Shown: one piece after another, positions 1-36,791 of the stretch
Numbering within the stretch: position 1 is the first letter of the stretch
Layout: each line of letters begins with the position of its first letter
Assembly: GCA_001767945.1 (NCBI GenBank)
Contig: MEMN01000063.1
Location: 1-36,791, forward strand
Reading direction: 5' to 3'
DNA length: 36,791 bases
Source of the DNA: Alphaproteobacteria bacterium RIFCSPHIGHO2_12_FULL_66_14
GTDB lineage: Bacteria > Pseudomonadota > Alphaproteobacteria > Reyranellales > Reyranellaceae
Translations under genes and position numbers: made by a program
Notes under the pieces: generated by a model
Seen by the model: only the letters and a program-made list of their open reading frames with translations
What the model was told of the DNA's origin: nothing
The model's database searches: none

Positions 1-434
1 CCCGCCGCCTGGTTCGTCCGCACGATGCGGCGCTGGCGGTCGACGGCGATCAGCGGATCGGGCAAGCCGTCGACGATGGCCTGCGCCGAGGCCGCGAGAT
101 TGTCGATCGATGCGCGCTGGCGGCGCCAGCCGGCGGAGAGCGTGGCCGCCGCCGCCGCCAGCTCCTCGGTGGCCGGCGCGAAGGACAGGCGCGGCATCAC
201 GGGCTCGCGCTCGTCCGAGAGTTCGCCGACGAAACGGGCGAAGCGGGCCAGCGATCCGAGATAGCGCTGCACCAGCAGGGCGGTGACCACGGCGATACCG
301 GCCATCGCGATCAGGGTCGCCTGGCCGGCGAGGGCGTCCGACCAATAGAGGACCGCGAGCGCGGCATAGGACGGCGCCAAGGCTACGCTGTTGGCCACGA
401 GATAGCGGCGCAGGGGGACCGGCTTGTCGGCCAT
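1..434 (-). CDS. Sensor histidine kinase, N-terminal part (cut by window edge)
   Basis: Reading leftward from ATG at 434, the frame stays open to the window edge (144 residues seen). Residues 10-35 and 40-62 form two hydrophobic segments separated by a very short periplasmic loop. A HAMP-like linker follows (LGSLARFARFVGEL), then an Ala/Glu-rich helix and the start of a PAS domain (IVDGLPDPLIAVDRQRRIV, next to TNQAA). This order matches PhoR-type membrane sensor kinases; the catalytic HisKA/HATPase part would lie outside the window. It begins 11 nt after the rhomboid stop codon on the same strand, so the two are probably co-transcribed. The kinase identity is inferred from architecture because no H-box is visible. 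It could also be another PAS-containing membrane signalling protein. Confidence 0.75.
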   Translation of the reverse strand, partial: MADKPVPLRRYLVANSVALAPSYAALAVLYWSDALAGQATLIAMAGIAVVTALLVQRYLGSLARFARFVGELSDEREPVMPRLSFAPATEELAAAAATLSAGWRRQRASIDNLAASAQAIVDGLPDPLIAVDRQRRIVRTNQAA

Positions 435-445
435 GGCGGCCCGGC

Positions 446-1105
446 TTACGGGCCCGGACGCGGCATGAACAGGCGGATCGCGGCGAGACCGTAGATGAAG
501 CCGCCGATATGGGCGGTCCAGGCGACCGCATCGCCGCCGGCGCCCGGCGTGCTGCCCATGATGCCGAAGAAGACATTGAGCGCGATCCACACGCCGGCAA
601 CCGGCAGCAGAGACGTCAGACTACCGACATAGCGCATCAGCATCAGGACGGCGCCGAACACGCCGCTGATGGCGCCCGAGGCGCCGACAACGGGATCCAT
701 CGAATCGGGAAAGAAGAAGACATGGACGAAGCCCGCGACGATGCCGGCGGAGAGGTAGAACAGGAGGAAACGGCGCGCGCCCAGAACGCGCACGACCGGC
801 ACGCCGAAGGCGGCCAAGGTCACCATGTTGATGCCGAGATGCAGCCAGCCGCCGTGCAGGAACTGGTAGGTGATCGGCGCGACCAGCAGCGACAAGAGGT
901 CGGGACCGGCGCCGGACGTGTAGGCGGCCGGCACCAGACCGAACTGCAGGAGAATGTCGCTGTCTGCAGCCTCGCCCAGCAGCTCGCGCACGAGCTGGAT
1001 CACCACGTTGATGCCGATCAGCCACAGCAGCACCGGCGGCAGGTTGATCGCCCGCTGGCCGGCGCCGCGTTGTGGTCCGGGGTGGCCGCTCTCGTCGAAA
1101 GGCAT
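446..1105 (-). CDS. Rhomboid-family intramembrane serine protease
   Basis: 219-residue polytopic membrane protein. The family signatures are present: HGGWLHLGINM in the second helix region, GASGAISGVFG with the nucleophilic serine (GxSG), and AHIGGFIYG with the catalytic histidine. Rhomboids cleave transmembrane substrates within the bilayer. The length matches the compact six-helix bacterial type, with a short polar N-terminus before the first helix (INLPPVLLWLIGINVVIQL). It lies 63 nt downstream of argG on the same strand and directly upstream of the kinase gene. No specific substrate can be named. Function as an active protease is well supported by the Ser/His pair. Confidence 0.9.
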   Translation of the reverse strand: MPFDESGHPGPQRGAGQRAINLPPVLLWLIGINVVIQLVRELLGEAADSDILLQFGLVPAAYTSGAGPDLLSLLVAPITYQFLHGGWLHLGINMVTLAAFGVPVVRVLGARRFLLFYLSAGIVAGFVHVFFFPDSMDPVVGASGAISGVFGAVLMLMRYVGSLTSLLPVAGVWIALNVFFGIMGSTPGAGGDAVAWTAHIGGFIYGLAAIRLFMPRPGP

Positions 1106-1168
1106 CCAGAACTCCGTTACCGGGCGAGACTAGCCGTCGCGGCCGAGCCTTGCACCGTCCTTATCGGA

Positions 1169-2425
1169 TCAGCGCTTGGGACCGCCCTGCCCGATCGCGC
1201 GCAACCGGAGCCTAAGCGCGTTCAGCTTGATGAAGCCCTCGGCGTCGCGCTGGTTGTAGGCACCCTGGTCTTCCTCGAAGGTGACATGCTGCATCGAGTA
1301 GAGCGACCTGGGCGACTTGCGCCCGACCACCGTGGTGTTGCCCTTGTAGAGTTTCAGCCGCACCGTGCCGGTGACGTTCTCCTGGCTCTTGTCGATCAGG
1401 GCCTGCAGCATCTCGCGCTCGGGCGAGAACCAGAAGCCGAAATAGACCAGCTCGGCATACTTCGGCATCAGCTCGTCCTTGAGATGGCCGGCACCGCGGT
1501 CGAGCGTGATCGATTCGATGCCGCGGTGGGCGGCATGGAGGATCGTGCCGCCCGGCGTCTCGTAGATGCCGCGGCTCTTCATGCCGACGAAACGGTTCTC
1601 CACGAGATCGAGGCGGCCGATGCCGTTGGCCTTGCCGAGTTCGTTCAGCTTGGTAAGCAGTGTTGCCGGCGACATCTTCACACCGTCGATGGCGACGGCG
1701 TCGCCCTTCTCGAAATCGACGGTGATGTAGGTCGCCTTGTCGGGCGCGGCCTCGGGCGAGATGGTGCGCTGGTAGACGCTCTCGTCAGCCTCCTCCCAGG
1801 GATCCTCCAGGATCTTGCCTTCGCTGGAGGAGTGCAGGAGGTTGGCGTCGACCGAGAACGGCGCCTCGCCGCGCTTGTCCTTGGCGATCGGTATCTGATG
1901 CTTCTCGGCGAACTCGAGCAGCTTGGTGCGCGAGGTGAGCTCCCATTCGCGCCACGGCGCGATCACCTTGATGTCGGGCTTCAGTGCATAATAAGCGAGT
2001 TCGAAGCGGACCTGGTCGTTGCCCTTGCCGGTGGAGCCATGAGCCACGGCATCGGCGCCGGTTTTCAGGGCGAGGTCGATCTGGTGCTTGGCGATCAGCG
2101 GCCGGGCGATCGAGGTGCCGAGCAGGTACTGGCCCTCGTAGAGCGCATTGGCGCGAAACATCGGGAAGACGAAGTCCTTCACGAACTCCTCGCGCACGTC
2201 GTCGATGAAGATGTTTTTGGGCTTGATGCCCAGCATCTCGGCCTTCTTGCGCGCCGGGCTCAGTTCCTCGCCCTGGCCGAGATCGGCGGTGAAGGTCACG
2301 ACCTCGCAGCCATAGGCCGTCTGCAGCCACTTCAGGATGACCGAGGTGTCGAGGCCGCCGGAATAGGCCAGCACGACCTTCTTGATGTCGCCCTTCTTGT
2401 GAGGGCCGGTATAAGTAATGCTCAT
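1169..2425 (-). CDS. argG: Argininosuccinate synthase
   Basis: ATP-dependent ligation of citrulline and aspartate to argininosuccinate, the penultimate step of arginine biosynthesis in the cytoplasm. The protein has 418 residues from the ATG at 2425 ([20 protein letters not shown]). The N-type ATP pyrophosphatase P-loop [10 protein letters not shown] is near residue 20, followed by conserved segments such as [14 protein letters not shown] and GRKSPRSLY. An upstream in-frame ATG at 2497 gives an unconserved extension, so the inner start is preferred because the core begins right after it. The gene diverges from the methyltransferase gene at 2542. The region between them is 116 bp and must hold promoters for both. 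Confidence 0.97.
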
Positions 2426-2510
2426 GGCTCGCCTCGCCGCCGTCGGTATCTGTTCCGTGAAAGCGCGCGAATATAGCGACCGACCCCGTCCGGGCAAGCG
2501 GTCGCAAAGT

Positions 2511-2519
2511 TGCTATACT
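2511..2519 (+). promoter_or_regulatory. Extended -10 promoter candidate
   Basis: TGCTATACT forms an extended -10 (TGnTATACT) 22 nt before the ATG of the methyltransferase gene at 2542. No good -35 is visible 17 bp upstream, which is typical of extended -10 promoters. The predicted transcript start is around 2526, giving a leader of about 16 nt. Seen by pattern only. Confidence 0.4.
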
Positions 2520-2541
2520 GTGTCCCTAGATTAGCTCAACC

Positions 2542-3573
2542 ATGGCCTCTACCCTCGATCGCCTGACCTACGCCGCCCGCCAGACCGCGCGGGTGGCCTG
2601 GTATGCCGGCCACTACGCGGCGGGCCGGCGCCTCTTGAAGCCGATGCCCAAGCCCGCCTTTCCCATCGGGCCCACACCCAGCCGCGCCGAACTGACCGCC
2701 GACATGCGCTCCCTGTTCGAGCGCGAATGGCGGGACATCGCGGCCGGCCTGCTTCCGGCACCGCGCGCGCTGGGGCCGGAGCCCGCCGAGTTCCTGCGCC
2801 GCAGCCTGCTTTATTTCCGCGACCTGCCGCAGGTCGACGCGCGGCGACACGGCACGCTCGACGACGAACTGCCGCCCGGCACCCAGGCCGACGGCCTGCC
2901 CGACTACTACCGGCAGAATTTCCATTTCCAGAGCGACGGCTGGCTCTCGGACCACTCCGCCGCGCTTTACGACACGCAGGTCGAGGTGCTTTTCACCGGC
3001 GCCGCCGACGCCATGCGCCGGCGCGCGCTGGCGCCGATCGCGACATGGCTCCAGGGCCGCAACCAGCGCGAGGTGCGCGGCCTCGACGTCGGCTGTGGTA
3101 CCGGTCGCCTGCTCGCCTCCCTGCACGGCGCATGGCCCGGCCTGAAGCTCACCGGGATCGACCTCAGCGCGCCCTATCTCGAAGAGGCGCGCCGCCTGAT
3201 CGGCCGCACGGCAAGAGTAAAGCTCGACGAAGCGGCGGCGGAAGCTCTGCCGTTCGACGATGCGAGCCTGGATCTCGTCGTCTCCTCGTTCCTGCTGCAT
3301 GAGTTGCCAGAAAGGATTCGCGTGCGGGTTCTGGCCGAGATGGCACGCGCGCTGAAGCCCGGTGGCCTCATCGTGATCGTCGATTCACTTCAGAAGGGCG
3401 ACCGCCCCGAATGGGACGGATTGCTCGATCTGTTCCCGCACTATTTTCACGAGCCCTATTATGCGGACTACGTGACCGGCAATCTCGAAGCCTGGGGCGC
3501 CACGGCAGGTCTCTCGCTAGTGAGCAGCGAACACGCGTTCCTGTCGAAGGTCGTGACCTTTACACGGGCGTAA
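2542..3573 (+). CDS. Class I SAM-dependent methyltransferase
   Basis: 343 residues. The C-terminal half is a Methyltransf_11/25-type Rossmann domain: motif [12 protein letters not shown] (about residue 180), [15 protein letters not shown] for the acidic loop, then [17 protein letters not shown] and [13 protein letters not shown]. The first 160 residues are an uncharacterised helical region rich in Arg/Pro ([24 protein letters not shown]), a layout seen in many proteobacterial small-molecule methyltransferases. The substrate is unknown. Its 3' end overlaps the convergent rlmN gene by 14 nt. It appears monocistronic behind its own extended -10 element. Confidence 0.85.
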
Positions 3574-4714
3574 CGACCTTTTCGCGCCGGCCGCGCAGGC
3601 TGGCGCTCTTGAGCTGGCCGCAAGCGGCCTGGATGTCCCGGCCGCGCGGTGTGCGCACCGGCGCGCTCAGGCCGCCGTCGTTCACGATCTCGGCGAAGCG
3701 GTGGATGCGGTTGTTGGAGCTGCACTCATAGGGCGCGCCCGGCCAGGGATTGAACGGGATCAGATTCACCTTGGCATGGATCGGAGTCAGCAGCCGCACC
3801 AGCTCGCGGGCATCGGCGTCGCTGTCGTTGATGCCTTTCAGCATCGCGTATTCGAAAGTGATGCGCCGGCTGTTCCTGGCGCCGGGATAGTCGGCGCAGG
3901 CTTTTAGCAGTTCGGCGATCGGCCACTTCTTGTTGATCGGCACCAAGGTGTCGCGCACGTCGTCGCTCACCGCATGCAGCGACACGGCAAGATTGACGTC
4001 GAGCGCCTCGCCCACCTTCGGGATCATCGGCACCACACCCGAGGTCGAGAGCGTGATGCGCCGGCGGCTGAGCGCGATGCCCTGGTCGTCCATGGCGATC
4101 TTGAGCGCCGCGACGACGTTGTCGAAATTGTAGAGCGGCTCGCCCATGCCCATCATGACGATGTTGGAGAGCATGCGCTGGGCATCGGCGGTCGGTGTCG
4201 GCCATTCGCCGTAGCTGTCGCGCGCCACCATGAACTGGCCGACGATCTCCGCCGGCGACAGGTTGCGCACCAGCGGCTGAGTGCCGGTGTGGCAGAAGCT
4301 GCAGGTGAGCGTGCAGCCGACCTGGCTCGAGACGCAGACCGAGCCGCGGTCCTCCTCCGGAATGTTGACCGTCTCGGCCTCGTTGCCGTCGTCGAAGCGC
4401 AGCAGCCATTTGCGGGTGCCGTCGACCGAGCGCTGTTCGGTGACGATCCCGGGTCGATCGATGACGAACAGCTCGGCCAGCCGCTCCCGCGTCTTCTTGG
4501 CGATGTTCGTCATCAGGCCAAAATCGGTGACGCCATGCCAGTAGATCCACTGCCAGAGCTGGCGGGCGCGGAACGGCTCCAGGCCCGCCTCGACAAGGAC
4601 CTGCTTGAGGTCGTCGCGCGACAGGCCGACCAGGCTGCGGCGCAGGTCGTTGCGGCCGCGCGCGGAGGGCGGCGGTTCGACGATCTGGAGGGGTTCGGTG
4701 GACAGGAGGGCCAT
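3560..4714 (-). CDS. rlmN: Dual-specificity 23S rRNA/tRNA adenine C2-methyltransferase RlmN
   Basis: Radical-SAM enzyme that methylates A2503 of 23S rRNA and A37 of some tRNAs. The 4Fe-4S motif CTLTCSFC (CxxxCxxC) sits in [47 protein letters not shown] and the C-terminal [10 protein letters not shown], with the second catalytic Cys, are all present. I start at ATG 4714 ([15 protein letters not shown]), giving 384 residues; an upstream in-frame start at 4753 adds 13 residues without support. It follows the SpoU-type RNA methyltransferase gene by 54 nt on the same strand, making a small RNA-modification pair. Confidence 0.95.
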
Positions 4715-4768
4715 GGTCGCGGCTGAGATAGGCGCCGCCGCCCTCAGGCGCAACCTGAGTGGTCCAAT

Positions 4769-5329
4769 CTACTGTTTTGACAGCGCTTTTTGCCGCGCCC
4801 GCTGCCGGCGCCGGTAGACCGGATCGCCGAATACCGGCAATGGGACAGCCTCGGTCGGCGCCCCCTCGGCCACCGGCCGCGGCGCGTGGCGCCCCAGGGT
4901 CAGCAGCCGGTCGTACATGACCAGGGCGCCGGCGACGCCCAGATTGACCGAAAAGCGGGTCGGGATCTTCACCACGTAGTCACAGCGCGACTGAAGGTCG
5001 GCCGACAGCCCCTCGCGCTCGGAGCCCACGATATAGGCCGCCTGGCGCGGATGGCGGAAGCTCGGCAGGTCGATCGCGTCATCGGTGATTTCGATGCCGA
5101 CCAGCCGGCAGCCGAGCGGCAGGCGAAACGCTTCCAGGTCGGCAAAATGATAGGTCGGCACCGAACGAGGCGTGTCGGAGGTGTCGCTGGCCGAGCCCTG
5201 GCGCGGGTTGTACTGGGCCCGGACCGTGAACACGAAGGAGGCGCCGAAGGCATGGGCCGTGCGGAACAAGGTGCCGACGTTCACGGCCTTGCTGGGGCCT
5301 TCGATTCCGATGCCGAAATAGCCTTTCAT
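4769..5329 (-). CDS. SpoU/TrmH-family RNA 2'-O-methyltransferase
   Basis: 186 residues starting MKGYFGIGIEGP at ATG 5329. The SPOUT motifs are intact: motif 1 SKAVNVGTLFRTAHAFGA with Asn and Arg, motif 2 IVGSEREGLS, and motif 3 FSVNLGVAGALVMYDR. These form the trefoil-knot SAM site that methylates ribose 2'-OH in tRNA or rRNA. The short length without an N-terminal substrate domain resembles minimal TrmL/TrmH-like enzymes. The target nucleotide cannot be read from sequence. It lies upstream of rlmN in the same direction and diverges from the methyltransferase gene at 5413. Confidence 0.88.
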   Translation of the reverse strand: MKGYFGIGIEGPSKAVNVGTLFRTAHAFGASFVFTVRAQYNPRQGSASDTSDTPRSVPTYHFADLEAFRLPLGCRLVGIEITDDAIDLPSFRHPRQAAYIVGSEREGLSADLQSRCDYVVKIPTRFSVNLGVAGALVMYDRLLTLGRHAPRPVAEGAPTEAVPLPVFGDPVYRRRQRARQKALSKQ

Positions 5330-5412
5330 GACCGGGCGATTTGTTGCACTAATCCGTTGCGGGCGTTGCTGTCCCCCGGGTAGCGGCCCGCTCGCCGTGA
5401 AACAAGGCCATA

Positions 5413-6663
5413 ATGACCGTTCCCTCGCCGTTGGAAGACGTTCGCGCACAGTACGAAGCATTGCCCTACCCGCCGCGCGACCCACGCGACGAGGCGATCC
5501 GGCTGATCACCGGCACGCCGAGCCACGTTCTGGAGATCAACCACTATCTCTTCTCGGGCCGGCTCAACTTCACGCGGCCCTTTCGTGCCCTGGTGGCGGG
5601 CGGCGGCACCGGCGACGCCTGCATCATGCTGGCCCAGCAGCTCGCCGACCAGCGCTGTCCGGGTGAAGTCGTCTATCTCGACCTCTCGACCGCCTCGCGG
5701 CAGATCTGCGAAGCCCGCGCCAAGGCGCGCGGCCTGCGCAATATCCAGTTCGTGACCGGCTCGCTGCTCGACCTGCCGGCCATGAACATCGGCCAGTTCG
5801 ACTACATCGATTGCACCGGCGTGCTGCACCATCTGCCCGAGCCGGCTGTCGGAATGCGCGCCCTGGCGAGCGTGCTACAGCCCGATGGCGGGGTTGGCGT
5901 GATGCTTTACGGCGAGTATGGCCGCAGCGGCGTCTATCCCCTGCAGGAGATGCTGCGGACCCTGGCACCGCCGTCGATGGCGATGGAAGACCGGCTGGCG
6001 ATGGCCAAGCGTCTGATCCGCTTCCTGCCCACCACCAACCTCTTCCGGCGCAACCCGTATCTCAACGATCACGTCACTGGCGGCGACGCCGGCCTGTACG
6101 ACCTGGTTCTGCACAGCTGCGATCGAGCCTTCACCGTCCCCGAGATCGGCACCATGGCCGCAGCGGCCGACCTTCGGGTCGTGGCCTTCCTCGAACCGGT
6201 GCGCTACGAGCCCGCGACCTACATGAGCGATCCGGTGATCTCCCGGCAGATGAGTTCGCTTCCATTGCTCGAGCGCGCCGCATTCGCCGAGCGGCTGGCC
6301 GGCAACCTGCGAACGCACGTCTTCTACGCTACGCGCGCCGGCTTCGATACCGTTGCGCGCCCCGAAGATACGTCCGCCATTCCAGTGCTGCGCGACATGG
6401 ACGCGCAAAAGCTGGCGGCGGGCCTGCAACCCGGCTCGCCCCTGGTCGCCAACCTCGACGGCTTCCCGTGGCGCGCCCAGCTGCCGTCGCTTGCGCCCCG
6501 CATCATCTCGCAGATCGACGGCCGCAAAACCGTCGCCGAGATCTACACCTCGCTCGGTGCCCAGGGCGGCCTGCCGCAATGGGAGGATTTCTACGCGCAG
6601 TTCGAGGACCTCTACGTCAAGCTGAACGGCGTCAATCACCTACTGTTGCGTTTCCGCACCTGA
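5413..6663 (+). CDS. SAM-dependent methyltransferase with C-terminal PqqD-like domain
   Basis: 416 residues. Residues 1-45 hold a conserved-looking entry segment (YEALPYPPRDPRDEAIRLI). Motif I follows as ALVAGGGTGDACIMLAQQL near residue 60, then VVYLDLSTASRQICEAR, a GSLLDLP loop, DYIDCTGVLHHLPEP and LQPDGGVGVMLYGEYGR, a complete class I fold. The last 75 residues (PRIISQIDGRKTVAEIYTSL) resemble the PqqD/winged-helix unit used to grip peptide substrates in other systems; that resemblance is my reading of the DGRxTVAEI motif. The next gene, a membrane transporter, starts 7 nt after the stop, so the two are an operon. The substrate is unknown. Confidence 0.8.
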   Translation: MTVPSPLEDVRAQYEALPYPPRDPRDEAIRLITGTPSHVLEINHYLFSGRLNFTRPFRALVAGGGTGDACIMLAQQLADQRCPGEVVYLDLSTASRQICEARAKARGLRNIQFVTGSLLDLPAMNIGQFDYIDCTGVLHHLPEPAVGMRALASVLQPDGGVGVMLYGEYGRSGVYPLQEMLRTLAPPSMAMEDRLAMAKRLIRFLPTTNLFRRNPYLNDHVTGGDAGLYDLVLHSCDRAFTVPEIGTMAAAADLRVVAFLEPVRYEPATYMSDPVISRQMSSLPLLERAAFAERLAGNLRTHVFYATRAGFDTVARPEDTSAIPVLRDMDAQKLAAGLQPGSPLVANLDGFPWRAQLPSLAPRIISQIDGRKTVAEIYTSLGAQGGLPQWEDFYAQFEDLYVKLNGVNHLLLRFRT

Positions 6664-6670
6664 GCCGGAG

Positions 6671-7615
6671 ATGAACGGACACGTCCTGGCGATCGCGCTG
6701 GGCAATTCGTTGCTGTGGTCCGTCTATCTGCTGCTGACACGCCACGTCGTGAGCGGTGCCCATCTCGATGCCTGGGCCTACACGCTGGTGCAGCTTCTGA
6801 GCGCAGGCCTCGCCATGCTGTGGGCCGGTCGGCGAACGCCGGGGAATTGGCGCGACCTGCTGGCGCCATGGACGATCGGCTACGCCTTCATGCGCGTCGT
6901 CATCAACGGCTGCACCGCCGCCGCCATCGTCTGGCTGGCGGTCACGCAGAGCACGTTGCTCTCAACCATGAGCGTGCTGATCGGCGCGGCCGCGGGCTGG
7001 GCCCTGACGCGCAAGGCGCCGGCGCGGCGCGACTGGCCGGGTCTGGCGCTCCTGGCCGCCGGGATCGCGGCGTTTGCCGCCGCGCTCGCGTCGGACACCG
7101 CTTGGCGCGGCATGCTCTGGCTGGTCCTGTCCGAAGTGACGGCGGTCGCGGCGTCCTGGATGATCGCCTACCATCCGCGCAACCGCGTGACCGACCTCGC
7201 AGCGCGCAGCCGTTTCACCGGCGAGATCCTGGTGGCAGCGTCGCTCGCCTTCATTCTCGTCTGGTCGTTGGCCGGGGCGGTCGGGCTCATGGCCTCGCCC
7301 TGGGCTGGCGCCGGTGACGCCTTCGGGCGGATCGACCTGTGGCTCTACGCGGCGCTGGCCGGGCTACTGTTCCGGGCGCCCGGAACCTGGCTCGGCTTCT
7401 GGACGATCAACACCACGGGCGTGCAGACCTATCTAATTGCGCTCACGGCCATGCCGTTCTTCGCCATAGCCCTCGAAGCCGCGGCCGCGCGCCTGGGCTG
7501 GCTCGCGCCGCCAAACCTGTCGACGGCGGAATGGCTCGCCGCCGCGATCATCCTGGCCGGCGCGGTCTGGCTGATTGCGGTCCGGCTGAAAGCGCCATCA
7601 GGCGGCGCTCCATGA
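6671..7615 (+). CDS. DMT (EamA-like) superfamily transporter
   Basis: 314 residues with about ten hydrophobic helices in two repeats. The signs are an N-terminal small-residue helix (IALGNSLLWSVYLLLTRHVV), mid-protein STLLSTMSVLIGAAAGWALTR, and a C-terminal AAAIILAGAVWLIAVRLK helix. This agrees with drug/metabolite transporters, usually exporters of amino acids or other small metabolites. It starts 7 nt downstream of the PqqD-tailed methyltransferase, suggesting that the methylated product or its precursor may be moved by this protein (inference). Its 3' end overlaps the convergent sigma factor gene by 68 nt. Confidence 0.8.
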   Translation: MNGHVLAIALGNSLLWSVYLLLTRHVVSGAHLDAWAYTLVQLLSAGLAMLWAGRRTPGNWRDLLAPWTIGYAFMRVVINGCTAAAIVWLAVTQSTLLSTMSVLIGAAAGWALTRKAPARRDWPGLALLAAGIAAFAAALASDTAWRGMLWLVLSEVTAVAASWMIAYHPRNRVTDLAARSRFTGEILVAASLAFILVWSLAGAVGLMASPWAGAGDAFGRIDLWLYAALAGLLFRAPGTWLGFWTINTTGVQTYLIALTAMPFFAIALEAAAARLGWLAPPNLSTAEWLAAAIILAGAVWLIAVRLKAPSGGAP

Positions 7616-8909
7616 GCCGACGCTCGGGCGTCGTTCGCACCAACGCCAGCGCGCGCTCGAGATGCATCCGCGCCTCGGTCTCGCGCTGAAGGTCGATCAG
7701 GAAGGCCGCGGCGGCGGCGTGACCGTAGGGGCTGGCGACGAGCAGTGGCAAGCAGGCATTCACGGCATCGAGTCCGGCCGTCGCGCCCCGGGCATGGCCG
7801 ATCGTGACGGCCCGGGCGAGCGCCGCCATCGGCGAGCCATCGATCGCGACGATCTGGTCGTAGATCGTGGCGATCCGCGGCCAATCCGTCTCCGCTGTGC
7901 TTCGCGCGACCGCGTGCAACGAGGCGATTTCGGCCCGCAGGTGCCAGATGGTCAGTTCGTCGCCGGTGGCGGATCTCTGAAGATGATCGAGGCCGAGTGC
8001 GATCAAGCCGGCGTCCCACCGTTCGCGCGGCTGGTCTTCCAGGAGCTGGGCCGCCCCTTCAGGATCGACGCGCGTCGCCAGGCGCGCCGCCGTGAGCGCC
8101 AGCAGGGCCGCGAGCGCATCGCTTGCCGGGCCTCGGGTCATGGGATGCACGGCCAGCGCCCGCGCGAGGCGAACCGCTTCGATGCAAAGCTCGGGTTGAA
8201 CCAACACCTCGCCCGAGGAGGCCGAATAGCCCTCGCTGAACATGAGATAGAGCGCGGTGCGGACCGACTCGGCGCGGTGCGGCAGGGCATCGGGCGGCGG
8301 CGGTTCGATCGGCACGTCCGCCGCCTCGAGCTGACGACGCGCCCGCACCAGCCGTTGCGCGATCGTCATCGGCTCGGCCAGCAGGCCCGACGCGATCTGC
8401 GCCACGGTGAGGCCGCACACGGTCTTGAGCGCGAAGGTCACGCGAAGGTCGGGCGACAGGACCGGGTGACACACCGCGAACAGCAGCGCCAGTTCGTCGT
8501 CGTTCAGCTCACGGTCGAAGCGGCCCTCGCCCTCTCCGTCGCCCGGGGCGAGCGGCATCAATTCCTCGGCCAGGAGAAGGCCGCGTTGCTCATGACGGAG
8601 CAGGTCGAGCGCGCGGTTCTTGGCCACGACGGTGAGCCAGGCCTCGGGCTTGGCCGGCGCTCCCTTGAACGGCCAGGACGACAGCGCCTGCAGCAACGCA
8701 TACTGCACGGCGTCCTCGGCAACGGCGATGCGGCCCGCACCCAGCCGCCTCGCCAGAGCGGCGACGAGACGGTGGGTCGAATCGCGCGCCAGCGAGGCGA
8801 CGAGGTCGTGGACGGGAGCGCTCAGCCCAGTGCCTTCGCCTGGTCGACCGTCATGGTGTCGACCGGCCTGAGCTCGATCCAATTGGTGCCGTTCCACAGG
8901 TGCGGGCAT
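7548..8909 (-). CDS. ECF42-type RNA polymerase sigma factor with C-terminal extension
   Basis: Sigma-70 family member. Region 2 is AEDAVQYALLQALSSWP with PEAWLTVVAKNRALDLLRHEQR. The ECF42-typical linker LFAVCHPVLSPDLRVTFAL runs into region 4 (GLTVAQIASGLLAEPMTIAQRLVRARRQL). A helical, TPR-like tail of about 200 residues (DUF6596 type) ends in RALALVRTTPERRLMERRL. ECF42 factors lack a classical anti-sigma factor and the tail is thought to control activity. The only in-frame ATG (8909) lies 88 nt inside the upstream DGPF gene, and conserved sequence begins near 8815. GTG 8897, TTG 8882 or CTG 8825 (next to the DGPF stop) are alternative starts. The sense of translational coupling is strong; the exact start is unresolved. 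Confidence 0.88.
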   Translation of the reverse strand: MPAPVERHQLDRAQAGRHHDGRPGEGTGLSAPVHDLVASLARDSTHRLVAALARRLGAGRIAVAEDAVQYALLQALSSWPFKGAPAKPEAWLTVVAKNRALDLLRHEQRGLLLAEELMPLAPGDGEGEGRFDRELNDDELALLFAVCHPVLSPDLRVTFALKTVCGLTVAQIASGLLAEPMTIAQRLVRARRQLEAADVPIEPPPPDALPHRAESVRTALYLMFSEGYSASSGEVLVQPELCIEAVRLARALAVHPMTRGPASDALAALLALTAARLATRVDPEGAAQLLEDQPRERWDAGLIALGLDHLQRSATGDELTIWHLRAEIASLHAVARSTAETDWPRIATIYDQIVAIDGSPMAALARAVTIGHARGATAGLDAVNACLPLLVASPYGHAAAAAFLIDLQRETEARMHLERALALVRTTPERRLMERRLMALSAGPQSARPRRPG

Positions 8910-9202
8910 TCCTTGGCGATCGCCTCGGCTTCGGCGACATCCTTGGCTTCGATCGTGAAATAGCCGCCGACCACGTCCTTGGCCTCGGCATAGGGGCCAT
9001 CGCTCGCGACCGGAGCGCCGTCCTTGACCTTGATGTGACGGACGCCGCCGGCGGCCAGCTTCTCGCCGCCCACCAGCTTGCCCTTCTCGCGCATCGTGCT
9101 GGACCAGGTGTAGTAGCGCTTGACCACTTCCATCATCTTTTCACGCGGCAGGTCGGCCATGTTGTCGGGGCCTTGGTGCAGCAGCAGCATGAATTGAGCC
9201 AT
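8822..9202 (-). CDS. YCII/DGPF-domain protein
   Basis: 126 residues from ATG 9202 (MAQFMLLLHQGPDN). The YCII-related fold is recognised by the central DGPYAEAKDVVGGYFTIEAKD segment, a variant of the DGPF(A)ET motif, followed by AEAIAKECPHLW. Proteins of this family are the standard genomic companions and likely targets of ECF42 sigma factors; their biochemical role is not established. The stop codon overlaps the region where the sigma-factor reading frame begins, so both are translated from one leftward mRNA. An upstream in-frame start at 9244 is less likely because it adds an unconserved 14-residue leader. Confidence 0.88.
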   Translation of the reverse strand: MAQFMLLLHQGPDNMADLPREKMMEVVKRYYTWSSTMREKGKLVGGEKLAAGGVRHIKVKDGAPVASDGPYAEAKDVVGGYFTIEAKDVAEAEAIAKECPHLWNGTNWIELRPVDTMTVDQAKALG

Positions 9203-9277
9203 GTCGATCTCCTGGGTTGCGACGGCCAAATTGCTTGCCGTCACCTCATAGACGTTCGGCCCCGTCGGGACTCGACA

Positions 9278-10279
9278 TCACGCCGGCTTTTTCTTCAGCA
9301 CTTCGGGATTGAGGAGGTTGATCGGTTTGCCGTCGAGCCAGGCTTCTATGTCCTTGATCGTGCCGTCGTAGAAGTGCCGGTAGCTCTCCTCGACGACGTA
9401 TCCCAGGTGCGGGATCAGCGTGATGTTGTCGAGCTTGGTGAAGGGATGGCCGGCGGACATCGGCTCCTTGTCGTAGACGTCGAGGCCGGCGTGCATGATG
9501 GTGCGGTTCTTAAGCGCCGCAATCAGGGCAGCTTCGTCCACGATCGGCCCACGCGAAGTGTTCACCAGGATCGCGGTCTTCTTCATCTTGGCAAGGTCGG
9601 CCGCGCCGATCAGGCCACGCGTGCGATCCGAAAGAGCCAGGTGGATCGATACGAAGTCCGATGTCGCCAGTAGCTCGTCCTTGCTGACGTACTTGGCGCC
9701 GCCCGCTTCAGCCTTCTCGGGCGTGAGGTTCTGGCTCCACGCCACGACGTCCATGCCGAAAGCCTTGCCATAGCGAGCCGCGCGGCTGCCCAGCTTGCCG
9801 AGGCCGAGAATGCCCAGCCGCTTGCCTTCGAGCACGACCATCTGCTCGATGCCGTCGTGCCACTTGCCCTGGCGCGCCAGCCGTTCGGCCTTGGCGAGAT
9901 CGCGAGCGCACATCATCAGCAACGCCCAGCCGAGCTCTGCCGTCGGAGCGTTCGATCCGCCGCCGGGCGTCGTGGAGATAGGAATACCGCGCTCTGTCGC
10001 CGACTTGTCGTCGAGACTGGCCGCGCGCGCCCCGGTCAGCACCATGAACTTGAGGTTGGGCAGCTTCTCGATCAGCGCACGCGGAAAGGCAGTACGCTCG
10101 CGCAGCAACCCCAGGATCTGGAACGGCGCCAGTTTTTGCGCTGCATCATCGACCGACCCGAAGGGTTCGTGAAAGACCGTGATGTCGATGCCGCGTTTCT
10201 TCAGCCGATCCCAATCGGCCAGACGCAGGGCTACCTTCTGATAATCGTCGAGCAGGGCGAGCTTGATCGTTTGCGGCAT
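9278..10279 (-). CDS. D-2-hydroxyacid dehydrogenase family protein
   Basis: 333 residues from ATG 10279 (MPQTIKLALLDDYQKVAL). The NAD-binding motif is GILGLGKLGSRAARYG. Catalytic positions of the family are visible as Arg in VNTSRGPIVDEAAL, Glu in DVYDKEPM and His in LIPHLGYVVEESY. Such enzymes reduce 2-keto acids or oxidise D-2-hydroxyacids (SerA, GhrA, PdxB relatives). The protein lacks the ACT domain of SerA. The substrate is unknown. It diverges from the TauD-like gene at 10335, with only 55 bp between the start codons. Confidence 0.88.
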   Translation of the reverse strand: MPQTIKLALLDDYQKVALRLADWDRLKKRGIDITVFHEPFGSVDDAAQKLAPFQILGLLRERTAFPRALIEKLPNLKFMVLTGARAASLDDKSATERGIPISTTPGGGSNAPTAELGWALLMMCARDLAKAERLARQGKWHDGIEQMVVLEGKRLGILGLGKLGSRAARYGKAFGMDVVAWSQNLTPEKAEAGGAKYVSKDELLATSDFVSIHLALSDRTRGLIGAADLAKMKKTAILVNTSRGPIVDEAALIAALKNRTIMHAGLDVYDKEPMSAGHPFTKLDNITLIPHLGYVVEESYRHFYDGTIKDIEAWLDGKPINLLNPEVLKKKPA

Positions 10280-10334
10280 GGCGTTTCCTGGAAGATGATG
10301 GGTTGGCCAGATACTATAGCTGCAGGAGGCGGTT

Positions 10335-11219
10335 ATGAGCATCACCGTCAAGCCGACCCAGCCGCAATTCTTCACCGAGATTTCCGGCATCGACCTTTCG
10401 CAGCCGCTCAAGGCCGCCGACCGGGATGCCATCGCGGCCGCCATCGACCGCTATGCAGTCGTGGTCTTTCACGATCAGAAGCTGACGGACGATCAGCAGA
10501 TCGAATTCGCTGGCCATTTTGGGCCGATTCATTCGTCAGCGCAGAGGGCGCGGCATCGCGGGATCAAACACCGCCTGGCGCGGGACGAGATCGCCGACAT
10601 TTCCAACCTCGACGGCGACAGCAAGGTGCTCGACGTCGACAGCCGGCGGCGCCTCGATTGGCTGGCCAACCGGCTCTGGCACACCGACGCCTCGTTCCGC
10701 GCCGTCCCGGGGGCGCTGTCGATGCTCTACGCCCACATCGTGCCGTCCGAGGGCGGCAACACGGAATTCGCCGACCTGCGGGCGGCCTACGACGCCCTGC
10801 CCGACAAGACGAAGACGCAACTCGAGAGGCTGGTCGCCGAGCATTCGATCTGGCACTCCCGCGGCCAGCTCGGCGTCACCAAGTACACGCCCGAAGAAAT
10901 CGCCAGCCTGCCGCCGGTGCCGCAGCGGGTGGTTCGCACCCATCCCGGCTCCAAGCGCAAGACGCTCTACGTCGCCGCCCACGCCTCGCACATCATCGGC
11001 ATGCCGATCGCCGACGGACGCCTCCTGCTGCTCGACCTGATCGAGCACGCCACCCAGCCGAAATTCGTGCATGCGCATACCTGGCGGCAGGGTGACCTGG
11101 TGATCTGGGACAATCGCTGCACCATGCATCGCGCCCGACCGTTCGACACCACCCAGGTACGCGACCTGCGCCGCGTCACCACGCGTGATGTCGCCTCGAC
11201 GCTGGAACAGGCCGCCTAG
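10335..11219 (+). CDS. TauD/TfdA-family Fe(II)/2-oxoglutarate dioxygenase
   Basis: 294 residues. The facial triad is complete: H116 and D118 in RLWHTDASF and distal H265 in NRCTMHRARPF, with R276 eleven residues later to bind 2-oxoglutarate. These are the family hallmarks of TauD (taurine), TfdA (2,4-D) and related hydroxylases. A consensus Shine-Dalgarno AGGAGG (10324-10329) sits 5 nt before ATG. The thiolase gene follows after 9 nt, indicating one operon. The closest subgroup by feel is the TfdA-like 2,4-D dioxygenase group (LWHTDASF with PSEGGNTEFADLRAAYDAL), but the actual substrate is unknown. Confidence 0.88.
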   Translation: MSITVKPTQPQFFTEISGIDLSQPLKAADRDAIAAAIDRYAVVVFHDQKLTDDQQIEFAGHFGPIHSSAQRARHRGIKHRLARDEIADISNLDGDSKVLDVDSRRRLDWLANRLWHTDASFRAVPGALSMLYAHIVPSEGGNTEFADLRAAYDALPDKTKTQLERLVAEHSIWHSRGQLGVTKYTPEEIASLPPVPQRVVRTHPGSKRKTLYVAAHASHIIGMPIADGRLLLLDLIEHATQPKFVHAHTWRQGDLVIWDNRCTMHRARPFDTTQVRDLRRVTTRDVASTLEQAA

Positions 11220-11228
11220 GAGCAGCCG

Positions 11229-12506
11229 ATGCCCCGGCCCCTCGATATCTGGCTGGCCTCGGGCGTACGCACGCCCTTCGCCAAGGTCGACGGCCCGCTT
11301 GGCGCCTTCGACGCCATCGAACTGTCGGTGCCGGTGGCGCGTCACATGGTGGGCCTGCTGAACGGCGGCAAGCCCGACTTCGCGGTGTGGGGCACGGTCG
11401 TACCCAATCTCACCTGGAGCAACATCACCCGCGAGGTGCTGATGGATGCCGGGATCGACGCCACCGTCCCCGCCTTCTCCACCGTCATGGCCTGCTCGAC
11501 CAGCATGGTGGGCGCCATCGAGGCGGCCGGCATGATCGACGGTGATGCCTACAATCTGGCCCTCGTGGGCGGTGTCGACAGCCTCAGCCGCATCCAGGTC
11601 GGACTCGGCCAGCGCCTGTCCGACTGGCTGCGCAAGTTCCAGCAGGCGCGCTCGCTCGGCCAGAGGATCGACCATCTCACCGATCTGCATCTCAAAGACG
11701 TTCGCCTCTACATCCCGGCCATCAGCAACCGCACCACCGGCATGAGCATGGGCGAGCACACCGAGATCACCGCCAAGGAATGGCAGATCGGCCGCGCCGA
11801 GCAGGACGAGATCGCACTCGCCAGCCACCGGACGGCCGTCGCGGCGTGGGAGCGCAGCTTCTTCGACGATCTCGTGATCCCGATGGGCGACGTCAAACGC
11901 GACACCATCCCGCGCAAGGACACGTCGCTGGAAAAGCTCGCGCATCTGCCGCCGTCGTTCGATCGCACCAGCGGCCAGGGCAGCCTCACCGCCGGCAACT
12001 CCTCGCCGCTCACCGATGGCGCCGCGGGAATCTGGGTCGCCTCGTCGAAGGGCCTAGCCCGCCTGCCGGTCAACACGCCGCGCGTAAAACTGGTCGACTG
12101 GGAGATTGCCTCCGTCGATTTCCGCGTAGAGGGACTCCTGATGGCGCCTGCCTTCGCCATTCCACGCCTGCTAGCACGGCACGATCTCACCTATGCCGAC
12201 ATTCATCTGTGGGAGATTCACGAGGCCTTCGCCGCCCAGGTGGCCTTCCACCTAAAAGCGCTGCAGGACAAAACCTTCCTGCGCGATCGGGCCAAGGTGC
12301 CGCGGGATTTCGGCCCCTTCCCGCGGGAACGCCTGAATCCCAACGGCGGCAGCACGGCGATCGGCCATCCGTTCGGCGCCACCGGCGCGCGCATCATCAG
12401 CCAGGCCGTCAAGGAACTGGCTGCGATGCCCAAGGGCCAGCGCGCCCTCGTCAGCATCTGCGCCGACGGCGGCCAGGGTAGCGTGCTGTTGCTCGAAGCC
12501 GCCTGA
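11229..12506 (+). CDS. Acetyl-CoA C-acyltransferase (thiolase)
   Basis: 425 residues. The nucleophilic cysteine is C89 in TVMACSTSMVGAIEAA. HEAFAAQ and the GGSTAIGHPFGATGARII glycine-rich loop with its active-site His are present. The second Cys lies near the C-terminus at SICADGGQG (position 411). Thiolases cleave 3-ketoacyl-CoA or condense acetyl-CoA. Length and SGVRTPFAKVDGPLG resemble the FadI/FadA acyltransferase branch. It is coupled to the dioxygenase gene (9 nt), which may place both in one degradation route. Its stop is separated by a single nucleotide from the convergent panC stop, so there is no room for a separate terminator. Confidence 0.9.
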   Translation: MPRPLDIWLASGVRTPFAKVDGPLGAFDAIELSVPVARHMVGLLNGGKPDFAVWGTVVPNLTWSNITREVLMDAGIDATVPAFSTVMACSTSMVGAIEAAGMIDGDAYNLALVGGVDSLSRIQVGLGQRLSDWLRKFQQARSLGQRIDHLTDLHLKDVRLYIPAISNRTTGMSMGEHTEITAKEWQIGRAEQDEIALASHRTAVAAWERSFFDDLVIPMGDVKRDTIPRKDTSLEKLAHLPPSFDRTSGQGSLTAGNSSPLTDGAAGIWVASSKGLARLPVNTPRVKLVDWEIASVDFRVEGLLMAPAFAIPRLLARHDLTYADIHLWEIHEAFAAQVAFHLKALQDKTFLRDRAKVPRDFGPFPRERLNPNGGSTAIGHPFGATGARIISQAVKELAAMPKGQRALVSICADGGQGSVLLLEAA

Positions 12507-12507
12507 T

Positions 12508-13386
12508 TCAGTCGACGGCGATATTGTCGATAAGGCGCGTCCGCCCCAGTCGTGTCGCTGCCACGACGCGAGCCGGCCCCGAGACCCGTTCGACCGGCTC
12601 AAGGCTCTCGGCATCGATCACCGTCAGATACTCGACCTTGTCGAATCCCGCTGCGAGCAACGCCTTGGTGGCGTCCGATGTCGCGGCGCCGCACGACGCG
12701 CCGCCGTCGCGAACCGCTCGTGCGACTGCCATCATCTGGCGATAAAGATGCAGCGCCGTCGCGCGCTCGGCGGCGCCGAGATAGCGGTTGCGCGACGACA
12801 TCGCGAGCCCGTCCAATTCGCGCACTGTCGGCATGCCGACGATCTCGATGGGCATGGCGAGGTCACGTGCCATGCGCTTGATCACCTGAAGCTGCTGATA
12901 ATCCTTTTCGCCGAAGTAGCCGCGTTCTGGCATGGCCATCATCAGGAGCTTGGTCACCACGGTGGCGACGCCGTCAAAATGACCGGGTCGCAGCGGGCCG
13001 CACAGCCCATCGGTGATCTCCGAGACGTGGACCGTCGTGAGCTGCGGACCGGGGTACATCTCGTCCTTATCCGGTGCGAAGACGAGCCGGCAGCCTGCCT
13101 CTTCCAGCTTGGCGAGATCGCCGGCTTCATCGCGCGGATAGGCGGCGAAATCCTCGTTCGGCCCGAACTGCGTGGGATTGACGAAGATGGAGGTCACCGG
13201 CACGTCCGAACGTCCGAGGGCACCCCGCACCAGGCTGATATGGCCCTCGTGCAGCGCGCCCATGGTCGGGATGAGGCCGATAGTACGGCCAGCGGCCCTG
13301 AACGCCGCGATCGCGTGGCGCAATTCCGCGACCGTACGCGCCACCGCAAGACCGCGTTCTTGAGTCTGGCTGTTTTTGATCGCCAA
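12508..13386 (-). CDS. panC: Pantothenate synthetase
   Basis: ATP-dependent condensation of pantoate and beta-alanine in coenzyme A biosynthesis. The signatures are PTMGALHEGHISLV (HIGH-like), FVNPTQFGPNEDF, GYFGEKDYQQLQVIKRM and SSRNRYL (KMSKS-like), all intact. Start choice: TTG at 13386 (LAIKNSQTQERGL) has GGAG 8 nt upstream and gives 292 residues, close to family length. The far GTG at 13434 has no Shine-Dalgarno and GTG 13344 begins right at the core. No panB or panD is adjacent. The gene converges on the thiolase gene with 1 nt between stops. Confidence 0.93.
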   Translation of the reverse strand: MAIKNSQTQERGLAVARTVAELRHAIAAFRAAGRTIGLIPTMGALHEGHISLVRGALGRSDVPVTSIFVNPTQFGPNEDFAAYPRDEAGDLAKLEEAGCRLVFAPDKDEMYPGPQLTTVHVSEITDGLCGPLRPGHFDGVATVVTKLLMMAMPERGYFGEKDYQQLQVIKRMARDLAMPIEIVGMPTVRELDGLAMSSRNRYLGAAERATALHLYRQMMAVARAVRDGGASCGAATSDATKALLAAGFDKVEYLTVIDAESLEPVERVSGPARVVAATRLGRTRLIDNIAVD

Positions 13387-13510
13387 GCGATACGCTCCGG
13401 GAACTGGAATTTTCGGGCGTGACCTTGGCAACACGGAAGCTCAGGGTAAAGCTTTGAGTTCTCGGTGACGGCGTGGCCATTCTGCAAAAAATGTTGAATC
13501 GCATACTAGA

Positions 13511-13525
13511 TCAACCTACAGTTGA
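13511..13525. promoter_or_regulatory. Inverted repeat, possible operator
   Basis: TCAAC-ctaca-GTTGA is a perfect 5-5-5 dyad in the 223-bp AT-richer gap between the divergent panC (TTG 13386) and the secreted protein gene (ATG 13610). No regulator is encoded nearby. Short dyads can arise by chance, so this is a weak call. Confidence 0.25.
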
Positions 13526-13609
13526 ACGCGGTATGGCATTGAATTGAGTAGCGTCTATTATTCGCGTCTAAATCGATCTCGAAGCTCTCCAGCTTTGGAG
13601 GCAATCGCG

Positions 13610-14797
13610 ATGCTGACGCTTTGGGCTCGTTGCGCCAGAGTCTCGCTGATAGCGCCGCTCTGGCTGTGCGCTTTTGCGGCTCACGCGGCGACGATCACCG
13701 TCAACACCGAGGCCGTGCCAGGCCCCACCCCGAACACCCCAATACTCGTTCATACGCTCCGTCTCACGGGCATGTTCGAACAGGGAGACTCAGACACCCT
13801 GCGCCGAATTCTGGTTTTGCTCGATCGGCGTGGGGGAAGGGCTCCCGATGCTCCGTTGGCCACCGTCGAATTGAGCAGCGCGGGCGGCGACCTCATCGAG
13901 GGGTTGAAGACCGGCTACCTCTTCTCGGAATTTGACGTGGCGACCGTTGTGCGCAAGCGGGACAGTTGCCTGTCCGCCTGTGCGTTGGCGTTCCTGGGTG
14001 GCACTTCCTCCCATCTGCCCCCCACCAGGTTGCCGAGCTGCAGCCTGGAAATCGGAAGCACTCTCGGCTTTCACAATTTCGCCGCGAGTACCAATGCCCT
14101 GCGCCGAAGCCTCGGAAGCGAAGACGGGCTGGCGAGCGAGCGGCAGGGCTTCCATATGGGCAGAGCCGGGGCAGCACTGCTTATGCAGTATGCGGCTGAC
14201 ATGGACATCGACCAGGCGTTCGTCGCGCAATTGCTGAGCAGGGCGACGGTGTCATATGACTATCTGACGCGTGTCGGGGCGTTCCTGGCCCTTCGCGTTT
14301 GCCCGATCGGACTTGATCGGCCGAGGATCAGCCTGGCGGAGCAGGCGACCAACATCTGCAATCACTCGACGGCCTGGCTCTCCCCTGTGACGTCGCTGCA
14401 AGCCAGGCCGATGACGGCGCGACAGGCGAGACGTCGCCTCCTGGAGTACATCCAGTCGAACATGCTGTCCTTCAGCGTTAGGGGAGCGCTGGCCGACCAA
14501 CTCGCCTCCTACTCGGTCATGCGCGTCGAGCGGGCGGTTGAAAATCTCTACGCCGATCTGCGTGCAGCAGGTGTTCCCTTGCCGGAAATCGTAGGGCCGG
14601 TCTTCGAAGTCGGGGGCTACCAGATTGGCATCTACAGCCTGACGTGCGTGGTCAGCCTCTCGCCTGACGACCCCGACAAGTACGACGTCGTCATCCAAGG
14701 CCCAAAGGGCATGGCGCGAGCCTATCGGTCGGCCCCGGAAGGCTGCCGACGGCTTTTTCTCTATGACCAGGACGCCGTGATCAATCCACGTCCGTGA
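13610..14797 (+). CDS. Secreted protein with ClpP-like fold (COG3904-like)
   Basis: 395 residues from ATG 13610, preceded by GGAGG at 13597-13601 with 8-nt spacing, better than the upstream in-frame start at 13544. A Sec signal peptide ends near AFAAHA-A (residue 27). Residues 85-131 read TVELSSAGGDLIEGL, then DSCLSACALAFLGG. The G-G-D strand followed by CxSAC places S122 where ClpP/SppA serine proteases keep the nucleophile, and H155 in LGFHNF matches the expected histidine. This is typical of predicted periplasmic ClpP-fold proteins. The C-terminal 200 residues are not recognised. Proteolytic activity is inferred. The gene seems to stand alone. Confidence 0.72.
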   Translation: MLTLWARCARVSLIAPLWLCAFAAHAATITVNTEAVPGPTPNTPILVHTLRLTGMFEQGDSDTLRRILVLLDRRGGRAPDAPLATVELSSAGGDLIEGLKTGYLFSEFDVATVVRKRDSCLSACALAFLGGTSSHLPPTRLPSCSLEIGSTLGFHNFAASTNALRRSLGSEDGLASERQGFHMGRAGAALLMQYAADMDIDQAFVAQLLSRATVSYDYLTRVGAFLALRVCPIGLDRPRISLAEQATNICNHSTAWLSPVTSLQARPMTARQARRRLLEYIQSNMLSFSVRGALADQLASYSVMRVERAVENLYADLRAAGVPLPEIVGPVFEVGGYQIGIYSLTCVVSLSPDDPDKYDVVIQGPKGMARAYRSAPEGCRRLFLYDQDAVINPRP

Positions 14798-14870
14798 AGG
14801 CCATCGGCCGGCGTCGTCGGGACCGGCAAAGCCCGACACCGCTGAACACACTGACAGGCCTTGAAGATAT

Positions 14871-14945
14871 TGGAGCGGGCGAAGGGATTCGAACCCTCGA
14901 CCCCAACCTTGGCAAGGTTGTGCTCTACCCCTGAGCTACGCCCGC
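14871..14945 (-). tRNA. tRNA-Gly (GCC)
   Basis: Cloverleaf on the minus strand. The acceptor stem GCGGGCG pairs with CGCCCGC. The D-arm is GCTCAGGGGTAGAGC, the anticodon loop TTGCCAA holds GCC, and the T-arm contains GGGTTCGAATCCC. The discriminator is T and CCA is encoded (14871-14873). It reads GGC glycine codons. It lies between the secreted protein gene and rfbA. Confidence 0.97.
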
Positions 14946-14982
14946 GCTCCGTCCCGGCTGGGTAACGCGCCGGAAGGCGGTG

Positions 14983-15011
14983 TGGATAGGGCTTTTCCAC
15001 CGCTTTGGCAA
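14983..15011 (-). promoter_or_regulatory. Promoter candidate for tRNA-Gly
   Basis: On the minus strand TTGCCA (15011-15006) and TATCCA (14988-14983) are separated by exactly 17 bp. This places transcription start near 14976, about 30 nt before the mature tRNA 5' end. It overlaps the region just after the rfbA stop codon. Confidence 0.5.
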
Positions 15012-15025
15012 GAGCTTGGCGGCCC

Positions 15026-15892
15026 TCAGCGCATGGCCAGCAGACGCTGCAGGTATTTGCCGTATTCGCTCTCGCGGATCGGCTCGATCAGCCTTTCGAA
15101 GGCCTTGTCGTCGATGTAGCCCTTGCGCCAGGCGACTTCCTCGGGACTGCCGATCTGCAGGCCCTGGCGATCCTCGACCGTTTCGACGAACTGGGCCGCC
15201 CGCAGCAGGCTGGAGGGCGTGCCGGTATCGAGCCAGGCATAGCCGCGACCGAGCTTTTCGACGGTCAGCCGTCCCTCCTTCAGGAAATGCGCATTGACGT
15301 CGCTGATCTCCAGCTCGCCGCGCGCCGATCGGGGTATCTGCGCGGCGACGTCGCAAACGTCGGAGTCGTAGAAATAGAGGCCGGTCACCGCCCAATTCGA
15401 CCGCGGATTCTTCGGCTTCTCCACGATGCTCGCCGGCCGCCCGGCGGTGTCGAACTCGACCACACCATAGGCCTGCGGATCGGACACCCAATAGGCGTAG
15501 ACGACTGCGCCGTTGCCGGTGGCGCCGCGCTCGGCGACCTCGGGCAGCGAATCGCCATAGAATAGATTGTCGCCCAGGATCAGGCCGACGCGTGAATCGC
15601 CGATGAAGTCGCGGCCGATCAGGAAGACCTCGGCGATGCCGCCGGGCTTGGGCTGCGTGGCATAGCTGACATCGAGCCCCCACTGGCGGCCATCGCCGAA
15701 CAGGCGGCGGTAGGCCTCCACATCGTGCGGATTGACCACCAGAAGGATCTCGCGACAACCCGCCAGCATCAGGGTCGTCAGTGGATAGTAGACCATCGGC
15801 TTGTTGTAGACGGGCAGGAGCTGCTTGTTGGCCGCGCGGGTCATGGGGTAGAGCCGCGTACCGCTGCCGCCTGCTAGAACAATGCCCTTCAT
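15026..15892 (-). CDS. rfbA: Glucose-1-phosphate thymidylyltransferase
   Basis: 288 residues from ATG 15892. It makes dTDP-glucose from dTTP and glucose-1-phosphate, the first step toward dTDP-rhamnose and other deoxysugars. The family signature GGSGTRLYPMT lies at residues 8-18, followed by KQLLPVYNKPMVYYPL, LGDNLFYG, VEKPKNPRSNWAVTGLYFYD and GYAWLDTGT. Length matches RmlA. The usual partners rfbB, rfbC and rfbD are not in the window, so it is an isolated copy. Its start codon is only 22 bp from the divergent ProXp-type gene, so its promoter must extend into that gene or be very compact. Confidence 0.95.
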   Translation of the reverse strand: MKGIVLAGGSGTRLYPMTRAANKQLLPVYNKPMVYYPLTTLMLAGCREILLVVNPHDVEAYRRLFGDGRQWGLDVSYATQPKPGGIAEVFLIGRDFIGDSRVGLILGDNLFYGDSLPEVAERGATGNGAVVYAYWVSDPQAYGVVEFDTAGRPASIVEKPKNPRSNWAVTGLYFYDSDVCDVAAQIPRSARGELEISDVNAHFLKEGRLTVEKLGRGYAWLDTGTPSSLLRAAQFVETVEDRQGLQIGSPEEVAWRKGYIDDKAFERLIEPIRESEYGKYLQRLLAMR

Positions 15893-15914
15893 CCCGACAC
15901 TGTAGACCGGTCCC

Positions 15915-16406
15915 ATGCTCAGCCCGCAACAACTATTCGCCAAACTCGACGCGCTCGGCATCGCCCAGCACACGGTCGAGCACCGGCCGGTCTTCACCGT
16001 CGAGGAAGCCAAGGCGCTGCGCGGTAACCTTCCGGGCCACCACATCAAGAACCTCTTCCTGCGCAACAAGAAGGAGGAGATGTGGCTGGTGGTGGCGCTC
16101 GAGGATCGCGCCGTCGATCTCAAGCGCCTGGGAGAGGCGCTGGGTGCCGGCCGGTTGTCGTTCGGCAGCCCCGACAGGCTGCGGCGTCATCTCGGGGTCG
16201 AACCCGGATCGGTGACGCCCTTCGCGCTGGTCAACGACGAGGCGCGGGTGGTGAGACTGGCGCTCGACCGCAGCCTCATCGAGGGCGGGCCGGTCAATGC
16301 TCATCCGTTGGTCAACACCATGACGACGGCGATCACGCCTGCAGATCTGCTGCGGCTGTTCGAGGCCACCGGCCACACGCCAATTTGGCTCGACTTCCCT
16401 GTCTGA
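15915..16406 (+). CDS. Prolyl-tRNA editing protein, ProXp-ala/YbaK family
   Basis: 163 residues. HTVEHRPVFTVEEAKAL, GHHIKNLFLRNKK with the conserved Lys, and late-domain FALVNDEARVV and NAHPLVNTMTTAITPADLLR define the stand-alone INS-like editing domain. It hydrolyses mischarged Ala-tRNA(Pro) (ProXp-ala, formerly PrdX), in trans to a ProRS lacking its editing insertion, as is usual in alphaproteobacteria. The final TGA overlaps an ATG (TGATG) that opens toward the zinc-binding protein gene. A Zur-like operator also overlaps this junction. Confidence 0.88.
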   Translation: MLSPQQLFAKLDALGIAQHTVEHRPVFTVEEAKALRGNLPGHHIKNLFLRNKKEEMWLVVALEDRAVDLKRLGEALGAGRLSFGSPDRLRRHLGVEPGSVTPFALVNDEARVVRLALDRSLIEGGPVNAHPLVNTMTTAITPADLLRLFEATGHTPIWLDFPV

Positions 16407-16421
16407 TGTTATATCATAACG
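16385..16421 (+). promoter_or_regulatory. Promoter with Zur-like operator
   Basis: The 13-bp dyad GTTAT-ATC-ATAAC (16408-16420) closely resembles the Zur box core known from proteobacteria (GTTATA-n-TATAAC type). It overlaps a possible -10 TTATAT (16409-16414), with TTGGCT (16385-16390) 18 bp upstream as -35. Transcription would start near 16421, three bases before ATG 16424, giving an almost leaderless mRNA. Binding of Zn-Zur here would block expression in zinc-replete cells. The match is by eye and no zur gene is in the window. Confidence 0.6.
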
Positions 16422-16423
16422 AA

Positions 16424-17320
16424 ATGTTAGGCCGTTTCTTACTCGCGGGAATGCTGCTGTTCGCTGTCGCTCCCGCGTCAGCCCAATCCAGGATCAAGGT
16501 CGTGGCGACCTTTTCGATCCTGGGCGATCTCGTGAGCGAGGTCGGCGGCGAGCACGTCGAGCTTTCGACTCTCGTCGGTTCCGACACCGATGCCCACACC
16601 TATCAGCCGCGACCGACGGATGCCCGCATCCTAGCAGCCGCGCAGGCGATGGTGAGCAACGGCCTGGGGTTCGAGGGCTGGATCGATCGTCTCGCCAAGG
16701 CCGCCCCCTTCAAGGGGCGCGCCATCGTCGCGTCGAAGGGCGTGCCCACGATCGCGGCCGGACCGGCCCACGGCCACAGCCATGCCCACGGCCCCGACCC
16801 GCATTGCTGGCAGGACGTTGGTTGTGTCCGCCGCTACGTCGCCAACATCGCGCAGGGTCTCGCCGAGGCCGATCCGGCGAACGCCGCGGCCTACCGCGAA
16901 CGCGCCGCGGCCTACGACAAGAAGCTGGCCGACCTCGACCAGTGGGTCAGGGCGGAGATCGGCAAGGTGCCGGCGGCTCAGCGCAAGGCGATCACCGGCC
17001 ACGACTCGTTCCGCTATTTCTCGAAGGCCTATGGCGTGCAGTTCATGGCGCCGCGCGGCTACAACACCGAAAGCGAGCCATCGGCCAAGGACGTGGCAGC
17101 GCTGATCCGGCAGGTGCGCGAGCAAAAGATCAAGGCGCTGTTCGTCGAGAACATGACCAACCCGGGCATGGTCGAGCAGATCGCCCGCGAGTCGGGCGCC
17201 GTGGTCGGCCCGCGTCTCTACAGCGACGCCCTGTCGAAGCCGGGCGGCCCCGCGGCGACCTACGAGGCGATGATGCGCCACAACGTGACGGCGCTGGTTG
17301 ACGGCATGCTGAAGAACTAG
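16424..17320 (+). CDS. Zinc/manganese ABC transporter substrate-binding protein
   Basis: 298 residues from ATG 16424 ([22 protein letters not shown] gives a clean signal peptide). An earlier ATG at 16406 overlaps the previous stop and the operator. Cluster A-I (TroA/ZnuA) features are [29 protein letters not shown] with the first metal His, the His-rich loop [30 protein letters not shown] and [12 protein letters not shown]. It captures zinc in the periplasm for an ATPase/permease pair, but neither znuB nor znuC lies nearby, so it is an orphan. The stop codon is in the palindrome CTAG, shared with the convergent folD stop. Confidence 0.9.
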
Positions 17321-18219
17321 GCCGAGGCGAACGGCAGCCCTGCAGCACGGCGCGCCGCCTGCAGCGTATTGAACATCAGGCACGCCACCGTCATTGGGCC
17401 AACGCCGCCCGGTACCGGCGTCAGGTAGCCGGCGACCGGAAGGATTTCGGCAAAGTCAGCGTCGCCCACCAGCCTCGTCTTGCCCGCCTCTGCCACGATG
17501 CGATTGATGCCGACGTCGATTACCGCAGCACCTGGCTTGATCCAGTCGCCGCGCACGAATTCCCGCTTGCCGATTGCGACAACGACGATGTCGGCTTGGC
17601 GACAGAGACCCGGCAGATCGCGCGTGCGCGAGTGGGTGATGGTGATCGTGCAATCGGCGCGCAGGAGAAGCTGCGCCACCGGACGACCGACCAGGTTTGA
17701 CCGCCCAATGATCACGGCATGGCGGCCGGACAACGAGCCCAGCGCATCCTGCAGCAGCATCAAGACGCCGAGCGGCGTGCACGGCACCGGGAAATCGAGT
17801 GGCGCTCCGGCGACGATCGAGCCCAGCCGCCCGACATTGACGGGATGGAAGCCGTCGACGTCCTTGGCAGGATCGACCGCCAACAGCACATGCGACGTCT
17901 CGATGTGCTTGGGCAGCGGCAGTTGTACCAGGATGCCGTTGATCGCCGGATCACCATTGAGTTTTGCTATCAACGCCAGGAGCTCGGCCTCGGTGGTCTC
18001 GGCACCCAGCCTGTGATCAAGGCTCGCCATGCCGAGTTCGGCCGCAAGCTTGCCCTTGCTGCGGACATAGACCTGGCTCGCCGGATCGGCGCCCACGAGG
18101 ATTGTCGCCAGGCCAGGCTTGGGCGCACCGGACGCCACCAGCTCGGCCACACCCTTGGCCACGCGATGGCGCAGGCCGGCGGCGAAAGCTTTTCCATCGA
18201 TCAGTTTTGCGTCAGTCAT
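17317..18219 (-). CDS. folD: Bifunctional methylenetetrahydrofolate dehydrogenase/cyclohydrolase
   Basis: 300 residues; interconverts 5,10-methylene-, 5,10-methenyl- and 10-formyl-tetrahydrofolate with NADP. The catalytic YVRSKGK (Tyr-xxx-Lys), [34 protein letters not shown], the NADP loop [16 protein letters not shown] and the terminal [14 protein letters not shown] are all present. It overlaps the upstream yggU-like gene by 8 nt on the same strand and so ends a leftward cluster. Its stop overlaps the convergent znuA-like stop by 4 nt. Confidence 0.96.
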
Positions 18220-18523
18220 GCTCGCGCACCCATTTGACGATCCGGTCGGCGAGCGCCGCGGGCTCTCCGGAAATGGTCAGTACCTTGTCCCGAGCGGCAG
18301 CGCCCCGCAGGACATCGAAGGCAGATCTGGGCAGGCGCCACTCGGCCGCAAGCAACGCGACCACGGCGGCGTTGGCCTTGCCATCCTCTGCCGGTGCCGT
18401 CACCGCGGCTTTCAGTGCGCCTTGGGCGGAGCATTCGAGCGCCGTGCGGCGCGCCCGAGGTTGCGCCCGCAACTCGACGGTCACACCCCGGTCAGTACGG
18501 CGGAGGAATACCGGATCGGCCAA
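18212..18523 (-). CDS. DUF167 (YggU) family protein
   Basis: 103 residues. The family pattern is visible: [40 protein letters not shown] and [16 protein letters not shown]. YggU-like proteins are small alpha/beta proteins of unknown function. They are often encoded next to yggT, as here (9-nt gap to the yggT-like gene). The last codons overlap folD. Start GTG/ATG choice is not critical because the core begins within 10 residues. Confidence 0.85.
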
Positions 18524-18532
18524 GGCGGCGGG

Positions 18533-18826
18533 TCAGCGCAAGAAGGCAGGCCAGACGTATTCCCACAGGAGGCTGCGGACGAAGAACAGGCCGAGCAGCA
18601 GGATGACGGGCGAGATGTCGACGCCGCCCAGGTTGGGCAGGATCCGGCGAATCGGTCGAAGCACCGGTTCGGTCAGGCGATAAAGCACATCGACCACCAT
18701 CCGGATGAACTGGTTGCTCACATTGATGACGCCGAACGCCACCAGCCAGCTCATGATTGCGCCCGCAATCACGATCCAGGTGTAGATGTCGATCACCTTG
18801 TCGATCAGCACTGCTAGCGACAGCAT
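18533..18826 (-). CDS. YggT family membrane protein
   Basis: 97 residues from ATG 18826 (MLSLAVLIDKVIDIYTW). Two hydrophobic segments flank the family signature LTEPVLRPIRRILPNLGGVDISPVILLLGLFFV. YggT proteins are integral inner-membrane proteins, implicated in osmotic or ion homeostasis and in division-related functions in various bacteria; the precise role is unsettled. The gene lies between the FHA protein and yggU-like genes. Confidence 0.88.
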   Translation of the reverse strand: MLSLAVLIDKVIDIYTWIVIAGAIMSWLVAFGVINVSNQFIRMVVDVLYRLTEPVLRPIRRILPNLGGVDISPVILLLGLFFVRSLLWEYVWPAFLR

Positions 18827-18919
18827 CGCGTCCCCGCCTTCAGATGCCGGCAGGCTGCCGGCCGCGCGCACCCTACCCGTCGGGGATTGCCGATCACAAG
18901 CCTATTTCAGGCTCGCAGG

Positions 18920-19582
18920 TCAGGCCCGTGACAGGGCAAGTTCGACGCTTCCGATCCGGATCGCGCGAGCGGCGCTGATGTCGCGCGGACCGTGCTCGGG
19001 CAAGAGACGGGCGCCGTCGATGAAGGTCCCCCCGGCGCTGCCCAGGTCCTCGATCCCGAGCCTGCCGCCGGCCGCCAGCAGACGGGCATGAGGCCTGCCG
19101 ACCGACGGATCGGGTAGCGAGAGATCCGTCGGCAGGGCCGCAGGCGCCGCCGTGAGTACATAAGTCCCCGACGCCCCGTCGACGGCCAATGCCACGATGC
19201 CGCCGCCGGCGACCGTGCCGGCAAGTTGCCAGCCGCGCCGGTCAGCCAGCGCCATCGAGGGCGACGCCAGCGCGGCAGGTGCCGACGGGCCCGCTCCGCC
19301 GGCCGGCCCCGTGGCGGATGCTGTCGCGAAGCCCGGTGCGGCGCCGGCGGCGGGCTCATCGCGCGGCCAGCGCATGAAGGCGAACACCCACAACAGGACC
19401 AGCGGCACGATCGTGCCCACGCCGGTCAGCGTCAGCAGGATGGCGCCCAGGCCCGTCCAGCCCGGCAGGCCCGCCTTCTCGACGATCCGCCAGGCCATCC
19501 AAGCAGCCAGTACCGTGCCGACGACGGCAAAGGCACCGGTGAGTCCGAAGAAGCCCATCAGCGCCGCGATCTCCGCGCCCAT
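18920..19582 (-). CDS. Membrane-anchored FHA-domain protein
   Basis: About 220 residues starting at ATG 19582 or the adjacent GTG 19585. Residues 8-70 contain two or three transmembrane helices (GFFGLTGAFAVVGTVLAAWMAW and LTGVGTIVPLVLLWVFAFM). A long Ala/Pro-rich linker follows. Residues 150-220 form an FHA domain (LPDPSVGRPHARLLAAGG, IEDLGSAGGTFIDG, IRIGSVELALSR). FHA domains bind phosphothreonine peptides, so a cytoplasmic phospho-signal reader at the membrane is plausible. No Ser/Thr kinase is in the window. The start follows the 80-residue membrane gene's stop by 3 nt, and both share a related membrane segment. Confidence 0.75.
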   Translation of the reverse strand: MGAEIAALMGFFGLTGAFAVVGTVLAAWMAWRIVEKAGLPGWTGLGAILLTLTGVGTIVPLVLLWVFAFMRWPRDEPAAGAAPGFATASATGPAGGAGPSAPAALASPSMALADRRGWQLAGTVAGGGIVALAVDGASGTYVLTAAPAALPTDLSLPDPSVGRPHARLLAAGGRLGIEDLGSAGGTFIDGARLLPEHGPRDISAARAIRIGSVELALSRA

Positions 19583-19585
19583 CAC

Positions 19586-19828
19586 CTAGCGCCGCCCCGG
19601 CGAGGCTTCGCCGTTGGGCCAGGTACTGAAAGCCAGCACGGCCATGACGATGAACGAGCCGATCAACGGCACGAGATGGAACAGCGACAGCGCGCCCGAG
19701 AAGCCTGCCCTCGTACAAATCCGCCAGGTCGGGATGATCAGCACGAGCGCCAGCAACAGGTGCCCGATCAGGAAGGCCGACACGATGAGCGTGCCGAGGC
19801 CGAGGATCCAGGTCACGGGGTCCCCCAT
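19586..19828 (-). CDS. Small membrane protein related to the FHA protein's N-terminus
   Basis: 80 residues with two hydrophobic helices (ILGLGTLIVSAFLIGHLLLALV and LVPLIGSFIVMAVLAF). The central pattern WRICTRAGFSGALSLFHLVPLIGS matches the spacing of WRIVEKAGLPGWTGLGAILL in the next gene. The two look like products of an old duplication. The K/R-AG-x-x-G after a Trp resembles small membrane modules of the DUF5684 kind (uncertain). The start is 3 nt after the ridA stop codon, so translation is probably coupled. Confidence 0.7.
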   Translation of the reverse strand: MGDPVTWILGLGTLIVSAFLIGHLLLALVLIIPTWRICTRAGFSGALSLFHLVPLIGSFIVMAVLAFSTWPNGEASPGRR

Positions 19829-19831
19829 GAT

Positions 19832-20224
19832 CTAGACGAGGGCCACGACTTCGATCTCGACCAGCACGTCGCGCGGCAGGCGCGCCACCTCCACCGTCGA
19901 GCGGGCGGGCGGATTGGCGCCAAAATATTCCGGACGGCCGTAGACCTCGTTCATGGCGGTGAAGCTGTCCATGCTTTTAAGGAACACGGTGGTCTTGACC
20001 GATCGGTCGAGATCGCTGCCGGTGGCCTTCAGAACCGCGCGCAAATTCTTCAGGACCTGGTGCGTCTGCTCGGCGATTCCGCCGGCAACGAGATCGCCCG
20101 TTGCCGGATCGAGGGGAATTTGCCCCGCGCAGAAGACCATCCCGTTGGCCACGATCGCCTGAGAGTAAGGTCCGAGCGCCTTGGGGGCCGTGTCCGTCTG
20201 AACCGCCTTCTTGCCGTTTGCCAC
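19832..20224 (-). CDS. ridA: RidA family enamine/imine deaminase
   Basis: 130 residues. The start is GTG 20224 because AGAGG lies 7 nt upstream; an ATG at 20266 has no such support. The family signature PPARSTVEVARLPRDVLVEIEVVAL contains the Arg that binds the substrate carboxylate. KALGPYSQAIVANGMVFCAGQIPLDPATG and AVLKATGSDLDRSVKTTVFL are also typical. RidA clears reactive 2-aminoacrylate-type enamines produced by PLP enzymes. It heads the leftward cluster ridA - small membrane protein - FHA - yggT - yggU - folD. Confidence 0.9.
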   Translation of the reverse strand: MANGKKAVQTDTAPKALGPYSQAIVANGMVFCAGQIPLDPATGDLVAGGIAEQTHQVLKNLRAVLKATGSDLDRSVKTTVFLKSMDSFTAMNEVYGRPEYFGANPPARSTVEVARLPRDVLVEIEVVALV

Positions 20225-20278
20225 TGGTTTACCTCTTCGTCGAAAAAGCCGGCTGGACGCTAACATAGACCGGTTTGC

Positions 20279-20306
20279 TTGACAGGTGCCCCGGCAACCA
20301 TTATCC
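20279..20306 (+). promoter_or_regulatory. Promoter candidate for tRNA-Ala
   Basis: A perfect -35 TTGACA (20279-20284) and TTATCC (20301-20306) as -10 are separated by 16 bp. Transcription would start near 20313, about 15 nt before the tRNA. It points away from ridA. Confidence 0.55.
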
Positions 20307-20327
20307 GCGCGGTTCTCCAGGTCGGAG

Positions 20328-20403
20328 GGGGCTGTAGCTCAGCTGGGAGAGCGCCTCGTTCGCAATGAGGAGGTCAGGGGTTCGATCCCCCTCAGCTCCA
20401 CCA
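20328..20403 (+). tRNA. tRNA-Ala (CGC)
   Basis: 76-nt cloverleaf. The acceptor GGGGCTG pairs with CAGCTCC with one G-T, then discriminator A and encoded CCA. The D-arm is GCTCAGCTGGGAGAGC, the anticodon stem CCTCG/TGAGG carries loop TTCGCAA (anticodon CGC), and the T-arm is AGGGGTTCGATCCCCCT. It decodes GCG. Confidence 0.96.
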
Positions 20404-20473
20404 ACCACCCCGACCCGCTTCCCTGGCCGCATTCACTGGCTTGCCGCACGCCGTCGCGGCACTATTGCAGTCG

Positions 20474-21136
20474 ATGCGCAGACGCAAACGACCTACGCCC
20501 GCCGAACTCGGCCTCTCGGCCGAAGAGGGCCGCGTTCTCGCCGCGTTGCGCACGCCGCAGCGCGTGCAGGAGTTCGTCGTCGGCCTGCCGGCCAATTTCG
20601 AGCAGGGAGGTGACACCTTGCGGTCGGTCCGCGGCGTGCTGCGCCATCGCAAGGCGCATTGCATCGAAGCGGCCTTCGTTGCCGCCTGTGCGCTGTGGCT
20701 ACATGGCGATCCGCCCCTGCTCATGGACCTGACCGCGAAGGGCGATGCCGATCACGTCGTCGCCCTCTTCCGCCGCGACGGCTGCTGGGGGGCAATCTCC
20801 AAGAGCAATCACGCTTGGCTGCGCTGGCGCGATCCCGTCTATCGCAGCCTCCGCGAACTCGCGATGTCGTACTTCCACGAGTACTTCAACAAGGGCCGCA
20901 AGACGCTTCGCACCTATTCGGCGTCGGTTGATCTGCGCCGCTTTCCGCCCGGCATGTGGATCACTAACGAGGAAGACTGTTGGGATGTCGGCGCCGCCGT
21001 CGACGACTCGCGTCACTACCGGCTGATCACGCCGGTGCAGATGCGCTGGCTCATGTCGCCGGACGCCACCGTGATGCGCGCTGACAGCCTGGTTCAATAC
21101 GAAAGCCGCGATCGCAAGACGGCCCGAAGGTACTGA
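20474..21136 (+). CDS. Hypothetical protein, transglutaminase-like
   Basis: 220 residues from ATG 20474; a TTG at 20441 would add 11 residues and no start has a clear Shine-Dalgarno. The centre reads RSVRGVLRHRKAHCIEAAFVAA (C63) and DADHVVALFRRDGCWGAIS (H94), an order and spacing that resemble the Cys-His core of transglutaminase-like proteins. RSLRELAMSYFHEYFN follows. The charged N-terminus lacks a signal peptide, so it is likely cytoplasmic. The secreted protein gene starts 11 nt later, so they probably form an operon. Catalytic function is a guess from the Cys/His pair. Confidence 0.65.
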   Translation: MRRRKRPTPAELGLSAEEGRVLAALRTPQRVQEFVVGLPANFEQGGDTLRSVRGVLRHRKAHCIEAAFVAACALWLHGDPPLLMDLTAKGDADHVVALFRRDGCWGAISKSNHAWLRWRDPVYRSLRELAMSYFHEYFNKGRKTLRTYSASVDLRRFPPGMWITNEEDCWDVGAAVDDSRHYRLITPVQMRWLMSPDATVMRADSLVQYESRDRKTARRY

Positions 21137-21147
21137 GGAGCATCACG

Positions 21148-21801
21148 ATGAGGTATGCGATCCTCGGCTTTTTGCTCTCGGTGCTCGGCGCGGCGCCGGT
21201 CGCCGCGCAGATTCCACCGGAGTGGCAGGCGGCGGCCCAGGCCGTGATCGGCGAGCTGGAGCGCGACACGCCACGGGCCGCCAAGCCGTGGGGACCCGAG
21301 CTGACGCAAGGCTGGAACCTCGCGCGCGCCTGGCGCAAGCACAACAACGGCAACATCGAGATCATCCTTGCCGAGTATCTCACCTTCACCGCTCTCTGCC
21401 GCCGCGGCTGCAGCGGCAGCACGATCAAAGGCCAAGGCTATGTCGCGGTCGCCGAGCAGGCGAAAGCGCTGCGCAACCAGAATGGCGGGGCCTATGCGAT
21501 GGCCTCCAATGCGCATGCCTGGCTTGCTGGCCTGCCCGATCCCAGCGGTGCTGCGCAGAAGAACGCCGCTCTCTGGGCGAAGGACCTCGACGTGGCGTCG
21601 GCCGACTTCGCCACCAGCAACATCTACGCGCTAGCCTGGCTGTTGGCCCGCAACCGGGCGACGCCCGCCGAACAGGCCGACGCCTTCGCACGGTTCGCGA
21701 TTTTCGTGCAAGGCAAGGCCTGGATCGGCGCGCACTGCCTCGACATCTCGAAGGTGGCGACGGTGCTCGACGCGCCGCCGCGGATCGACGCCTGCAAATG
21801 A
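21148..21801 (+). CDS. Secreted hypothetical protein
   Basis: 217 residues. A strong Shine-Dalgarno GAGGAG lies just before ATG. The signal peptide MRYAILGFLLSVLGAAPVAA-QIPP is clear. The mature part contains four cysteines (in ALCRRGCSG, AHCLD and the last residues DACK), which could form disulfides. No known domain is recognised. It follows the transglutaminase-like gene by 11 nt and ends at a strong bidirectional hairpin. Periplasmic location is inferred from the signal peptide. Confidence 0.7.
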   Translation: MRYAILGFLLSVLGAAPVAAQIPPEWQAAAQAVIGELERDTPRAAKPWGPELTQGWNLARAWRKHNNGNIEIILAEYLTFTALCRRGCSGSTIKGQGYVAVAEQAKALRNQNGGAYAMASNAHAWLAGLPDPSGAAQKNAALWAKDLDVASADFATSNIYALAWLLARNRATPAEQADAFARFAIFVQGKAWIGAHCLDISKVATVLDAPPRIDACK

Positions 21802-21802
21802 A

Positions 21803-21825
21803 AAGGGGGCGCCCAGCGCCCCCTT
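21803..21825. terminator. Bidirectional hairpin terminator
   Basis: AAGGGGGCGC-cca-GCGCCCCCTT is a perfect 10-bp stem with a 3-nt loop. It sits between the convergent stops at 21801 (secreted protein) and 21847 (di-iron oxygenase 1). A short A-run on the left favours leftward termination; U-tracts are weak on the other side. Confidence 0.8.
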
Positions 21826-21846
21826 CCGATCCTCAGGAAGCAGCCT

Positions 21847-22914
21847 CTATTCGGCCGCGATCGAGTCCTGCACGAACTTCTTCTTGTCGAAGTCATCGGC
21901 GACCTGGAGGTCGTTGCCGATCAGCTGATTGATGTCGATCTTGGCGTATTCCATCACGCCCATGTCACCCAGCGCCTTCTGCACCTTGGGCCCGAACAGG
22001 CCGATCTCCTTGAGGATCGGCACGATGCGGGTGAACAGCCTGGAACGGAACGCCTGCATGGCGCCCGAGTTGTAGGCGTATTCCATCAGCTTATCGACCG
22101 GCAGGCCCGACCGCATCCAGACCTCGGCCTGGTTGAAGCGGTCGCGCATGAAGTAGAGCGCCTCGACCGTGAATTCCTCGCGCTCGGCGCGCTCGGCGTC
22201 GGAGAGATGCGGGTAGTATTCGCGCAGGGCCATGCGGCCGAACGTGACGTGGCGCGCCTCGTCCTGCATCACGTAGGCGTTCACCGACGCGGCCAGGTTG
22301 TTCTTGGCGCTGTCGCGGATGCGCTGGAAGGCAGCGAGCGCCAGGCCTTCGATCAGAACCTGCATGCCGAGATAGGTCATGTCCCAGCGGCGGTCGGTCA
22401 GCGTCTGCTCAAGCAGCTGCTTGAGCGACGGCGTTATCGGGTAGGCGCACTTGAACTTTTCGTGGATCAGCCGCTTGTAGCTCTCGACGTGGCGGGCCTC
22501 GTCCATCACTTGGGTGGCGGCATAGAACTTGGCGTTCATGTCCGGCACGGTATTGACGATCTTGGCCGTCGCAATCAGCGCACCCTGCTCACCGTGCATG
22601 AACTGGCAGATGGAGTGGCACTGCAGGTTGAAGCGCAGCCAGTCCTTCTCCTTTTCGGTCATCTTTTCCCAGAAGGGCGAGCCGTAGATCGGAATGCTCT
22701 CGTCGGCCATGCCCATCGGGTTGCCTTCGAACAGCTCCTGCGTCCAGTCGATGCGCGTGGAGGTGTCCCACTGCTGCTGCTTGCCCTTCTCGTAGAGGTT
22801 CAGCAGGTCGGACGAGCCCTCGTCGTATTCCCAATTGAAGGCAATCTCGGTGGCGCCATCGAATTTCCAGCCCGTCGTTTCGACCGGCAGCGCGTAGATC
22901 TTCTGTGTGCTCAT
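21847..22914 (-). CDS. Di-iron ferritin-like oxygenase, paralog 1
   Basis: 355 residues from ATG 22914, with AGGAGG 10 nt upstream. A complete carboxylate-bridged di-iron site can be read: E109 (FMHGEQGAL), E139 and H142 (MDEARHVESYK), E189 (VLIEGLALAAF), E219 and H222 (MQDEARHVTFG). This is the E..ExxH..E..ExxH pattern shared by R2-type ribonucleotide reductase subunits, acyl-ACP desaturases and AurF-like N-oxygenases. The E189-E219 spacing (30) and overall length do not fit one described subfamily that I can name. It is about 72 % identical, without gaps, to the paralog at 24095-25162. The reductase gene diverges 150 bp away. Oxygenase function is inferred; the substrate is unknown. Confidence 0.85.
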   Translation of the reverse strand: MSTQKIYALPVETTGWKFDGATEIAFNWEYDEGSSDLLNLYEKGKQQQWDTSTRIDWTQELFEGNPMGMADESIPIYGSPFWEKMTEKEKDWLRFNLQCHSICQFMHGEQGALIATAKIVNTVPDMNAKFYAATQVMDEARHVESYKRLIHEKFKCAYPITPSLKQLLEQTLTDRRWDMTYLGMQVLIEGLALAAFQRIRDSAKNNLAASVNAYVMQDEARHVTFGRMALREYYPHLSDAERAEREEFTVEALYFMRDRFNQAEVWMRSGLPVDKLMEYAYNSGAMQAFRSRLFTRIVPILKEIGLFGPKVQKALGDMGVMEYAKIDINQLIGNDLQVADDFDKKKFVQDSIAAE

Positions 22915-23004
22915 GTGTCTCTTGCCTCCTGACGCTGAAAGCGGTCCCATCCCGGGGAGCCGGAGCGGCAATTATGACGCTCCGTTCATTTTTCTAGGCG
23001 GAAA

Positions 23005-23021
23005 CTATCACAAGCTGATAG
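23005..23021. promoter_or_regulatory. Perfect inverted repeat in divergent promoter region
   Basis: CTATCA-caagc-TGATAG is a 6-5-6 perfect dyad. It is about midway in the 150 bp separating the start codons of oxygenase 1 (22914) and the reductase (23065), as expected for a shared operator. The dimer-binding regulator is not identified. No similar dyad was found upstream of oxygenase 2. Confidence 0.5.
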
Positions 23022-23064
23022 ACGAGTCCCGCGGTTTTCAGGGTACGTGAGCACGGATTTTCCC

Positions 23065-24084
23065 ATGGCCTATCATCAGTTGCGCATCGCTAAAATCATC
23101 CAGGAAACGCCAGATGCGCGCTCCTTCGTTTTCGAGATTCCAGCCGATCTGGCCGAGAAGTTCCGCTACCGGGCCGGGCAGTTCCTGACCTTCCGGGTGC
23201 CCCATGCCGACGGCGCCTTCAACCGCTGCTATTCGCTGTCCAGCGCACCGGGGATCGACGGCCTGCCCAAGGTCACCGTGAAACGGGTGGCAGGCGGCAA
23301 GGGTTCCAACTGGTTCCACGACGCCCTCAAGGAGGGTGGCAGCCTGGACGTGCTGCCGCCGGCCGGCCGCTTCGTGCTGGGCGACGGCGATGCACCGCTG
23401 CTGCTGTTTGGCGGCGGCAGCGGCGTCACGCCCATGATGGCGCTGATCAAGAGCGCACTCAAAACCAGCAAGCGCCGGATGCGCCTATTCTATGCCAATC
23501 GCGACAAGCCCTCGATCATCTTCGACGCCGAGTTCGAGGTGCTGATCAAGGCCAACCCTGGCCGGCTCGAGGTGATCCACCATCTCGATGCCGCGCAGGG
23601 CCTCACCAAGCCCGAGGAAATCGCGGCCGCCCTGAGAGGCTTTGAAGATGCCGAGGCATATCTCTGCGGCCCTGGTCCGTTCATGACCCTGGTGGAGAAC
23701 ACCCTGCTGGCGGCCGGACTGCCGCGCGAGCGCGTGCGCATCGAGCGCTTCGAGGCCTCGGGCAATGACGCGGTGCCGGTCGAGCCGGCGGAAGGCGAAG
23801 TGATCCCGAGCGAGATCACCATCCATTTCGAGGGCAAGACGCACAAGGTGCCCTACCAGAAGGGCCAGACGATCCTGGTCGCGGCGCGCGCCGCCGGGCT
23901 CAATCCGCTGTCGTCCTGCGAAGAGGGCTTCTGTGCCTCATGCGCGGCCAAGCGCATCAAGGGCAAGGTCGTTCTCGCCAACAACGATATCTATACGGCC
24001 GACGATCTCGCCAACGACTGGATACTCACCTGCCAGGGTCATTGCTTCGGCCCCGAGGTCGAGATCACCTACGACGTGGTCTAA
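23065..24084 (+). CDS. Flavin/[2Fe-2S] oxidoreductase (PaaE/KshB-like reductase)
   Basis: 339 residues from ATG 23065; a GTG at 23047 would add six. The FAD domain carries RCYSLSS. The NAD(P) domain has LLFGGGSGVTPMMALIKSAL and AYLCGPGPFM. The C-terminal plant-type ferredoxin shows CEEGFCASC (Cx4Cx2C), then a fourth Cys near ILTCQGHC. This order (FNR-like then ferredoxin) is the layout of reductases that feed electrons to di-iron or Rieske oxygenases. It lies between two di-iron oxygenase paralogs, divergent from one and ending 10 nt from the other's stop. It is the likely common electron donor (inference). Confidence 0.9.
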   Translation: MAYHQLRIAKIIQETPDARSFVFEIPADLAEKFRYRAGQFLTFRVPHADGAFNRCYSLSSAPGIDGLPKVTVKRVAGGKGSNWFHDALKEGGSLDVLPPAGRFVLGDGDAPLLLFGGGSGVTPMMALIKSALKTSKRRMRLFYANRDKPSIIFDAEFEVLIKANPGRLEVIHHLDAAQGLTKPEEIAAALRGFEDAEAYLCGPGPFMTLVENTLLAAGLPRERVRIERFEASGNDAVPVEPAEGEVIPSEITIHFEGKTHKVPYQKGQTILVAARAAGLNPLSSCEEGFCASCAAKRIKGKVVLANNDIYTADDLANDWILTCQGHCFGPEVEITYDVV

Positions 24085-24094
24085 CTCGCAAGGA

Positions 24095-25162
24095 TCATTC
24101 GGCCGCGATCGCCTTTTCGACGAACATCTTCTTGTCGAACTCCTCGGCCACCTTGCCGTCGTTGGCGAGCTGTTCGGTGACGTTGATGTCGGCATATTCC
24201 ATCACGCCCATTTCGCCGAAGGCCTTGCGCACGCGAGGCCCCCACAGGCCGATATCCTTCACCGTCGGCACGACGCGGCTGAACAGGCGGCCGCGGAAAG
24301 AGTTCATCTGCTTGGAGTTGTAGTGGATGTCGTCGAGAGTCTTGGCCGGTAACCCCAGCCGCTCCCATACTTCCGACTGGTTGAAGCGGTCGCGCATGAA
24401 ATGGAGCGCTTCGACCACGAATTCCTCACGCTCGTCGCGCTCGGCGTCGGAGAGGTGCGGGTAGTATTCGCGCAACGCCAAGCGCCCGAACGACACGTGG
24501 CGCGCCTCATCCTGCATGACGTAAGCGTTGACGGCGCCGGCCAGCGTATTGCCCGCCTTGTCGCGAATCGACTGGAAGGCGGCGAGCGCCAGCCCCTCGA
24601 TCAGCACCTGCATGCCGAGATAAGTCATGTCCCAGCGCCGATCGGTCAGGATCTGCTCGAGCAGCGTCTTCAGTGCCTTGTTGATCGGATAGGCGACCTG
24701 GAACTTCTCGTGCAACAGGCGCTTGTAGGCCTCGACGTGACGCGCCTCGTCCATCACCTGGGTCGCAGCATAGAACTTGGCGTTCATGTCGGGAACGGTT
24801 TCGACGATTTTCGACGTGGCGATCAGGGCGCCCTGCTCGCCGTGCAGGAACTGCGAGATCGAATTGGCCTGGAGATGAAGGCGTAGCCACGCCTTCTCCT
24901 TGTCGGTCATCTTGTTCCAGTAGTCGGTGCCGTAGATCGAGATGGCCTCGTCCTTGAGCTCCATCGGATTGTCGGGATTGAGTTCGAGCGACCAGTCGAG
25001 CCGCTTGCTGGCGTCCCACTGCTGTTGCTTGCCCTTCTCGTAGAGCTCGAGCAGCGGCGCCGAGCCGTCCTCGTATTCCCAGTTGAAGAGCATTTCGACT
25101 TTGCCGTCGAACGTCCATTGCGTCGTCTCGACGGGCAAAGCGTAGATACGTTGCGTGCTCAT
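24095..25162 (-). CDS. Di-iron ferritin-like oxygenase, paralog 2
   Basis: 355 residues from ATG 25162, exactly the length of paralog 1. All six metal ligands are kept (E109; E139/H142; E189; E219/H222) within LHGEQGAL, MDEARHVEAYK, VLIEGLALAAF and MQDEARHVSFG. Divergence is concentrated at residues 55-80 and 270-290, while the metal core is almost invariant. That suggests different substrates or partners rather than loss of function. It is convergent with the reductase gene (10 nt between stops) and lies just downstream of an OmpR-type regulator on the same strand, 82 nt after its stop. Confidence 0.85.
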   Translation of the reverse strand: MSTQRIYALPVETTQWTFDGKVEMLFNWEYEDGSAPLLELYEKGKQQQWDASKRLDWSLELNPDNPMELKDEAISIYGTDYWNKMTDKEKAWLRLHLQANSISQFLHGEQGALIATSKIVETVPDMNAKFYAATQVMDEARHVEAYKRLLHEKFQVAYPINKALKTLLEQILTDRRWDMTYLGMQVLIEGLALAAFQSIRDKAGNTLAGAVNAYVMQDEARHVSFGRLALREYYPHLSDAERDEREEFVVEALHFMRDRFNQSEVWERLGLPAKTLDDIHYNSKQMNSFRGRLFSRVVPTVKDIGLWGPRVRKAFGEMGVMEYADINVTEQLANDGKVAEEFDKKMFVEKAIAAE

Positions 25163-25244
25163 GGCGCTGCCCTCCCGGGCGGATTTCAGTGTCCGTAGCC
25201 AAAAAATGACGCCTTGTTCACCTTCTGGCAAGTCCCTATTTCGT

Positions 25245-25943
25245 TTAGGGTTGAAGGCGATAGCCGCCGCGGTCGGTGATCAGGATGGCGGCACTGGCCG
25301 GATCCTTCTCGATCTTCTGGCGCAGGCGGTAGATGTGGGTTTCGAGCGTATGCGTCGTGACGCCCGCGTTGTAACCCCAGACCTCGTTCAGCAAGACATC
25401 GCGCGCCACCGGGCGGTCACCGGCACGAAACAGGTATTTCAGGATCGAGGCTTCCTTGTCGGTGAGCCGGACCTTCTTCTTGCCGCCCTTCTCCATCAGC
25501 AACTTGGCCGCCGGATGAAATTCGTAGGGCCCGATGGTCATGACCGCGTCCTCGCTGCGCTCGTGCTGGCGCAGGTGGGCGCGCAGCCGGGCGAGCAGGA
25601 CGTTGATGCGGAACGGCTTGGTGACGTAGTCGTTGGCGCCCGATTCGAGGCCCAGGATCGTGTCGGCGTCGCTATCGGCGGCGGTGAGCATGATGACGGG
25701 TGAGCGCACACCCTGGCGCCGCATCAGCTTGCACAGCTCTCGTCCGTCCATGTCGGGCAGGCCGATGTCGAGCAGGATGGCGTCGTAGTGGGCCAGCTTG
25801 GCTTTCTCCAGCCCCTCGGCGGCGGTGCCGACCTGGATAGTGGTGAAGCCGTCATAGAGATCGAGCTGCTCGGCCAGGACAGTGCGTAGCGCCTGGTCAT
25901 CGTCGACCAGCAGGATTTTCTTGCCACGATTGTTTACAGACAT
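25245..25943 (-). CDS. OmpR/PhoB-family response regulator
   Basis: 232 residues. The receiver domain is complete: acidic pocket LLVDDDQ, phospho-acceptor Asp in AILLDIGLPDMDG, Thr in IMLTAADSD and Lys in VTKPFRINVL. The C-terminal winged helix reads VRLTDKEASILKYLF, then VWGYNAGVTTHTLETHIYRLRQKIE and ITDRGGYRLQP. No histidine kinase is adjacent; the kinase fragment at the window start is 25 kb away. It precedes di-iron oxygenase 2 on the same strand, so it could be co-transcribed with or regulate it (inference only). It diverges from ribA. Confidence 0.93.
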   Translation of the reverse strand: MSVNNRGKKILLVDDDQALRTVLAEQLDLYDGFTTIQVGTAAEGLEKAKLAHYDAILLDIGLPDMDGRELCKLMRRQGVRSPVIMLTAADSDADTILGLESGANDYVTKPFRINVLLARLRAHLRQHERSEDAVMTIGPYEFHPAAKLLMEKGGKKKVRLTDKEASILKYLFRAGDRPVARDVLLNEVWGYNAGVTTHTLETHIYRLRQKIEKDPASAAILITDRGGYRLQP

Positions 25944-26045
25944 GCTGATGCTACCTGCGCGCCGCCCGGGAACACTCTATATGGTACGCGGAACGGGCAA
26001 AAGCGGTTCACTTCGACGAAAATCCACCCCATGTTAAAGGAAAGC

Positions 26046-27227
26046 ATGATCCCGGGTCAGGTTCATTCCCGTACCGCCTCAGCGCTCGCCGCCGTCGAGC
26101 GCGCCATGGCGGAGTTGCGTCGCGGTGGCATCGTCCTGATACGCGACGACGATGGCTGCAGCGGGCTGGCGATTGCCGCCGAATCCTGCGGCCCGCGGGC
26201 ACTCCAGCGCCTCCAGGGCCTTGCCCAGGCAGCACCCGTACTGGTCACTACGCGCCGCCGCGCCGAGGCCATCGGCATGGAAATTCCGCCCCACATCGCC
26301 GGCGGCATGGGCGAGACCAACAAACCGATCACCCTCGACCTGCCCGAGGGCGTGCCGGTCGACGTCATTCTGCGGCCGCACGAGGTCGATCCGCCCGATC
26401 ACCAGGGCGGGGCGACCCGCCATGTGGCACTCCGCCATCTGTCGCGGCCCGTGGCGAGCCACGCGCCGCTGATCGCCCAGACGGCGATCGAACTCGCCAA
26501 GCTTTCGCGCCTACTGCCCGCCGTCGTGCTGGGACCGCTCAGCCGCGACCCCAACAACAAGCGGCGCGACTGGGCTCGCGAGCAGGATCTGATCTACGTC
26601 GAAGCCGCCGACATTCTGGCCTACGAAGACACCGCCGCGCGCAACCTCCAGCAGGTGGCGCAGGCGCATGTGCCGCTCGAGGGCGCCGAGAACGCCCGCA
26701 TCCTCGCTTGGCGGCCGAGCGACGGCGGCAAGGAGCATCTCGCCATCGTGGTCGGCGAGATCGACCCGACCGAGCCGGTGCTGATCCGGCTCCATTCCGA
26801 ATGCTTCACCGGCGATCTTCTGGGCTCGCTGCGCTGCGACTGCGGCGTGCAGCTGCGTGGCGCCATCGCCGAGATCGCCAAGCAAGGCTCGGGGGTACTG
26901 CTCTATCTCGCGCAGGAAGGCCGCGGCATCGGCCTCGTCAACAAGCTACGCGCCTACGAGCTGCAGGACGACGGCTTCGACACCATCGACGCCAACGAGC
27001 AGCTCGGCTTCGACGCCGACGAACGCATCTATGCGCCGGCCGCGACCATGCTGGCCCGCATGGGCATCCAGCGGGTGCGGCTGATGACCAACAATCCGGA
27101 GAAGATCCGCGGGCTGGAGCGTTACGGCATCGAGGTCGCCGAACGCGTGGCCCACGCCTTCCCGGCCAACGGTCACAACGAGAACTACCTGCGCACCAAG
27201 GCCGAACGCGCGGGACACTTGCTGTAG
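26046..27227 (+). CDS. ribA: GTP cyclohydrolase II with degenerate RibB-like N-domain
   Basis: 393 residues from ATG 26046 (AGGA 4 nt upstream); ATG 26031 would add five. The C-terminal half is a complete GTP cyclohydrolase II: RLHSECFTGDLLGSLRCDCGVQL with the three zinc cysteines, LYLAQEGRGIGLVNKLRAY, DANEQLGF and RLMTNNPEKIRGLERYGI. It opens GTP in the first step of riboflavin synthesis. The N-terminal half aligns by feel to DHBP synthase (RRGGIVLIRDDDGCSG), but the acidic EDREN residues and HTEA motif are lost, so it should not make DHBP. The decayed domain is found in several alphaproteobacteria. No other rib genes are near. Confidence 0.92.
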   Translation: MIPGQVHSRTASALAAVERAMAELRRGGIVLIRDDDGCSGLAIAAESCGPRALQRLQGLAQAAPVLVTTRRRAEAIGMEIPPHIAGGMGETNKPITLDLPEGVPVDVILRPHEVDPPDHQGGATRHVALRHLSRPVASHAPLIAQTAIELAKLSRLLPAVVLGPLSRDPNNKRRDWAREQDLIYVEAADILAYEDTAARNLQQVAQAHVPLEGAENARILAWRPSDGGKEHLAIVVGEIDPTEPVLIRLHSECFTGDLLGSLRCDCGVQLRGAIAEIAKQGSGVLLYLAQEGRGIGLVNKLRAYELQDDGFDTIDANEQLGFDADERIYAPAATMLARMGIQRVRLMTNNPEKIRGLERYGIEVAERVAHAFPANGHNENYLRTKAERAGHLL

Positions 27228-27306
27228 GCCCCTCAACACCGGCTTGATCCAAGTCACTCCACGCCTGCCCGGCGGGCGCTAACGTACAGTTTTGGAGTAT
27301 CGGGTA

Positions 27307-28416
27307 ATGCGCGTCGGAGTTCCCAGGGAAATCAAGGACCATGAATACCGCGTCGGCCTCGTGCCCTCGTCGGTGGCCGAACTCGTGCGTCACGGTCATG
27401 AGGTTCTGGTGGAGCATGGGGCTGGCCTCGGCGCCGGCCTCGATGACGACCTCTACGTCGCCGCCGGTGCCAGGATTGCGGCGGATGCCGCAATGGTTTT
27501 CGCCGAGGCCGAACTGATCGTAAAGGTCAAGGAGCCGCTGCCGGCGGAGCGTTCTCGGCTGCGGCGCGGCCAGGTGTTGTTCACCTATCTCCATCTCGCC
27601 CCCGATCCGGAGCAGACGCGCGCGCTCCTTGCCAGCGGCGTGACGGCGATCGCCTACGAGACCGTCACATCGCCCGTCGGCGGGCTGCCACTGCTGACGC
27701 CGATGTCGGAGATTGCCGGTCGGCTCGCGCCGCAAGTCGGCGCCCGCTATCTGGAACGCACGGAAGGCGGCCGCGGCGTGTTGCTGGGCGGTGTGCCCGG
27801 CGTGCCGCCTGCCGAGGTCGTCGTGCTGGGCGGCGGCGTGTCTGGTACCCATGCCGCTACCATTGCGCTCGGCATGGGCGCCACGGTGTTCGTGGTCGAT
27901 CGCTCCGGCGAGGCACTGCGGCGCATTGCGGCGCAGTTCCCCGGCGTGCGGACGATCTTCTCGACCCACGACGCACTCGCCCACATCCTGCGCCGCGCTG
28001 ACCTTCTGGTTGGCGCCGTGCTGGTGCCAGGGGCTGCCGCCCCGAAGCTTGTGACCCGCGAAATGGTGGCCGCGATGAAGTCCGGCAGTGTGATCGTCGA
28101 CATCGCCATCGATCAGGGTGGCTGCTGCGAGACCTCGCGCCCGACCACGCATTCCCATCCGACCTACCTCGAAGAGGGCGTGATCCACTACTGCGTCACC
28201 AACATGCCGGGGGCGGTTGCCCGGACCTCGACCTTTGCCCTGAACAACGCCACGCTGCCGTTCGTGCTGGCGCTCGCCGACAAGGGCTGGCGGCAGGCCA
28301 TCGCCGACGACCCGCACCTGCGTAACGGACTCAACGTTCATGCCGGGCAGCTCACCTGCCGGCCGGTCGCGGAAGCCCAGGGCCTCGTCTTCATCCCGCC
28401 CGACGGGGTGGTCTGA
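27307..28416 (+). CDS. ald: Alanine dehydrogenase
   Basis: 369 residues from ATG 27307 (MRVGVPREIKDHEYRVGL), with GGAG 9 nt upstream. It is NAD-dependent, converting L-alanine to pyruvate and ammonium. Family motifs include VKVKEPL with the catalytic Lys, FTYLHLA with the catalytic His, VVVLGGGVSGTHAATIALGMGATV (Rossmann), DIAIDQGGCCETSRPT and NMPGAVARTST. Its length matches Ald and its near relative the PNT alpha subunit, but the C-terminal end and the DQGG motif favour Ald. The exonuclease gene begins 11 nt later. Confidence 0.95.
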   Translation: MRVGVPREIKDHEYRVGLVPSSVAELVRHGHEVLVEHGAGLGAGLDDDLYVAAGARIAADAAMVFAEAELIVKVKEPLPAERSRLRRGQVLFTYLHLAPDPEQTRALLASGVTAIAYETVTSPVGGLPLLTPMSEIAGRLAPQVGARYLERTEGGRGVLLGGVPGVPPAEVVVLGGGVSGTHAATIALGMGATVFVVDRSGEALRRIAAQFPGVRTIFSTHDALAHILRRADLLVGAVLVPGAAAPKLVTREMVAAMKSGSVIVDIAIDQGGCCETSRPTTHSHPTYLEEGVIHYCVTNMPGAVARTSTFALNNATLPFVLALADKGWRQAIADDPHLRNGLNVHAGQLTCRPVAEAQGLVFIPPDGVV

Positions 28417-28427
28417 AGGAGCGGGCG

Positions 28428-29150
28428 ATGGCCGATCGTCCTGTCCTGGTGTTCGATCTCGAGACGGTGCCCGACGTGCACGCCTATGCCGCAACCGCCG
28501 GGCTCGAGGGTCGCCCCGAGCGGACGGTGCGCGAACAGATGGGCGATAAGTTCCCCCGCCAGATCTTCCATCGCATCGTCTGCATCGGCGCCCTCAAGGC
28601 CCGTCGCGCGGACGATGGCGCTTGGCAGGTGCAGGCGCTCGCCGCCCCCCATCTCGGCGAGCGATCCGAACGGGACATGATCCAGGATCTCGCCGACAGG
28701 GTCGCCGACCTCGACCCGCGCCTCATCACCTTCAACGGCATTTCCTTCGATCTGCCGGTCCTGCGCTATCGGGCGATGATCCATTCCATAAGTGCGCCCG
28801 GCTTGGCGAGGCGGCGCTACTTCGAGCGGTTCGGCCCGGATACCGTCGACCTCTGCGACATGCTTTCCGGATTCGAGCGCCATGCCCGGGTGACGCTGCA
28901 TCAGCTCAGCCGCGTGCTGGACCTGCCGGGCAAGCCGGAAGGCGTCGACGGCAGCGAGGTCGAGACCATGGTGCGGGGCGGCAAGCTCGACGAACTGGCG
29001 CGCTATTGCACCAGCGACGTGGTCAACACCTACCGGGTCTGGCTGCGCTACGAGCTGTTTCGCGGCCGCCTCGGTGAGGTCGAATTCGCCGCCAGCGAAA
29101 GATCCCTGGCGGCCTTTCTCGCGACCAACGACAGTCGCCCGTCGACCTGA
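28428..29150 (+). CDS. Predicted 3'-5' exonuclease of the PolB-related family
   Basis: 240 residues. Exo I is FDLETVPD (D and E), Exo II is LITFNGISFDLPVLRYR and Exo III is LARYCTSDVVNTYRVWL (YxxxD type), the DEDDy set. IFHRIVCIGAL also fits the PF10108-like group of stand-alone exonucleases. Such proteins probably act in DNA or RNA end processing. It lies 11 nt downstream of ald, an apparently unrelated operon partner. Activity is inferred from the residues. Confidence 0.85.
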   Translation: MADRPVLVFDLETVPDVHAYAATAGLEGRPERTVREQMGDKFPRQIFHRIVCIGALKARRADDGAWQVQALAAPHLGERSERDMIQDLADRVADLDPRLITFNGISFDLPVLRYRAMIHSISAPGLARRRYFERFGPDTVDLCDMLSGFERHARVTLHQLSRVLDLPGKPEGVDGSEVETMVRGGKLDELARYCTSDVVNTYRVWLRYELFRGRLGEVEFAASERSLAAFLATNDSRPST

Positions 29151-29179
29151 AAAGTTCGACATAGCCTGCCGATCCTGTG

Positions 29180-29196
29180 ACTACCTCGCAGGTAGT
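29180..29196. promoter_or_regulatory. Perfect 7-3-7 palindrome, operator candidate
   Basis: ACTACCT-cgc-AGGTAGT is a perfect dyad, 36 nt upstream of ATG 29233 of the EamA transporter and after the exonuclease stop. Half-sites of this type are used by TetR- and HxlR-type repressors. No such regulator is encoded in the window. Confidence 0.5.
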
Positions 29197-29232
29197 TGCC
29201 GATCTGCCGCGCCATGCCAAGTGCTTGCGACC

Positions 29233-30096
29233 ATGAACGAGCGGACAGGCGTCCTGATTGCGGTGCTGTCGAGTGCGCTGGGCGGCGGCGCGGCCGTGGC
29301 AACACGCTTCCTGATCGGCGGCCTCGATCCCATCGCGCTCGCCGCGGTGCGCTTCGGCGGCGGCGCGCTCTGCCTGCTGCCGCTGGCGCTGCTGCTGCGG
29401 CCGAAGTGGCCGGCACGGGCCGACTGGCCGGCCGTGGCCGGGCTGGGCTTCCTCTTCTATGCGGTGTTCATCGTCTTCTACAATCTGGCGCTCTCCTACA
29501 CGACCGTCGGGCGCGGCACGCTGGCGCTGTCGACGTTGCCACTGATGACCATGGTGGTGGGTGCCCTGCTCGGCGTCGAGGCGCTGAGCGCCCGCAAGAC
29601 GGCCGGTGTGCTGCTGGCCACGGGCGGCGTGGCGCTGGCGCTCACCGCGAGCCTCGGGACGGCGCCCGACGGCGCCTGGCGCGGCGACCTGATCATGGCC
29701 GGCGCCACGCTCTGCATGGCGCTCTACAACGTCTTCGCGCGGCCCTTCATCGCGCGCTCGAGCGCTCTCGGCTTCCTCACTCTCGGCATGGCGGTCGGCG
29801 GCGGCGCGCTGATCACTCTCTGCCTCGTCACCGGGCGAACGGCCCTGCTGCTGTCCCTCGACACGACCCAGATGCTCACCGGGATCTATCTCGCGGTCGG
29901 CGGCGGCGCGCTCGGCTTCTTCCTCTGGGTCGTGGCGCTCCGCCATGCGAGCCCGACGCGGGTCGCCAACACCATCACGGTCAATCCGCTGATCGCCATG
30001 GCGGCGGGAACCATGCTGCTGGGCGAACCGGTCACCGCCACCCTGGTACTGGGCCTTGTTGCCGTCTGCGCCGGCGTCTGGGTAGCGACGACATAG
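29233..30096 (+). CDS. EamA-family (DMT) transporter
   Basis: 287 residues from ATG 29233 (MNERTGVLIAVLSSALGGGAA). There are ten hydrophobic helices in two EamA repeats. Signs include AAVRFGGGALCLLPLALLL, YTTVGRGTLALSTLPLMTMVVGALL, and the second-repeat ASPTRVANTITVNPLIAMAAGTMLLGE with the conserved Pro and Glu. Members export or import small metabolites; the substrate is not predictable. It is preceded by a strong palindrome (29180-29196), suggesting regulated expression. Confidence 0.88.
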   Translation: MNERTGVLIAVLSSALGGGAAVATRFLIGGLDPIALAAVRFGGGALCLLPLALLLRPKWPARADWPAVAGLGFLFYAVFIVFYNLALSYTTVGRGTLALSTLPLMTMVVGALLGVEALSARKTAGVLLATGGVALALTASLGTAPDGAWRGDLIMAGATLCMALYNVFARPFIARSSALGFLTLGMAVGGGALITLCLVTGRTALLLSLDTTQMLTGIYLAVGGGALGFFLWVVALRHASPTRVANTITVNPLIAMAAGTMLLGEPVTATLVLGLVAVCAGVWVATT

Positions 30097-30143
30097 CACT
30101 GTCGCCCGCTTTGGGCGTTCATTCTCCCGTTGCGCGAAATTCT

Positions 30144-30156
30144 GGAAATGATTTCC
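30144..30156. promoter_or_regulatory. Perfect dyad upstream of the CoA operon
   Basis: GGAAAT-g-ATTTCC is a 6-1-6 dyad about 90 nt upstream of ATG 30246, next to an AT-rich run (tataaaaaat at 30181-30190). It could be an operator for the downstream operon. The pattern is short and no regulator is identified. Confidence 0.3.
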
Positions 30157-30245
30157 TCGTCCGCGGCAAACATCGCAGAATATAAAAAATCCTGACGTGT
30201 CCAGCGTGCCAAGATGCGGGATGCTGGGGACGAAGGGGGTTCTGC

Positions 30246-31088
30246 ATGACATTGCCTGTGCCAACGCTCGATCACGTTGTCATCAACGCGCGCGACGACA
30301 TGGACCGCGCCGCCGACATCTACCGGCGGCTCGGGTTTACGCTCACTGAGCGCGGCTATCATTCGCTGGGCTCGATGAACCACCTCGCCATGTTCGGCAC
30401 CGATTACCTCGAGCTGATCGCCATCCCAAAGGGCGCCACGACCGGCCGCATGGATCTGCTGACCTTCCCGTTTGGCCTCAACGGTCTGGTGTTCGGCTCC
30501 GAGGATTCGGCCATCACCTATAGCGAACTCACCAAGGTGGGTGTCCCCGTCGACCCGCCGGTCGAGTTCACACGACCGGTGAAAGTCGACGGCAAGGAAC
30601 ATGATGCCCGCTTTCGCACCGTGCGCATGAAGGCCGGCGTCGTGCCCTATGGTCGGGTCTATTACTGCCATCATTTCACGCGCGGCCTGGTGTGGCGTGA
30701 CGAGTGGCGCCACCACGCCAACGGCGTTGTGGCCGTGGTCCGTGCCCTGATCGTGGAGCCCGATCCGGCCAAGGGTGCCAAGCTCTATGCCGACATGTTC
30801 GGCCCGGAATCGGTGCGCGACATCAAGGGCGGCAAGAGCGTGGTCGTCGGCAATTCGCGCTTCGATATCGTGACCGAAGCGGCGCTTCGCGCCGAGTTCG
30901 GCGATTCGACGCCCGATGCCGAAGGTCGCCCCGCGTACATGGCCGGCCTCACCTTCCGCACGGTTTCGGTGGCGAAGGTGGCGCGTACTTTGCAGGACGG
31001 GAAGATCAGTGGTGTGGTTCAGGGCGCGGGACGGCTGGTCGTGCCGGCCAAGCAGGCGATGAACGCCGTGCTGGAGTTCATCGAGTAG
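30246..31088 (+). CDS. VOC (glyoxalase-like) family protein
   Basis: 280 residues. The N-terminal module LDHVVINARDDMDRAADIYRRLGF and MFGTDYLELIAIP are typical vicinal-oxygen-chelate betaalphabetabetabeta units, of the Glyoxalase_3 group. A second module begins near residue 155 (VVAVVRALIVEPDPAKGAKLYADMFG). Metal ligands would be His/Glu from both modules. The reaction is not known. It opens a compact operon: the acyl-CoA synthetase gene starts 2 nt after its stop. Confidence 0.8.
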   Translation: MTLPVPTLDHVVINARDDMDRAADIYRRLGFTLTERGYHSLGSMNHLAMFGTDYLELIAIPKGATTGRMDLLTFPFGLNGLVFGSEDSAITYSELTKVGVPVDPPVEFTRPVKVDGKEHDARFRTVRMKAGVVPYGRVYYCHHFTRGLVWRDEWRHHANGVVAVVRALIVEPDPAKGAKLYADMFGPESVRDIKGGKSVVVGNSRFDIVTEAALRAEFGDSTPDAEGRPAYMAGLTFRTVSVAKVARTLQDGKISGVVQGAGRLVVPAKQAMNAVLEFIE

Positions 31089-31090
31089 GC

Positions 31091-32599
31091 ATGGTGACGA
31101 TAAAATACGACAACCAGGGCGATGCGATCTCGCGCGACGTGCCGCGCGAGGCGCCGGCGCTGATCGATGCCGGCGGCAATGGAAGCGATCGCACCTATAC
31201 CTATGGCGACATCCTGCGCCTGAGCGGCGCCGTGGCGAGAGGCTTGCAGAAGCGCGGCCTCAAGCGCGGCGAGCGCGTGGCGATCATTTCGGCCAATCGC
31301 GCCGAGTTCCTGCTCACCTTCCTCGGCGCCCTGCAGGCAAGCCTGGTCGCGGTGCCGGTGAATTACAAGCTGCCAGCCGAGACTGTCGCCTACATCGTGG
31401 ACGATTGCGGCGCCAGGCTGGTGATCGGCGACGACGCACGGCTCGCGCTTGCACCCCAAAGTGTGCCGAAGATTTCCTTCGACTCTGATTTCTCGTCACT
31501 TCTCGATGATGGCCCGTTCACGCCGGCCAAGATGCAGCCCACGGAACCCGCGATGTTCCTCTACACATCGGGCTCGACGGGGCGGCCCAAAGGCGTGGTG
31601 CTGTCGCACTACTCGCATCTCTGGGCGATCAGCCAGCGCGTGCGGCGGCCGGTGTCGATCGGCCAGCGCTCACTGGTGGCAGCGCCGCTCTATCATATGA
31701 ATGGGCTGGCCATGTGCCAGACGACGCTGTCCCACGGCGACACCATCGTCCTGCTGCCGCAGTTCACGACCAGGGGCTACATCGAGGCCGCTGCCAGGCA
31801 TCGTGTGGCGTTCCTCACCTCCGTGCCGACCATGATCGCCATGATGCTGCGCGAGCGCGAGCTGCTGACCCAATCCGACCTGTCGGCGGTCGAGGCCGTG
31901 CGCATGGGCTCGGCGCCCATCACCCAGGCGCTGATCGATCAGGTGCGCGCCGTGTTCCCCAAGGCCCAGATCAGCAACGGCTACGGCACCACCGAGGCCG
32001 GCCCCGTCGTGTTCGGCCCGCATCCCAAGGGCATCCCGCAGCCCGAACTCTCGACCGGCTATCCGCACCCGGACGTCCAGCTCCGCCTGGTCCGCGACGG
32101 CCGGGAAGTGCAGGACGAGGGTGAGCTCGAGATGAAGTGCGGCGCGCTGATGACGCACTATCACAAGCTGCCCGAGGTCACCGCCCGGGCGATCACACCG
32201 GACGGCTACTACCGCACCAGCGACGTGTTCCGCCGCGACGAGAACGGCTTCTTCTATTTCGTCGGCCGCGTCGACGACATGTTCGTGTGCGGCGGCGAGA
32301 ACATCTATCCCGGCGAAGTCGAGACGATGCTGGAGCGCCATCCCGGCATCCACCAGGCGGCCGTCATCGCCGTGCCCGACGACCTCAAGGGCCACAAACC
32401 CATCGCCTTCGTCGTCAAGGCGCCCGGCGCCGCGGTCGACGAGCAGGCGATAAAGACCTATGCGCTGGCCAACGCGCCCGCCTATCAGCATCCGCGCCGC
32501 GTCTTCTTCGTCGATGAGATGCCGCTCGCCGGCACCAACAAGATCGACAAGCGCGTGCTCGCCAGGCAGATCCCAACGGGAGGAGACATCCAGAGATGA
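31091..32599 (+). CDS. Acyl-CoA synthetase (AMP-forming), class I adenylate-forming enzyme
   Basis: 502 residues from ATG 31091. A3 is FLYTSGSTGRPKGVVLSH, A5 is NGYGTTEAG, A7 is YYRTSDVFRRDENGFFYFVGR, A8 is DMFVCGGENIYPGEVE, and the catalytic Lys of A10 is in AGTNKIDKRVL. It activates a carboxylic acid as acyl-AMP, then forms the CoA thioester. The acid may be a fatty or aromatic acid; the sequence does not say which. It overlaps the next gene by 4 nt (ATGA), as does that gene with the thioesterase, so the three are tightly coupled. Confidence 0.92.
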   Translation: MVTIKYDNQGDAISRDVPREAPALIDAGGNGSDRTYTYGDILRLSGAVARGLQKRGLKRGERVAIISANRAEFLLTFLGALQASLVAVPVNYKLPAETVAYIVDDCGARLVIGDDARLALAPQSVPKISFDSDFSSLLDDGPFTPAKMQPTEPAMFLYTSGSTGRPKGVVLSHYSHLWAISQRVRRPVSIGQRSLVAAPLYHMNGLAMCQTTLSHGDTIVLLPQFTTRGYIEAAARHRVAFLTSVPTMIAMMLRERELLTQSDLSAVEAVRMGSAPITQALIDQVRAVFPKAQISNGYGTTEAGPVVFGPHPKGIPQPELSTGYPHPDVQLRLVRDGREVQDEGELEMKCGALMTHYHKLPEVTARAITPDGYYRTSDVFRRDENGFFYFVGRVDDMFVCGGENIYPGEVETMLERHPGIHQAAVIAVPDDLKGHKPIAFVVKAPGAAVDEQAIKTYALANAPAYQHPRRVFFVDEMPLAGTNKIDKRVLARQIPTGGDIQR

Positions 32600-33609
32600 A
32601 AGCAGCCGTCATCCGCGAGCACGGCGGCCCCGCCGTGCTGAATTTCGAGACCAGTTTCCCCGATCCCACGCCGGGCGAGGGCGATGTGATCGTGGCCGTG
32701 AAGGCCTCCTCGCTCAACTACCACGACGTCTTCACCCGCCGCGGCATGCCCGGCATCAAAGTGCCGATGCCCGCCATCATGGGCCTCGACGTCGCGGGCG
32801 AGATCGCCGAGGTCGGCGCCGGCGTCACCGGCTGGAGGAAGGGCGACCGCGTGCTGGTCGATCCGATCAACCGCGTCGAGGGCGGCCTGATGGGCGAGAC
32901 CGTGCATGGCGGCCTCGCCGAGTTCTGCAAGGCGCGCGCCCATCAGCTCATACGGATTCCCGACGGCGTGAACTTCGCCGACGCCGCCGCCCTTCCCGTC
33001 GCCTACGGCACGGCGCTGCGCATGATGGTGACCAACGGCCATGTCGCGAAGGGCGAGAAGGTCCTGATCCTGGGCGCTTCGGGCGGCGTCGGCGTCTGCT
33101 GCCTGCAGCTCGCCAAGCTCGCCGGCGCCGAGGTCATCGCCTGCGCCGGCACCGACGCCAAGGCCCGGCGCCTGGCCGAGCTCGGTGCCGACAAGACGAT
33201 CAACTACGTCGAGAAGGACTTCATGAAGGAAATCTTCGCGATGTACGGCAAGCCGACGCGGCGCGGCGCCGGCACCGACCAGGGCGTCGACGTAGTGGTG
33301 AACTACACCGGCGGCGACACCTGGGTGAACTCGATGAAGTGCCTCAAGGTCGGCGGCCGCCTGCTGACCTGCGGCGCCACCGCGGGCTACGACCCCAAGG
33401 AGGACATCCGCTTCATCTGGACCTTCGAACTGAAGGTGCTGGGCTCCAACGGCTGGATGCGCACCGACATCGAGAAGCTGCTGGACCTGGTGCAGAGCGG
33501 CAAGCTCAAGGTGTTGGTCGACAAGATCTATCCGCTGGCCGAGGCCCGGGAGGCGTTGCGCGTGATCGAAGACCGCGAAGTGTTCGGCAAGATCGTGGTG
33601 GCGCCATGA
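32596..33609 (+). CDS. Medium-chain dehydrogenase/reductase, quinone oxidoreductase-like
   Basis: 337 residues. The GroES-like N-domain (SLNYHDVFTRRGMPGIKVPMPAIMGLDVAGEIAEVG) is followed by the NADPH Rossmann motif LILGASGGVGVCCLQLAKLAGAEVI. The structural-zinc cysteine loop of alcohol dehydrogenases is absent, favouring the zinc-less quinone or enoyl reductase branch. It probably reduces an enoyl or similar double bond. ATG overlaps the synthetase stop and its own stop overlaps the thioesterase start. Confidence 0.88.
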   Translation: MKAAVIREHGGPAVLNFETSFPDPTPGEGDVIVAVKASSLNYHDVFTRRGMPGIKVPMPAIMGLDVAGEIAEVGAGVTGWRKGDRVLVDPINRVEGGLMGETVHGGLAEFCKARAHQLIRIPDGVNFADAAALPVAYGTALRMMVTNGHVAKGEKVLILGASGGVGVCCLQLAKLAGAEVIACAGTDAKARRLAELGADKTINYVEKDFMKEIFAMYGKPTRRGAGTDQGVDVVVNYTGGDTWVNSMKCLKVGGRLLTCGATAGYDPKEDIRFIWTFELKVLGSNGWMRTDIEKLLDLVQSGKLKVLVDKIYPLAEAREALRVIEDREVFGKIVVAP

Positions 33610-34034
33610 GCGAGACCATCCAGCCGCTGAGCGGCGACGAGCTGCAGAAGATGCTCGACAATTCGCCGTTCATCGCCTTCCTCGGCCTCAAGGTCACCGA
33701 GGCCGACCCGGTCAGGGAGCAGGTCACCATGAGCTGCGTCATGCGGCCGGAGTTCGAGCGCGGCAAGGGCACCGGCCAATGGCACGGCGGCCCGATCGCC
33801 GCGATCATCGACACCGTCGGCGACTATGCGCTGATCATGGCGCTGCGTCGCGGCCTGCCGACCATCAACTTCCGCGTCGATTATCTCCGGCCCGCGATCA
33901 AGACGGCGCTCACCATCACGGCGCGCGTGCGCCGTGCCGGCAAAAGTGTGGGCGTGGTCGATGTCGACGTGTTCAACGACCAGAAGGCGCTGGTCGCCGT
34001 CGGCCGCGCCACCTATTCGACGTTGGCCGGCTGA
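33606..34034 (+). CDS. PaaI-family hotdog thioesterase
   Basis: 142 residues. The hotdog helix and loop QWHGGPIAAIIDTVGDYAL with conserved HGG, and PTINFRVDYLRPAIKT, are typical of acyl-CoA thioesterases of the PaaI/YdiI group (DUF4442 or 4HBT). It hydrolyses aberrant or product acyl-CoAs, which fits the preceding acyl-CoA synthetase. Start ATG 33606 overlaps the reductase stop (ATGA). The following secreted protein gene starts 26 nt later. Confidence 0.88.
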   Translation: MSETIQPLSGDELQKMLDNSPFIAFLGLKVTEADPVREQVTMSCVMRPEFERGKGTGQWHGGPIAAIIDTVGDYALIMALRRGLPTINFRVDYLRPAIKTALTITARVRRAGKSVGVVDVDVFNDQKALVAVGRATYSTLAG

Positions 34035-34060
34035 CCTCCGGTTCAGCTATGATCGGGCGC

Positions 34061-34627
34061 ATGAAGATGCGCTTCGTTTCGCTCGCTCCCGTCCTTGCCC
34101 TCGGCCTCGCCGCCCTTTCCGCCCCCGCGACCGCCCAGACCATGGAGTTCGGCTGCCCCGACGTCGGCACCACCTTCACCTTCGACAGCGGCACCAAGGT
34201 CGTCTCGCGCGGTCGCGACGGCATGGACTGCAGGATGGACACGGTGGGTGGTGCGCCCTTCAAGGTGCGCGGCCTGATCCTGGCCAACCCGGCGCCCGAC
34301 GGCAGCGACACCTCCGCCTTCATCGCAGCGCTGCGGCCCGAGCGCCTGTGGCCGCTGGAAGTCGGCAAGAAGATCGAGGCGCGCTACAGCGCCGGCGGCC
34401 GCACTTGGACCTACATCCTCTCGGTGCCGCGCGCCGAGAAGCGTCCCGGCCCCGGCCGTGTCCCGATCGACACCTTCGTGATCGAGATGAACGAGCAGGG
34501 CGACAAGGGCGAGCGTTCGGTCTCGCGCTGGTGGATCTCGCCCGCCGACAAGTACGCCATCCGCTTCGATTCCTCGACCAGCGCCGGCGTCGCCAACCGC
34601 GCCGTCGTGACCGAGGTCACGCGCTAG
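34061..34627 (+). CDS. Secreted hypothetical protein
   Basis: 188 residues from ATG 34061 (MKMRFVSLAPVLALGLAALSAPATA-QT), a clean signal peptide; ATG 34049 would add four residues. The mature protein has two cysteines (EFGCPDVG and GMDCRMD), which may form a disulfide. Repeated Trp/Tyr-rich beta-like stretches (RWWISPADKYAIRF) suggest a beta-sandwich. No family is recognised. It follows the CoA operon without a visible terminator, so it may be co-transcribed. Confidence 0.7.
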   Translation: MKMRFVSLAPVLALGLAALSAPATAQTMEFGCPDVGTTFTFDSGTKVVSRGRDGMDCRMDTVGGAPFKVRGLILANPAPDGSDTSAFIAALRPERLWPLEVGKKIEARYSAGGRTWTYILSVPRAEKRPGPGRVPIDTFVIEMNEQGDKGERSVSRWWISPADKYAIRFDSSTSAGVANRAVVTEVTR

Positions 34628-34653
34628 GCACCGACAAACGGCACCATTGCGGC

Positions 34654-35088
34654 CTACTTCCTCCAGTAGGTCATGGCGCGCACGTTCGTGTGGGGGCCGA
34701 CATAGGCCTCGATGAACATGTCGCCTTCGTGCTGGCAGTGATGGTTGCGAACGCCCCGGACTATGCGACTGCAGGCGAGGCAGTCGGGACAGTCTGCGAC
34801 AGGCCGCGGCGAACACTGAAAGCCGCGCTCCGAAACGAGCGCTTGCCGCCCCTTCTTCTCGATGAGATCACGCAGAAAGTCCGCCATGCTCGCGCTATCG
34901 ATCCAGGTGTTGGCGGGTTCCCGGTAGTCGCCGTGAGGTCCGATGTTATGGCTGAAGTGGTAAGCGTATCTGGTCGTGATCTCATCGGTCGGCGGACAGA
35001 CCGGAATAATCATGCAAGCTGCAGTGCCAGCCGAGATGAACAGAAGGACAAGCGCTGACGCAAGACGGCATTGAAAAAACTTCGGCAT
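34654..35088 (-). CDS. Exported cysteine-rich hypothetical protein
   Basis: 144 residues from ATG 35088 (MPKFFQCRLASALVLLFISAGTAAC). The hydrophobic leader ends in TAAC, a weak lipobox, so it may be a lipoprotein or a secreted protein. The mature part has a Cys cluster (CSPRPVADCPDCLACSR) that could bind metal or form disulfides. No known family. The start codon lies inside an inverted repeat (35082-35121) and lacks a clear Shine-Dalgarno. Base composition is less GC-rich than the neighbouring metabolic genes, hinting at accessory DNA. Confidence 0.55.
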   Translation of the reverse strand: MPKFFQCRLASALVLLFISAGTAACMIIPVCPPTDEITTRYAYHFSHNIGPHGDYREPANTWIDSASMADFLRDLIEKKGRQALVSERGFQCSPRPVADCPDCLACSRIVRGVRNHHCQHEGDMFIEAYVGPHTNVRAMTYWRK

Positions 35089-35121
35089 GCTCACATTCGG
35101 TTGCAGAGGCGAGCATGCCGA
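35082..35121. repeat. Perfect 11-bp inverted repeat over a start codon
   Basis: TCGGCATGCTC (35082-35092) and GAGCATGCCGA (35111-35121) are complementary, with an 18-nt spacer. In the leftward mRNA this would form a stem holding the ATG of the exported protein gene (35088-35086). It could control translation or be an operator dyad. Confidence 0.6.
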
Positions 35122-35170
35122 GAGTTGCATTCTCGTTCCACCAATCTTTGGTTGTATCCCGGCGGATGCG

Positions 35171-35752
35171 CTATGGCGCGTCTCTCACCGGGAAGATTGG
35201 GGGAGCCACGTAGCGCTCGTACTTCGAATCGAGCAGATCGCGGCCCCAGCCGGAGAACCGGCGACCCATCCCGGCGTCCCGGATGGCGCGATCCAGGTCG
35301 AGGCCCATCGCCTTGCCCAGTGTGAAGGCCACCGAGTTGCTGTTCTGGATCTGGCCGCCGTCAGTGCCGAGCTCGTAAGAAAGATCATGCGCTTTGTAGT
35401 CGAACTTCTGTGCCGTGATCGCCTGTGCGGCGGCGCTGCCTTTTGCCCAGATCTTGTCGATCTCGTCTTTCGAAGCCGACCCCACGGTCGCGACCGTGAA
35501 CGTCCGACCACCAATGGGTGATCCGCTGTAGTCACCCGCCCCGAGATGCGCTCCATCCATTCCCATCATCACCCTCGCGCCGTTGTGCTGGGAATGCGCA
35601 AGCCCATGCAGTTCCTTGACCGGATTACCGTCGGGATCGATGAGCGCCAGGAAGGCATGTCCACGATGGGCGACCGGCAGGTACTTCAGTTCAATCCGCC
35701 AGTTGCCTTGCTGGTTGGGGTACATGATCTCGGCGGGGTTTGGGTCGGCCAT
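35171..35752 (-). CDS. Hypothetical protein with NSNSVA motif
   Basis: 193 residues from ATG 35752 (GGAG 6 nt upstream); a second ATG lies one codon upstream at 35755. The N-terminus reads MADPNPAEIMYPNQQGNW, then GHAFLALIDPDGNPVKELHGLA, and the C-terminal part contains QIQNSNSVAFTLGKAMGLDLD. The His early and the NSNSVA turn recall the permuted papain-like/amidase-type tail domains of large secreted proteins, but the catalytic Cys is not visible. No signal peptide. It lies behind a terminator-like hairpin (35770-35796). Function unknown. Confidence 0.6.
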   Translation of the reverse strand: MADPNPAEIMYPNQQGNWRIELKYLPVAHRGHAFLALIDPDGNPVKELHGLAHSQHNGARVMMGMDGAHLGAGDYSGSPIGGRTFTVATVGSASKDEIDKIWAKGSAAAQAITAQKFDYKAHDLSYELGTDGGQIQNSNSVAFTLGKAMGLDLDRAIRDAGMGRRFSGWGRDLLDSKYERYVAPPIFPVRDAP

Positions 35753-35769
35753 CATCCTCTCCGTTGAAA

Positions 35770-35796
35770 GAAAAAGGCCGCCCGGAGGGGCGGCCT
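35770..35796 (-). terminator. Rho-independent terminator or leader attenuator
   Basis: AGGCCGCCC-ggag-GGGCGGCCT (35775-35796) is a perfect 9-bp stem. On the minus strand it is followed by TTTTTCTTTC. It ends only about 10 nt before the Shine-Dalgarno of the gene starting at 35752, so it could act as an attenuator for that gene or close an upstream transcript. Confidence 0.65.
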
Positions 35797-36193
35797 GGTT
35801 GGGTGGTGGGTCGGCAAATTGAGGGACAGGTCCCTCGGCCGAATTTCGGCTCCCCGCTCGCCGGGAAGCCAATAACGACGGGCTCAAAGCCCGCTCACTG
35901 GGCCCACCTGAATGGGCCAAATGTTGTGCCCCGAGTTGGGCCGGACTCCGGGATAAGCCTTATTTGGCGGTCTTTTTCACGTCTTGCTTCTTCTTCGGTC
36001 GCGCAAGCCCCTGCGCGCCCTGTGCCCAGGGCGTCGTTAAGTGTCTGTTCCAGCGCCGTTATCTGGCGCGCGGTTGGGACGGGGTCGTTGTTGGGACTGT
36101 CCACGGGTCAGGACCCGCGGCGGCTGCACCAGCGCCCAACCACCAAGGAGGGGCGCGAACCCGCGGGCGGCCGCGGGCAGGTCTTGCCGGACA
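35797..36193. other. Hairpin-dense intergenic region
   Basis: About 400 bp without a convincing gene. Perfect short hairpins follow one another: 35821-35836 (7-bp arms), 35838-35850 (6), 35879-35893 (6), 35901-35918 (6), 35941-35951 (5), 36017-36032 (6), 36104-36117 (6), 36160-36177 (7). Such density suggests a structured RNA or decayed element. I see no tmRNA, RNase P or SRP signature. Confidence 0.4.
35895..36104 (-). CDS. Possible small protein, uncertain
   Basis: 69 residues from GTG 36104 with no Shine-Dalgarno. ITALEQTLNDALGTGR and CATEEEARREKDRQIRL look like plausible helices. An in-frame stop lies two codons upstream. The frame runs through several hairpins of the surrounding region, so it may be non-coding. 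A weak call. Confidence 0.25.
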   Translation of the reverse strand: MDSPNNDPVPTARQITALEQTLNDALGTGRAGACATEEEARREKDRQIRLIPESGPTRGTTFGPFRWAQ

Positions 36194-36248
36194 TGAAAAA
36201 GCCCGGCGGATTTCTCCGTCGGGCTTCGCAATAGAGTTTCCCACTCTA
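36194..36248 (-). ncRNA. Candidate small RNA with terminator
   Basis: About 55 nt on the minus strand. Stem 1 is AGAGT-gggaa-ACTCT (36233-36247). It is followed by a 12-bp terminator stem (36199-36226, loop TTTC on the plus strand) and TTTTTC. A promoter (36255-36283) would place the 5' end at stem 1. The hairpin might instead be the terminator of the dehydratase gene, whose stop is 115 nt upstream. Confidence 0.45.
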
Positions 36249-36254
36249 ACAAAA

Positions 36255-36283
36255 TTTCTAGCATAAACCTGCTGAATTTGCAA
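36255..36283 (-). promoter_or_regulatory. Promoter candidate for small RNA
   Basis: On the minus strand TTGCAA (36283-36278), 17 bp, then TAGAAA (36260-36255) with an upstream TGC extension. It lies in an AT-rich stretch, unusual for this window. Predicted transcription start is near 36248. Confidence 0.45.
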
Positions 36284-36341
36284 ATATAAATTTAGCCAGA
36301 TCAAGCGGTGGATGCCTGCAGTGCTAGCAATCTACGATTCG

Positions 36342-36791
36342 CTAGACCACCGACCCGGGATCGGTGTTGGCGCCGCACACCAGGGTGGCCACCCGCTCGC
36401 CCGCCGCCGGCTTGTAGGCGCCGGCCATCAGGGCGGCGAGGCCGGTGGCGCCTGCCGGCTCCGCCCCGACGCGCAACTCCTCCCACAGCGCGCATTGGGC
36501 CGCGCGGACGGCCTCGTCGCTGACGAGCACTGACCGGGCGACCAGTTTCTGCGCCACCTCGAAGTTGGGCGTGCCGATGCGGCTCGCGCCCAGGGCGTCC
36601 GCAGCGATGCCGGAAATCTTCACCTCGACTGGCCGGCCTGCCTTCAGCGCCTCGTGCAGCGTCGGCGTGCCCTCGGTCTCGACGGCCACGATCCTGATGG
36701 CCGCCCCGATGGCCACCGCGCAGCCGGCGATCAGCCCGCCGCCGCCCACCGCCACCAGCAGCGTGTCGAAGCTCGCCTGCTCGGCGAACTC
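36342..36791 (-). CDS. Threonine/serine dehydratase-like PLP enzyme, C-terminal part
   Basis: The frame is open to the window edge (149 residues seen). It begins in EFAEQASFDTLLVAVGGGGLIAGCAVA, with the GGGGL phosphate-binding loop of fold-type II PLP enzymes. RIVAVETEGTPTLHEALKAG, then VSDEAVRAAQCALWEELRVGAEPAGATGLAALM (EPAGA), and VCGANTDPGSVV at the end follow. These are the features of IlvA/TdcB-like dehydratases and serine racemase relatives. The PLP lysine lies outside the window. No regulatory ACT domain follows, so it is the catabolic (short) type. The specific substrate is unproven. Confidence 0.9.
   Translation of the reverse strand, partial: EFAEQASFDTLLVAVGGGGLIAGCAVAIGAAIRIVAVETEGTPTLHEALKAGRPVEVKISGIAADALGASRIGTPNFEVAQKLVARSVLVSDEAVRAAQCALWEELRVGAEPAGATGLAALMAGAYKPAAGERVATLVCGANTDPGSVV

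Follow-up and report, generated by a model that had tools for sequence, protein, structure and literature searches.

AurF, CmlI and Dob3 (PF11583) are di-iron proteins with a ferritin-like fold and an E..DExxH..E..DExxH core. A third histidine (HxxDExxH, giving 3 His and 4 carboxylates) is the mark of N-oxygenases, and the 2-His/4-carboxylate set is tied to most hydroxylases (PMC12101540, PMC13061610). R2lox has the latter arrangement. cADO and the di-iron BioE are also six-ligand di-iron proteins, with fatty-acyl or fatty-aldehyde substrates and an external reducing system (the BioE ligands are described in PMC12915131). The PaaABCDE system (phenylacetyl-CoA epoxidase) includes PaaA/PaaC-type subunits and the reductase PaaE. 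The locus described here has points of likeness to all of these. It encodes a known general type of enzyme of which this particular branch appears never to have been studied.

The locus belongs to a Reyranella genome and lies in a 36,791-nucleotide stretch of DNA (the window) from Alphaproteobacteria bacterium RIFCSPHIGHO2_12_FULL_66_14. It includes two genes for ferritin-like di-iron oxygenases, P1 (21847-22914, minus strand) and its paralogue P2 (24095-25162, minus strand), each of 355 amino acids counted from ATG. Between them is a gene for a PaaE-like NAD(P)H:FAD/[2Fe-2S] reductase (23047-24084, plus strand), the probable electron donor. The reductase has 345 amino acids from a GTG or 339 from an ATG at 23065; the ATG is favoured, since alignments with many homologues begin only at residue 5-7. 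P1 and the reductase gene are divergent, with 132 bp between starts, and P2 and the reductase gene are convergent, with 10 bp between stops. An earlier note on this DNA had described two 355-residue proteins, about 72% identical without gaps, and alignment bears this out (72% identity and 84% similarity over 355/355 residues). Its assignment of the reductase as PaaE/KshB-like is upheld, as PaaE-like, by domain and family scores: the Pfam domains FAD_binding_6, NAD_binding_1 and Fer2 all exceed their gathering scores, and the protein is most similar to PaaE (TIGR02160, 203.5 bits). This is below the PaaE cut-off of 420.8 and other paa genes, including those for PaaA/PaaC-type subunits, were not recognised among the neighbours scanned; we therefore reject the reductase as a member of PaaE itself. 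The same scan of neighbours found no hydroxylase beta or gamma subunits, no MmoB-type or other effector protein and no aromatic-degradation genes, in agreement with the earlier note.

Both oxygenases carry the full E..ExxH..E..ExxH site proposed for them earlier, with spacings of 30, 50 and 30. The ligands in P1 are E109, E139, H142, E189, E219 and H222, with D138 and D218 in the second shell, and the six ligands are identical in P2. Since they are invariant in 236/236 relatives, the pattern is not due to chance. The column corresponding to the third histidine of AurF (215) is Val or Ile in all 236 sequences and the site is therefore of the 2-His/4-carboxylate type, as in di-iron enzymes that oxidise C-H bonds. 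The alignment and the predicted structure (an AlphaFold2 model of P1, pLDDT 82.5) place the six ligands on a four-helix bundle. The closest structural matches of the model are effectively tied: R2lox (the best, Z 22.7 over 248 residues), R2 proteins (Z ~22) and AurF (2jcd, Z 21.7), which gives the longest alignment (289 residues). These matches sustain the R2/AurF-like fold in the previously suggested R2/desaturase/AurF superfamily. A characterised subfamily was not found, as had been anticipated, and a literature search on the subfamily found nothing. The best reading is that P1, P2 and the reductase are an uncharacterised two-component oxygenase pair. We infer that P1 and P2 are catalytically active, and we hold with moderate confidence that these paralogues activate O2 as di-iron monooxygenases or desaturases and belong to an uncharacterised branch of the ferritin-like di-iron oxygenases, with the reductase as probable donor and probably a single regulator.

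In Pfam, the best family for both proteins is AurF (PF11583; 62.9 bits for P1 and 66.1 for P2, gathering cut-off 29.6). Annotation on this basis provides the label p-aminobenzoate N-oxygenase; the ligand set argues otherwise. N-oxygenases like AurF, CmlI or DnfA, oxidising an amine, amide or hydrazone, would be consistent with this score, with the tied structural match and long alignment to AurF, and with a 43% identical relative in a Streptomyces plasmid cluster that also includes anthranilate synthase, AMP ligases and a lyase. We take this cluster to resemble those that make N-N or N-O bonds. However, the seventh ligand, a histidine in N-oxygenases (PMC12101540, PMC13061610), is absent in 236/236 sequences, and on this ground membership of the AurF N-oxygenases is rejected. 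A one-sequence phmmer search, taken up to E 10, also picked up no AurF chain. N-oxygenation is thus an unlikely activity for the pair. Further differences from AurF, CmlI and Dob3 are the adjacent reductase gene and an identity of 13-14% in the structural alignment.

P1 is divergent from the reductase gene in 59/66 loci, the exceptions being six loci with a third paralogue and one other (L098). The oxygenases flanking the reductase gene, as observed at 21847-25162, are a minority layout among relatives: only 6/48 loci have P2 within 100 bp of the reductase gene and, in one complete genome (G016), P2 is about 490 kb from P1. The conserved unit is therefore P1 with the reductase and not the tight three-gene arrangement of the earlier note. 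Lack of conservation of the reductase in other oxygenase-bearing genomes had been proposed as a refutation, and this is half borne out. The reductase is conserved through the Reyranellaceae and in one other lineage, and a close orthologue is absent from most of the remaining oxygenase-bearing Alphaproteobacteria; the donor is therefore not strictly specific. Pairings of an oxygenase relative with an electron-transfer gene in other lineages speak for the two-component reading: L155 has a divergent orthologue of the reductase (57% identical), and at another locus (L158) a reductase gene is found two genes upstream of the relative. In some relatives ferredoxins stand in for the reductase (for example, a 106/107-amino-acid [2Fe-2S] ferredoxin just upstream in L168-L171, or an adjoining FdxA in L141). 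These ferredoxins and the missing orthologues would also fit a reductase that is a neighbour by history and serves another enzyme, with P1 and P2 fed by general ferredoxins. Its distant homologues do adjoin other genes, including those for an Acyl-CoA_dh_2-domain protein, an alcohol dehydrogenase, UbiD and a paa-like cluster elsewhere (L281, with a PaaE-size reductase 38% identical). The divergent pairing in 59/66 loci and the independent divergent pair in L155 (57-58% identity) argue against such an accident of position, which we consider about as improbable as N-oxygenation.

With the reductase as donor, electrons probably pass from NAD(P)H through FAD and the [2Fe-2S] centre of the reductase (23047-24084) into P1, at its di-iron site, and probably into the corresponding site in P2 as well. 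The reduced site would then bind O2 and oxidise a C-H (or C-C) position of the substrate.

The same palindrome, TGAMCNNNGCGTCA, is found upstream of both P1 and P2. One copy (22975-22988, TGAACGGAGCGTCA read on the minus strand) is in the middle of the 132-bp P1/reductase intergenic region, a position from which it could control both genes. The other (25207-25220, minus strand, TGAACAAGGCGTCA) is upstream of P2, between a conserved TTGCCA (25226-25231) and a -10-like CATTTT (25203-25208) 17 bp apart; a sigma-70 scan gave no promoter at the default threshold. At least nine of the ten specified positions are present in 97% of 66 P1 upstream regions compared with 1.5% when shuffled, and in 78% of 55 P2 upstream regions compared with 1.4%. 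An operator-like site is kept in the case where P2 is about 490 kb from P1 (G016; L166 site TGACGGGCCCGTCA), and TGACGCNNGCGTCA is present upstream of relatives at 31-39% identity. This common palindrome implies that P1 and P2 are probably co-regulated. One DNA-binding regulator recognising TGAMCNNNGCGTCA would probably control P1, P2 and, together with P1, the divergent reductase gene; a literature search on the palindrome gave no regulator that matches it. Genome-wide, the other Reyranella tested show no enrichment of the palindrome (26 hits versus 19 for the reversed control), and the sole sites to recur at conserved genes across four further genomes of Reyranella were those of P1 and P2. 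Exact-pattern sites in the source genome included one upstream of a flavin monooxygenase gene (C171, L296), which was considered as a further member of the regulon; given this recurrence and totals near the reversed control, it is treated as a chance match.

P1 and P2 form sister clades (in a quick tree with SH-aLRT support) with 24 fixed differences. Identity between the two is lowest near residues 61-80 and 261-300, close to the divergent regions reported earlier (55-80 and 270-290), with further lows at 21-40 and 321-355 that had not been included. The duplication would have occurred at or near the base of the Reyranellaceae, with divergence in substrate-facing and surface parts and the metal core kept fixed. 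Two separately conserved orthologue groups with a common operator fit the suggestion of two specificities served by one donor. The same suggestion had been accompanied by that of one heteromeric enzyme formed by P1 and P2. The equal lengths, the common operator and the presence of both copies in most Reyranella genomes would suit a heteromer, but a single copy, of P1 type where placed, is seen in at least eight relatives from the family (genera g26, g455 and g456), which argues against an obligate one. In addition, P2 may be encoded at a distance from P1, relatives outside the order are often solitary and the full metal site is kept in both copies. We therefore give a heteromer slightly less credence than either of the alternatives above.

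It is very improbable that P1 and P2 act as radical or oxidase proteins of the R2 kind (small subunits of ribonucleotide reductase, or R2lox-like) and not as oxygenases of external substrates: R2lox and R2 are top structural matches and Tyr146 of P1 occupies the H+4 position of the radical tyrosine in R2, but this residue is Phe in 92/236 sequences, the genome has a canonical NrdB gene at another locus (C155, 264 bits), PF00268 scores fall below cut-off (27.5 and 26.9 bits versus 33.6), and the cross-link Val (E+3) and Tyr (E-5) of R2lox are replaced by A112 (in 236/236) and M184 in P1. The R2lox positions are V72 and Y162, with E69 as the ligand (numbering from PDB mutant names). Identity to R2lox is 14-18% and the NCBIfam R2lox model scores no higher than 22.5 bits, where its cut-off is at least 194. 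Ribonucleotide reductase and R2lox were rejected as identities on these grounds. A bacterial multicomponent monooxygenase was also rejected (PF02332 is under cut-off; partner subunits and effector were not found among the neighbours scanned), as was a role in filling a ubiquinone hydroxylase gap, since COQ7 is present and the pair is not needed there. A profile search (A1) matched ADO chains at E 1.6e-7. ADO differs in length (about 230 amino acids versus 355), the Ald_deCOase model scores below cut-off on P1 and P2, and no acyl-ACP reductase or biotin genes were recognised among the neighbours scanned.

The family is present in 74/76 genomes of the order (51/51 of the good ones) and is near-universal in the Reyranellaceae. 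Reyranella are soil and water bacteria. Relatives are found in Actinomycetota, Burkholderia and marine viruses. Some have acyl-related neighbours: an acyl-CoA dehydrogenase gene overlaps one relative (L144) and an enoyl-CoA hydratase gene adjoins those in L146-L150. As immediate neighbours, acyl genes are enriched (5/24 versus 4/109, p = 0.01), a figure drawn from few loci, some of them related, and with query genes that were themselves chosen from these neighbourhoods. The relatives concerned are 42-69% identical; in the Reyranella loci tested, the surroundings of the pair yielded no acyl-CoA gene, and a literature search for Reyranella fatty-acid data gave nothing useful. Other relatives lie within ACP/AMP-ligase clusters (in Streptomyces and, by homology, Burkholderia). 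These neighbours weakly suggest a hydrophobic substrate of acyl type (CoA- or ACP-bound). With its conserved enzyme pair and probable donor, an operator that can be tested and relatives in distant groups, the locus offers a tractable entry to this branch of di-iron oxygenases. More tentatively, the family may be an undescribed O2-dependent one with a core, near-universal role in the Reyranellaceae, comprising two co-regulated specificities, with an operator kept down to 31-39% identity, and acquired as an auxiliary gene by T4-like marine viruses.

Should the viral proteins carry out this chemistry too, that would point to a way of modifying the host that has not been recorded for phages. Isolate phages gave no match to the oxygenase and the viral copies therefore rest on metagenomic contigs. 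In T4-like marine viruses, the oxygenase relatives are found beside capsid genes.

The two 355-residue di-iron proteins, P1 (21847-22914, minus strand) and P2 (24095-25162, minus strand), and the reductase encoded between them (23047-24084, plus strand) lie where the earlier note placed them, and alignment confirms that P1 and P2 are 72% identical without gaps. We consider P1 and P2 to be, probably, a co-regulated pair of putative two-component di-iron oxygenases. Their general kind is known; the analysis found no characterised member of their branch. P1 and the reductase are divergent (132 bp start to start) and the reductase and P2 convergent (10 bp stop to stop). The FAD, NAD and [2Fe-2S] domains of the reductase all exceed their Pfam cut-offs. 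It is PaaE-like but not PaaE, since PaaE, its top NCBIfam model, scores 203.5 bits with a cut-off of 420.8. The divergence between P1 and P2, described earlier as focused at residues 55-80 and 270-290, does have minima at 61-80 and 261-300 (20-residue blocks), but also at 21-40 and 321-355; the ligand-bearing blocks are identical at 15 to 19 of 20 positions. The assembly is a Reyranella of 4.46 Mb in 242 contigs, whose proteins match named Reyranella records at 96-98%. No third close copy of P1/P2 was found in this genome, only a 29% relative on contig C62.

The full E..ExxH..E..ExxH site proposed for both proteins is borne out: E109, E139, H142, E189, E219 and H222 are invariant in an alignment of 25 relatives, and all six are kept in 236 of 236 sequences of a wider set that includes viral ones. 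The Pfam AurF label is formally right because both scores (62.9 and 66.1 bits) exceed the cut-off of 29.6. The AurF iron site has seven ligands, the additional HxxDExxH histidine being characteristic of N-oxygenases, while two histidines and four carboxylates are the ligand set of most di-iron hydroxylases (PMC12101540; PMC13061610). Unlike AurF, all 236 sequences carry Val (159) or Ile (77) in the column of this third histidine, so that the ligand defining N-oxygenases is missing despite the label. An AlphaFold2 model of P1 (pLDDT 82.5, pTM 0.82; residues 1-32 unsure) matches R2lox (Z 22.7), R2 proteins (about 22) and AurF (21.7), which are effectively tied, and in a profile search of the PDB both R2lox and aldehyde deformylating oxygenase were matched, with E about 1e-7. 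Membership of R2lox is rejected, since Ala112 and Met184 stand where that enzyme has its cross-linking Val and Tyr. Membership of ribonucleotide reductase is likewise rejected, on a score below the cut-off, a canonical NrdB elsewhere in the genome (264 bits) and a variable tyrosine at H+4, replaced by Phe in 92 of 236 relatives.

One imperfect palindrome precedes both genes, as TGAACGGAGCGTCA upstream of P1 (22975-22988) and TGAACAAGGCGTCA upstream of P2 (25207-25220). At least nine of the ten specified positions of the yardstick pattern TGACSNNNNSGTCA are matched in 97% of 66 P1 and 78% of 55 P2 upstream regions and in about 1.5% of shuffled upstream sequences, counts that are not independent because the sequences are related, and for a motif defined after the first two sites were seen. 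Few stretches of the aligned upstream DNA are as well conserved as this site, and P1 and P2 upstream regions otherwise have little in common. A conserved TTGCCA and a CATnTT-like hexamer, with 17 bp between them, bracket the P2 site, a position that would be typical of a repressor operator. A perfect or near-perfect TGACGC-NN-GCGTCA occurs upstream of relatives at 31-39% identity (loci L159, L160, L162, L163 and L168-L171). In the other Reyranella genomes tested the exact palindrome shows no genome-wide enrichment; those recurring at conserved genes are the P1 and P2 sites and one inside a shared coding region. In the window's own genome an exact copy also precedes a flavin monooxygenase gene by 95 bp (L296, G000:C171:1496-1509); it was not found at that gene in four other Reyranella genomes.

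Two oxygenases flanking one reductase, as the earlier note had it, is true of the window and is the less common form of a looser association, because P2 is no more than 100 bp from the reductase in 6 of 48 loci (up to 3.8 kb off in others, commonly separated by a DUF1275 membrane protein) and about 490 kb away in the complete genome G016, where it retains the palindrome. Of 66 loci, 59 show P1 and the reductase divergent and less than 400 bp apart; the remaining seven are L098 and six loci of a third paralogue (L085, L088, L089, L091, L092 and L094). These paralogues, P1-like (82-85% identical) and at separate loci in some Reyranella genomes, are without a reductase; the palindrome is still present at L094. 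Outside Reyranella, the family members at L095, L097 and L164 combine P1 and the reductase with no P2 nearby. Neighbours in Reyranella include a response regulator, a GTP cyclohydrolase II-like protein and two conserved proteins with no Pfam match. The latter (21148-21801 and 20474-21136 in the window) adjoin P1 throughout the genus, and Vineibacter also has the first.

The reductase, the probable electron donor, is conserved with the oxygenases in Reyranellaceae and in genome G081, where it is again divergent from the relative at L155; no other sampled genome has an orthologue at least 57% identical. A more distant reductase lies two genes upstream of the relative at L158, FdxA is beside that of Rhodococcus (L141), and a conserved 106/107-residue [2Fe-2S] ferredoxin is immediately upstream at L168:7471-7791, L169:7481-7801, L170:8917-9240 and L171:7375-7698. 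An electron-transfer partner recurs with the oxygenases, but its identity changes. The ferredoxin-preceded relatives (31-36% identical) belong to three other alphaproteobacterial families, and the gap holds TGACGC-NN-GCGTCA or a near form.

Matches at E <= 1e-70 occur in 74 of 76 genomes of the order, with two copies in most, and in all 51 good ones (at least 90% complete, at most 5% contaminated). At E <= 1e-30, 26 of 385 evenly sampled Alphaproteobacteria have one; Actinomycetota and Burkholderia records hold relatives at 37-50%. In a quick tree with long outgroup branches, the P1 group (with Vineibacter and other family members) is sister to the P2 group within a single Reyranellaceae clade, with SH-aLRT support of 99 for the two combined, 99 for P1 and 93 for P2. 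Twenty-four positions are fixed differently in the two groups (conserved in at least 90% of the 59 P1 and of the 55 P2 sequences); three of these, C103S, T224S and M228L, are close to ligands along the chain.

A profile scan found 153 relatives in IMG/VR contigs. Among the best 80, nine have a homologue of the T4-like major capsid protein gp23 in the fetched flank: L187:388-9307 (IMGVR_UViG_3300048024_000375), where further neighbours are present, and eight similar. At L245:691-8631 baseplate and tail proteins adjoin the di-iron gene. These AurF-like proteins have 358 residues and 36-41% identity to P1; the structural genes around them (gp23, a large tail-like ORF, a Peptidase_G2 tail protein) are those of T4-like marine viruses. 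The remaining contigs could include cellular DNA, and isolate phage genomes gave no match.

The Reyranella neighbours give no hint of a substrate. Beside relatives at 56-69%, an acyl-CoA dehydrogenase gene overlaps (L144) or enoyl-CoA hydratases are immediate neighbours (L146-L150). Acyl-type genes make up 5 of 24 immediate neighbours versus 4 of 109 genes at least three places away (Fisher p = 0.01, from few independent lineages and with queries drawn from the tested loci themselves). AMP-ligase homologues cluster with the Streptomyces and Burkholderia relatives, with carrier proteins too in Streptomyces. This makes an acyl-thioester substrate a lead of fairly low probability rather than a finding. 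On a plasmid of Streptomyces sp. NBC_00536 (L140:5567-21084) a 43% identical relative lies inside a biosynthetic cluster that also encodes AMP ligases, carrier proteins, anthranilate synthase, a lyase-family protein and an FAD protein and that may form diazo or N-N groups.
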